Source: Fastidiosipila sp. (lineage in GTDB: Bacteria > Bacillota > Clostridia > Saccharofermentanales > DTU023). Taken from it: DNA of 44,820 bases. The translations under genes and the position numbers were made by a program. Below, in pieces: positions 1 to 44,820 of this stretch (its first letter is position 1; each line of letters starts with the position of its first letter). The stretch is from contig DUQI01000059.1 in assembly GCA_012837885.1 (NCBI GenBank), positions 1-44,820 on the forward strand, in the 5' to 3' direction. Under the pieces are notes generated by a model. The model was not told the DNA's origin, did no database searches, and saw only the letters and a list, made by a program, of their open reading frames with translations.

Positions 1-98
1 ATCTTTCCGGCGAGACGGTCTCACCAAAAGAGCTGATCACGGTCGAAGTCAGCGGGATCGACGATCAAGTGGCGACGGCCCGTTTACGCTCGACATAA
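1..98 (+). CDS. C-terminal end of an unidentified protein (5' truncated by window)
   Basis: An open frame runs from the window edge (codons in phase with position 3) to a TAA at 96-98 and encodes a tail ending in DDQVATARLRST. It stops 15 bases before the next start, and the AAGGAGAAAG ribosome site of the next gene lies directly after its stop, so the two probably share a transcript. About 31 residues are visible, ending in a beta-strand-like pattern; this is too little to assign a family. The frame and stop are clear, the function unknown. Confidence 0.55.
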   Translation, partial: LSGETVSPKELITVEVSGIDDQVATARLRST

Positions 99-113
99 AT
101 AAGGAGAAAGTGC

Positions 114-1166
114 ATGGAAAAATATCAGTGGCAGGAAAGACGGATTACGCTCGGCCGGAAAGATACGCCGCTCGAGCGGCTCGAGAACTTGGAACAGCAT
201 GTCGGTTATCAGGGATTGTGGATCAAGCGCGACGACCTGAACGATCTCGCGCTCTCCGGAAACAAAGTGAGAAAGCTGGAGTTTTTCGCTTATGAAGCGG
301 TCGAAGCCGGCAGCTCGGTATTGCTGACATTTGGCGGACCGCAGACCAATCACGGCCGTTTAACCGTGGCGGCCGCCCGCAGGCTCGACATGCAACCGGT
401 ACTCATTTTGGATGGACAAGAACCGGATCGTTTCAGCGGGAACCTTGTGCTCGATCTTTTGATGGGCGCCGATATTCGCTTTCGCGGTGACGTCAGTCGT
501 GAAGAGATGGCGGCGCGCGTGATCGAGGAGTATGAGTCCAAAGGACATATTGTCTACGTCATTCCACTCGGCGGCAGCAATGCGACCGGAGTACTCGGCT
601 ATGTCCAGATGATGCTCGAGCTGAAAGAGCAGATGAAGGAAAAAGACATAACGCCGGCGCATATCTATCTCGCAGTCGGCTCGGCCGGTATGCTGGCCGG
701 CACCGTCCTCGGTGCGAAATTGATCGGGCTCGAGACGAAGATCCACGGCATCCCTGTATTGGAAGCAGATGCCGCCGATCTGAAAGCACTCACCGTCAGG
801 CTGGCAGCTGAGGCGAGAGAGCGGTTCGATATCGCTTCTCAGCCGGTCACCGAGGCGGATTTCTCAATCGATCTCGGCCCGTCGGATCACCGTTATTTCG
901 GTGCAGGGTACAATCTGCCCGATCCGTATACGATCGATACGATCGAGCGTTTTGCCAGATACGAAGGCATCTTCCTCGATCCATGTTATTCAGGAAAAGC
1001 CGGACGCGCCTACCTCGAGCAAGCGGCGTCGGGATCGATAGGTGGCGAGCCGATCCTCCTGATACATAGCGGCGGGGTTCCGGCGTTATGGACCGATGAG
1101 CATTTATCCGCCATGCAGGGCAGACTGAAGGATCTATCGGCGGCAAATCGCGACAGTGAAAGCTAG
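114..1166 (+). CDS. D-cysteine desulfhydrase / ACC deaminase family PLP enzyme
   Basis: A 350-residue fold-type II PLP enzyme. The family breaks down D-cysteine to pyruvate, H2S and ammonia, or deaminates 1-aminocyclopropane-1-carboxylate, in the cytoplasm. The PLP lysine motif GNKVRKLE places the Schiff-base lysine at about residue 51, following the WIKRDDLN segment. The cofactor and substrate stretch GGPQTNHGRLTVAAA follows at about 75-90, and a phosphate-binding region with AVGSAGMLAGT lies mid-protein. The C-terminal CYSGKAGRAY segment is typical of D-cysteine desulfhydrases. The ATG at 114 follows AAGGAGAAAG. I cannot separate desulfhydrase from deaminase specificity by eye; desulfhydrase is more common in such bacteria. 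The gene is complete and looks functional. Confidence 0.8.
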   Translation: MEKYQWQERRITLGRKDTPLERLENLEQHVGYQGLWIKRDDLNDLALSGNKVRKLEFFAYEAVEAGSSVLLTFGGPQTNHGRLTVAAARRLDMQPVLILDGQEPDRFSGNLVLDLLMGADIRFRGDVSREEMAARVIEEYESKGHIVYVIPLGGSNATGVLGYVQMMLELKEQMKEKDITPAHIYLAVGSAGMLAGTVLGAKLIGLETKIHGIPVLEADAADLKALTVRLAAEARERFDIASQPVTEADFSIDLGPSDHRYFGAGYNLPDPYTIDTIERFARYEGIFLDPCYSGKAGRAYLEQAASGSIGGEPILLIHSGGVPALWTDEHLSAMQGRLKDLSAANRDSES

Positions 1167-1234
1167 GATGAGCCAAAAGTGCGGCGAAAATGAATGATCT
1201 GTTATGAACGGGTAATCTTATTCGTGATAAATCA

Positions 1235-1243
1235 TGTTAGAAT
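1235..1243 (+). promoter_or_regulatory. Extended -10 promoter candidate before ireB
   Basis: TGtTAGAAT is an extended -10 element about 22 bases before the ireB start codon. No convincing -35 is visible 16-18 bases upstream. It would start the ireB to phosphodiesterase run separately from the upstream PLP enzyme gene. Confidence 0.4.
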
Positions 1244-1264
1244 CGTTGCAATGGAGGTAAGCTC

Positions 1265-1516
1265 ATGACAGACCAAGGGACGTTTTACGCTGACCAGACG
1301 GAAAGCATCAGACAGAAAGCGCACGATATTATTGCGGAAGTCATGAACGCGCTGGAGGAAAAGGGCTATAACCCGATCCATCAGCTCGTCGGTTATCTTA
1401 TTTCCGGCGACCCCACCTATATTACGAACCATAACGGTGCCAGAGGCGTCATCCGGCGGATTGAACGCGACGAACTGCTTGAAGTGATTTTGCGAGACTA
1501 CATTGACAAACTCTGA
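1265..1516 (+). CDS. ireB: IreB family regulatory phosphoprotein (UPF0297)
   Basis: An 83-residue protein with the family hallmark segments [23 protein letters not shown] and the helix [20 protein letters not shown]. In enterococci IreB is a small substrate of the Ser/Thr kinase IreK and affects cephalosporin resistance; phosphorylation is on threonines near the N-terminus, and this protein has Thr at positions 2 and 6. The start follows ATGGAGGTAAGCTC. In Bacillota ireB normally sits directly before ruvX and a DUF1292 gene. Here a ferredoxin-type aldo/keto reductase is inserted between ireB and ruvX, overlapping the ireB end by 14 bases. Length is normal. Confidence 0.9.
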
Positions 1517-2507
1517 TCAGCCGCTGCAGACCAAGGACGGTTTGCCCGTCTTTCGTCTCGGTTACGGCACTTTAACTTTAGCCAAAAGCCAAAAGAACCT
1601 CGCTGTATCGGCGGCTGCCGATCTCTTTTCTTATGCCTTCGAACGCGGCATCAAATGGTTTGATACAGCCGAGCTCTACGACAACTACGAGCAACTCGCC
1701 CGCTTCTTAAAGGAGACCTCGGGGCAGCCGTTTATCAGCACCAAGTCATATGCTTTCGACCGTAAAGGTCTGAACGCCTCGCTCGATGCGGCACGTCGGC
1801 GTCTCGGCGTCGAGACGATCGATCTTTTCATGCTGCATGAACAAGTCGACAAAAAAACGCTGGCCGGTCATCGCGAAGCCTTCAAGGCACTGCTCGACGC
1901 CAAGGAAAAAGGCATCGTACGTTATGTCGGTGTCTCCACCCATGCGGTGTCGGTCGTCACTTCGATCGCCGACGAAGTCTCGTTGAAAGCCTCACTCGAT
2001 CCAGATTTCGATACGTCGATCTACCGCCATACCGATGTGTTATTTCCTCTGCTCAGCCAAAGTGGTTACGGACTATTGGACGGTACGGCGAGCGAGATGG
2101 CAAAAGCGGCTGCGGAGGCTGCAAAAACAGGCATAACCGTACTCGGCATGAAGCTGTTCGGCGGCGGACACCTGTTATATAAACGTGAAGCGGTCGTGGC
2201 CGATGCGCTCAGTCAATCGTTCGTGTCGGCGTGGTCCGTCGGCATGGGATCGATCTCCGAGATCGAGACGAATCTCGCCTGGTTCAAAGGCGAGACGCCG
2301 GATCGACGCTGGCTCGATGCATCTGCCGCATTGCCGCGCAGACTACAGGTCACTGACGACTGTACACGATGTGGACGTTGCGTCGCCAGATGTAATAGTG
2401 GTGCGATGCGTCTCGGGGCGTATACAGCCGTATCGGACCCGGAAAAATGCACGCTTTGCAGTTACTGTGCCTCGGTCTGTGAGGACATGGCGATTAAAAT
2501 ATTCTAA
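1503..2507 (+). CDS. Aldo/keto reductase with C-terminal 2x[4Fe-4S] ferredoxin domain
   Basis: A 334-residue oxidoreductase. The N-terminal TIM barrel has the aldo/keto reductase catalytic set: Asp in WFDTAELY, the Tyr four residues on, Lys in ISTKSY and His in FMLHEQ. The C-terminus carries two cysteine clusters, [11 protein letters not shown] and [11 protein letters not shown], the pattern of a bacterial ferredoxin with two [4Fe-4S] clusters. The family is usually annotated as ferredoxin-type aldo/keto reductase, and its physiological substrate is generally unknown. The start is a TTG at 1503 inside the end of ireB, with a weak ribosome site, implying translational coupling. The cluster domain suggests electron exchange with a redox partner and an anaerobic lifestyle. 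Confidence 0.82.
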
Positions 2508-2517
2508 GGAGCAATGT

Positions 2518-2952
2518 ATGACAACCCTACGGCCTGCGATGGGCATCGATTACGGAAAAGTAAGGATCGGCGTGGCATTTTCGGATCTCACGAGGTCATT
2601 CGCCTTTGGTCAAAAGACGATCGCCAACAGCCGTAAAAAAACAGATGAAGTGATTGCCGAACTGGCAACGCTCGCCAAAGAAAGAGATGTCGATACGATC
2701 GTCATCGGTCTGCCGGCGAGGACGGACGGGAAAGAGAGCGACATGGCAAACGAGGTCCGCGCTTTTGCCGACCAATTGGCGGAGGCGGTCGATTGCCGAC
2801 TGATCTTCGAAGACGAGCGCTTCACCTCGAAAATCGCGCAGGATAATTTTCGTGAGACCGGGCTTTCAAGCCGCAAAGCACGTGACGTAATCGACCAGCG
2901 AGCGGCTGAATTGATCTTGCAAAGCTACCTCGATAAGAACCGTCCGCGCTGA
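2518..2952 (+). CDS. ruvX: Holliday junction resolvase-like protein RuvX (YqgF)
   Basis: A 144-residue RNase H-fold protein. The N-terminus GIDYGKVRIGVAFSD carries the first catalytic Asp, the central VIGLP and the later EDERFTSKIAQ carry the next acidic residue, and ARDVIDQRAAELILQSYL supplies the final Asp and helix. YqgF proteins act in 16S rRNA 5' end maturation and have been linked to transcription and recombination. The ATG at 2518 is chosen because TAAGGA lies 7 bases upstream and the N-terminus then matches the family; a competing ATG at 2514 is out of frame. It follows the aldo/keto reductase by 10 bases. Confidence 0.9.
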   Translation: MTTLRPAMGIDYGKVRIGVAFSDLTRSFAFGQKTIANSRKKTDEVIAELATLAKERDVDTIVIGLPARTDGKESDMANEVRAFADQLAEAVDCRLIFEDERFTSKIAQDNFRETGLSSRKARDVIDQRAAELILQSYLDKNRPR

Positions 2953-2958
2953 CCGTTA

Positions 2959-3003
2959 TGGTATACTTTGACGCAGATGAAACGGCGCCTTAATGCGCCG
3001 TTT
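2959..3003 (+). promoter_or_regulatory. Extended -10 promoter with 5' leader hairpin before the first DUF1292 gene
   Basis: TGgTATACT (2959-2967) is an extended -10. About 12 bases downstream a strong stem AACGGCGC / GCGCCGTT (2981-2988 with 2995-3002, loop CTTAAT) lies at the start of the predicted leader, directly before the ribosome site GCAGGAGGATTAGC. It lacks a T tract after the stem, so it is more likely an mRNA-stabilising or regulatory 5' hairpin than a terminator. Confidence 0.45.
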
Positions 3004-3017
3004 GCAGGAGGATTAGC

Positions 3018-3377
3018 ATGTTAAAGAATTGGTTTTTGTATCAGGCGGACGACGGTGCGTCAGGGCACAGTCACGCTGACGACGATGACAGCCAGATCAT
3101 TGTGATGGTCGATAGTGACACGGGCGAAGAATACGCTTTCGAAGTCGTCGATCATTTTGATTTTGAAGATGAAACGTACACCGTCTTGATTACGGTACAG
3201 GAAAATGAAGATGACGAGGCGGAATGGATTATCGCCAAAGTCGTCAGTGAAGATGACGGCACGCTCGGTCTCGAATCGCTCGGCGATCCGGACGGCGACC
3301 GCGTCTACGAAGAGTATGAGCGTATTCTCGCTGAAGAATTCGACGACGAATACGATGAGGATGAGGACGAAGATTGA
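3018..3377 (+). CDS. DUF1292 family protein (YrzB-like), longer acidic version
   Basis: A 119-residue protein in the usual place after ruvX. The DUF1292 core is seen as DSDTGEEYAFEVVDHFDFEDETYTV followed by a strand pair and YEEYERILAEEFDDEY. The N-terminus has a His/Asp-rich insertion (SGHSHADDDDSQ) and the C-terminus is almost all Asp and Glu, so the protein is strongly acidic. The function of the family is unknown. It starts after CAGGAGGATTAGC and overlaps the next gene through TTGA. Family call is good; the physiological role cannot be said. Confidence 0.8.
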   Translation: MLKNWFLYQADDGASGHSHADDDDSQIIVMVDSDTGEEYAFEVVDHFDFEDETYTVLITVQENEDDEAEWIIAKVVSEDDGTLGLESLGDPDGDRVYEEYERILAEEFDDEYDEDEDED

Positions 3378-3697
3378 GTCCAAAACGCCGTAGATCAAAA
3401 AAGACCAGAGCCGGATCGGCCAATGACGACGTACTCGCCGTCTTGGTCGACGAGAGGAACGGTCGCGAGTATTACGTTTCGATGATCGACACGCTCGTTG
3501 TCGACGGTAGAGAATACTCGGTGATGTACAATTACGAGCCGGATGACGGCTCACACTTCTCACCCGAGATCGTCATTATGCGACTTTATCGTGCCGCTAA
3601 TGGCGATCTCGCTTTTTCCTCGATCATCAATAAGAAAGAGTTGGATGAAGTGTTCGATCACTTCTTCCGTCGCTACGAAGCAGCCAAATTTCAATGA
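3374..3697 (+). CDS. Second DUF1292-like protein
   Basis: A 107-residue protein starting at a TTG whose last two bases begin the stop of the previous gene (TTGA overlap), so translation is probably coupled. After a basic N-terminus (PKRRRSKKTR) it repeats the DUF1292 pattern: DDVLAVLVDERNGREYYVSMIDTLVVDGREYSVMY, then IVIMRLY and ELDEVFDHFFRRYEA. It looks like a diverged tandem copy of the upstream gene with a basic instead of an acidic start. Its stop overlaps the next start (ATGA). Function unknown. Confidence 0.7.
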   Translation: MSPKRRRSKKTRAGSANDDVLAVLVDERNGREYYVSMIDTLVVDGREYSVMYNYEPDDGSHFSPEIVIMRLYRAANGDLAFSSIINKKELDEVFDHFFRRYEAAKFQ

Positions 3698-4617
3698 GAC
3701 CTCCGACGACTGATAGAAGCCGCACGATCTTCGTGGTAGCGCCCATCATTTTCATGTTCTTTCACCAAATCGTCTTGAATCTGGCTGCACGCTGGCATTT
3801 TAATGCGTTCCTGAATAGCATCGATCCGACCGGTTCACTGTTCGATCTGACCGACCCGGCGGTCGTGCAGCAACTGCAGACGCAAGCCGATATCCAATCG
3901 TATGCGTCGCTTTACATGTCACTGATCGTGATCCCGGTCTACATCATCTATCTCTGGGCACGCCACCGCATGACGAAGTCGATGCCGTCGCTCGAAAGAG
4001 TCGGCGCCTCCGATTTTCTCGCCGGTCTCTCGGTGATCACCGGAAGCCTCGGCATCGTGACGCTCTGGATGGTCTTTTTGCACCTGATCGCCGAACGAGC
4101 GGAAGTCGTAAAGGATATGCTGGACGATTACCGAGATCTTGCGACCCAGCTCGTACCGGATCAGAGCAATCCCTGGATCGTCTTTTTGGCGCTCGTCATT
4201 TTGGTCCCGATCGCCGAAGAACTGTTGTTTCGAGGCATCGTTCAGGGAGAGATGATGCAGGTGATACCGGAAAAATGGGCGATCGTCGTGACGCTTGTTT
4301 TGTTTTCGTTGTTTCACATGAATCCGGTTCAGATCTCTTACGTGATTATTCCGGCTTTCGCTCTGTCACTCGTCTATACGCTGACCAAAAATCTTTTCAT
4401 TCCGATCGTCATGCATATGTGGTTTAACTTTGTCGGCAGCGGTTTTCTTGCCAGACTGACCGGCGATCCGGAGCAAACAGCAGAGGTGTTGTTTTTCACG
4501 CAAATGCTGTTTATCCTCATAGGCACCTTTGCCGCCGTACACCTCTATGGCAAAAGAAAAAGAGCGAGGCTCGCGACAAACCAGGGAGATATCGATGAGA
4601 ATATTAATCATTTCTGA
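3694..4617 (+). CDS. CPBP family intramembrane glutamic endopeptidase (CAAX protease-like)
   Basis: A 307-residue multi-pass membrane protein of the CPBP/Abi family. Motif 1, EELLFRG at about residue 175, gives the paired glutamates and arginine; motif 2 is the FSLFHM histidine; motif 3 is HMWFNFVG with the second His and Asn. Several hydrophobic segments precede and follow. Such proteases sit in the cytoplasmic membrane and cleave within or near membrane helices; in Gram-positives some give bacteriocin immunity or process peptides. The start is coupled to the upstream DUF1292 gene through ATGA. All catalytic residues appear present. The substrate cannot be predicted. Confidence 0.82.
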   Translation: MRPPTTDRSRTIFVVAPIIFMFFHQIVLNLAARWHFNAFLNSIDPTGSLFDLTDPAVVQQLQTQADIQSYASLYMSLIVIPVYIIYLWARHRMTKSMPSLERVGASDFLAGLSVITGSLGIVTLWMVFLHLIAERAEVVKDMLDDYRDLATQLVPDQSNPWIVFLALVILVPIAEELLFRGIVQGEMMQVIPEKWAIVVTLVLFSLFHMNPVQISYVIIPAFALSLVYTLTKNLFIPIVMHMWFNFVGSGFLARLTGDPEQTAEVLFFTQMLFILIGTFAAVHLYGKRKRARLATNQGDIDENINHF

Positions 4618-5155
4618 CACCCACGGCAGTCTGCCCGAGGTGCAAACCGTGATCGAAAGAGAGTCGAAGGATAAGGCGATCGATCTCGTCTTGCATGCCG
4701 GCGACGTCCTCTACCACGGACCGAGAAATCCACTACCGGGTGGATACACACCGGCCGATCTGGCTTCTTACCTGAGCCGGCTCCCGGATATCCGTTATGT
4801 GCGCGGCAATTGTGACTCCGACGTCGATCAGATGGTGTTGGAAGCAAAGGAGATGCCGCGAACGGCTCTGATTCAAATCGGTAACCTAAAGATCCATATG
4901 AACCACGGTGACCGAATGCATGAAGATGAGAGGGTACAGGCAGCCGAATCCGAAGGCGCCGATCTCACGATTTCCGGTCATACCCATGTATCCGTCTTAA
5001 AAAGAAGCGCTAACCAGATCGTCCTAAACCCCGGATCTACGGCGTTACCGAAGGATGGAACGAAATCTTACGCACTCTTGGCAGACGGCTGGATACAGTT
5101 GAAAGCCGTCGATGACGGTCGCATTTTGGCCAGTATCGAGATAGGCGCAGACTGA
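4595..5155 (+). CDS. YfcE/MJ0936-type metallophosphoesterase
   Basis: A 186-residue calcineurin-like phosphoesterase. Metal ligands are visible in order: IISDTHG near the N-terminus, HAGDVLYHG, RGNCDSD, NHGDR and ISGHTHV. The length fits the YfcE class, which hydrolyses phosphodiester model substrates and is manganese dependent; the natural substrate is uncertain. The ATG at 4595 is chosen because MRILIISDTHG is the standard family start and GGGAG lies 7 bases before it; it overlaps the end of the CPBP gene by 23 bases. It is the last gene of the run and is followed by two hairpins. Confidence 0.85.
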   Translation: MRILIISDTHGSLPEVQTVIERESKDKAIDLVLHAGDVLYHGPRNPLPGGYTPADLASYLSRLPDIRYVRGNCDSDVDQMVLEAKEMPRTALIQIGNLKIHMNHGDRMHEDERVQAAESEGADLTISGHTHVSVLKRSANQIVLNPGSTALPKDGTKSYALLADGWIQLKAVDDGRILASIEIGAD

Positions 5156-5160
5156 CAATC

Positions 5161-5221
5161 TGCACAAAAAATGCAAGAATATTTTGTGCAAACGCATAAA
5201 GATGCGTTGCCGTTTTGTTTT
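5161..5221 (+). terminator. Double-hairpin terminator after the ireB-phosphodiesterase run
   Basis: Two perfect stems stand back to back: TGCACAAAA with TTTTGTGCA (5161-5169 and 5182-5190), then AACGCAT with ATGCGTT (5191-5197 and 5202-5208), followed by GCCGTTTTGTTTT. The second stem plus T-rich tail is a plausible intrinsic terminator. Confidence 0.65.
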
Positions 5222-5235
5222 ATGCAAAATCCGGG

Positions 5236-5264
5236 TTGACATATACATAGTGCCTTGTTAAACT
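5236..5264 (+). promoter_or_regulatory. Promoter in the 5.2 kb intergenic region
   Basis: A consensus -35 TTGACA (5236-5241) is followed after 17 bases by TAAACT (5259-5264), a fair -10. No open reading frame follows on this strand; the predicted transcript would start near 5271 and run towards the convergent HPRT-like gene. Confidence 0.55.
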
Positions 5265-5270
5265 GCCAAT

Positions 5271-5624
5271 ACGCTCCAGGGAATACCAAACGACCGGGAA
5301 GCGTGAACCGCCACCCATAAAAAAGGTGGAGATGGTGACCGATCCAAAGGAGAAAGGTCACAAATCGGTACCTCGAAAAGATAAATGCAGCGAAGACGAT
5401 GTTTCGCCGACAGCATTGAATGTAAAAGACCGCGGCATAGATCGTGGATCATCGCATCACATCACTGTCGATTCAAGCAAACATAGCGTCAATGACCAGT
5501 AATTCCGACTCAATGGTATGGTCAGATATACATCGCTAGCAACATCATTCGAAGCCGATAAAAGAAGTCTAGAAAAATGGTTCACGGGTATAGGGTCAGC
5601 GGGTTCGCTGGAGCACTTTTTTTT
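5271..5624 (+). ncRNA. Candidate structured non-coding RNA, unassigned family
   Basis: This gene-free stretch follows a good promoter and holds a series of inverted repeats. ACGCT with AGCGT (5271-5275, 5300-5304). CCACC with GGTGG (5311-5315, 5325-5329). GGTGACCGAT (5334-5343) can pair with ATCGGTACC (5364-5372) or, through GTGACC, with GGTCAC (5356-5361), two mutually exclusive pairings. AATGC/GCATT encloses GCGAA/TTCGC (about 5384-5418), and CCGCG pairs with CGTGG (about 5430-5447). A short hairpin CAGCGggttCGCTG (5597-5610), then GAGCAC and eight T, lies in the 3' end of the convergent HPRT-like gene and could end it. I compared it with my memory of SRP, 6S, tmRNA, RNase P and common riboswitch cores and found no match. 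Confidence 0.4.
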
Positions 5625-6145
5625 GCCTTTTTTTTTGTGAAACGCGACTTGTCGAGCTTGGCGATAAACGGCAGGGTACGTCCGTGTTCTTTGTAGTCCA
5701 TCCCGTAACCGATCACCCGGGTCTGGTCGATCATGAAACCGATGAACGGCATCGGCAGGTCGATCAATTGTTCATTTGGATTTGAAAGTAAGGCGCACAC
5801 CTGAAGGCTCTTGGGATTTTTCGTCTCGAGATGCTGCAAAAGATAGTTGGTCGTGAGTCCCGTGCGCACGATCTCTTCCACCACGATCACGTGTTTGTCT
5901 TCAATCTGCAAGGTGATGTCGCGGGTCAGTTGCATGCGGACTTTCTGTGAAGTGACGGCGACCAGATCGTAGTTCGCCTCGATCGTCACCGCCCTCGATA
6001 GGTCGGCTAGAAAGTAAAGGGATCCTTTGAGCATCGAGACAAACACAACTGATTCGCCTTCATAGGCAGCCGATATCTCGGCACCGAGTTCAGTGATGCG
6101 TTGTCTCAATTGCTGTTGATCGAAAAGAATCTTATATCCCGTCAT
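5582..6145 (-). CDS. Hypoxanthine phosphoribosyltransferase-like protein with altered PRPP motif
   Basis: A 187-residue type I phosphoribosyltransferase. The N-terminal MLKGSLYF (Lys40-Gly41) and the C-terminal IGYGMDYKEHGRTLPFIAKL match the purine-binding parts of HPRT. The PRPP-binding signature is unusual: where HPRT enzymes have EDIIDTG, this reads EEIVRTG (residues 90-96), so the second acidic residue is Glu and the Asp acting as catalytic base is Arg94. The protein ends in a basic tail rich in Lys. Its start overlaps the stop of the upstream kinase-like gene (ATGA) with GAGG before it, so the two are translated together. It may be an HPRT with modified chemistry or a nucleotide-binding regulator. 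The family is clear, the activity doubtful. Confidence 0.75.
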   Translation of the reverse strand: MTGYKILFDQQQLRQRITELGAEISAAYEGESVVFVSMLKGSLYFLADLSRAVTIEANYDLVAVTSQKVRMQLTRDITLQIEDKHVIVVEEIVRTGLTTNYLLQHLETKNPKSLQVCALLSNPNEQLIDLPMPFIGFMIDQTRVIGYGMDYKEHGRTLPFIAKLDKSRFTKKKAKKSAPANPLTLYP

Positions 6146-7068
6146 AGATCATCCTCGAAGCGTTCCATCATGGAGAGAAAATCCCGTTTATAGACGATCC
6201 TTACATTGACGCCCGGGTAGAGCGTCTTCAGTTTGGCAAGCTTCTTGTTTTTCAACGTGACGTATTTTTGGTTCATCGTGGTCAGTTCCAGGTAGAGGTC
6301 AAACCGTGGCAGATAGAAGTCCGGCGAAAAAGCGAGCGTGACACGCCCCTCTGCATCCCATTCGACCGGAAAGGTGCGCGGTTCATAACGCCATTCGAGC
6401 TCGTAATGATCGAGCAGCTTCGCGAATTCGATCTCGCTTTCATTTTTCAGTAACGGATATGCTTCGGTGTGCAGCTCACTGCCCGGAATATTCTTGGTTT
6501 CAAGCGCTCTCGTCTTTTTCATCTCGTTAAACAAGGTGACAATCGTCTCCACCGCTTCATTCTGGGTCACCTTGCCCGTGTTGATATTGACGTGATAATG
6601 CTCTTTTTCTTCCTGAGCGCCGAATAAGGTCGAGGCAAAGCGACGCATCTGGCGGTCTTTCCGCTGGATGAACTGGGTCGCCTGGGGGATCGTGCATGTC
6701 ATGATTTTCGCCGTCCTCTGAACCCGCAGCTCTCTGTCTGCATAGAGTCTGACATGTAGCGCCGTCGGATCGTGTTGGAAAAAGAGCACACCGGCGAAAC
6801 CGACCAAAACGGCATCCTGGCGCTCGGCCATCTCGAGTAGCGCACCGGACAGATACTCTTTGAATGACAATCCTTCCTTCGTCTCGGAGAGAAAGAACTT
6901 CGGGCTGCTTTGCAGCATGCGAAGCGTCTGCTCATCGGCGATCGGGGCGATGAATTTTTCCATCACGAGGTGATGGTCGATCCACTCACAGTTCAGTCTC
7001 GATGCGACGTCCTTACTGATTTGATCGCCGTAACTACCGGCATTTCTGGTCACGGTGATGATCGCCAT
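6142..7068 (-). CDS. Cytidylate kinase-like protein fused to a PD-(D/E)XK-like domain
   Basis: A 308-residue two-domain protein. Residues 1-185 match the cytidylate kinase-like (AAK) family: glycine-rich loop RNAGSYGDQIS near residue 8, VGFAGVL near 89, the lid region ADRELRVQR and RKDRQMRRF at 110-143, and VNINTGKV near 160. Residues 205-308 look like a restriction-endonuclease fold: a helix with Glu (SEIEFAKLLDHY), a strand ending in SPDFYLP with Asp250, then LYLELTT (Glu261, where the classical Lys is Thr), and a basic helix KNKKLAKLK. The ATG at 7068 is preferred over 7101: it overlaps the VanZ stop as TAATG, has GGAG 9 bases upstream and gives the standard kinase N-terminus. It is coupled to the HPRT-like gene. 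Substrate unknown. Confidence 0.65.
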   Translation of the reverse strand: MAIITVTRNAGSYGDQISKDVASRLNCEWIDHHLVMEKFIAPIADEQTLRMLQSSPKFFLSETKEGLSFKEYLSGALLEMAERQDAVLVGFAGVLFFQHDPTALHVRLYADRELRVQRTAKIMTCTIPQATQFIQRKDRQMRRFASTLFGAQEEKEHYHVNINTGKVTQNEAVETIVTLFNEMKKTRALETKNIPGSELHTEAYPLLKNESEIEFAKLLDHYELEWRYEPRTFPVEWDAEGRVTLAFSPDFYLPRFDLYLELTTMNQKYVTLKNKKLAKLKTLYPGVNVRIVYKRDFLSMMERFEDDL

Positions 7069-7559
7069 TAATCTTCTCTCCTTCGTCTCATGCGTCGCCA
7101 TACGGCCGCGACCGCTTTATAGAGGAGCCAGCCGAGCAACACTCCCGTCCAGTTTAAAATAAAATCGTCGACATCGAAAATCCCTGTTTTAGATATCAGC
7201 TGATACGTCTCGATCCCGCCCACGACGATGATCGCCGCAAGCGCAGTCTTGATAGAGGTCAGGCGACCGTTTGTCACCCACGGAAAGATAAAGCCGAACG
7301 GCACGAAGATGCCGAGGTTGCCGAACAGATTGCGGATCGCCCAGGCGCGTCCATTGCCCGTCTGCAGCATGCGGAGCGAACGGCGTATCTCTTTAAAGAA
7401 TTCAAGATTGACCGTATTCTCGTAGGCGACCTGCGGTTTTGTGAAATCGACCACGATATAGACGGCGACAGCCAGATAGACGATGAAGATGAAATACCAG
7501 ATCACGCGGGATCGATCGCTCGCGTGTGCGGCGGAATTGTCATGATTCCTCTTGGTCAT
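7068..7559 (-). CDS. VanZ family membrane protein
   Basis: A 163-residue protein with about four membrane segments. The VanZ signature is seen in RNLFGNLGIFVPFGFIFPWV and the late DVDDFILNWTGVLLGW. VanZ-like proteins are linked to low-level teicoplanin or lipoglycopeptide resistance; most genomic copies are uncharacterised. The ATG at 7559 is chosen because a -10-like TACAAT on this strand ends 7 bases before it, so longer starts would lie upstream of transcription. No ribosome site precedes the ATG, suggesting a leaderless message. It heads the three-gene minus-strand operon with the kinase-like and HPRT-like genes and is divergent from uppP. Confidence 0.78.
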   Translation of the reverse strand: MTKRNHDNSAAHASDRSRVIWYFIFIVYLAVAVYIVVDFTKPQVAYENTVNLEFFKEIRRSLRMLQTGNGRAWAIRNLFGNLGIFVPFGFIFPWVTNGRLTSIKTALAAIIVVGGIETYQLISKTGIFDVDDFILNWTGVLLGWLLYKAVAAVWRRMRRRRED

Positions 7560-7566
7560 ACGCCTG

Positions 7567-7596
7567 ATTGTACCGATTCGGGTGACGCTATGCCAG
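7567..7596 (-). promoter_or_regulatory. VanZ operon promoter, apparently leaderless
   Basis: On the minus strand a -35-like CTGGCA (7596-7591) is followed after 18 bases by TACAAT (7572-7567). The ATG begins 7 bases after the -10, at the expected transcription start. The element overlaps the uppP promoter region on the other strand. Confidence 0.45.
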
Positions 7597-7610
7597 TACA
7601 GCGCTATAAT
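7582..7610 (+). promoter_or_regulatory. uppP promoter, apparently leaderless
   Basis: GTGACG (7582-7587), 17 bases, then a perfect TATAAT (7605-7610). The uppP ATG starts at 7618, where transcription should begin, and no Shine-Dalgarno sequence fits between. Confidence 0.6.
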
Positions 7611-7617
7611 TGATGCC

Positions 7618-8475
7618 ATGGTTTGGATAGACGTATTGAAAGCGCTGCTCTACGGCATCGTGGAAGGCATTACGGAATGGCTTCCGGTCAGTAGCACAGG
7701 GCATCTCATCTTATTGGAAAACTGGCTGCCACTCGGACAAGGAGCCGATTTCTTCTCCTTGTTTTTGGTCGTCATCCAGTTCGGCGCGATCCTCGCGGTC
7801 GTCTTCTTGTTCTTCAGCGAACTCTGGCCGTTTTTATCCCGCTCCGCCACAGCAGGAGAGGGCACGATGGCCTTGGGACCGCTCCGGATGGACAAGGGAA
7901 AACTGAGTCTTTGGGCAAAGATTTTAGTCGCCTGCGTACCGGCCGTGATCATCGGGTTACTGTTCGACGACTTCATCGAAGAACACCTGCACAATCATGT
8001 GACGGTCGCGATCATGTTGATCGTGGTCGGTGCGATGTTTATCGTTGCCGAGCACCTGAATCGGAATAAACGACCTGACGTCCTGACGTTATCCGAAATC
8101 ACCTATAAGCACGCGATCATCATCGGTTTGTTCCAAGTCATCGCCGCTGTGCTGCCCGGGACATCCCGTTCCGGTGCGACGATTTTAGGCGCCATCCTGA
8201 TCGGTCTTTCGCGTCAGAACGCGGCAAAGTTCACCTTCTTTTTAGCCGTTCCGGTGATGCTCGGAGCGAGCCTCCTGCGTTTTCTTCGACTCGGCTTTTC
8301 CTATACGGGAGGTCAATGGCTCGTCTTGTTCATCGGCACGGCCGTCTCGTTTTTAGTATCGATGTTCGCCGTGAAGTTCCTTTTGAACTATGTCAGAAAC
8401 CGAGATTTCAAACCGTTCGCCTATTATCGAATCGCGCTCGGTGTTCTTGTCTTACTGGTGTTTTTTATCTCCTGA
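7618..8475 (+). CDS. uppP: Undecaprenyl-diphosphate phosphatase UppP/BacA
   Basis: A 285-residue polytopic membrane enzyme that dephosphorylates undecaprenyl diphosphate, recycling the lipid carrier for peptidoglycan and other envelope polymers and giving bacitracin tolerance. Both signature motifs are intact: GIVEGITEWLPVSSTGHLIL at the N-terminus and PGTSRSGATI at about residue 180, carrying the catalytic Glu, Ser and Arg. The start at 7618 fits the family N-terminus. The gene overlaps the 3' end of the convergent DUF2752 gene by 11 bases. The neighbouring VanZ protein is also envelope related. Function is confident. Confidence 0.93.
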   Translation: MVWIDVLKALLYGIVEGITEWLPVSSTGHLILLENWLPLGQGADFFSLFLVVIQFGAILAVVFLFFSELWPFLSRSATAGEGTMALGPLRMDKGKLSLWAKILVACVPAVIIGLLFDDFIEEHLHNHVTVAIMLIVVGAMFIVAEHLNRNKRPDVLTLSEITYKHAIIIGLFQVIAAVLPGTSRSGATILGAILIGLSRQNAAKFTFFLAVPVMLGASLLRFLRLGFSYTGGQWLVLFIGTAVSFLVSMFAVKFLLNYVRNRDFKPFAYYRIALGVLVLLVFFIS

Positions 8476-8932
8476 AAAATGCCAGTATCGTCTGCACGAT
8501 GAGCGGGATGATCGCACGGTCATTCCAGCTTAGAGGTTCCTTAGTCGGGAAAAGCCATATCATGCGGACAATATAGACGGCGAAGACGAGTGAGACGACC
8601 GCCAGTCCGGCAAGACGTAAATGCTTGGTCGGCCAGACGAAGTGCTCCGGATCTCGCCGCCGCTTCAGAAACAGAAAGACCGCCCAGATGACGCTGGCGA
8701 TGGCGAGAGGAATGAAGATGAAGATGAGCGGATGCATCTGCCAGGCGCGTGCCGCATCGCCTCGAATCAAGCCCTGAAACGCACGGGTCATACCGCAGGT
8801 CGGACACGGAAAGCCGAAGATATCACGCCAGAAACAGTCCGCCAAAAAGAGCCCCGGCACGGAGCCGAGCAAAAAGACGGCAATGGGGATCAGCCAGTAA
8901 GACCTTTGACGTTTCTCTTCCATACTGAACAT
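8465..8932 (-). CDS. DUF2752 membrane protein
   Basis: A 155-residue protein with three to four hydrophobic segments and the family hallmark FGFPCPTCGMTRA, a conserved CPxCG motif just before a membrane helix, followed by a second segment starting near HPLIF. DUF2752 proteins are small membrane proteins of unknown function, often near envelope or type VII/DUF4190 genes; a DUF4190 gene stands next to it, divergently. An alternative start at 8923 gives MEEKR and would sit 7 bases after a minus-strand TACAAT (8936-8931), the same leaderless spacing as uppP and VanZ. The start at 8932 has AGAAGG unusually close. Family call good, start uncertain. Confidence 0.8.
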   Translation of the reverse strand: MFSMEEKRQRSYWLIPIAVFLLGSVPGLFLADCFWRDIFGFPCPTCGMTRAFQGLIRGDAARAWQMHPLIFIFIPLAIASVIWAVFLFLKRRRDPEHFVWPTKHLRLAGLAVVSLVFAVYIVRMIWLFPTKEPLSWNDRAIIPLIVQTILAFFRR

Positions 8933-8960
8933 TGTACCTTCTGCTACAACGTATGAAATC

Positions 8961-8990
8961 TTGCTAAGCGGGATGATTATAGCCTACACT
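8961..8990 (+). promoter_or_regulatory. Promoter of the DUF4190 membrane-protein run
   Basis: TTGCTA (8961-8966), 18 bases, then TACACT (8985-8990). This leaves a leader of about 70 bases with GGAGGAAAACGAA before the DUF4190 start. Confidence 0.5.
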
Positions 8991-9064
8991 GCAAGCAATG
9001 GATAAGTGTCGCCGCATAACGCTACGCGTGACGGGGACCAAAGCCGATTTCGGAGGAAAACGAA

Positions 9065-9742
9065 ATGGATGAGAACGAAAAATATGTGCCGGAAAATCCT
9101 GCACTTGAACCTGAATTACGAGAAGTACCTGAAGTACCGGAAGTTGTTGAAGAAAATGTAGAGCCGATCCCGCTCGATCCGCCGGTGGCAGAACCGGTCG
9201 TTTTACCGCCTGTCGATCCGATGCTCGGTCCTGTGTCGGGCGTCGTACCGGAAGCATCGCATGAAGCGGTGACGAAGCGGATCGTGGAAGAGCCGTTTCC
9301 CGAGGAAGTACATCGGGAAGAGACATATGTGCGTGAAGAGCCGGAGCGTGTAAAACGCGGCCCGACGGCTGAAGAGATCCGCGACTATCGTCTCAATCAG
9401 CCGAGACCGAGTAAATACAATCAGCCGCGTTCCGACATCGATCCGGCGAGACAGTCGCCGAATACGAGAGCCAGTATGGCAATCGCCGGCTTTATTCTTG
9501 GTCTGCTCGGTCTATTGCTGTTTTGGATTCCTTATGTCGGATTCGTGTTACCGGTGTTGGCCGTGTTATTCGGGGCGATCGGCCTTGTCCAGAGTCAGTC
9601 GCAACCGGGACAATACGGCGGCCGCGGTTTTGCAATCGCCGGCATCGTCCTCGGTTTGATCGGTCTTGGTCTCGCGTTCCTCACCTTGTCGATTCTCGGC
9701 TGTGTCGTTGACTGGTTCCGCGCGGCATTCCAATTCAGGTGA
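9065..9742 (+). CDS. DUF4190 protein with long acidic proline-rich N-terminus
   Basis: A 225-residue protein in two parts. Residues 1 to about 135 are disordered, full of Glu, Pro and Val with short repeats of the type EVPEVVEENVEP, and become more basic towards the end. Residues about 138-225 form two long hydrophobic hairpins matching DUF4190: MAIAGFILGLLGLLLFWIPY and GRGFAIAGIVLGLIGLG. DUF4190 proteins are membrane proteins of unknown function with a cytoplasmic tail. The gene begins after GGAGGAAAACGAA and its stop overlaps the next start as GTGA, so it is coupled to the Lgt-like gene. Confidence 0.75.
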   Translation: MDENEKYVPENPALEPELREVPEVPEVVEENVEPIPLDPPVAEPVVLPPVDPMLGPVSGVVPEASHEAVTKRIVEEPFPEEVHREETYVREEPERVKRGPTAEEIRDYRLNQPRPSKYNQPRSDIDPARQSPNTRASMAIAGFILGLLGLLLFWIPYVGFVLPVLAVLFGAIGLVQSQSQPGQYGGRGFAIAGIVLGLIGLGLAFLTLSILGCVVDWFRAAFQFR

Positions 9743-10518
9743 GACCGACTGTCGATATCTTCGGGCGTCAAATCGCGACGTATGGCCTGCTTTTCGTGGC
9801 AGGCCTTTATTTAGCGCTGGCGCTCTTTGTTTTTTTCGCGCCGCGGCGCGGCATCAATCGTGCGCGCGCCTTTTTAGTCGCTGTGTTGGGTATTATCGGC
9901 GGCCTGATCGGCGCACGTCTCTTATTCGTTATAAGCCACGCCGGGTTGTTGGCCGAGGCGGTCTCGGTCGGCGAATGGACGCTCGTCTTGCGCCTCTTTT
10001 TCGAAGGTGGCCTCGTCTTTTTCGGCGGCTTGATCGGCGGTCTTTTGACCGCGCTTCTGGCCGCTGCCAAATTGAAGCTGCCGCGTATTGATCTCGCCGA
10101 TGTGGCGGCTCCGGCCGTCTCTCTCGGTCAGGCGATCGGTCGGGTCGGCTGTCATTTTGCCGGCTGTTGTTACGGTGTCGAAAGCGACACCTGCGGGATC
10201 GTTTTTCCGGAAGGCGGACTGGCGCCGCACGGTGTATCGCTTTTCCCGACGCAGCTAACCGAGTCGTTCTTCATGTTGCTTTTGGCCGGCGTACTCGTCC
10301 TGGTCATGCTGCGCGGCAAAAGAGGTCTCGCCGCCTCTTTGTACCTGATCGCGTACGGTGTCTTTCGCTTTATCATCGAGTTTTTCCGCGGTGATCAGAT
10401 AAGAGGATTTTTGGGACCGTTGTCGACGTCGCAGTGGATCGCGCTCGGCGCATTCGCCTTCGGAATCTGGCTGTTTATAAGAAACAAGAAGCGCGCGGCT
10501 TGTCGCACAGACGAATGA
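9739..10518 (+). CDS. Lgt-like membrane protein lacking key catalytic residues
   Basis: A 259-residue seven-helix protein of the prolipoprotein diacylglyceryl transferase superfamily: TYGLLFVAG near residue 14, EGGLVFFGGLIGG at 89-101, GQAIGRVGCHFAGCCYG at 130-146, LFPTQLTESF, and AYGVFRFIIEFFRGD near the C-terminus. True Lgt transfers diacylglycerol to the lipobox cysteine. Here the essential His of GGMSFHGG is Phe95, and the Asn of GRxGNF is Cys138; Arg135 is kept. A Cys-rich GCHFAGCCYG version occurs in Lgt-like paralogues of unknown role. The start is GTG overlapping the DUF4190 stop. It is probably not the housekeeping Lgt. Confidence 0.72.
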   Translation: MRPTVDIFGRQIATYGLLFVAGLYLALALFVFFAPRRGINRARAFLVAVLGIIGGLIGARLLFVISHAGLLAEAVSVGEWTLVLRLFFEGGLVFFGGLIGGLLTALLAAAKLKLPRIDLADVAAPAVSLGQAIGRVGCHFAGCCYGVESDTCGIVFPEGGLAPHGVSLFPTQLTESFFMLLLAGVLVLVMLRGKRGLAASLYLIAYGVFRFIIEFFRGDQIRGFLGPLSTSQWIALGAFAFGIWLFIRNKKRAACRTDE

Positions 10519-10553
10519 TGTTTACACTATACGGAGGATGAGGAGGCAGAACC

Positions 10554-11435
10554 GTGAACGATGATTATGATCCTAAGTTTGATACGTTAAGTGATCTCGA
10601 TTTTCGCGAGGGTGAAGATTACAGTGACTTCTCTCATCGACCGAATAAACCCGGTTTGATGGGCGATATCCTGACGGCGATCAAGGTGATGATTAACGAG
10701 CGCACGGTGGTGCCTCTGGCAAAACCGCAGGTCAGTGGAAACGTTCGTCTTTTCACCTACGCCATGTATCCGCTCGTCGGCTTGATCATCGGCATTGTGA
10801 TGATGATCTGGGTAAATATCGCCTACGTCATCCCGTTGTCGATTTTCCTAACCGCTCTGATCGGAGTCATTTTAGTGTACGCCGTTCAGGCCGGCCATCC
10901 GTTGATCGGCTTTGGTCAGGCGGCGGATGCACTGTTTTCCAGTCGCAGAAAAGAGACGAAGATGCGCATCCTGATGGGCAGGACACTTCGCCCGTCGGCG
11001 GTGTTTGCCGCGCTCTTGTTGGCGGCAGGCCAACTGGTCGCATTCTTTTACCTCTTTATTCGCATGTCCATTTGGCGCGGGCTGTTTTCGATGCTCGCCG
11101 TGTTCATTCTGTCGCGCGCGCTCGGTTCTTTACTGACTCTCAGTCTGGCACCGCTCGAGCCGGAAGAAGACGGTGATATGAAAACACTGAGAACGGTCCA
11201 GACGATCCTCTATGCGATGATCGCGCTGTCGGCCGTCGGTTTGATTTTGACCGGCTCCTGGTCAGCCCTGGTCAGCATCGTCGTGATCGGCTTGACGCAG
11301 GTGCTCTGCCATAGTCATTTCAATACACGCTATCGCGGTATCACACGTAAGATGAGTAAATTCATGGTGGCCGCATCAGAGACGCTCGGCTTGCTGGCGC
11401 TGATTTTGCCGCTCGGCACATTTCTCTGGAAGTAA
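10554..11435 (+). CDS. Divergent CobS (cobalamin synthase) homologue, probably catalytically dead
   Basis: A 293-residue polytopic membrane protein that follows CobS along its length. MYPLVGLIIG (71-80) matches the CobS FPLIGLLLG segment. AGHPLIGFGQAADALFSS followed by RRKETKMRILMGRT (113-144) lines up with GGFHLDGLADTCDGVFSA and the MLEIMRDSR helix. RGITRKM and ASETLGLLALI (261-284) match GGQTGD and the terminal helix. CobS joins adenosylcobinamide-GDP to alpha-ribazole. The metal-binding Asp cluster of HLDGLADTxDG is reduced to one Asp and GGxTGD has become RGITRK, so catalysis is unlikely. An acidic 35-residue N-terminal extension is added. The GTG start has AGGAGG 7 bases before it. No other cobalamin gene is in the window except the adjacent CbiB-like one. 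Confidence 0.65.
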   Translation: MNDDYDPKFDTLSDLDFREGEDYSDFSHRPNKPGLMGDILTAIKVMINERTVVPLAKPQVSGNVRLFTYAMYPLVGLIIGIVMMIWVNIAYVIPLSIFLTALIGVILVYAVQAGHPLIGFGQAADALFSSRRKETKMRILMGRTLRPSAVFAALLLAAGQLVAFFYLFIRMSIWRGLFSMLAVFILSRALGSLLTLSLAPLEPEEDGDMKTLRTVQTILYAMIALSAVGLILTGSWSALVSIVVIGLTQVLCHSHFNTRYRGITRKMSKFMVAASETLGLLALILPLGTFLWK

Positions 11436-11461
11436 AAGGGAAGGAACTGGGCGCATCATAA

Positions 11462-12292
11462 ATGCTCGATATCGTATTGCAATTTATTAAGGCGTCGTGG
11501 AGACCGATGCCGTGGGTCGTTCTGACGGCATTTATCCTCGAGTATCTGCTACAGATCGCCGGTCTCAAGAGCGCCTGGCTGATTCGCCGACCGAGGCGCA
11601 AGAGTCGGACGCGTCCGCCGAGACCGCTCGATCCGACGGCGGCGTTTTTTCTCGGCTTTTTTCTGTCGCTGATTACGCTCGCCGCGATTTTCGCCGCGTA
11701 CTATTTTGTCAATATCTGGCTGTCGCTTGCGCTGCAGGCGTTGATCGGGGCGTTTTTGCTCGATAACCGGCGTCTCTTCGCGGTGTCGGATCGAATTGCG
11801 TTTTTTCTCGCCAATAACCGGATGAAAGCGAGCACCACGCTGCTCAGCCGCTTCGTCGGCAGGAATGTGTCGCGCCTGAACGCCCACGAAATGATCGGAT
11901 TGACGATGAACGCCGGGAAAGCGGCTCTGCCGGCTGCCTCGATCGCCCCGCTTTTAGCCTTGGCTCTGGGTGGTGCACCACTGATGATGCTGGTCAAAAT
12001 TGTGATGATTTTCGATTGGAAACGGCGCGATCCGCTTTCCGTGAAACCGCGACATCCGCTGGTACGCATGATTCAGGGACCTGCGTCCTGGTTAACGCGT
12101 GGTATGCTGGCACTTTCTGCCCAGGTGATGGGGTTTGTCTACCGGCAGACACCGGTCTCCGGTATTCGTTATATGCTGTCGGATTTGGAGCGAAACAACC
12201 GGCACCTCTTGATCACGTCATTGATCATGATGATCGTGTGTGTCGATCTTCTCATTATCGCAAGACTGGTGATAAGTTTAACGGGCGGATAA
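11462..12292 (+). CDS. Divergent CbiB/CobD homologue, probably catalytically dead
   Basis: A 276-residue membrane protein matching adenosylcobinamide-phosphate synthase CbiB. SWRPMPWVVL (12-21) sits where CbiB has the GDPxxxPHPV segment. LSRFVGRNVSRLNAHEM (128-144) matches LSWIVGRDTSQL. IAPLLALALGGAPLMMLVKIVMIFDWKR (161-188) matches IAPLFFLFLGGAPLAMAYKAVNTLD, in two pieces of identical spacing. The C-terminal SDLERNNRHLLITSLIMM resembles the CbiB terminal helix. The conserved ETxAENxxDG stretch is replaced by MNAGKAALPAAS, VGRD is VGRN and TLDSMVGY is IFDWKRRD, so the synthase active site is gone. A basic insertion RRPRRKSRTRPPR lies near residue 42. It directly follows the CobS-like gene, its partner in cobalamin synthesis, and overlaps the convergent SGNH gene by 38 bases. 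Confidence 0.65.
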   Translation: MLDIVLQFIKASWRPMPWVVLTAFILEYLLQIAGLKSAWLIRRPRRKSRTRPPRPLDPTAAFFLGFFLSLITLAAIFAAYYFVNIWLSLALQALIGAFLLDNRRLFAVSDRIAFFLANNRMKASTTLLSRFVGRNVSRLNAHEMIGLTMNAGKAALPAASIAPLLALALGGAPLMMLVKIVMIFDWKRRDPLSVKPRHPLVRMIQGPASWLTRGMLALSAQVMGFVYRQTPVSGIRYMLSDLERNNRHLLITSLIMMIVCVDLLIIARLVISLTGG

Positions 12293-12956
12293 AGTCTAAA
12301 ATAATCTTGAGAATCAGCTGATGACCTTTTTCATTCGGATGCATACCGTCGTCACAGAGTAGATCGCGGTAGTCTCGGCGTACCAAGAACCGGCTTCTGA
12401 CATCGATCACCGGCACATTTTTCTCTCTGGACATTTTCATCACCGCCATATTGTACGATTCATGCCAGCGATAGATGGTGTCTTTGTAGCCGCCGAGCCA
12501 ACGTAGGATGGCGTCGGCGTCGAGCCCCTGGCTGATCGTGGCGAAGAAACGGTCGGCATCGAGCGGCGGCAGCGACATCAGAGCCGGCGTGATATGCCGC
12601 GCCCGAAGATCATCGATCAGGGCTTCGTAACGCGCGATGAACTCATCGATCGTGGTATTTGGCAAATGATGGCCTTCGGGGTTTTGGGCGATCGCCTGCC
12701 AGTCGAAATCGCAGTCGTTACCGCCGAACTCGAGCAGGGCATACGTGTATTCGTCGAGCGTATCTTTACGGCGTAAAAACTGTTGTTCGCCTTTATTGAT
12801 CGTCGCGCCAAAGACGGCACAGTTCGTCACGTCGAGTTTAGTCGCCCGCATGAAACGTGAGGTGACACTGTCTTTCAACAGTTGATAACGCTTTTTGAGA
12901 CTGTCAAAAACGACACCTTTCATAACTGAATCGCCGAGGACGAGTATGCGCGACAT
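12255..12956 (-). CDS. SGNH/GDSL hydrolase
   Basis: A 233-residue esterase-type protein. Block I is VLGDSVMKG with the nucleophile Ser, block III is GGNDCDFDW with the Asn, and block V is DGMHPNEKGH with catalytic Asp and His. The block II Gly lies in CAVFGATINKG. There is no signal peptide, so it probably acts in the cytoplasm. SGNH hydrolases deacylate lipids, carbohydrates or thioesters and the substrate cannot be told here. It starts after AAGGGAG with a good promoter upstream and ends inside the CbiB-like gene on the other strand. Confidence 0.82.
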   Translation of the reverse strand: MSRILVLGDSVMKGVVFDSLKKRYQLLKDSVTSRFMRATKLDVTNCAVFGATINKGEQQFLRRKDTLDEYTYALLEFGGNDCDFDWQAIAQNPEGHHLPNTTIDEFIARYEALIDDLRARHITPALMSLPPLDADRFFATISQGLDADAILRWLGGYKDTIYRWHESYNMAVMKMSREKNVPVIDVRSRFLVRRDYRDLLCDDGMHPNEKGHQLILKIILDFIRPLNLSPVLR

Positions 12957-12985
12957 ATTTAAAACTCCCTTATATGGTTTTAATA

Positions 12986-13014
12986 ACTATATCATGAGGT
13001 ATCGGGTATGTAAA
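12986..13014 (-). promoter_or_regulatory. Promoter of the SGNH hydrolase gene
   Basis: On the minus strand TTTACA (13014-13009), 17 bases, TATAGT (12991-12986). A leader of about 25 bases follows with AAGGGAG before the ATG. Confidence 0.65.
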
Positions 13015-13039
13015 GCAATGTATAGCCGTATTTTCATGC

Positions 13040-13105
13040 TACACTTGACCTGATCGGGAGGAGACTTTCTTGATGATTAACGCATGGACGAGGGATGATT
13101 TGTGA
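13040..13105 (+). CDS. Possible 10-codon leader ORF coupled to the DUF1836 gene
   Basis: After a -10-like TACACT (13040-13045; preceded by TG, an extended -10) comes the strong ribosome site GGGAGGAG, then an ATG at 13073. It opens a 10-codon frame MINAWTRDDL ending in TGA (13103-13105), whose first two bases are the last two of the DUF1836 GTG. The best ribosome site of the locus therefore serves the short frame, and the main gene would be translated by coupling. Alternatively one base has been lost and these ten residues were once the N-terminus of the DUF1836 protein. Confidence 0.4.
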
Positions 13106-13668
13106 ACGAAATAGATGCGATACGCAGCGACTTTACCGATAAACGGCCGCAGACCTGGCAGAATCTCCCCGATCTCGATCTCTATATGGATCAGGTGATC
13201 GCTTTTTTGGGACGCACCCAGCTCGCCCCGGAAGACAGTCAGAAGCTGACGGCTGCCATGGTCAACAACTATGTCAAAGAAGGGCTGCTGCCGCGTGCCA
13301 AGGGCAAGCGCTATGAAAGAGATCATGTGGCGCTCTTACAGATCTTCGTCGCATTAAAGGAAGTCGTCACGGTGAAAGAGGCCGGCACGTTGCTGAACTC
13401 CTATATCGCCGATGCCGCCGTCGAAGATCGCTATGACCAGGTGTTGGCCGAACTCGGCGGCATCCTCGACGAGACGGTCTCCAGACTGCCGGAAGACGAT
13501 TCGAAAGAAGCGTTGGTCGAAGCGGCTTTGACGTTTGCCCTGGACAGTTACGCGAACAAGATGGCGTGTCAGCGCCTGATCGAGATCTTGAACCGGCAGA
13601 TGGCGGAAGAAGCGGAGCTGGAAAAAGCGAAGCAAGATAAGAAAAACGAAAAGCAAGACAAGAAGTAG
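13102..13668 (+). CDS. DUF1836 family protein, putative MerR-like regulator
   Basis: A 188-residue helical protein. The pattern LPDLDLYMDQVIAFLGRTQ, KLTAAMVNNYVKEGLLP and RYERDHVALLQIFVALKEV is that of DUF1836, whose N-terminal part resembles a MerR-type helix-turn-helix in which MVNNYVKEGLLP is the recognition region. The C-terminus is a charged Glu/Lys tail. Function in the family is not established; a DNA-binding role is inferred. The GTG start overlaps a short upstream frame. The stop lies 9 bases before the glycosyltransferase start, suggesting one transcript. Confidence 0.72.
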   Translation: MNEIDAIRSDFTDKRPQTWQNLPDLDLYMDQVIAFLGRTQLAPEDSQKLTAAMVNNYVKEGLLPRAKGKRYERDHVALLQIFVALKEVVTVKEAGTLLNSYIADAAVEDRYDQVLAELGGILDETVSRLPEDDSKEALVEAALTFALDSYANKMACQRLIEILNRQMAEEAELEKAKQDKKNEKQDKK

Positions 13669-13677
13669 GGGATGGTT

Positions 13678-14649
13678 ATGAGTAAGGTCCTGTCAGTGGT
13701 CGTGCCCGTATTCAATGAAGAAGAAGTGATCGAGACGACGCACGGGCGTCTCGTCTCGGTGCTCGATAGCCTGTCGTTGCCTTATGAGATTATCTACATC
13801 GATGACGGCAGCAAGGATAAGACGGTCGAGATCATTACGCCCTGGACAAGGGAGGGGGACGAAGTCAAGCTCCTGACGTTTTCGAGAAACTTCGGTCACC
13901 AGACGGCGATCACCTGCGGCATGGACTATGCCTCAGGTGAGGCCATCGTGATTATCGATGCCGATTTGCAGGATCCGCCCGAAGTGATCCCCGATATGAT
14001 CGCCAAATGGCGGGAGGGCTATGAGGTCGTCTACGGTAAAAGAAGCACGCGAGAAGGGGAGACGGTATTTAAAAAATGGAGCGCCAAGACGTTTTATCGT
14101 TTCTTGCACCGGATGAGTGACGTCGAGATTCCGACCGATGTTGGCGATTTTCGTCTGATCGATCGTAAAGTACGTGACGTCCTGCTCCGTATTCCCGAGC
14201 ATAACCGCTATGTGCGCGGCCTGATCGCCTGGCTCGGTTTCCGTCAGACCTACGTCTTGTTTGAGCGGCAGGCACGTGCCGCCGGCGTCACCAAGTACCC
14301 GCTGAAGAAGATGCTGAAGCTCGCGGGCGACGGCATCACCTCCTTTTCCTATAAACCTCTGAGGATTGCGACGACGATCGGGCTTTCCCTTTCCGCCTTC
14401 GGCTTTTTGTTCTTTCTCTTTGTCTTCATATCCAGGTTATTCAACCTGCAGGTTATGGAACCAGGTTACGCGACCTTGATGTGCGTGATCCTCTTTTTCT
14501 TCGGCATCGTCTTGATTATGCTCGGGATCATCGGCGAGTATATCGGGCGCATATTCGAGGAGGTGAAGGGACGCCCCCTGTATATTGTCGACAAGAAAAA
14601 AGGGGTGTTTTTTGAAAAAGGGAGGGATCATATCCCTGGCGGTCAATGA
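13678..14649 (+). CDS. GtrB/DPM1-type undecaprenyl-phosphate glycosyltransferase
   Basis: A 323-residue family 2 glycosyltransferase. The GT-A domain shows SVVVPVFNEEEV, YIDDGSKDKT and the metal-binding DADLQDPPE, then VGDFRLIDRKV. Two long C-terminal hydrophobic helices (from about residue 228) anchor it, as in GtrB and polyisoprenyl-phosphate hexose synthases. It should load a sugar on undecaprenyl phosphate at the inner membrane face for use in envelope glycosylation. The start at 13678 is preferred over the ATG at 13672 because AGGGG then has normal spacing. A GtrA flippase-type gene, its usual partner, is about 14 kb away at 28.9 kb. Confidence 0.85.
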   Translation: MSKVLSVVVPVFNEEEVIETTHGRLVSVLDSLSLPYEIIYIDDGSKDKTVEIITPWTREGDEVKLLTFSRNFGHQTAITCGMDYASGEAIVIIDADLQDPPEVIPDMIAKWREGYEVVYGKRSTREGETVFKKWSAKTFYRFLHRMSDVEIPTDVGDFRLIDRKVRDVLLRIPEHNRYVRGLIAWLGFRQTYVLFERQARAAGVTKYPLKKMLKLAGDGITSFSYKPLRIATTIGLSLSAFGFLFFLFVFISRLFNLQVMEPGYATLMCVILFFFGIVLIMLGIIGEYIGRIFEEVKGRPLYIVDKKKGVFFEKGRDHIPGGQ

Positions 14650-14670
14650 GCGTTTAAGTGAGGACAAACG

Positions 14671-15327
14671 ATGAAACGCATTTTGTTTATTGAAGACGAT
14701 CCGACGATCAGAAGTGCTTTGACCTTCAGCCTGGAGCGGGAAGGATATCAGGTGGAAAACGCCGATAAAGTCAAAGACGCCTTGAATATCAAGGTGGAGA
14801 CTTTCGATCTGATCTTGCTCGACATCGGACTGCCGGACGGCAGCGGCTACGAGCTCTGCCGCGCCTATCAAGGCCGCGGCACGCCGATCCTGATTCTCTC
14901 GGCGCTCGACGATGAACCGAATGTCGTGATGGGACTGGAGCTCGGTGCCGTCGATTACGTGACGAAGCCGTTTCGCCTGAGAGAGCTTCTGACCCGCATC
15001 CGCGGCATCCTGCAGCGTTCGGAAAAACAGACGGTCACGTCTTTTACGAAAGGATCGGTACGACTCGATTCGCAGTCGGCAAAAGTGTTCAAAGACGATG
15101 AAGAGATCGTGCTCTCGGCGCTCGAATACCGCTTGCTGCTCCTCTTTTTTACGAACAAAGGGCATGTCATGTCGCGCGATCAGATTTTTGCCAGTCTGTG
15201 GGATATCGATGCCGAATTCATCAGTGACAATACGTTGACGGTCTATGTCAAAAGGATAAGAGAAAAGCTTGACATGCCTGACATCATCGAGACGGTGCGT
15301 GGCATCGGCTACGTCCTAAATCCATGA
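14671..15327 (+). CDS. OmpR/PhoB-family response regulator
   Basis: A 218-residue regulator. The receiver has the acidic pair EDD (9-10), phosphoacceptor Asp51 in LILLDIGLPDG, and the Lys in DYVTKPF. The C-terminal winged helix shows LSALEYRLLLLFFTNKGHVMSRDQIF and the recognition stretch SDNTLTVYVKRIREKL. The start follows GTGAGGACAAACG. It overlaps the kinase gene by ATGA, so the pair is cotranslated. The ABC transporter genes immediately downstream and the phased AGTCAC repeats before them suggest it controls that transporter, as BceR-type regulators do. Confidence 0.9.
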   Translation: MKRILFIEDDPTIRSALTFSLEREGYQVENADKVKDALNIKVETFDLILLDIGLPDGSGYELCRAYQGRGTPILILSALDDEPNVVMGLELGAVDYVTKPFRLRELLTRIRGILQRSEKQTVTSFTKGSVRLDSQSAKVFKDDEEIVLSALEYRLLLLFFTNKGHVMSRDQIFASLWDIDAEFISDNTLTVYVKRIREKLDMPDIIETVRGIGYVLNP

Positions 15328-16310
15328 TCTGGCGCGACCGAGCCAATCGCTATGCATTTTTTTGCTGGCTCTTGCTGACGGCGGCCGGTATCACGCTGCT
15401 TCGTGTTACTTCCGTCTCGCCCTGGATTTTGCTCGCAGGCTTTTCTTTTTTGTCGCTTCTCATTTTTTTCTATGTGGCCGGTCGGCGCGCGATCCAATTG
15501 TCGAGACTTTCATCTCTCGTGCGCGAAGTGCTCGCCGGTCAGGACCATTTCGATTTCGGTAGATATCGGGAAGGTGAACTGTACGTGCTCGCCGCCGATT
15601 TGCAAAAGATCGCCGGTGCTTACCGCGAGCGGACATCCGCCTTGAAGCGTGATAAAGCGTATCTCTATGATGCGATCTCCGATATCTCGCATCAATTGAA
15701 GACGCCGATCACGTCGCTCTATGTGATCTCTGATGTGTTGAGAAAGCCGCTCAGCGAAAAAGAAAAATCCATCTTCGAACAGCAGTTGAACCAGCAGATT
15801 GAAAGGCTCGACTGGCTCGTCAAGAGTCTTCTCACACTGGCCAAACTCGATGCCGATGCCGTGATCTTCAATAAGCAGAAAACGACCCTCGGCCAGATCG
15901 CGCGACGCGCCTTCGCTCCGCTCGCGATCAAGGCCGATCTCGAAGATCTGACCGTGTCGATCAGAGGCGATCTACATGCGACGCTGGAGGTCGACGAAAA
16001 CTGGCTCGTCGAAGCGCTCGGCAACGTCATTAAAAATGCCCTGGAGCATGCCGAACCAAAAAGTGAGATCGTGATCGAATGTCAGGATCTGCCGATGTCG
16101 AAGCTGATCTTTGTGAGCAATACCGGCACTGTCGAGAAAGAGGAGCTGACGCATGTATTCGATCGCTTCTACAAGCGTCCGGCTGCCGACAATGACAGTA
16201 TCGGTATCGGCCTGAGTATTACGAAAGCCGTCGTGCAGGCGCAGGGCGGTCGGGTGGAGGCTGTTTCCGAAGATGGTAGAACGATCTTTTCTCTGCGCTT
16301 TCCCAAGTGA
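15324..16310 (+). CDS. Sensor histidine kinase, intramembrane-sensing type
   Basis: A 328-residue kinase. Two hydrophobic helices (about 11-27 and 33-53) are separated by only a few residues, so there is almost no extracellular sensor, as in BceS-type kinases that listen to an ABC permease. A linker follows, then the H-box DISHQLKTPITS with His123, the N-box ALGNVIKNALEHAE, DRFYKRP and the G-box GIGLSITKAV. It phosphorylates the response regulator encoded just upstream. The transporter permease with which it would associate is probably the one encoded from 16453. Confidence 0.9.
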   Translation: MIWRDRANRYAFFCWLLLTAAGITLLRVTSVSPWILLAGFSFLSLLIFFYVAGRRAIQLSRLSSLVREVLAGQDHFDFGRYREGELYVLAADLQKIAGAYRERTSALKRDKAYLYDAISDISHQLKTPITSLYVISDVLRKPLSEKEKSIFEQQLNQQIERLDWLVKSLLTLAKLDADAVIFNKQKTTLGQIARRAFAPLAIKADLEDLTVSIRGDLHATLEVDENWLVEALGNVIKNALEHAEPKSEIVIECQDLPMSKLIFVSNTGTVEKEELTHVFDRFYKRPAADNDSIGIGLSITKAVVQAQGGRVEAVSEDGRTIFSLRFPK

Positions 16311-16316
16311 ATAAAC

Positions 16317-16345
16317 AGTCACGTACGTAGTCACCGCCTAGTCAC
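16317..16345 (+). promoter_or_regulatory. Three phased AGTCAC repeats, probable response-regulator operator
   Basis: AGTCAC occurs at 16317-16322, 16329-16334 and 16340-16345. The starts are 12 and 11 bases apart, one helical turn, the direct-repeat layout bound by OmpR/PhoB-family regulators. They lie just after the kinase gene and about 110 bases before the permease start, with possible -10 sequences at 16350-16370. The likely binder is the adjacent response regulator. Confidence 0.55.
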
Positions 16346-16384
16346 CTCGTATCGATAAGGTGTAGATGGAAAGGCGGTTTTAAA

Positions 16385-16456
16385 ATGGAAAGAAGAAAGA
16401 TCAATGACCACCGCGTTCGTATGAAGTCCGTGCAGTCAGGAGGCGATGTCGTATGA
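16385..16456 (+). CDS. Possible 23-residue ORF coupled to the ABC permease
   Basis: An ATG at 16385 follows GGAAAGGCGG with usable spacing and opens 23 codons, strongly basic at the start (MERRKINDHRVRMK), ending in TGA at 16454-16456. The stop overlaps the permease ATG as ATGA. The permease also has its own GGAGG site inside this frame. It could be a leader peptide that couples translation, or a chance frame. Confidence 0.35.
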   Translation: MERRKINDHRVRMKSVQSGGDVV

Positions 16457-18948
16457 AAATTATCGGTTCACTGGCGCTTCGTTCACTGAAGAAGAACCGT
16501 ACGTCGACCGTTGTCACGCTGGTCGGTATCGTACTCAGTTTCTCACTGATGTTCAGTGTGCTTCTCTTTGCCAATAGTTTCATCCGGTTCTTTGGCGACA
16601 CGATGAAAGCGCAGTACGGCAAAGCGGAACTGGTCATCGATTACATCGACAAAGCGTCGGCAGACTCTCTCAAGATGCCGGAGCAGGTGATCGATTACAG
16701 TCGCGTAGCGTGGCTCGGCAGTGCGAAATTCGCCGAAAACAACCATTATTATCATTACTTCAACGTCGTCGGTATGACGGTCGGCGACGAGACTTTCCCA
16801 TTACTTTTGAAAGAAGGACGCCTACCGGAGAAACCAGGCGAAGCCGTGATCACGGAATCGATGAGCGCCGGCCAGTATGGCGATATGCAGATCGGTGATG
16901 AAATCACGTCACCGCTCTATTCCCTGCAAGACAAGGCAGGCCGCACGCATTTCGGCGTCGATGACAGCGATATGACGTATGTGGAACTCGGTAGCGTCGA
17001 CTTCACGGTCGTCGGTGTGCTGGAAAACAATCCTCTCGCTTTTTATGCGTCGAGACCAGGGTGTTTCGTCTACATGACAAAAGCCGAGATCGCAAAAAGC
17101 CCATGGCAGCAATTGCGACTGGTCACCGGACCGATCGATCAGGCAGGCATAGACGCCATAGCCGATGAATTAGATGCCGGTTCGGGGCGTCCTCTCTCGG
17201 TTAACCATAATCTCCTTCAGTCATATCCTAGGTTTCCTTCAGGCCCGAAGCTCCTGATCTACGCTTTTGCGACCGTGTTACTGATTATCGTCGGCTTGGC
17301 CGGCATTGGGCTGATCCAAAACGCCTTCCTCATCTCGTTTACGAAGCGTGCCAGAGAGTTGTCGCTTCTATCGAGTATCGGTATGACGACGAGACAACGA
17401 ACGACCCTCTCCTTATACGAAGGTCTACTCTTATTCGTGCTAGCCTTACCGCTCGGTTTTGGTTTGGCTGTACTAGCCATGTCGATTCTCATGGTCGTAC
17501 TGAATCCGATCTTGCAGCGGACGATGAATACGGGCGTTGAGATCTCCCTTCTTATCGATTGGCAGTCTCTCGTTCTGATCGCCGTCTCCGGTCTGATCAT
17601 GATCTTTGTAGCGTCGATCCTACCTGTTTTCAAGAGCCGTCACTTGTCGCCCGTAGCCGGCATCAGGAAACAGACCGATATCCGGATACCGGCAAAAAAT
17701 CTGAGCGCACCCGGCTGGCTGAGGCGCATCGGCGGTATGGAAAGTGAAGTCGCCTGGAAGAACATGAAACGAAACAAAAGACCGTTTCGGGCTACGCTCG
17801 TCGCCTTGGTCTTCAGTCTCGTCTTGTATCTTTCGTTAGCGAGCATCATCGCCTACGCCGAGTCGGCGTCCGGGTTTGCCTCGACGGGGCTGCAGCCGGA
17901 CATCCTTCTGGCATCGGCCGATGAAACCCTGATCGGAAAAGAAAAAGAAATCTTCGCCCTGCTCGATACAGCGTCGGGAATCGAAAAGCGTCAGATCGTG
18001 TATAGCGCGTCGATCAATCAGGCGGATTCGGACGGTGTACTGACACATCAAGCAAAAGAGCTGTTCTTGTCGGAAGACACGTTCATATCGAAGTTAACCT
18101 CGTTTGATGACGTCACGATGCAGCAGGTCATGACGGAGATCGGACGTACGGAACCGCTTAAAAAAGGTGAAGTCATCCTGATCAACTCTGCAGCCCGATA
18201 CGATGAGACGATCCAGGCGGTAAAGATCTACGAGAAAGCGCCGACCGTATTGAATAACGTCTTCACTTATGACGAGGCAAAACGCACTGATCTCAGCGTC
18301 GTAGAGGTGATCGACCGTCCGCTAAAAACGTACAATGTCTGGATGGCGCCGTTTGTGATCGCCTCGAAAGAAACGCTGGCGGAAGCCGATCAGTTATATA
18401 CGAGCGTCAACTTATATGCCAAAGATGCCGATTACCAGTCGCTTATCTTTGAACTGAGGAGCGAGGTTAGAGAAAGACAATTCGACTTCGAGGTCAACGA
18501 TACGGGACGATTCGACCGACAGACAAGGGACACGATGCTCCTTGCGAGAATTATCCTGTTCGGCTTTGCCACGGTCATCGCCTTGATCGGACTGTCGAAT
18601 CTCTACAACAGCCTGATCGCCTCTCTCCAGTACCGTAAAGGTGAATTCGCGATGCTGCGTGCCGTCGGGATGAGCGACAAGGCCACGAATAAGATGATCC
18701 GCATCGAGAGTCTTTTCTACGGCATGAAATTGATCTTGTTCGGTATTCCGATCGCTGTGCTTGTCAGTTTCCTGATTCACCGTTATCTGAACCAGAACAT
18801 AAATATCCCGTTTATCGTACCCGTCTTGCACTATGCGATTGCGAGTGTGGCCGTATTGATTATCGTCTATCTGATGATGTGGAGTGGCTCTACCCGCGCG
18901 AGGCAAGGCGTGATCGCGGACGAATTGAAGCATCAGATGGAGGCCTAG
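16453..18948 (+). CDS. FtsX-like ABC transporter permease (BceB/MacB-like)
   Basis: An 831-residue membrane protein made of two similar halves. Each half has an N-terminal helix followed by an extracytoplasmic domain and an FtsX block of three helices; the first block contains RARELSLLSSIGMTTRQR, the second YRKGEFAMLRAVGMSDKA. KNMKRNKRPFRATLVAL marks the start of the second half. Such permeases work with a MacB/LolD-class ATPase, encoded next, in peptide-antibiotic resistance or lipoprotein and peptide export. The GGAGG site and a short coupled frame precede the start. It is intact, while its paralogue downstream is frameshifted. The adjacent two-component system suggests antimicrobial-peptide sensing. 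Confidence 0.85.
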   Translation: MKIIGSLALRSLKKNRTSTVVTLVGIVLSFSLMFSVLLFANSFIRFFGDTMKAQYGKAELVIDYIDKASADSLKMPEQVIDYSRVAWLGSAKFAENNHYYHYFNVVGMTVGDETFPLLLKEGRLPEKPGEAVITESMSAGQYGDMQIGDEITSPLYSLQDKAGRTHFGVDDSDMTYVELGSVDFTVVGVLENNPLAFYASRPGCFVYMTKAEIAKSPWQQLRLVTGPIDQAGIDAIADELDAGSGRPLSVNHNLLQSYPRFPSGPKLLIYAFATVLLIIVGLAGIGLIQNAFLISFTKRARELSLLSSIGMTTRQRTTLSLYEGLLLFVLALPLGFGLAVLAMSILMVVLNPILQRTMNTGVEISLLIDWQSLVLIAVSGLIMIFVASILPVFKSRHLSPVAGIRKQTDIRIPAKNLSAPGWLRRIGGMESEVAWKNMKRNKRPFRATLVALVFSLVLYLSLASIIAYAESASGFASTGLQPDILLASADETLIGKEKEIFALLDTASGIEKRQIVYSASINQADSDGVLTHQAKELFLSEDTFISKLTSFDDVTMQQVMTEIGRTEPLKKGEVILINSAARYDETIQAVKIYEKAPTVLNNVFTYDEAKRTDLSVVEVIDRPLKTYNVWMAPFVIASKETLAEADQLYTSVNLYAKDADYQSLIFELRSEVRERQFDFEVNDTGRFDRQTRDTMLLARIILFGFATVIALIGLSNLYNSLIASLQYRKGEFAMLRAVGMSDKATNKMIRIESLFYGMKLILFGIPIAVLVSFLIHRYLNQNINIPFIVPVLHYAIASVAVLIIVYLMMWSGSTRARQGVIADELKHQMEA

Positions 18949-18949
18949 G

Positions 18950-19696
18950 ATGAACCGGAACGCTACATTGTCAGAAACGAAAGTGAATCATGAGTTAGGA
19001 GAGAAGAAACATATGGCGATTTTGGAAGTTCGCAATTTGAGTAAATATTACGGTAAAGATGAGACACTGGTAAGAGCGCTTGACGACGTGTCACTCGTCG
19101 TCGAACGCGGTGACTTCGTCGCCATCGTCGGTGCCTCTGGATCGGGCAAGAGCACCCTGATGCACCTGATCGGCGGTGTCGATCGTCCGACTTCGGGTGA
19201 AGTGGTGATCGACGGACAGAGCATCTACGAACTGAGTGAAGACAATCTGGCCATTTTTCGAAGACGTCAGGTCGGTCTGATCTATCAGTTCAACAACCTG
19301 ATCCCGATTCTCAATGTCAAAGAGAACATCACCTTGCCGCTGTTATTGGACGGTCAGTCGATCGACGGAGCCGCACTGAATCAATTGATCGACAGGTTGG
19401 AACTCGGCGCCCATATCGCAAAACTACCGAACCAGCTATCCGGCGGACAGCAGCAGCGCGTGTCGATCGGTCGATCCTTAATCTACCGCCCATCGATCGT
19501 GTTGGCGGATGAACCGACCGGTAACCTCGATAGTGAAAACAGTATGGAGGTCGTCCGCCTGCTCGACGAGAGCAATCGCGATTTCAACCAGACCATCATA
19601 ATCATCACGCATGATGAACGGGTGGCCAGGGCTGCCAAGCGGATCATCACGCTGGCTGATGGAAAGATCGTATCGGATGAAAGAATAAGGCGATGA
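18950..19696 (+). CDS. ABC transporter ATP-binding protein (LolD/MacB/BceA class)
   Basis: A 248-residue ATPase. Walker A GASGSGKST, Q-loop YQFNNL, signature LSGGQQQR, Walker B IVLADEPTG and the switch His in IITHDERV are all intact. The class powers FtsX-type permeases, and permease genes flank it on both sides. The ATG at 18950 has GGAGG 6 bases upstream, partly inside the permease stop region. A second in-frame ATG at 19013 with AGGAGAG also fits and would remove a 21-residue extension not typical of the family. The stop overlaps the following permease start by four bases. Confidence 0.9.
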   Translation: MNRNATLSETKVNHELGEKKHMAILEVRNLSKYYGKDETLVRALDDVSLVVERGDFVAIVGASGSGKSTLMHLIGGVDRPTSGEVVIDGQSIYELSEDNLAIFRRRQVGLIYQFNNLIPILNVKENITLPLLLDGQSIDGAALNQLIDRLELGAHIAKLPNQLSGGQQQRVSIGRSLIYRPSIVLADEPTGNLDSENSMEVVRLLDESNRDFNQTIIIITHDERVARAAKRIITLADGKIVSDERIRR

Positions 19697-22249
19697 ATCT
19701 TGTCAGCCGGCTCGCCATACGCTCGATGTTTCGAAACGGCAATTCGACTGTCGTTAAGCTGGCCGGCCTGATTCTCAGCTTTTCATTACTTTTTTCGGTG
19801 TTGATCATGCTGAGCAGCATGTACGACTTCATTCTCGATACGAGAAAAGAGAGCAGTGACAACGTCGATTTGACAATGCAAGTGCTTTCGAAAGATAGGT
19901 CGACGACCTCTCGTTACCGGACGAGATTAAAAGCATGAGCCGGGTGTCGTTACTCGGAGGCATTTTCTCCGAAAAAACGAATTCACCGCATGAGCACATT
20001 GCTTACGCCGGATTTTTGCCGGACGATAAGATCTCGTTTACCCTGATCGCCGGACATATGCCGAAAAAGCCGGGTGAGGCTGTGATCAGTACGACGGTCA
20101 ACATTGTGGGCGAAGAGGTTTACCGGCCGGGCGACATCGCCACGTTTCCCCTCGAGCGGATGAAAGATGAACGCAGACAGGTGGTGCTCGCACCGCGAGG
20201 CGCCCACGGTGAGACAAAGCTTTTTTCGAAGGAACCGGTCGAATCAAGAACCGTGACGATCGTCGGCATCACGGCGAACAGTCCGCTTGACACATATACA
20301 GGCATGCCCGCCGTCTATGAGTACATGGATGAAACGACGATCGCGGACAGCCCGTACCAACAGCTTCGCTTACAGACCGGGGCGCTGTCTTCAGGGGAAT
20401 TCCATGACCTGATTCAGACGCTGAATGCCGAAGTACCGCTGGCAAGCGTGGTCAAAAATACTGATCTGACCGATATGTATCCCGGCTCCGGCTCGTTGTT
20501 TCGGATCAGTCTGTTTACGATGACGGCCATCATCCTAGCCATTTTTGGTATAGCCGGCGTCTTGTTGATTCAGAACACGTTTTTTCTCTCATTTTCGGAA
20601 AGAACGAGAGAGCTGTCTTTGCTTTCAAGTGTCGGAATGACCTCAAGGCAAAGGTTCGGTCTAGCCATGACTGAAGGATTTTTTCTTTTTTCTGTAGCCT
20701 TTCCCACTGGTTTTCTGCTCGCTTATGTCTGGAACCATTTCTTTGGTGTCGCGGTCACGCCGCTTTTGCAACGTGAGTTCATGTCGCAGGCTATACTGCG
20801 GCCGGTCATCAACATAGATCTGCTGGTGAGCACCTTCGTCATTGGCCTGGCTTTCGTCTTACTGGCGACGTTCCTACCCGTCATGAAGAGTCGACGTATT
20901 TCACCTATCACCGCTATGCGAAGGCAAGACGACATCAAGTTGACCGCGACGGCGGTTCGGACGAGTGGCTGGTGGAAAGGCAAGAAGATTGAGGCCGACC
21001 TGGCGAGGAAGAACATGAAACGAAACAAAAAGCCGTTTCGTGCCACGCTCGTCTCGATCACGTTCAGTCTCGTCTTGTTCTTGCTCACGCTCAGTATTGT
21101 CGGGTTTGCCAAACAAGGAGCAACGGCTGCCATGGTTGAACCCGACTGGGATGCGACGATCTATGGTTCAGGTGAAGGCAGTGATGCTTCAAAAATCATG
21201 GACGAGATCAAGCCGTTGATACAGCAGAAGGGAGTCGAAGACGCCGTCGTCTGTTACAAGCTATCGGCAACGACGACTGCCGTTTCTTCCGATCTCACGC
21301 GGGATGCAAAAGCGCTCTATGGAGACCGCATCGATATCGACGTGTGTGCCTTCGACGAGGTGACTTTAAGCAGATTAACCACCGAGCTTGAGTGGGAAAA
21401 AACGGTGGCTGAAGGCGAGGCTATACTGTTCAATCAAATAGCTGATCCAGCCTCTAAAAAGCGAACGACGAAAGCGGGAGCAATCTTCGAGCATGTACCA
21501 GATCAAATCGTTTTGAACAGATGTACGGCGAAAGGAATGCCGGAGAAGATAGTGAGTGGAAAGAAGCGAAGCGCCAGTTGGGAACTGTGGATATCGTGCA
21601 TACAGTAAATCGCGCACTACCGGCCTGGCCCGATGAGCGTGCATCTTTGTCACTGCTCGTTAGCATAGATACGATGCGGGCCCTTGAACCGCAGGAGGTG
21701 CAGCTAGAAGTGCACATGAAGATTGATTCGGCGATGCGAGGTGATGTTTTGCTCGACCTGCAGGCAGCGATCAAGCCACTTGGTAACGACTTTCGTCTCG
21801 TCGAAAACAGAGGAAGCTCAGGTCAACATCTGATGTTACTCTCGCTCGTCCGCATAACCCTAAGCGGTTTTGCCACAATTATGGGATTGATCGGTCTTTT
21901 GAATCTTTACAACAGTCTTATGTTCTCATTGATGCACCGTCGTAAAGAATTTGCGATGCTTCGCTCAGTCGGTATGACGAAACAACATATCTCCGCTATG
22001 ATCCGTCTCGAGAGTCTGATGTACGGTTTCAAGGTACTCTGCTTTGGGGTGCCGATCGCAGTGCTCCTTACGTTTGTCGTGTTTTCATTCTTGAATAATC
22101 CTGAGATCACGTTTGACGTTCCCGTCTTATCTTATGTGCTGACCGCTGCTTTTATCTTCCTGTTGATCCATCTCATTATGAAGAGCGGCACGATGATCGC
22201 GAGAAGCGGCAACATCGCCGACACGCTGAAACGTGAGGTGGATTATTAA
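19693..22249 (+). pseudogene. Second FtsX-like ABC permease, broken by two frameshifts
   Basis: Three overlapping frames (19693-19938, 19935-21608, 21521-22249) together match the intact permease upstream from end to end, at about 850 residues against 831. The first break is near 19890-19910: after it the -1 frame reads DDLSLPDEIKSMSRVSLLGG, aligning with ADSLKMPEQVIDYSRVAWLG of the intact paralogue. The second is near 21505-21530, where IFEHVPDQIVLN passes to MYGERNAGED. Both need a shift into the -1 frame, as one lost base each would give. No slippery heptamer is obvious at either site. It keeps the paralogue motifs RTRELSLLSSVGMTSRQR and KNMKRNKKPFRATLVS. Either a recent pseudogene or two sequencing deletions. 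Confidence 0.8.
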
Positions 22250-22507
22250 TCGACATGCAAGTTAAGAGATGACTCCATAATTCAGAAGAATGGAAAACGT
22301 CGAGAGAGTCGTCAGGTACCGTCTGGCTTTACCGAGTGCGATATTCTAATAGCCATAAACACTGGAACTCGACATGACGGCAGTTAGCGGAAGTAAGCGT
22401 CTTCCCGATTTCAACGATTTCTCCGAATGCTTTTTGCATAACTGGTTTGGTTTGGAATTCACCATACGTTGGTTGCTGTTTTGGTGTGAAGAAAGGATAT
22501 CGTAAGC

Positions 22508-23428
22508 ATGGCAAAAGAGAAAAAAGAGACAGAAATAAATAATACTGGAAAAGACGACGTTCAGAAAATAGAGAAGCGAAGCGATAAGATTACGGCTGAA
22601 AAACTGGCGACCAGACCCGGCAAGGAAGTCAGTATGGAAACGGCGCCTCTGTTCGATGATGATTATCCCGGTTCGAATCGTCTACGCGGTAAAGTGGCCT
22701 TGATCACGGGCGGTGACAGCGGCATCGGACGGGCCGTCGCCGTCGGATTCGCGAAAGAAGGCGCAAAAGTCGTCATCTCATATTTGAACGAAGTCCAAGA
22801 CGCAAAAGATACGGTGGCCTATATCGAGGACCTCGGAGGAGATGCCGCCTCCTTGGCAGGAGACGTCGGTGATCCGGCGTTTTGCAAAAAGCTGGTCGCC
22901 GAAACGATCAAGCGATACGGCAAGCTCGATATTCTGGTGAACAATGCGGCGGAGCAGCACCCGCAAGAGTCTATTCTCGATATTACCAAGGATCAGTTGG
23001 AGACCACTTTCAGGACAAATATCTTCAGCATGTTTTATATGGTACAAGCCGCGTTGGAGCATCTTGAAGAAGGAGCATGCATCATTAATACGTCGTCGGT
23101 CACTGCGTACGAAGGTCATGACACACTGCTCGACTATGCCAGTACGAAGGGAGCGATCACGACATTTACCAGGTCACTCGCAAAGAGTCTGGCGGGTAAA
23201 AAAATCCGTGTGAACGCCGTCGCGCCTGGCCCCATCTGGACGCCACTCATTCCTTCGACTTATGAAGGAGAGAACGTATCGGAGTTTGGCAAGAACACGC
23301 TGTGGCAGCGTGCCGGACAACCGGTTGAACTTGTCGAATCGTATATCTTCTTTGCCAGTGACCGTGCATCGAGCTATATCACGGGACAGGCCATACATGT
23401 GAACGGTGGTCGATTCGTCACGAACTGA
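22508..23428 (+). CDS. SDR family oxidoreductase, general stress protein type (YdaD/YhxC-like)
   Basis: A 306-residue short-chain dehydrogenase with a 50-residue charged N-terminal extension, as in the YdaD/YhxC group. The cofactor motif is TGGDSGIGRA, followed by NNAAEQ, the catalytic Ser in INTSSVTAYEG, and YASTKGA giving Tyr and Lys. The C-terminal ITGQAIHVNGG is typical. In Bacillus relatives belong to the general stress regulon; the substrate is unknown. The start has AAAGGA about 11 bases upstream. The 258 bases before it hold no gene that I can support. It stands alone before the tRNA. Confidence 0.85.
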   Translation: MAKEKKETEINNTGKDDVQKIEKRSDKITAEKLATRPGKEVSMETAPLFDDDYPGSNRLRGKVALITGGDSGIGRAVAVGFAKEGAKVVISYLNEVQDAKDTVAYIEDLGGDAASLAGDVGDPAFCKKLVAETIKRYGKLDILVNNAAEQHPQESILDITKDQLETTFRTNIFSMFYMVQAALEHLEEGACIINTSSVTAYEGHDTLLDYASTKGAITTFTRSLAKSLAGKKIRVNAVAPGPIWTPLIPSTYEGENVSEFGKNTLWQRAGQPVELVESYIFFASDRASSYITGQAIHVNGGRFVTN

Positions 23429-23475
23429 TCGATAAAATAGAAAACGACTGATCACGACTTTTAGTCGGATCTTGT

Positions 23476-23505
23476 TTGACGTTGACGCGCTTCATAACAT
23501 ATAAT
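23476..23505 (+). promoter_or_regulatory. tRNA-Ser promoter
   Basis: TTGACG (23476-23481), 18 bases, and a perfect TATAAT (23500-23505). The tRNA begins 14 bases after the -10, so the precursor has a short leader. Confidence 0.7.
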
Positions 23506-23519
23506 CGTCAGGCGCGTAC

Positions 23520-23609
23520 GGAGATGTAGCGAAGTTGGCTGTAACGCGCCGCTCTCGAGAAGCGGTTGTCCGCAAGGGCACGTGGGTTCGAATCCCACCA
23601 TCTCCGCCA
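23520..23609 (+). tRNA. tRNA-Ser, anticodon CGA
   Basis: Acceptor arms GGAGATG and CATCTCC close the molecule, with G as discriminator and an encoded CCA at 23607-23609. The anticodon stem CCGCT/AGCGG holds the loop CTCGAGA, anticodon CGA, reading UCG. The long variable arm TTGTCCGCAAGGGCAC and the T arm GTGGGTTCGAATCCCAC are characteristic of a serine tRNA. It is a single gene with its own promoter and terminator. Confidence 0.95.
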
Positions 23610-23615
23610 CAATTT

Positions 23616-23655
23616 GTCCGAAAACTGCCTTGAACAGGTCGTTTTCGGACTTTTT
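23616..23655 (+). terminator. Intrinsic terminator after tRNA-Ser
   Basis: A perfect 10-base-pair stem GTCCGAAAAC / GTTTTCGGAC (23616-23625 with 23641-23650) is followed at once by TTTTT (23651-23655). Confidence 0.85.
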
Positions 23656-23807
23656 CATGGGAAATATTTACCCCTTTTTGGCATAAATTTTGAGATTTTC
23701 AATCAAGGCAATCAGTTCGGTTTAATTTTTACTAATTTTCGGTTCAGCGAACCATGGCGCTGTAGAGGCAATGGTATGCTTGACAAAAATTGAAGGAGCC
23801 TTCGCCT

Positions 23808-24290
23808 ATGGCCGCCTCAGAACGAAAACGCTTCTACCTGAATCCGTATAAAATCATCTTGAGAAAAAAGATCATCGATGGCTTCCGGGCTTTCAGCCGT
23901 GCCGATTACAAGCCGTTACTCGCACTTTATGATGAGAACGTAAGGCAGACGTTTGAAGGCGACCACGCGCTCGGTGGTACGAGGACGAACAAGCAGGACG
24001 TGGAACGCTGGTTTCAGCGTTTCGTCCGACTTCTGCCCTCGACATTCGTCATCAAGGATGTCGTCGTGCAGGGTTGGCCGTGGAATACAAAGGCCATCGT
24101 CGTCTTCGAAGATCATGTGTCGCCGGTAGGCGTCTCACCTTACACGAATCAGGGCATCATGAATACGACCGTCAAGTGGGGCAAGGCGACGTATGTCCAC
24201 ATCTACGTCAACACCCATCTCGTGATCGAAGCCTTGAACGCTCTTTCCAAGCAGGGTGTCGAGGAGGCAGGAGCTGAACCAATCACCTAA
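23808..24290 (+). CDS. SnoaL/NTF2-like protein of unknown function
   Basis: A 160-residue protein. The helix FRAFSRADYKPLLALYDENVRQTFEGDHALGG, the middle helix DVERWFQRFVRLLPSTFVIKDVVVQG and the following strands match the cone-shaped NTF2/SnoaL fold, which holds isomerases, hydrolases and non-enzymatic binders. The start at 23808 is chosen because GAAGGAG lies about 9 bases before it; a TTG at 23790 overlaps that site. An AT-rich stretch with the palindrome GGTTCagcGAACC (23741-23753) lies upstream. No specific function can be assigned. Confidence 0.6.
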   Translation: MAASERKRFYLNPYKIILRKKIIDGFRAFSRADYKPLLALYDENVRQTFEGDHALGGTRTNKQDVERWFQRFVRLLPSTFVIKDVVVQGWPWNTKAIVVFEDHVSPVGVSPYTNQGIMNTTVKWGKATYVHIYVNTHLVIEALNALSKQGVEEAGAEPIT

Positions 24291-24432
24291 CTTACGTGGT
24301 GGCGGTAAGTAGCGGGCTTTATCTGTACCAATATTAGATTTTCTGACCAGACGATCTCGGAAGGCTGGTATATCCACGCAAAACGACCTATGATTGATCA
24401 TGTTGTGATTATTAGTAAAGGTGTGATGTGAA

Positions 24433-25641
24433 TTGGATGTTCTTTTTAAGTTAAGCATTGCCATCTTGATCGGCATTGTCGGCGGCAGAGCAGCTAATCT
24501 CTTAAAGCTGCCAAACGTCTCGGGGTATATTATCGCCGGTTTATTGATCGGACCGTCGTTTGCCCATTTGTTCAATGCGTCCGAAATGGCCGGACTCAGT
24601 ATTATCAGTGAGATTGCGCTCGCGGCTATTGCCTTCAGCATAGGCAGTGAATTCCGTTGGGCTGACATAAAAAAGACAGGAAAAGATGTTTTGCTCATCA
24701 CGACGGCTGAAGTGATCGGCGCCGTGTTGCTCGTTTTCTTAGTCATGTTCGGCATCTTCAGGCAACCGTTTGCCTTTAGCCTGATCATCGCCAGTATGTC
24801 TGCCGCCACGGCGCCTGCCGGGATCCTCATGGTGATTAGGGAACTGAAAGCGCAGGGGCCGCTGGTACGGACGATTTTGCCGGTCGTTGCGATCGATGAC
24901 GCTTTGGGCATCATGGTGTTCGGTATCTCCCTGTCGATCGTTCGACTGACGACCGGAGCGGAGAGCTTCTCCGTTTTTCAGATCATCTGGGCACCTTTAT
25001 ATGAGATTCTCGGTTCGATTCTGCTCGGTACCATCATTGGCTTTGTCATGAGCTTTCTTTCGCCACGGACGAAAGGTAGAGACGAACTGCTCTCCTTGGT
25101 GCTCGCCTTTATTTTGCTCGGGACCGGAGCGGCCAAGTGGATGGGCGTTTCACCTTTGCTGACGTGCATGATGATCGGTGCCGTGCTGGTCAATGTGAAG
25201 CAAAATGCCAATCGCGTATTCAACCTGATCAGCGACTTTACACCGCCGATCAATCTGCTCTTTTTTACGATCGCAGGCGCCAGTCTTGACTTGAGCATTT
25301 TATCGAAGGTCGGACTGATTGGTGTCGGCTATATCCTGGCCAGAGCGGCTGGCAAAATTGTCGGTGCGACGATCGGCGCACGCTATGTCAAAGCGACCAA
25401 GAAGGTCGTCAAGTATCTCGGTATGAGCCTGCTGACGCAAGGCGGTATATCGATCGGTCTTTCCCTGATCGTCGCCAGAGAACTGCCGCGATACAGCGAA
25501 TCGATCATCACCGTGATCCTTTTCAGCGTCTTGTTCTATGAAATCGCGGGGCCTGTACTGGCGAAAATCGCCATCCAGCGTGCCGGTGAAGAAAACGGCG
25601 CACTGAAGAGCAAAAAAGAAGAAGAAAAAAGCCCGGCCTGA
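24433..25641 (+). CDS. CPA2-type cation/proton antiporter (KefB/NapA-like)
   Basis: A 402-residue protein with about 11-12 membrane helices. The N-terminal GGRAANLLKLPNVSGYIIAGLLIGP and the central ATAPAGILMVIRELKAQGP with VVAIDDALGIMVFG, which supplies the ion-binding Asp pair, are typical of monovalent cation:proton antiporter-2 proteins. It has no C-terminal TrkA-N domain. It should exchange Na+ or K+ for protons across the cytoplasmic membrane. The start is TTG with AAAGGTG upstream. A PII-like gene follows after only 14 bases and may encode its regulator. Confidence 0.85.
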   Translation: MDVLFKLSIAILIGIVGGRAANLLKLPNVSGYIIAGLLIGPSFAHLFNASEMAGLSIISEIALAAIAFSIGSEFRWADIKKTGKDVLLITTAEVIGAVLLVFLVMFGIFRQPFAFSLIIASMSAATAPAGILMVIRELKAQGPLVRTILPVVAIDDALGIMVFGISLSIVRLTTGAESFSVFQIIWAPLYEILGSILLGTIIGFVMSFLSPRTKGRDELLSLVLAFILLGTGAAKWMGVSPLLTCMMIGAVLVNVKQNANRVFNLISDFTPPINLLFFTIAGASLDLSILSKVGLIGVGYILARAAGKIVGATIGARYVKATKKVVKYLGMSLLTQGGISIGLSLIVARELPRYSESIITVILFSVLFYEIAGPVLAKIAIQRAGEENGALKSKKEEEKSPA

Positions 25642-25655
25642 GGCGGAGGTAACCC

Positions 25656-25994
25656 ATGAATGTACTGTTCATCGTATTGAATAAAATGGAATATTTGGAA
25701 GATATACTCGACGGATTTGTCGATATCGGGGTCAAAGGAGCGACGATTCTCGATAGTCAGGGGATGGGATCGGCCATCACAAACAGCGGTCAGGGAAGTC
25801 ACCCATTCTTTGGTTCGATCCGGTTGTTCCTCGATAATGCAAAACCCTACAACAAAACGATCTTCACCGTGATTGAAGACGAGGAGATGCTGTTGCAGAT
25901 CGTCGAAAAGGTGAAATCGATACTGGGCGATATCAATCAACCGGGGGTAGGCATGATGTTTACGATTCCGGTCGGCAATGTCTACGGCATGTGA
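25656..25994 (+). CDS. PII-like signalling protein linked to the antiporter
   Basis: A 112-residue protein with the ferredoxin-like PII fold: strand MNVLFIVLN, helix YLEDILDGFVDIGVKGATILDSQGMG matching the GVKGMTVxxVKGFG segment of PII, a loop region, KTIFTVIEDEEMLLQIVEKVKSIL and the C-terminal GVGMMFTIPVGNVYGM matching the VLPVEDVVRIR strand. No uridylylation tyrosine of classical GlnB is evident. PII-like proteins bind small nucleotides and control membrane transporters. The gene begins after GGCGGAGGTAACCC, 14 bases behind the antiporter, so control of that transporter is the natural inference. Confidence 0.72.
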   Translation: MNVLFIVLNKMEYLEDILDGFVDIGVKGATILDSQGMGSAITNSGQGSHPFFGSIRLFLDNAKPYNKTIFTVIEDEEMLLQIVEKVKSILGDINQPGVGMMFTIPVGNVYGM

Positions 25995-26133
25995 GTTTGT
26001 ACTTCCATTTAGCCGGAGTTTTTAATTATTAGATCCAGGCTATATTATTTCGCGCCCGTAACGTAATGATGCGTTTATTTCGCGATCCTCCTGTATAAAT
26101 GATCTAAAGCGTCAAACGAAGGAGGTGCCTCTC

Positions 26134-26658
26134 GTGATAGGTGTTGAAATTGATTTTGTTGTATCCGATTCGATCAAAGCGCTGGAGACGTATGAAAAAA
26201 TCTTCGATATCCAGCGGGTCGAAGTATCGAACTACGAGCGCGGACTGAATGAAGTGATCTTTACGATGTATGGAACGCGCTTTCACATGCTCGACGAAAA
26301 TCCGGAGTATCAGTTGGTCGGACCGCACCCCGGCAATCCGCAACCGATGTGGATCAATGTCCTGGTGCCGGATATTGAAAGAACGTATGAGACGGCTATC
26401 TCATTGGGCGGCACCGAAATTCAGGGCGTGACGAAAATGGATGCCTTGGGGATCAGCAATGCGCTATTCTCCTGTCCGTTCGGTTACGTCTGGATGCTGC
26501 ATCAGGTGCATCGTGTCGTCACGCCGAAAGAACGCCATGCGATGCTTGAATCGATGCTGAAGCAGACGCGTCGTGAGCGCCGCCGCCTGCGCCGGGAAAA
26601 CGCAAAGAAAGCGCGTCCCGGATATGAGGAGTACTTCGCCGAAGATGACGAAGAATAA
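26134..26658 (+). CDS. VOC superfamily protein (glyoxalase/PhnB-like) with basic tail
   Basis: A 174-residue protein. Two beta-alpha-beta-beta-beta modules are visible: IGVEIDFVVSDSIKALETYEKIF to RFHMLDENPEY, then PMWINVLVPDIERTYETAISLGGTEIQ to GYVWMLHQV. The layout resembles PhnB and glyoxalase/bleomycin-resistance relatives. The C-terminal third is a long charged helix with repeated Arg (ERRRLRREN) and an acidic end, not part of the fold. The GTG at 26134 has AAGGAGG 8 bases upstream; a GTG at 26125 overlaps that site. Substrate unknown. Confidence 0.75.
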   Translation: MIGVEIDFVVSDSIKALETYEKIFDIQRVEVSNYERGLNEVIFTMYGTRFHMLDENPEYQLVGPHPGNPQPMWINVLVPDIERTYETAISLGGTEIQGVTKMDALGISNALFSCPFGYVWMLHQVHRVVTPKERHAMLESMLKQTRRERRRLRRENAKKARPGYEEYFAEDDEE

Positions 26659-26696
26659 AGTGGTGTGCGCAAACTGGTGAAGCGAGAGGATTACTT

Positions 26697-27116
26697 ATGA
26701 GTCTGAAACACACGGCAAGCGGTGAGTTTAGCGTCGCCTCCTGGGAGGAACAGGATCTGGCAGGAGACTGGAGCGGCCTGAGAATGGCCAAGATAGATGC
26801 CGAGTTCGTCTGTAAAGGTGAGATCGAAGGCACGTTGCTCGTGGCCTACTATATGACGTACGGCGATAAGACCGAAGATCCGCATGACCGCACCGCGCAA
26901 TATGCCGGTTACCTGGCATTTGACGGATCTCTGAACGGGAAAAAGGGGACATGCACGTTCCAGGACTCCGGCGTCTATCGCGAAGGATCGCCTTTCAGCG
27001 CATTCAGCGTCGTCCATGATTCCGGTAAAGGAGCACTTGCAGGTCTTGTCGGACACGGTCTCTATTACGCCGACGGTGACGTTATGCGGATCAAGCTCGA
27101 GTACGAAATTGCTTAA
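26697..27116 (+). CDS. DUF3224 family protein
   Basis: A 139-residue single-domain protein with an allene-oxide-cyclase-like barrel pattern: ASGEFSVASWEEQ at the start, then alternating strands such as EGTLLVAYYMTYG and YAGYLAFDGSLNGKKGTCTFQDSG, and the closing GKGALAGLVGHGLYYADGD and KLEYEI. These are the usual DUF3224 landmarks. It is soluble with no signal peptide. Family function is unknown. The ribosome site AGCGAGAGG lies upstream, and the gene is convergent with the nitrilase-like gene 15 bases away. Confidence 0.75.
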   Translation: MSLKHTASGEFSVASWEEQDLAGDWSGLRMAKIDAEFVCKGEIEGTLLVAYYMTYGDKTEDPHDRTAQYAGYLAFDGSLNGKKGTCTFQDSGVYREGSPFSAFSVVHDSGKGALAGLVGHGLYYADGDVMRIKLEYEIA

Positions 27117-27131
27117 GCAATCCTAAGCTAT

Positions 27132-27821
27132 TCAGTTATTCCCCGGCGTCACGATATCCAGCCCAGCCGATTTGTCGAACGGTAGTTGTTTGCCTTGGCG
27201 CAAAAAAGCGGTTCGTTTTTTCGTAAACCAGAGCAGCGGTGTCGCGAATATCTCCGAGCGTTGTTTTAACTCGTCGTCGTCTCTTTCTTTATTCGCCGGG
27301 CAAATGATATAGTCAGCGATCGTATCGAGATCGAGTAGGGCATTCAGCTTTTCGTCACAAAAGACATCTTCACCCGGCAAAAAGGCGAGTGTACGTTCTT
27401 TGAACCGGATCGTCTCATAGCTTAGGCCTTTACGATAATCGGCATTTGCCGTCTCTTTTATCCAGTCTCGACTTCCTTGCTTTTGCTTTAACTTGAGTGT
27501 ACCGTCGCGATCGAAGATCAGATAGGAAGAGAAGATGCCGCCGCCGTCGTTTTCGAAAAGACCTAAACCGACCGGTACGTTTTCTTGTCTTAAGCGTGAA
27601 TGAAGATCGGCAATCTCTTCTCCGTGCATACCGGGTAAACGATGTATATCTTTTTCATAGTCGAAAGTAAGCGCCTGACGTTCTTGAAAATACGTCATGT
27701 CGAATAACAGCAAGTCTATGCCCGCCGTTTTAGCTGCGTTTAAGGGTGCTTCAATGCCATTGAATAGAGGCTGGTTTGATGGAGATTCAGGGGTTGTTCT
27801 AACGATGCCGATGGTGAACAT
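27132..27821 (-). CDS. Nitrilase-superfamily-like protein without the catalytic cysteine
   Basis: A 229-residue protein with nitrilase-fold landmarks. The N-terminus FTIGIVRTTP and helix ending AKTAGIDLLLFDMTYF stand where nitrilases have AGADLVVFPE, with Asp for Glu. GLGLFENDGGGIFSSYLIFDRDGTLKLKQKQG matches the strand pair leading to the catalytic Lys. LAFLPGEDVFCDE lies where GVAICYDLRFP carries the nucleophile Cys, but Gly stands at that position. ADYIICPAN closes the core. It is shorter than most nitrilases. It probably does not hydrolyse C-N bonds, and could bind a ligand or be a relic. The start has GGGAGG upstream. Confidence 0.5.
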   Translation of the reverse strand: MFTIGIVRTTPESPSNQPLFNGIEAPLNAAKTAGIDLLLFDMTYFQERQALTFDYEKDIHRLPGMHGEEIADLHSRLRQENVPVGLGLFENDGGGIFSSYLIFDRDGTLKLKQKQGSRDWIKETANADYRKGLSYETIRFKERTLAFLPGEDVFCDEKLNALLDLDTIADYIICPANKERDDDELKQRSEIFATPLLWFTKKRTAFLRQGKQLPFDKSAGLDIVTPGNN

Positions 27822-27884
27822 GGGTAACCTCCCGGAGTTTGTTCAAGACTCCTGTCGACACCATTATACCGTGGCTTGTCACCA

Positions 27885-28748
27885 TTACTCGATGTCGAGC
27901 GGCACGGCTCGATCCGGCTTCGGAAACGCCATATCGAGTATGGCAAGTTCCTTTTCCGACAAGTGAATATCAGCCGCCTGACGGTTTTCTTTCACATGGT
28001 CTGGCGTCGACGCTTTCGGAATCGCAAGCACGCCCGGTTTCGTGAGCACGAAAGCGAGCAGTATCTGATACGGTGTGACATTTCGTTTCAGGGCGATCGC
28101 CTGAACTTCGAGACTGTCGACCAATGCAGCACGCAGTCTGCCTGCCTGAGCGAGCGGACAATAGGCCATGAGCGGGATGTGCTTTTCCATCAACCACGGC
28201 ATTAGATCGAATTCAACTCCGCGACTGCCTAAATGGTAGAGGTTTTGCACGGTAGACACATGGCTGCCTCCTTTAATGTCCAGCAGGCTTTTCATGTGCG
28301 CAAGGTCGAAATTGGACACACCCCAGCGGCGAATCAGTCCTTTGGCCATCAGTGTTTCAAAGCACTCGATCGTCTCTTCGAGCGGTACCGATCCCGGCCA
28401 ATGTAGGAGGTACAGATCGAGATAGTCGGTATTCAGGCGCTCGAGCGTACGCCTGCAAGACGCTTCCATCTTGTCTCTTCCGGCATTCCAGGGGTAGACT
28501 TTGCTAACCAAAAACAAGTCTTCACGTTTGTATGGCGCGATCGCCTCTCCGACCAGTCGTTCACTGTTGCCGTCACCATACATTTCGGCAGTATCGATTA
28601 AGGTCATCCCGAGTTCGATACCGGTTCTCAGACTTTCAATCTCGAGAGTGCGCCTTTTTTCTTGATCTCCCATCTGCCATGTGCCTTGGCCGAGGACAGG
28701 AATGGTTGTGCCGTCGGGCAAGTCGATGTTTTTCATTTTTTCTGTCAT
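27885..28748 (-). CDS. Aldo/keto reductase (2,5-diketogluconate reductase-like)
   Basis: A 287-residue NADPH-dependent TIM-barrel reductase. The catalytic tetrad is intact: Asp in LIDTAEMYGDG with its Tyr, Lys in LVSKVYPW and His in YLLHWPG. The cofactor end shows WGVSNFD and the late IPKASTPDHVKEN, whose Lys and Ser contact the NADPH phosphate. Likely substrates are small aldehydes or methylglyoxal, as for YvgN-type enzymes. The ATG at 28748 has GGAGG 7 bases before it, better than the ATG at 28766. It stands alone between the nitrilase-like and GtrA genes. Confidence 0.87.
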   Translation of the reverse strand: MTEKMKNIDLPDGTTIPVLGQGTWQMGDQEKRRTLEIESLRTGIELGMTLIDTAEMYGDGNSERLVGEAIAPYKREDLFLVSKVYPWNAGRDKMEASCRRTLERLNTDYLDLYLLHWPGSVPLEETIECFETLMAKGLIRRWGVSNFDLAHMKSLLDIKGGSHVSTVQNLYHLGSRGVEFDLMPWLMEKHIPLMAYCPLAQAGRLRAALVDSLEVQAIALKRNVTPYQILLAFVLTKPGVLAIPKASTPDHVKENRQAADIHLSEKELAILDMAFPKPDRAVPLDIE

Positions 28749-28915
28749 ATCATTTCCTCCGGCCAAGAGATGTCCCTACCCACTATAACCGACCGCTTCG
28801 CTCAGTGCTCCTGCTGACGCGGTGTCTCGCTTCTGTTTCGTCGATATTACTGATTATGAGGCGCTTTCGTTTGACGGGTGCCGATGTGTTACGATCTGGA
28901 TTGGGGGTGCGATCA

Positions 28916-29347
28916 GTGGCTATAAGAGAAAACATGTTTGAGTTCTTTCGCTATGTGATCGTGGGCGGCATCGCTTTTCTCGTCGATGCCGGGATGCTCG
29001 TGCTCGGTCGGGAAGTCTTGTTTTCCGGTATGCGCGCGAATACCAATCTCCTGTTATCGACCATTCTCGGATTTATCTTCGGCCTGATCACAAATTACTT
29101 ACTCTCCCAGTGGATCGTATTTAGAAAGCCCGAACAGCGCGCCCTCGGATGGCGCCGCTCGGCGTTTATTGGATTCACAGTCGTCGGTCTGATCGGACTG
29201 GGATTGACCGCGGTCGGTATGTTCATCGGTGTGCGCTCCGTCGGCGACAAGGGATTTCGTTATGTGCTGGTCAAAATCGTCGTGACCGCGATCGTCCTGA
29301 TCTGGAATTATGCCGGCAAGAAGATATTTGTCTATAAGGGCAGATAG
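28916..29347 (+). CDS. GtrA family membrane protein (lipid-linked sugar flippase type)
   Basis: A 143-residue protein with four membrane helices. FFRYVIVGGIAFLVDAGMLVLGRE, NLLLSTILGFIFGLITNYLLSQWIVFRK and the C-terminal KIVVTAIVLIWNYAGKKIFVYK are the standard GtrA landmarks. GtrA-type proteins are thought to flip undecaprenyl-phosphate sugars made by GtrB. The GTG at 28916 is chosen for GGGGGT 8 bases upstream; an internal ATG at 28934 has no such site. It leads a tight three-gene run with a flavoprotein and a polytopic glycosyltransferase-like protein. Confidence 0.85.
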   Translation: MAIRENMFEFFRYVIVGGIAFLVDAGMLVLGREVLFSGMRANTNLLLSTILGFIFGLITNYLLSQWIVFRKPEQRALGWRRSAFIGFTVVGLIGLGLTAVGMFIGVRSVGDKGFRYVLVKIVVTAIVLIWNYAGKKIFVYKGR

Positions 29348-29358
29348 GGGGTACCGTT

Positions 29359-30972
29359 TTGCGTTCCGATCTGAAAAATGAAGGTCAAAAGCCTCTGTCA
29401 AATAAACCGCATGCGCTGATCATTGGAGCCGGACCGGCTGGATTGACGGCCGCCTATCAGCTGCTGAAAGAGGGCCAATACGAGGTCACGGTACTGGAGG
29501 CCAGCCCGTATATCGGCGGCATCTCGCGCACGGCAAAACATAACGCTAATCACATCGATATTGGCGGACATCGTTTCTTTTCAAAAAGCGATGAAGTAAA
29601 CCGCCTGTGGCAGGAGTTGATGCCGCTTCAAGGCAAACCATCGTACGATGACAAGGTCCTCGGCGTGCAAAAGGACTTTTCCACCGGCGGCCCGGACCCG
29701 GAAGTATCGGATCAAGTGATGCTGCTACGAAACCGTGTATCGAGAATTTACTACCTCGGATCGTTTTTCGATTATCCGATCAGTATTAAATGGAAGACGT
29801 TTAAAAACCTGGGCTTCGGCCGTACGTTGAAAGCGGGTTTCGGCTACATCGCCGCCGCCGTTTTCAAAAGACCGGAACACTCTCTAGAAGATTTTTATAT
29901 CAATCGGTTTGGCAAACCGCTCTATGCCATGTTTTTTGAAGACTATACGACGAAGGTGTGGGGAAGACATCCGTCCGAGATTGCGGCGTCTTGGGGAGCT
30001 CAGCGGGTCAAGGGGCTGTCCTTGCTGAAGACGATCACGAGCGCACTGACAAAACCGTTCAGACGTTCCAAAGAAAAACTCGAAACATCCCTGATCGACG
30101 CTTTTCACTACCCGAAAAAAGGACCGGGGCAGTACTATGAGACGATGGCCGAAGCGATCGAACGTCTCGGCGGGCGGGTACTTCTGGAACACGAAGTGAC
30201 ACGCGTCGAGTTAAATGACGATCGCTCGATTGCCTCAGTCGAAGCGACGAAGGCGGATGGCTCGCGTGTGTCGTTTACGTCCGATGCCTATTTCTCCTCG
30301 ATGCCGATCAAGGATTTATTTCTCGCCTTTACCGGCAAAGCGGCACCGCATGAGCCGCTGCGCCAACTGGCCGCCAAACTTCCTTACCGCGATTTCATGA
30401 CGGTCGGTCTGCTGGTCGAACGTCTGAAGCTTAAAAGTGAGACGAACATACCGACACTCGGGGACATCGTTCCTGACAACTGGATTTACATTCAGGAGCG
30501 ATCGGTGCGGCTCGGACGTCTCCAGATATTTAATAACTGGTCTCCCTATCTTGTGACCGACCCCGAAAAGTACGTCTGGATCGGGCTCGAGTATTTTTGT
30601 GACGAAGGCGATCAGTACTGGCAGATGGACGATCAGGCGTTCATCGATTTTGCGACGAAAGAGCTCGCTTCGATCGGGATTATCGATCAGCAAGACGTGC
30701 GCGATGCGGTGCGCATCCGCGTCAAAAAAGCGTATCCGGCGTATTTTGGCGTCTATGACCGCTTTGCCGAGATGAAAGATTACTTACTCGGCGTGTCGAA
30801 TCTCTATTGCATCGGTAGAAACGGTCAGCACCGCTACAACAATATGGATCACTCGATGCTCACCTCGTTGCGCGCTGTCGACGTCTTGATGGGAAGGGCG
30901 ACGCAGGACGATCTGTGGAACGTCAACGCAGAACGTGAATACCATGAGACGAATAAGGAAGGCGAGAAGTGA
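29359..30972 (+). CDS. FAD-dependent oxidoreductase, UDP-galactopyranose-mutase/amine-oxidase-like
   Basis: A 537-residue flavoprotein. The Rossmann start is IIGAGPAGLTAAYQLL with Glu at the end of the second strand (VLEAS), then GGISRTAKHNANHIDIGGHRFFSK, where GGHRFF is typical of the protoporphyrinogen-oxidase/UDP-sugar-mutase-like branch found in glycan clusters. The C-terminal GRNGQHRYNNMDHSMLT contacts FAD. It likely modifies or rearranges a nucleotide or lipid-linked sugar. The TTG start has AGGGGG upstream and lies 11 bases after gtrA. Its TGA overlaps the next GTG. The exact reaction is not predictable. Confidence 0.78.
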   Translation: MRSDLKNEGQKPLSNKPHALIIGAGPAGLTAAYQLLKEGQYEVTVLEASPYIGGISRTAKHNANHIDIGGHRFFSKSDEVNRLWQELMPLQGKPSYDDKVLGVQKDFSTGGPDPEVSDQVMLLRNRVSRIYYLGSFFDYPISIKWKTFKNLGFGRTLKAGFGYIAAAVFKRPEHSLEDFYINRFGKPLYAMFFEDYTTKVWGRHPSEIAASWGAQRVKGLSLLKTITSALTKPFRRSKEKLETSLIDAFHYPKKGPGQYYETMAEAIERLGGRVLLEHEVTRVELNDDRSIASVEATKADGSRVSFTSDAYFSSMPIKDLFLAFTGKAAPHEPLRQLAAKLPYRDFMTVGLLVERLKLKSETNIPTLGDIVPDNWIYIQERSVRLGRLQIFNNWSPYLVTDPEKYVWIGLEYFCDEGDQYWQMDDQAFIDFATKELASIGIIDQQDVRDAVRIRVKKAYPAYFGVYDRFAEMKDYLLGVSNLYCIGRNGQHRYNNMDHSMLTSLRAVDVLMGRATQDDLWNVNAEREYHETNKEGEK

Positions 30973-32702
30973 AGAAAGGACGCCTCGAGCACTGGTTCGG
31001 CAGAGAGCGCATCATTCAGTATGTGCTCATTTTGCTCGCCCTGATTCCGCCTTTGTACTATATTTTCGGTCCGCTCGAAGGGCTCTTGCATTCCGATTTT
31101 ACGGACACGATCTACTGGGCGAAAACCAGCGTCGAGTCTGGCCGCATGCTCGATCCGAATTTCGCTTACGCCGGGATTTTGCCGTTCGGTGCTAATCTCT
31201 GGTATATCCCGCTTTTGCTGATGTTTGGACTGACGATGACGGTTCAGAAGATCGGGCTCGTCATCTTCTTGCTTTTGTTTGTCTTCGCCATCTGCTTTGT
31301 AGGGAAAACGCTCGGACTCTCGCCGATCTGGCGGGGACTTACCGTATTTGTCATTACGCTCGGGTTGTCCCAGAGTGAAAAGACGCTCGAGATCATGTGG
31401 GGGCATGTGATCTATTACAGTCTCGGTGCCCTTCTTTACTTTCTCGGTCTCGCCCTGATGATACGAAGCAGCGGTTTTTTCAGTGAACGCTTTGCTCCTG
31501 GAGACGCTCAATACTCGGTATTATATGCCGCTTCAGGCCGCAGAAGACTTCTTTATTTCATCTTATTCATGCTATTGACGATCGGGACGGGCACGAACGG
31601 CTTTCAGATGATGGCGATGTACATGCTGCCGCTTGCCGGTGCGCTTGTCCTGGAGCGGTTGTTTGAGAGAAGAAGCCAGCTCCACGACCCGATCACGAAG
31701 GATGTCGTCTGGCAGGTGCTCGCCATGATATTTGCGACGTTTGTCGGCGTCGTCTTACTCGTCATCATGCGGCGCGGCGGCGTCCGTGCGCCTTACGCAC
31801 ACCTTTATTCGATGTACAGTGAAACGGCGAGGTGGGGGGATAACGCCGGTCGTCTGCTACCGTCCTTGTATCGTCTGTTCGACCTGAATCCTCAATCCAA
31901 CGACCTGATCTTCAATCCGCTGACCCTGCATATTCCGTTGAAGCTGGCCGCGATCGCCTTGATCATTGTCGTGCCGATCATCTACACGAGAAAGTTTGAT
32001 GCACGCCCGCGCGCGTTGCGGCTCGTCATTTTGGCACACTGGATTCAAACAGCCATCTTGCTTTACACTTTTGTCTTCGGCCTGATGTCTTCCGCACCGT
32101 GGCGTCTCGTGCCGTTGATTATCAGCTCCTTATTCATCTGCATGCTGGCTGTCCATGAATGGCTTACGAAGAGAAAAAAACATGAAACGACGGTGCGCTA
32201 TCGTCTGGCTCATATCTCGCTCACTATTTTGCTCGTCTTCTCCTTATTCGGTGCCTTGAAGATTTTCTCCTATTCTCCCGACTATCAGGCGAATCCGCAT
32301 CTTCATACGTTGAAAACGGTACTTGAAGAAAGAGAACTAAGACACGGCTACGCCTCGTTTTGGCATGCACAGGCGATCAATCTGTTAAGTGACGATCGGA
32401 TCAAGATCCGGACGGTAGAACCGACGGAAAACGGTATTGTAAAACGACACTATCAGACGAGATCGAACTGGTTCGAAGATCAACCGGGGGTGGACCGTTA
32501 TTTTCTGGCACTCGCCTGGCATGAGCTCGCGGCACTCGAATCGGCTGGGCAGTTGGAACATGTCCTGGACGGTGTGATCGACAGCTTTGACACGGATCAC
32601 TACACCGTCTATATCTATCCGTTTAACATCATGACGCATCCGCCGGCCGAAGTATCTCCAGAGCCCACGGTCGAAGACAAGACGGAAGCGACTATTCCAT
32701 AG
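30969..32702 (+). CDS. Polytopic GT-C glycosyltransferase-like membrane protein
   Basis: A 577-residue membrane protein with about ten helices. The first extracytoplasmic loop has HSDFTDTIYWAKTSVESGRMLDPNFAYAGILPFGANLW, an acidic DFTD site followed by the usual GT-C style pattern, then helices to about residue 410 and an extracytoplasmic C-terminal domain of about 160 residues ending in a Pro/Glu tail. In GtrABC systems the third gene is such a transferase, which moves the flipped sugar onto its acceptor outside the membrane. The GTG start overlaps the flavoprotein stop as GTGA. It overlaps the 3' end of the convergent flavin gene by 11 bases. Family inferred by topology and context. Confidence 0.65.
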   Translation: MKKGRLEHWFGRERIIQYVLILLALIPPLYYIFGPLEGLLHSDFTDTIYWAKTSVESGRMLDPNFAYAGILPFGANLWYIPLLLMFGLTMTVQKIGLVIFLLLFVFAICFVGKTLGLSPIWRGLTVFVITLGLSQSEKTLEIMWGHVIYYSLGALLYFLGLALMIRSSGFFSERFAPGDAQYSVLYAASGRRRLLYFILFMLLTIGTGTNGFQMMAMYMLPLAGALVLERLFERRSQLHDPITKDVVWQVLAMIFATFVGVVLLVIMRRGGVRAPYAHLYSMYSETARWGDNAGRLLPSLYRLFDLNPQSNDLIFNPLTLHIPLKLAAIALIIVVPIIYTRKFDARPRALRLVILAHWIQTAILLYTFVFGLMSSAPWRLVPLIISSLFICMLAVHEWLTKRKKHETTVRYRLAHISLTILLVFSLFGALKIFSYSPDYQANPHLHTLKTVLEERELRHGYASFWHAQAINLLSDDRIKIRTVEPTENGIVKRHYQTRSNWFEDQPGVDRYFLALAWHELAALESAGQLEHVLDGVIDSFDTDHYTVYIYPFNIMTHPPAEVSPEPTVEDKTEATIP

Positions 32703-33267
32703 CCTTTTGCCACTTCAGCTCCTCACCCGTTGAGCTGAACTGTTTTCTTTTTGCCGTGATCGACTCGATCTTGACCTCAAATACATCGGTCTTTTTAGCC
32801 CCCGAAGCGAAAGCCGCTTCAAAATAGGCCATCTTATCCGGTGTGTACTTTTCGGAGATCAGGTGCAACGCCTCTTTGAACAACGCAGGCTCGCGCTCGC
32901 GATCGAGGAGGCGAATCGTGCCGACGACAATGGCTGACCGGTATTCAGTAGTAAAAACCTTGCTGAGTAACGTGTCGGCGCGACCGTCTCTGACCTCGGA
33001 TGCCAGCGCTTTTTCCGAGAAAAGATCGGGCACCTTGGCATGTCCGACGAACACGATCCTGACTGGCGTGTGGTTCCTGAACAACTCATGTTTTTTGCCG
33101 GATCTCGCCGCATGAAAAAAGAGAAGGTCGTCAGACCGAACGATCGACAACGGGACGGCATAAGGCACCTCGCTATCCGAATCGTTTATCGACAACGTAC
33201 CGAACGGCGCTTCATCGATCACGCTAAGTCCGAATGCTTCGGACATCTCTCTGTCTTTTCTTCGCAT
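32692..33267 (-). CDS. Pyridoxamine 5'-phosphate oxidase-family flavin protein (NimA-like)
   Basis: A 191-residue split-barrel protein. The pattern APFGTLSINDSDSEVPYAVPLSIVRSDDLLFFHAARSGKKHELFRNHTPVRIVFVG is that of FMN-binding pyridoxamine-oxidase-like proteins of the NimA branch, where the HxAxxGKKxExLR stretch binds the flavin phosphate. TEYRSAIVVGTIRLLDRE gives the dimer strands. Members reduce nitro compounds or act as general flavin reductases. The ATG at 33267 has AAGGGG with good spacing. It ends inside the convergent glycosyltransferase-like gene. The exact activity is open. Confidence 0.82.
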   Translation of the reverse strand: MRRKDREMSEAFGLSVIDEAPFGTLSINDSDSEVPYAVPLSIVRSDDLLFFHAARSGKKHELFRNHTPVRIVFVGHAKVPDLFSEKALASEVRDGRADTLLSKVFTTEYRSAIVVGTIRLLDREREPALFKEALHLISEKYTPDKMAYFEAAFASGAKKTDVFEVKIESITAKRKQFSSTGEELKWQKAME

Positions 33268-33382
33268 ATCGCACCCCTTCCAGCCATGTGCTTACGCTCA
33301 TTTTGCCATAGTAAAAGTGAACATTATGTTTTTTGAGTCGTCTGCCACAGCAACGGCACAGGGCATCGCTAGAATAATCTTA

Positions 33383-33580
33383 ATGAATATCTTGCTCGAT
33401 TGGCTGAAGATGAATGCGGCGACCTTGGTCGTCGGTGCTCTGGTACTCGTGTCACTATTCTTCGTGATCCGGAGCATGGTGTCGAAGCGACGCAGTGGCA
33501 CGTTTTCCTGCGGCTGTTGCGACAGTTGTCCGACGGCGCTCTGCGACCGCCGGACATCGGAAAAGACCCACACATCTTAA
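33383..33580 (+). CDS. FeoB-associated Cys-rich membrane protein
   Basis: A 65-residue protein with one membrane helix (NAATLVVGALVLVSLFFVIRSM) and a cytoplasmic Cys-rich tail SCGCCDSCPTALC, the layout of the FeoB-associated Cys-rich family. Those proteins usually sit behind feoB in ferrous-iron uptake operons and may carry iron or clusters; no feo gene is near here. The ATG at 33383 places the helix as in the family; an upstream in-frame ATG at 33317 would add 22 unrelated residues. No clear ribosome site precedes either. It is convergent with the acidic-protein operon. Confidence 0.6.
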   Translation: MNILLDWLKMNAATLVVGALVLVSLFFVIRSMVSKRRSGTFSCGCCDSCPTALCDRRTSEKTHTS

Positions 33581-33601
33581 GGCTTTAATTTTTACTTGAT
33601 A

Positions 33602-35281
33602 TCAGCGCCGATAGCGTTCGAAGAACGTCTTGGAAAGCGACGGGCTGTCCAGAGTCTGACCTGCCTGCAACTCGGCAATGCGTGACAAAATGGCTTGCCC
33701 CAGAGGCAGATCGTCGTAGATCGCATACATGTTAAAGAAGCGTTCCAGCGAATAGCTTGACTCTCTCGCCGCTTTGGCTACATCGGTCAGGAAATGGCGA
33801 CTGTTCGGCAGCGCAATCTCGGAGATCAGGGGGATGTCTCCCCAGACCATACGGTTTGGTCCAAGATCCGGTCGGTTTTCCCGCCGCCCCAAGCGTGCCG
33901 GGATCAGGTTGCCGAATGCGTAAAGGCGGTCTTCTAACTGAATGCAAAGGTCACTCAGGGCTTTGGCGACGGCATTTCTGGGATAGGCAAACTGGAGCGT
34001 AATCCAGCCGTGATAGTAAAGATACGAACTCGCTCTGGTGCGAATCAAGGTCTGAATCTGTTCCGTCGGTCCGCGCTTCGAGAGCGTGGCGAGTGTCGGA
34101 AACAAGACGGCAAGATCTTTGTAGTTTAAGCGGTAGGCCAGCTCATGCAGACGTTCCGGGGTATCGGCGACTTTCAACTGTGCCATCAGCCATTGATAAT
34201 TGACCTGCTGACCGTCCGTCTGCATCTCGCGTGGCAATGGCAGAGTATGTTTGGCAAAATCTCTCGCTTCGGCAAATGTCTTATACCGTAAAACAGGACG
34301 GACAGGAGCGGCCGGTGCAGGTGGTTCTTGGTTTTCTTCCGCCGCTTTCACTTCCGGTTCGTCTGCTTCAACCATATGTTCAGCGTCGTCCGACTCGTCA
34401 TCCGTGCCTGCCGGTTCAGCATTGGCGACGGCTGCCGCGGCGCGCTGTATGACGGACTCGACAAACAGTTCTTCAGGCGCCTCTTCTGAACCCGGCTCCT
34501 CGTCTTCAGGCGTCTCGGATGGTAGCGCCATCGGTTCGACGTTTAGACGCACCGAGCGCACGCCGGGCGCGATCTGGGTCGATTCATGCCGAATGCGAGA
34601 GATCATTTCGTAGATATTCTCTTCCGACTCTAAAGGACTCGATACGTCCGGTTCGGCTACTCCATCTTCTTCCTCAACCTTTTCTTCAGAAGTAGTATCA
34701 TCAACGTCTTCGATACGTTCATCTGGCAGCTGATCAGAGCTTTCATCCAAAAGTTCATCGGAGTCTTCATCTGAAGGTTCATCAGGCGTCTCTTCATCAG
34801 CTTCCGGCGTTGCCTCGCTTATATCTTCAGCAGGATCAATTGAGGTAAATTTGTCTGCGTCTGCGTCTGTATCTGTATCCACCACTGACTCAGACTGTAA
34901 TTCTGTTTCTGCTTCTTTATCTGTTTCTGTATCTGCTACTGGCTCAGACTCTAATTCTGAATCTGATTCTGTTTCTGTTGTCGCGGCAGGCGTGACCACT
35001 TCATCTTCATCGCTCGTTTCGCTTACGGCTGGCGAATCTTCCATGGCGTTTTCAACGGTATCAGTCGGCCAGGTCAGATTTAGCGTTGCCCGGCGTATCG
35101 CTGCGCCTCGTTTCGGACGCATGAATGCCGTTTCATCGGGCATGCTTTCTTTTGTTTCCTCGGTCGGAGACTCGACCTTAGAAACATCCGCATCAGCTTC
35201 TATGATGGCGTTTTCCCAGTTGTTATCGGTTTCGTCTATGACCGGCGTATCCGGTGTTTTCCGATCAGGATCGGTCATCAA
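33602..35281 (-). CDS. Large acidic protein with C-terminal EH_Signature-like helical domain (tentative)
   Basis: A 559-residue protein in two parts. Residues 1 to about 325 are low complexity and extremely acidic, rich in Asp, Glu, Ser and Thr, with an 18-residue tandem repeat at 109-144 and a few basic islands. Residues about 330-559 form a compact helical domain: YKTFAEARDFAKHTLPLP, WLMAQLKVADTPERLHELAYRL, YKDLAVLFPTLATL, SYLYYHGWITLQFAYPRNAVAKAL, then VWGDIPLISEIALP. Glu380 in LHELAYRL and His424 in YYHGWITL are 44 residues apart, and I suspect the EH_Signature domain known from ZorC. That match is by eye and unproven. There is no signal peptide. It is coupled by ATGA to the ZorA-like membrane gene, which strengthens the idea. 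Function unknown. Confidence 0.5.
   Translation of the reverse strand: MMTDPDRKTPDTPVIDETDNNWENAIIEADADVSKVESPTEETKESMPDETAFMRPKRGAAIRRATLNLTWPTDTVENAMEDSPAVSETSDEDEVVTPAATTETESDSELESEPVADTETDKEAETELQSESVVDTDTDADADKFTSIDPAEDISEATPEADEETPDEPSDEDSDELLDESSDQLPDERIEDVDDTTSEEKVEEEDGVAEPDVSSPLESEENIYEMISRIRHESTQIAPGVRSVRLNVEPMALPSETPEDEEPGSEEAPEELFVESVIQRAAAAVANAEPAGTDDESDDAEHMVEADEPEVKAAEENQEPPAPAAPVRPVLRYKTFAEARDFAKHTLPLPREMQTDGQQVNYQWLMAQLKVADTPERLHELAYRLNYKDLAVLFPTLATLSKRGPTEQIQTLIRTRASSYLYYHGWITLQFAYPRNAVAKALSDLCIQLEDRLYAFGNLIPARLGRRENRPDLGPNRMVWGDIPLISEIALPNSRHFLTDVAKAARESSYSLERFFNMYAIYDDLPLGQAILSRIAELQAGQTLDSPSLSKTFFERYRR
34850..34957 (-). repeat. 54-base tandem repeat in the acidic region
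   Basis: Two adjacent copies encode ELESEPVADTETDKEAET and ELQSESVVDTDTDADADK, 18 residues each. They lie in a wider Asp/Glu/Ser/Thr-rich tract dominated by TCT, TCA and TCTG-type codons on the plus strand, a likely site of slippage and length change. Confidence 0.7.
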
Positions 35282-36783
35282 TTCAAGCCTGGTCTCAGAG
35301 CCTGAGGCAGCGCGTCGACGGCTTCCCGGATCTCCGATGTAGTGAAGGTCAGACGTTCGACGACTTCAGCCAGTCCAGCATCATATTCGTCGAGCGATTT
35401 TCTGACAAAGTCTTCCGCCTCTTTGGTAAAGTGCGTCGTGTTGTCGGAGATGATTCGGCCGAGATCAGACAGACGATCAAGCTGCTGGTCGAGTCTTTCG
35501 AGCCAGATCGAACTCGCTTCGTCCTGACGCTCGGTGAGCTGGGCGGCGGCGAGCAATGCCTTGCTCGATTCACCGACACTCGTGTCGAGCCGGATTGCGT
35601 AGTTTTGCAGCTGTGCGGCCAACTGATTGATATGTGCCGCCAGGTCGGCTTCCTCACCGGTGTAAAGTGCTTCCATCTTTTCTGTCGTGACACCGATCAG
35701 GGCGAGGTGGCCACGGATATCTTCGATCTCTGCCACCATATCTTCTTTCGCCTTGGCCAAAAGCGCCAGTGATTCTTTAATCTGGTCGTTGATCTCGATA
35801 TTTTGTTGACGTGACGTCTCGAGCACTTCGACCTGCGTTTCGATATACGTTTCAGCTGCCGACAGTTTCTCGTTCATGCCGGCCAGATGTCCCTGCAACG
35901 GTTCGAGATGCTCGGCGAGCGAGGCGCTGACACTTTCGGCGAATTTTTCAGCTAACGCTTCCATGCCGCGCTCCTGTCGGTTGGTGATCTCCGTCGACAG
36001 TGCGATGAGGGCGTCGCTCGATTCTCTGATCGGCGGTGAGATCTCCTTACTCATGATCTGTCGCACGCTGTTTTCGATGCCCTGCGAGAAATCACCGGAG
36101 GCCAGTCGATCGGCTGTCTCGTTAAAGCGGTCGAGCTGTGCTTTCATCTCACGATCATACTGTTGCATCTCGTTGATCAGGGAGGCGATGCCGGCTTTGT
36201 CGCGGAAGACGTTCAGCCTGGTCACGATCGCCGATGTGAAAAGCCCCGTCTCGTTGTTCAGTCGGGCGCGGATATTGTAGGTGACAAACCAGAGATAGGC
36301 GCCGAGCGCGAGTCCGGTCGCGAGAGGGAAGATTAAGACAGGTAGAACCTGCTGCGGCACGGCCGGAGGAATCGCCGTCAATGAGGCGGCGGCGCCGACC
36401 AGTCCGAATAGGCCGAGCAATAAGAAGAGTGCCGAAGGCCAATAGGAGATCGTGCGCGCCTCATCCGGCGCAGTGAGAGCATTCAGGTCGAAATACGTAT
36501 CGGGATCCGGCAGGTAGCGTCCGTCGAATTGTGCCTCGCCGTCCGCTTCGTAGATAGCGAGACGTTCGGCTAACTGGTCATTGGCCGATTCTCGCGGCAA
36601 GCGATTTCCTTCTTTCACTTCGGCCGCAGCCTCTGTCAGCGCCTCGGTTAAGTCAGCTTCGACCCGCTTCATGCGGTTGACATAGACGATCGCCAACACA
36701 ACCATAATGATCGGCAGGATAAGAACAAAGAGCCAGTGCACGGCATCCAAGCCAAAAAAACTGACAGTTTTCAATAAAAACAT
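35278..36783 (-). CDS. MotA/TolQ/ExbB/ZorA-like membrane protein with long coiled-coil tail
   Basis: A 501-residue protein. One helix at about 16-37, a cytoplasmic segment of about 77 residues, then two helices at about 115-137 and 146-168 repeat the ExbB topology. WPSALFLLLGLFGLVGAAASL matches the APLLGLLGTVxGL segment, and VLPVLIFPLATGLALGAYLWFVTYNI matches the ALxTTAxGLAVAIPxxxxYN segment of proton-channel subunits; the pore Thr of the third helix is kept as Thr156, the other is Val. Residues 180-501 are a long heptad-rich helical tail, as in ZorA of Zorya defence systems. The ATG at 36783 has GTGGAGG just upstream and is preferred over 36822. It should form an oligomeric ion channel. No ZorB/MotB peptidoglycan-binding partner is adjacent; the coupled acidic gene follows. 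Confidence 0.6.
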   Translation of the reverse strand: MFLLKTVSFFGLDAVHWLFVLILPIIMVVLAIVYVNRMKRVEADLTEALTEAAAEVKEGNRLPRESANDQLAERLAIYEADGEAQFDGRYLPDPDTYFDLNALTAPDEARTISYWPSALFLLLGLFGLVGAAASLTAIPPAVPQQVLPVLIFPLATGLALGAYLWFVTYNIRARLNNETGLFTSAIVTRLNVFRDKAGIASLINEMQQYDREMKAQLDRFNETADRLASGDFSQGIENSVRQIMSKEISPPIRESSDALIALSTEITNRQERGMEALAEKFAESVSASLAEHLEPLQGHLAGMNEKLSAAETYIETQVEVLETSRQQNIEINDQIKESLALLAKAKEDMVAEIEDIRGHLALIGVTTEKMEALYTGEEADLAAHINQLAAQLQNYAIRLDTSVGESSKALLAAAQLTERQDEASSIWLERLDQQLDRLSDLGRIISDNTTHFTKEAEDFVRKSLDEYDAGLAEVVERLTFTTSEIREAVDALPQALRPGLN

Positions 36784-36821
36784 ACGGCCTCCACGCATAA
36801 ATCCGTTGGAAATTTCAATCA

Positions 36822-36830
36822 ATTATAACA
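36822..36830 (-). promoter_or_regulatory. Extended -10 promoter of the ZorA-like operon
   Basis: On the minus strand TGTTATAAT (36830-36822) is a perfect extended -10. The predicted start leaves a leader of about 30 bases with GTGGAGG before the ATG at 36783. No -35 is evident. Confidence 0.6.
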
Positions 36831-36865
36831 TGCTTGACGCTTCCTTTTCGGGACGTTTCTCTCGT

Positions 36866-36895
36866 TTGACAGGCCTCCGACAGGACACGTATCAT
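36866..36895 (+). promoter_or_regulatory. Promoter of the pyrG-guaB pair
   Basis: TTGACA (36866-36871), 18 bases, TATCAT (36890-36895). It is divergent from the ZorA-like operon promoter about 40 bases away. AAGGAG follows before the pyrG start. Confidence 0.65.
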
Positions 36896-36938
36896 AGGTC
36901 AAACCGTGCCGTTTGGCATAAGGAGTGACAGCGTTTTT

Positions 36939-38570
36939 ATGGCGACCAAGTACATATTCGTTACGGGCGGAGTCGTATCGGGACTCGGCAAGGGAATCAC
37001 AGCGGCGGCGATCGGCTGTCTGCTGAAAGCAAGAGGCCTCTCAGTCAGAAACCAGAAATTCGATCCTTACATCAATGTCAATCCGGCGCTCATGAATCCG
37101 ACGCAGCACGGGGAGATTTTCATTACCGAAGACGGTGCCGAGACCGATCTCGACATCGGTCATTACGAGCGGTTCACCGATGTCAACTTAAACGCCGAAT
37201 CCGACATCACCTCCGGCATGATCTATCTCGACGTGATCATGCGGGAACGTGCCGGCGGGTATCACGGTGGCACGGTTCAGGTCGTACCGCATATCATCAA
37301 TGAGATTAAATCGCATCTTTACACGATTGCCAGAACGCATGAGGTCGATGTCGTTATCTCCGAGATCGGCGGCACGGTCGGCGATATGGAAGGCCAGCCG
37401 TATCTCGAGGCGATCCGTCAGCTGTCCTACGAAGTCGGGCGCGAAAACTGCATGTTTATCCACGTCACTCTCTTACCGGTACTCGGCATGTCAGATGAGA
37501 TTAAGACGAAGCCGACCCAACACAGCGTACAAAAACTACTCTCCTTCGGGGTGCAGCCCGACGTGTTGGTCTGTCGTTCCGAATTGTCTTTGGACTTTTC
37601 GATCCGGGAGAAACTGGCGATGTTTTGCAACGTGCCGGTCAGCCGCGTGATCGAAAACCGTGATTGTGATTCGGTCTATGAACTGCCGATGATGTTCGAG
37701 GCGGATGGGCTGGCGAATGAAATCTGTCGCCATTTTAAAGTGGCGGAAGACGTCACGCCCGATCTGTCCGAGTGGGAGCATCTCGTGAGCTTAATGCGAA
37801 AACCGCGTCAGAAACTGCGCATCGCCTTGGTCGGAAAGTATGTCGAACTGCATGACGCCTACTACAGCGTGATCGAGGCGCTGACTCATGCCGGTATCCA
37901 CGGCGGCTACGAGCCGGAGATCAGTTGGATACAAAGTGAAGTGTTTGAGAACTGGCCGCGTGAGGAGTCGATCGATTTACTCGCGTCGCATCACGCCGTC
38001 TTGGTTCCGGGCGGCTTCGGTAACCGCGGCATGGAGGGCATGATTGTCGCCGCGAATATCGCGCGTACAAATAATATTCCGTTTTTCGGTATCGGACTCG
38101 GCATGCAGATGGCCGTCGTCGATATTGCTCGAGAAGAGGCCGGTTTCCCTGAAGCCGGTTCTGACGAAGCCGATCATTATGTCGATGACATCTTTTACTA
38201 CCCGGCCGGGAAACAGTCGATGGAAACGACGCCCTTTTCCGAGTGGCATATGCGTTCCGGCGCCTATGTGACGGTATTTGAACCGGACTCTTTGTTTCAA
38301 TCGCTATACGGTGCGAATCAGACGGTGGAACGGCATCATCACCGACGAGAGCTCAATCCGGCCTACCAGTCACCGCTCGTCGCCGCCGGTCTCGGCATAG
38401 AAGGTACCGATGAAGAAGGACTGCTGGTCAACGCCATCTCCTGGAAAGATCACCCGTTCTTTGTCGGTACACTCTACGAACCGCAGCTGATCTCGCGTCC
38501 GGTCAGACCTCATCCACTGTTCACGGCGTTTTTGCACGCCGCTGATGCTTATAGAAAGGAAACATCATGA
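36939..38570 (+). CDS. pyrG: CTP synthase with intact synthetase domain but dead glutaminase domain
   Basis: A 543-residue protein of full CTP synthase length. The synthetase domain is well kept: [17 protein letters not shown] (7-23), QKFDPYINV with Lys40, [43 protein letters not shown] and [10 protein letters not shown]. It aminates UTP to CTP using ATP. The C-terminal amidotransferase domain keeps PGGFGNRG and the fold, but the nucleophile of GICLGMQ is Gly386 (GIGLGMQ), and VQFHPEF is TLYEPQL, so His becomes Glu514 and Glu becomes Gln516. All three catalytic residues are lost, so it should depend on free ammonia. The start at 36939 has AAGGAG 13 bases upstream. It is coupled to guaB by ATGA. 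Confidence 0.85.
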
Positions 38571-40066
38571 CCCGCATATTTTCCGAACTGTCCCGTACCT
38601 TTTCCGAGTTTTTACTCTTACCGAATCTGACGGACGAACGCTGCGTACAAAGCCGCGTCGACCTGTCTACGCCACTCACCAAGTTTAAAAAAGGGGAAGA
38701 CCCGAAAATCACGCTGAATACGCCGTTGTTATCGGCGATCATGCAGAGCGTCTCGGACGATCAGATGGCGATCGCGCTGGCCAGAGAAGGCGGGCTCGCG
38801 TTTATCTTTGCCTCTCAGGCGATCGAGTCCCAGGCCAAGATGGTGCGCTCCGTCAAACGGTATAAAGCCGGCTTTGTGCCGAGCGACAGCAATGCCCGAC
38901 CTGATCAACTGCTGTCCGACGTCCTCGCGTTAAAAGCGAAAACGGGGCATTCGACTCTGCCGATTACCGAAGACGGCACACCGACTGGCAAGCTGGTCGG
39001 TATCGTGACCAGCCGTGACTACCGGGTCAGCCGGATGTCCGTCGATACGCCGATCCATACGTTCATGACGAAGCTGGAAGATCTCGTGATCGGTGAGGAA
39101 GGGATCACCTTGAGTGAGGCGAACGATATCATCTGGGATCATAAGCTGAATCAGCTGCCGATCGTCGACAAAAACGGTCACCTCGTCTCCCTGGTCTTCC
39201 GTAAAGACTATGACGAACATAAGAGCAATCCGAAAGAGATCCTGGACGAGAAAAAGCGCCTGATGACCGGTGCCGGTATCAATACGCGCGATTATGAAGC
39301 ACGCGTCCCGGCTCTGGTCGACGCCGGTGCCGACGTACTCTGTATCGATTCGTCGGACGGCTACTCCGTGTGGCAAAAACAGACGCTCGAGTTTATCCGC
39401 AAGACGTATGGCGACGACATCTTGGTCGGTGCTGGAAATGTCGTCGATGCTGAAGGTTTCAATTATCTGGCAGACGCCGGCGCCGATTTTATCAAGGTCG
39501 GCATCGGCGGTGGTTCCATCTGTATTACGCGCGAACAAAAAGGTATCGGCCGCGGTCAGGCGTCCGCGATCATCGATGTGGCTGCCGCGCGTGACCGCTA
39601 TTTCGAAGAAAAAGGCGTCTACATCCCGATCTGTTCCGACGGCGGCATCGTGCTCGACTATCATATGACGCTCGCCCTGGCGATGGGGGCCGACCATCTG
39701 ATGCTCGGCCGGTATTTCGCCCGTTTCGACGAGAGCCCGACCAAACGGCTTTTGGTTAACGGCAACTACGTCAAGGAGTACTGGGGCGAAGGCTCGAACC
39801 GCGCACGAAACTGGCAGCGCTACGATCAGGGGGAAGCGAGCGGCCTGCACTTTGAAGAAGGCGTCGACGCCTATGTACCGTACGCCGGTTCTCTCAAAGA
39901 CAACCTCGAAACCAGCCTCAGCAAGGTCAAAGCGACGATGTGTTCGTGCGGCGCGATCAGCCTGCCGGAGCTTCGAAAAAAAGCGAGGTTGACGATCGTC
40001 TCGCCGACCTCTCTGGTTGAAGGCGGCGCACACGACGTGTACGCGAAACAAAGCGATCCGCGATGA
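38567..40066 (+). CDS. guaB: IMP dehydrogenase
   Basis: A 499-residue enzyme that oxidises IMP to XMP with NAD+, the committed step to GMP. The catalytic loop [20 protein letters not shown] carries Cys319 and belongs to the EQKGIGRGQ-type branch. The CBS pair lies at about 105-220 ([32 protein letters not shown]). The flap segment [16 protein letters not shown] follows near 405-420. The early loop reads [17 protein letters not shown] instead of the common MDTVT form, as in this branch. Its ATG overlaps the pyrG stop (ATGA), so CTP and GTP precursor enzymes are translated together. It looks fully active. Confidence 0.9.
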
Positions 40067-40140
40067 GCATAAATATTACGAATTGATAAGACAAACGAAT
40101 ACACTATTCATTAATCAAATGAATCAGGAGGATTCATCTT

Positions 40141-40947
40141 ATGAAAAAGACCCTAATATCGTTAGTCCTTATACTCACCTTGCTCACATCCGGTTTCGTA
40201 CTGGCTGCCGAAGAAGTCAGCGGTTTCGACCGGGTTGCGGAATCGCTCGGTATTGAGCTCAGCATTCTGGAAAGTGAAACATCTGAGGGAACCGCTCTGA
40301 AAACGATCTATGTGGAGACGACGGCCGAGGAAGTGAAAAACACGCTGACGGCTCTCAAAGCGGAACTTGAAGCGGTGAAAGAGACACTCGAACCTGCGCG
40401 GTATGTCTTTCTTCTGATCGACGCCGCCGGTGCACCGCTCTACGTCGTCAGTGTTGACCAGTCGGACGCTCCCTTGATCGAGCTTTCCGCCGCCGGCGAA
40501 GCAGGCACAGGTGACGATGGCGATGTCGAGATCGGCCAGACGTTTGCCACCAATACACTCGAATTCACATTGAACAGTGTCGAAATCGTCGATAAAGTGT
40601 TGCCGCCGGATACGTCCGGTTTCCATACATACTACGAAGCGGCTGAAGGCAAGCGCTATGTGTTTGTCGATCTCAACGTGAAAAACCTCGGTAAAGAAGA
40701 GATTAAATTCTCTGAACTTTACACCCCCACCTTGATCTACGACGATGGCTACACATACCGCGGTCAGATTCTGGTGTTGCGCGATCAGAAAAACTTCAGC
40801 TATGCGAACATCAATAACCTCGCGCCGCTCGCCAATGAATTCGCCGGCGTGATGTTTGAAGTACCGGAGGAAGTGGAGACGAGCGACAAAGCCGTCGTGA
40901 TCACGTTCATGGCCGGCGATTCGCTGTTCCGTTACCGCTACCGCTGA
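40141..40947 (+). CDS. Secreted DUF4352-type protein
   Basis: A 268-residue exported protein. The signal peptide has Lys-Lys, a hydrophobic core (LISLVLILTLLTSGFV) and a cleavage site near VLAAEE; there is no lipobox Cys. Residues 25-120 form a helical/strand region with a Lys/Glu-rich helix KNTLTALKAELEAVKETL. Residues about 135-265 match the immunoglobulin-like DUF4352 domain: IGQTFATNTLEFTLNSVEIVDKV, GKRYVFVDLNVKNLGKEEIKF, and the closing EFAGVMFEVPEEV. Role in the envelope unknown. CAGGAGGATTCATCTT precedes the ATG. It is likely a separate unit behind guaB. Confidence 0.72.
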   Translation: MKKTLISLVLILTLLTSGFVLAAEEVSGFDRVAESLGIELSILESETSEGTALKTIYVETTAEEVKNTLTALKAELEAVKETLEPARYVFLLIDAAGAPLYVVSVDQSDAPLIELSAAGEAGTGDDGDVEIGQTFATNTLEFTLNSVEIVDKVLPPDTSGFHTYYEAAEGKRYVFVDLNVKNLGKEEIKFSELYTPTLIYDDGYTYRGQILVLRDQKNFSYANINNLAPLANEFAGVMFEVPEEVETSDKAVVITFMAGDSLFRYRYR

Positions 40948-40968
40948 TGCCCGCCGGGCGCCGCGCGC

Positions 40969-41031
40969 TTGATGTTCGGCGAAAATCGGCTATAATGCAC
41001 TCCTAGTCAGCCGCCTCAGTTTTGAGGCGGC
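40969..41031 (+). promoter_or_regulatory. greA promoter with 5' leader hairpin
   Basis: TTGATG (40969-40974), 16 bases, TATAAT (40991-40996). Transcription would start near 41003. A perfect 9-base-pair stem GCCGCCTCA / TGAGGCGGC (41010-41018 with 41023-41031, loop GTTT) lies about 7 bases into the message and 20 bases before the ATG, with no T tract. This is the same arrangement as before the first DUF1292 gene. Confidence 0.6.
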
Positions 41032-41050
41032 AGTGAAAGGGAAACACTTA

Positions 41051-41533
41051 ATGGCAGAACAAATCTATGAAATGACGTATGAAGGCATTACGGAGATGCA
41101 AGAGGAGCTCGAGCGCAGAAAGACGGTCGTCGCCGCGGAGGTGGCCGAGCGTCTGAAGGAAGCCAGAGCACTCGGCGATCTGTCCGAAAACTCGGAGTAC
41201 GATGACGCCAAAGCGGCGCAGGCCGACAACGAAATCCGTATCGCTGAAATCGAGCAGATTCTCAAGAACGCCAAATTGATCGAAGACAAAGAGATATCGC
41301 GTACGCGCGTGACACTCGGCGGCTTCGTCACCCTGGTCGATGAAGATACGAAAGAAGAGCGCGAGTTCAAGCTGGTCGGACAGCAGGAAGAAGATATCTT
41401 CAACGGTAAGATCTCTTCGGAATCTCCGGTCGGCGCAGCCATTATGGGTAAAAAGAGAAACGATGTCGTGCAGGTCAGAACGCCGGCCGGAATGCTGAAA
41501 TACAAGATCGTCAAGATCGCGCGTCCGAAGTAG
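41051..41533 (+). CDS. greA: Transcription elongation factor GreA
   Basis: A 160-residue protein that stimulates RNA cleavage by backtracked RNA polymerase. The N-terminal coiled coil holds the tip motif [20 protein letters not shown], whose Asp and Glu act in the polymerase active site. The C-terminal FKBP-like domain shows the usual [19 protein letters not shown] and LKYKIVKI. The ATG at 41051 fits the family start [12 protein letters not shown] and follows AAAGGGAAACACTTA; a GTG at 41033 would start inside the leader. lysS follows after 7 bases, a common pairing in Bacillota. Confidence 0.95.
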
Positions 41534-41540
41534 GCCTGGC

Positions 41541-43061
41541 ATGGATCAGATAGACCTCGGAACGGGGCTCGACGAGCAACGACAGAATCGACTCCACAAA
41601 CTGAAGGCGCTGAAAGCCAATCCATACGAAGAGACGAAAGCCTCGGTCAGCGGCAAAGCGGCCGATATTCTGGCACGCTTCGATGAACTTGAAGGGCAGA
41701 AAGTCGACATTGCCGGCCGCCTGATGAGCAAACGCGGCATGGGGAAGGTGAGCTTCTCCGACCTGCAGGACGATAGCGGCAGAATCCAGCTCTTCACAAA
41801 AGTCGATGTGCTCGGCGAGGATCTTTACGCCGATTGGCTGCAGCTCGACATCGGGGACGTCGTTCAGGTGTCGGGAGAGATCTTCCGCACGAACCGCGGC
41901 GAGATCTCTGTACGCACGGAAAACTATACGCTTCTTGCGAAAGCGTTGCGGCCGTTGCCGGAAAAATTCCACGGCCTGACGGACGTCGATACACGCTACA
42001 GAAAACGCTACCTCGACCTGATCGTCAATCCGGATGTCAAAGAAACGTTCCGCAAGCGATCGAGGATCATCAGAGCGCTTCGCGAAGCGATGGAAGAACG
42101 CGGTTTTCTTGAAGTGGAAACACCGATTCTCTCGACGATCGCAAGTGGTGCGACGGCCAGACCGTTCATCACGCACCATAACGCACTCGATCTCGATCTG
42201 ACTTTAAGAATCGCACCGGAACTCTACTTGAAACGGCTCGTCGTCGGTGGCTTTACGCGCGTCTATGAGATCGGCAGAAACTTCAGAAACGAAGGCATGT
42301 CGGTCAAGCACAATCCGGAATTTACAATGATCGAAGGCTATCAGGCGTACACCGATTACCACGGCATGATGGAATTGATGGAGTACCTGATCGTCGCCGC
42401 CTGTGATGCAGTCAGCGACACGAGGGTGATCGAATACCAGGGGGAAGAAGTTAACCTGAATCCGCCGTTTGCCAGAGTATCGATGGTCGACATGGTGAAA
42501 GAGGTCACCGGTATCGACTTTACGGAAGAGCGCGAGCTCTCAGAATTCAGAGAAGCGGTGCGTGCGCTCGGCTTGGAAGAAAAGATCGACAACATGACGA
42601 AGGGCGAACTACTCTTTGCCTGTTTCGATGAAAAATGCGAGCCGCTCCTGATCCAGCCGACGTTTGTCTATGGCTACCCGATCGAGAATTCACCGCTCGC
42701 CAAACAGTACAAAGACAATCCGGCCTATACGGAAAGACTGGAACTGTTTATCACCGGTAGAGAATTTGGCAACGCCTACAGCGAACTGAATGATCCGTTT
42801 GAGCAAAACAGACGCTTTCAGGATCAACTGAGGCGGAGACAAGAAGGTGACCTGGAAGCGAATATGCCGGATAACGACTATGTCGAAGCACTCGAATATG
42901 GGTTGCCGCCGACCGGTGGGTTCGGCATCGGTGTCGACCGCTTAGTCATGCTTTTGACGGACAACAGCTCGATCCGGGACGTGCTCTTGTTCCCGACGAT
43001 GCGTCCGCTTCTAAAGAAAAACGACAGCGATGCACCGGAGGAGACACCGACAGACGTCTAA
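41541..43061 (+). CDS. lysS: Lysyl-tRNA synthetase, class II
   Basis: A 506-residue enzyme that charges tRNA-Lys. The N-terminal OB-fold anticodon domain spans about 50-150 ([23 protein letters not shown]). Class II motif 1 is [23 protein letters not shown], motif 2 is [11 protein letters not shown] with [11 protein letters not shown], and motif 3 is [18 protein letters not shown]. Length and motif order are normal. It lies 7 bases behind greA and likely shares its promoter. A terminator follows. Confidence 0.96.
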
Positions 43062-43088
43062 CCGGCACTTCCTATAAAGACTTGTTTG

Positions 43089-43124
43089 CGAAACCACGAT
43101 AAATGTCGTGGTTTCGTTCTTTCT
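43089..43124 (+). terminator. Intrinsic terminator after lysS
   Basis: A perfect 11-base-pair stem CGAAACCACGA / TCGTGGTTTCG (43089-43099 with 43106-43116, loop TAAATG) followed by TTCTTTCT. Confidence 0.8.
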
Positions 43125-43207
43125 GGGCAAAGAAAAAACAACTGAATCACACACAATTGATGTGAGATTAGCCATAAGCAGAATCTAAATGAATAGAAAG
43201 CTCGAGT

Positions 43208-43230
43208 TACCCTATAAGGTAGGGTATACT
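43208..43230 (+). promoter_or_regulatory. Palindromic operator over the -10 of the toxin-antitoxin unit
   Basis: TACCCTA (43208-43214), TAAGG, TAGGGTA (43220-43226) form a perfect inverted repeat. Its right end overlaps TATACT (43225-43230), a likely -10. This is the usual position for autoregulation by the antitoxin encoded downstream. The -35 is weak. Confidence 0.55.
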
Positions 43231-43246
43231 AAGAGGTAAGAAACGC

Positions 43247-43402
43247 ATGAAAAGGTTTTTCTTGGAGGTACCTTCTTTTACAAGAAAGTGGGCATCACTT
43301 GGATTTACCGATGACGACCTGCATTGCTTTCAAGCTCACTTGCTTAAGATGCCGTCTTCCGGAAAGAACTTTGCGAACATTAGAGGAAGCGACCATGAGT
43401 AA
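43247..43402 (+). pseudogene. Truncated RelE/HigB-type toxin
   Basis: A 51-codon frame begins after AGAGGTAAGAAACGC. Its first 35 residues, with EVPSFTRKWASLGFTDDDL and AHLLKMPSSG, match the N-terminal half of the RelE/ParE-superfamily toxins of the HigB/NadS-linked type, which have about 105-115 residues and continue with a GlRKlR core and an RVIYY strand. Here the sequence ends after SGKNFANIRGSDHE at a TAA inside the antitoxin start, so the strands bearing the active site are gone. It overlaps the antitoxin by 8 bases. It is too short to cleave mRNA and is best read as an inactivated toxin, perhaps from an internal deletion. Confidence 0.6.
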
Positions 43403-43739
43403 GCATTTTAATGATCTAATAACCGGCTTGACGGAAGCGATTGCCATTGAGCGAGGAGAGCTCAAAGGTCGAAAAACGGTCTTCTGGATTGAACCGGTCA
43501 AACGCTACAGCCCTTCGCATGTGCGGCGTATTCGTATGCAGGCCGGCATGACGCAAAGCGTTTTCGCTGAATACATGGGCGTTCATAAAAAAACAGTCGA
43601 AGCGTGGGAAAAAGGAACAAATCGACCTACCGGTACCGCGTGCCGATTGCTGAACGTTTTAGAAAAAGGTGAAGCGAAGTCACTCCCATTTATTAAAAAG
43701 ATCGATATAGATCGAGCAGTAAGCAAACGCGGTAAATAG
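43395..43739 (+). CDS. HigA/NadS-family antitoxin, HTH domain
   Basis: A 114-residue DNA-binding protein. The helix-turn-helix is VRRIRMQAGMTQSVFAEYMGVHKKTVEAWEKGTNRPTGTACRLLNVLE, typical of XRE-family antitoxins paired with RelE-like toxins. The N-terminus (FNDLITGLTEAIAIERGEL) should form the toxin-neutralising part. It is complete, while the toxin in front is truncated. It probably binds the palindrome at 43208-43226. GAGGAAGCGACC precedes the ATG. Kept without toxin, it may now act as a simple repressor or as protection against related toxins. Confidence 0.82.
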   Translation: MSKHFNDLITGLTEAIAIERGELKGRKTVFWIEPVKRYSPSHVRRIRMQAGMTQSVFAEYMGVHKKTVEAWEKGTNRPTGTACRLLNVLEKGEAKSLPFIKKIDIDRAVSKRGK

Positions 43740-43874
43740 GAGTCTAACGCGTATGAAAGTTATAGGTTCTTCGCTTTGCTCGTGGCCTCTTCGTGCCTCA
43801 GGAAACCATTTCGCATGTACTTTTTCAGAGTATTAGCTTTCTTGTTGGGCATATTCGCCAATGTTAAGAGACAG

Positions 43875-43891
43875 TTTACATCGACTTAACA
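43875..43891 (+). promoter_or_regulatory. PhoP box 1 (TTTACA-N5-TTAACA)
   Basis: TTTACA at 43875 and TTAACA at 43886 are direct repeats 11 bases apart, matching the TTAACA-type PhoP box of Gram-positive phosphate regulons. A reversed copy, TGTTAA, lies just upstream at 43862-43867. Confidence 0.6.
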
Positions 43892-43959
43892 TAGAAAACC
43901 CGATATGGCTCGTATTACGTCGTTTTCCGGTTTGGCTCCGGTGTCTGGTAGGCTCTCAC

Positions 43960-43976
43960 TTAACATGGATTTTACG
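43960..43976 (+). promoter_or_regulatory. PhoP box 2 (TTAACA-N5-TTTACG) next to the -10
   Basis: TTAACA at 43960 and TTTACG at 43971 repeat with the same 11-base period and end 4 bases before GATAAT (43981-43986). That is where an activator-dependent phosphate-starvation promoter would place its core box. Confidence 0.6.
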
Positions 43977-44074
43977 TATCGATAATCTGGACAACATCCT
44001 TCAACCCTAAGCTGAATGCGGGCTGAGGCCCGAGATCATTATGAATCAATGACAAAAAAACTTTGGAGGAAACT

Positions 44075-44820
44075 ATGTCCAAATCGATCAAATCAAAAGT
44101 AAGTGTCCTGTTGGCGCTGTTCATCGCACTGGCTGCGGTCTTTACGATCATGCCGGTAGAGGTGGAAGCGATGACAGGCGACATTCACGTGTACACGAGA
44201 GATGCCTCGTCCGGTACGCGTGAAGCATTTGAAGAAAAAGCCGGTTACAAAGGCGAACTGACCGACCTCGCGGTTGAAGTGGCTTCGAACGGCGACATGG
44301 CTGTGAAAGTCGGCCAGGATCCGCAGGCGATCGGCTACGTCTCATTGACCACCGATTTCGAAGCGAACAATATCAAACCTGTCCAGTACGCCGGTGTCGA
44401 CGCGACCGAAGCGAACGTTTTGTCCGGTGACTACAAACTGGCTCGTCCGTTCTCCTACGTGACCCGCGCAGCCGGTGACTTTGAATCTCAGGAAAAAGAA
44501 GACCTGATCAAAGCGTTTGTTGCGTTCTTGCTGGAATCTGACGAAGGCCTCGGCGCTGTTGAAGCGGCCGGCGGAATCGTCGACTACTCGAACGCCAGAC
44601 CGTGGAGTGAGATCGCGGCCGAGCATCCGATCGTTGACCAGGATAACTCCGGTATCGAACTGATCACGACCGGTTCGACCTCGGTTGTGAAGACCCTCGA
44701 CTCCGCAAAAGAAGTGTTCAGCCCGCTTGCTGGCGGCGTGACCTTCAAATCTGAGCACCCCGGTTCCGGTGAAGGCTGGAAGCGCACGCTCGGTGATGAG
44801 AAAGATTCCGCGAACCGTGC
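44075..44820 (+). CDS. pstS: PstS-like phosphate-binding protein with permuted lobes (3' truncated by window)
   Basis: The first 248 codons of a phosphate ABC transporter substrate-binding protein. A signal peptide ends near VEVEA at about residue 32. Residues 36-145 are the part normally found in the second half of PstS: IHVYTRDASSGTREAFEE with the phosphate-binding SGTR, AIGYVSL, VLSGDYKLARPFSYVT and a closing helix FVAFLLESDEGLGAVEAAGGIVD. Residues 183 onward are the normal N-terminal half: IELITTGSTSVVKTLDSAKEVF and HPGSGEGWKRTLGDEKDSANR. The order is therefore reversed, or a partial copy precedes a full one. GGAGG precedes the ATG, and two PhoP boxes lie upstream, so phosphate starvation control is likely. 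The protein continues beyond the window. Confidence 0.75.
   Translation, partial: MSKSIKSKVSVLLALFIALAAVFTIMPVEVEAMTGDIHVYTRDASSGTREAFEEKAGYKGELTDLAVEVASNGDMAVKVGQDPQAIGYVSLTTDFEANNIKPVQYAGVDATEANVLSGDYKLARPFSYVTRAAGDFESQEKEDLIKAFVAFLLESDEGLGAVEAAGGIVDYSNARPWSEIAAEHPIVDQDNSGIELITTGSTSVVKTLDSAKEVFSPLAGGVTFKSEHPGSGEGWKRTLGDEKDSANR

What the first reader, a model, noticed from the sequence alone, without database searches (positions are those of the whole stretch)
33602..36783. Two-gene operon of a ZorA/ExbB-like channel protein and an acidic protein with a possible EH_Signature domain
The membrane protein has ExbB topology, both pore-helix motifs in recognisable form and a 320-residue helical tail as in ZorA. 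The coupled partner has a C-terminal helical domain with a Glu and a His 44 residues apart; as I recall, the ZorC signature residues are about 43 apart. No ZorB-type peptidoglycan-binding stator partner and no helicase or nuclease is adjacent. This may be a minimal or diverged Zorya-like, or other proton-driven, signalling or defence unit.
Basis: partly seen in the sequence, partly recalled or inferred. Interest (0 to 1): 0.75.

Follow-up and report, generated by a model that had tools for sequence, protein, structure and literature searches.

The report
Zorya-like gene pair without its motor
Two linked genes in a family of anaerobic Clostridia are distant relatives of two parts (ZorA and ZorC) of the Zorya anti-phage machine, but they lack the rest of that machine, are inherited like ordinary cell genes, and have cousins inside type IV pilus operons, which points to a cellular job rather than phage defence.

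Summary
The pair is real: A (35278-36783, minus; three membrane helices plus a ~315-residue helical tail) and B (33602-35278, minus; acidic N-terminus, conserved C-terminal ~230 residues), overlapping stop-to-start (TGATG). A is homologous to ZorA over its whole length, including the tail end (profile comparison 99.6%, score 189 against at most 19 for shuffles; best PDB matches are four ZorA entries). B is homologous to ZorC: full-length relatives align over 328 columns (99.0%), while the window's family keeps only the N-terminal half and has lost the EH_Signature region. The Ser/Thr ring on the third membrane helix is lost, and no ZorB or ZorD is adjacent. The pair is vertically inherited (31/33 genomes of the family, 55/98 of the order), beside housekeeping genes, without defence genes. 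Seven of seven relatives outside the order lie beside or inside type IV pilus genes. I favour a ZorA/ZorC-like module re-used as a static membrane scaffold-adaptor, ancestrally tied to type IV pili and standalone here. The homology is shown; the function is inferred. Zorya membership fails. New variant of a known kind.

The parts
35278..36783 (-). Gene A, ZorA-like membrane protein, 501 aa from the ATG at 36783 (ORF to 36822, 514 aa)
36667..36768 (-). A: first hydrophobic segment (residues 19-52, 514-aa numbering)
   Evidence: hydropathy; helix 5-72 in the AlphaFold model
36364..36444 (-). A: second membrane helix (residues 127-153)
   Evidence: aligned with ZorA TM2 (GILGTFxG), Thr replaced by Leu in the window
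36280..36351 (-). A: third membrane helix (residues 158-181); ZorA TM3 Thr/Ser replaced by Pro/Leu
35281..36225 (-). A: ~315-residue helical cytoplasmic tail (residues 200-514)
   Evidence: profile match to the ZorA tail
35305..35394 (-). A: conserved tail-end motif LDEYDAGLAEVVERLTFTTSEIREAVDALP, shared with genuine ZorA
   Evidence: alignment; residues 440-514 alone against ZorA score 73
33602..35278 (-). Gene B, ZorC-like protein, 558 aa from the ATG at 35278 (559 from the TTG)
34307..35281 (-). B: acidic, poorly conserved N-terminal region, residues 1-325 (105 D/E, 19 K/R)
33605..34294 (-). B: conserved domain, residues 330-559; matches ZorC residues 47-196 only; EH region absent
34010..34144 (-).
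35276..35280 (-). TGATG overlap of A stop and B start, suggests translational coupling
36906..38570 (+). Neighbour: CTP synthase pyrG, divergent; guaB follows (38567-40066)
32692..33267 (-). Neighbour downstream: pyridoxamine 5'-phosphate oxidase-like protein, not conserved next to the pair

Best explanation
The pair encodes a cell-resident module made of a ZorA-like membrane protein (A) and a ZorC-like partner (B), without ZorB and ZorD. A probably forms a ZorA/ExbB-type oligomer whose long helical tail projects into the cytoplasm; B probably docks on the tail through the alpha-helical domain it shares with the N-terminal half of ZorC, as ZorC is thought to be recruited by ZorAB. Because the ion-coordinating ring on TM3 is replaced by Pro and hydrophobic residues and no stator partner was found, it most likely works as a fixed membrane scaffold and adaptor, not as an ion-driven motor or a phage sensor. 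Its older form sits in type IV pilus operons, where it would organise or anchor the pilus machine at the membrane; the copy in this order split off, was inherited vertically beside housekeeping genes, and in the window's family B lost the EH region and gained an acidic N-terminus. SHOWN here: both homologies, the residue losses, the linkage, vertical inheritance, pilus neighbourhoods of relatives. INFERRED: oligomer, A-B docking, lack of ion flow, scaffold role, and that the pilus setting is the older one.
For: A vs ZorA profiles: prob 99.6, score 189.5 over 442 columns; 20 column shuffles at most 19.1, reversed 34.1; membrane part alone 61, tail end alone 73. Window's family alone vs ZorA: 146.7, shuffles at most 19.8. 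Foldseek: the four best PDB matches of the A model are ZorA (8qyd, 8qyh, 8qyk, 8qyy; probability 1.00), then ExbB/TolQ. B: full-length B vs ZorC prob 99.0, score 136.8, shuffles at most 19.8; a B profile finds a genuine ZorC in a ZorABCD-type operon at E 4.8e-11 in a whole genome; window-family B vs ZorC 47-196 score 54, shuffles at most 21.3. Pore: T131/T167/S168 -> L/P/L; Pro at T167 in 34 of 40. No MotB_plug match above cut-off in the genome. Vertical: 31/33, 14/23, 10/12, 0/30 genomes of four families; the B tree groups each family with 95-100% support. Pilus link: 7 of 7 loci outside the order (L127, L134-L136, L145-L147) with PilT, most also with PilB, PilD, PilM/N/O or pilins.
Against: The B model has no significant PDB match and does not hit the solved ZorC (8r68) among its 50 best; generic alpha-solenoids lead. 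The window's own genome has no long PilB-type ATPase hit, only one ~390-aa T2SSE protein, so a type IV pilus role is unlikely to be its present function there. Its neighbours differ between families, so context does not name the function. TM2 keeps a Ser or Thr in about half of the members (21 of 40), so some ion passage is not excluded. ZorB-like proteins outside the MotB_plug profile were not sought genome-wide. AlphaFold confidence for the tail is low.
Confidence: 0.5

Rival explanations
1. A reduced or diverged Zorya-like anti-phage system: A senses envelope stress from infection and B recruits an effector encoded elsewhere.
For: Clear homology of A to ZorA and of B to ZorC; genuine ZorABCD-type operons exist in the same phylum.
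Against: Near-universal and vertical in the family (31/33), while genuine ZorC is rare in the phylum (4/348). Housekeeping neighbours, no defence genes. EH Glu and His not kept; EH region gone in the window's family. Zorya I needs every component, ZorB included (PMC11890865).
Confidence: 0.12
2. An ion-driven machine of the ExbB/TolQ kind that uses an unlinked partner helix in place of ZorB and transmits motion to B through the tail.
For: ExbB/TolQ/ZorA fold of the membrane part; Ser/Thr at the TM2 site in 21 of 40 members.
Against: TM3 Thr replaced by Pro in 34 of 40 and TM3 Ser by hydrophobic residues in most; no MotB_plug protein above cut-off in the genome; no small membrane partner conserved beside the pair. 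ExbD-type proteins were not sought genome-wide.
Confidence: 0.15
3. A general cell-envelope or division scaffold of this order unrelated in function to type IV pili; the pilus linkage of relatives is a separate specialisation.
For: In the window's family most genomes lack a long PilB yet keep the pair; neighbours include ddl and a penicillin-binding protein in many loci and fatty-acid genes in others.
Against: Neighbours are inconsistent; the pilus-linked forms branch nearest the ZorC side of the B tree (deep forks partly weak), so the pilus setting looks older.
Confidence: 0.2

Closest known systems
Zorya type I anti-phage system (ZorABCD)
   Same: A is homologous to ZorA over membrane core, tail and tail end; full-length B relatives are homologous to ZorC over 328 columns
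   Different: No ZorB, no ZorD; TM3 Ser/Thr ring lost; EH Glu/His not kept; vertical core-like inheritance; pilus or housekeeping neighbours
MotA/TolQ/ExbB ion-channel family (PF01618)
   Same: Three membrane helices and ExbB/TolQ/ZorA fold in the model
   Different: No Pfam match for the window's A, and the family is not among those matched most by its relatives; no MotB/ExbD/TolR-type partner gene adjacent; pore residues changed
Type IV pilus operons of Bacillota
   Same: Homologous A-B pairs lie between or beside pilin, PilB and PilT genes in seven of seven out-of-order genomes
   Different: The window's pair is not near pilus genes and its genome shows no long PilB; A/B are not described as pilus parts in the papers found
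EH_Signature domain (PF15611)
   Same: Full-length B relatives match it weakly at one place (E 0.02-0.07)
   Different: Below the curated cut-off; Glu is Asp in 14 of 14, His in 0 of 14; region absent in the window's B

Membership tests
Zorya system | ZorA homologue with MotA-like core and long tail | tested here: met
Zorya system | ZorB with MotB-type plug and peptidoglycan-binding domain | tested here: not met
   not adjacent in the window or the relatives' loci; no MotB_plug match above cut-off in own genome. OmpA-domain search not run
Zorya system | Ser/Thr ring of ZorA facing the ZorB Asp (PMC11890865) | tested here: not met
   window L/P/L at T131/T167/S168; Pro at T167 in 34/40; TM2 site Ser/Thr in 21/40
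Zorya type I | ZorC with EH_Signature (Glu and His) | tested here: not met
   homologous part present, but Glu to Asp 14/14, His 0/14 in full-length relatives; window's B stops before the region
Zorya type I | ZorD helicase in the operon | tested here: not met
   no such gene beside the pair in the window; none recurring beside it in relatives
Zorya system | Anti-phage activity | not testable with these tools
   needs phage challenge
Zorya system | Patchy, defence-like distribution | tested here: not met
   31/33 in the family, family-wise monophyly
MotA/TolQ/ExbB family PF01618 | Profile match above cut-off | tested here: not met
MotA/TolQ/ExbB family PF01618 | ExbB-type fold and topology | tested here: met
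   (monomer model only)
Type IV pilus machinery | Encoded with pilus genes | tested here: inconclusive
   7/7 out-of-order relatives yes; window and its family no

The most novel reading that the evidence does not exclude
A ZorA-ZorC core without a motor partner is an old module of type IV pilus machines in Bacillota, independent of defence, and gave rise to a standalone core-genome version in this order. Zorya type I and this module then share an ancestor in which ZorA and ZorC already worked as a pair; either could be the derived form.
Probability: 0.4. Interest if true: 0.8.

Novelty: new variant of a known kind. Interest (0 to 1): 0.6.

Why it matters
ZorA and ZorC are known as parts of a phage-defence motor. 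A vertically inherited ZorA/ZorC-like pair without stator and helicase, with cousins inside type IV pilus operons, would show that the ZorA-ZorC partnership has a life outside defence and would give a simple system in which to study tail-partner docking. It also makes the origin of Zorya testable and warns that defence finders with relaxed ZorA/ZorC models could mislabel such loci.

Tried and rejected
Single-protein scan of genome contigs found no relative, and the broad alignment had no usable stretch; a family-level alignment worked. Pfam, NCBIfam and PADLOC on the window proteins gave only weak or coiled-coil matches, so profile-profile comparison was needed. Sequence profiles against the PDB: A drew mostly coiled-coil hits with ZorA at E 0.054, B none. 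ZorC relatives in plasmids: none. The B model against the PDB gave only generic helical repeats. Coiled-coil artefact for A vs ZorA was considered and rejected: reversed and shuffled profiles score far lower, and membrane part and tail end score separately. My first guess that the host was a Coriobacteriales member was dropped when named records came back. One flawed cut noted: the 'window 330-559 vs ZorC' comparison still held columns of longer relatives, so the family-only test replaces it. Papers: no report of a ZorA-ZorC pair without ZorB, or with pili, was found among the hits; the main Zorya structure paper in Nature was not held.

Full report
What is there. Two genes on the minus strand form a tight operon. 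A most likely starts at ATG 36783 behind GGAGG and ends at 35278; its stop overlaps B's ATG as TGATG. B ends at 33602. A has three hydrophobic segments and, in the AlphaFold model, a mostly confident membrane core (block means mostly 84-95 for residues ~31-200, with a dip to 69) followed by long helices of low confidence. B has an acidic first 325 residues (105 D/E, 19 K/R) that vary between relatives, and a conserved C-terminal domain.

Who carries it. Named records of close relatives are anaerobic MAGs labelled mostly Clostridiaceae or Eubacteriales bacterium, Mageeibacillus sp., DTU023 and DTU032. With a B profile the pair's B is found in 31 of 33 genomes of the window's family, 14 of 23 and 10 of 12 of two other families, and 0 of 30 of a fourth. 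A and B are adjacent in nearly all loci read. In the window's family the pair is either divergent from pyrG-guaB-lysS or follows recG, an rsmD-type methyltransferase, ddl and sometimes a penicillin-binding protein; in the others it mostly follows fatty-acid genes and an M29 peptidase. No defence genes were seen there.

Kinship of A. Type I Zorya operons (ZorA, ZorB, ZorC, ZorD by size and order, with MotA_ExbB, OmpA and EH_Signature matches in those tested) were found in the same phylum and used as reference. A against ZorA: probability 99.6, score 189.5 over 442 columns, against at most 19.1 for 20 column shuffles and 34.1 for the reversed profile; the membrane part alone scores 61 and the tail end alone 73. 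The window's family alone scores 146.7. The tail end FDxxLAExxxRLxxTxxEIxxAVxxLP is visibly shared. Foldseek ranks four ZorA entries first, then ExbB and TolQ. The ZorA Ser/Thr pore positions are L, P, L in the window; TM3 carries Pro in 34 of 40 members, TM2 keeps Ser or Thr in 21 of 40.

Kinship of B. PADLOC ZorC matches 4 of 33 relatives (best E 2.6e-4). Full-length B relatives against ZorC: probability 99.0, score 136.8 over 328 columns, shuffles at most 19.8. A B profile finds a real ZorC in a ZorABCD-type operon at E 4.8e-11. The window's family alone still matches ZorC 47-196 with score 54 against at most 21.3. The ZorC signature Glu (E329 in the reference; residue 400 of 8r68 by counting) is Asp in 14 of 14 full-length B relatives and the His is absent in all. 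The window's B ends before that region. The B model finds no solved ZorC among its best matches; this is a real gap in the structural evidence.

The pilus link. Outside the order, seven genomes carry an A-B pair (L127, L134, L135, L136, L145, L146, L147); in all seven it lies beside or inside type IV pilus genes, with longer A (717-1059 aa). Pfam confirms prepilin peptidase, pilin, PilB with MshEN, PilT-type ATPase and PilM in the examples tested. Some genomes of the order hold a second, pilin-adjacent copy (L138, also L141 and L142 near pilin-like genes). In a B tree the standalone copies of the three families form one group, each family monophyletic, and the pilus-linked ones lie between them and ZorC (some deep forks are weak and long branches are flagged). 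No pilin motif was seen near the standalone loci inspected, and the window's genome has only one ~390-aa T2SSE protein.

Interpretation. The homologies and losses are shown. That A oligomerises, that B docks on its tail, that it conducts no ions and that it acts as a scaffold are inferences from Zorya knowledge (ZorA5:ZorB2 complex, Ser/Thr ring, tail needed for defence and proposed to recruit the effectors; PMC11890865). It fails the tests for being a Zorya system, but it may still use the ZorA-ZorC part of the mechanism.

Noticed in passing
L134 7018-10361, L135 9061-13039, L146 8694-13152, L147 6044-10022: ZorA/ZorC-like pairs embedded in type IV pilus clusters of other Bacillota; no description of them as pilus genes was found.
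   Followed up: partly
L138 7900-11774, L139 8115-9365, L140 781-4014: Second copies of the pair, or its B, in genomes of the order that also carry the standalone copy; one is next to a pilin gene.
   Followed up: partly
L068 8715-10337: A copy of A without a recognisable B next to it.
   Followed up: no
window 30969-32702 (+): 577-aa protein with no Pfam or NCBIfam family above cut-off, following a FAD amine-oxidase-like gene.
   Followed up: no
window 40141-40947 (+): DUF4352 protein between guaB and lysS.
   Followed up: no
L123, L124, L125, L126, L137: ZorABCD-type operons in Bacillota, rare (4 of 348 genomes by ZorC search).
   Followed up: partly
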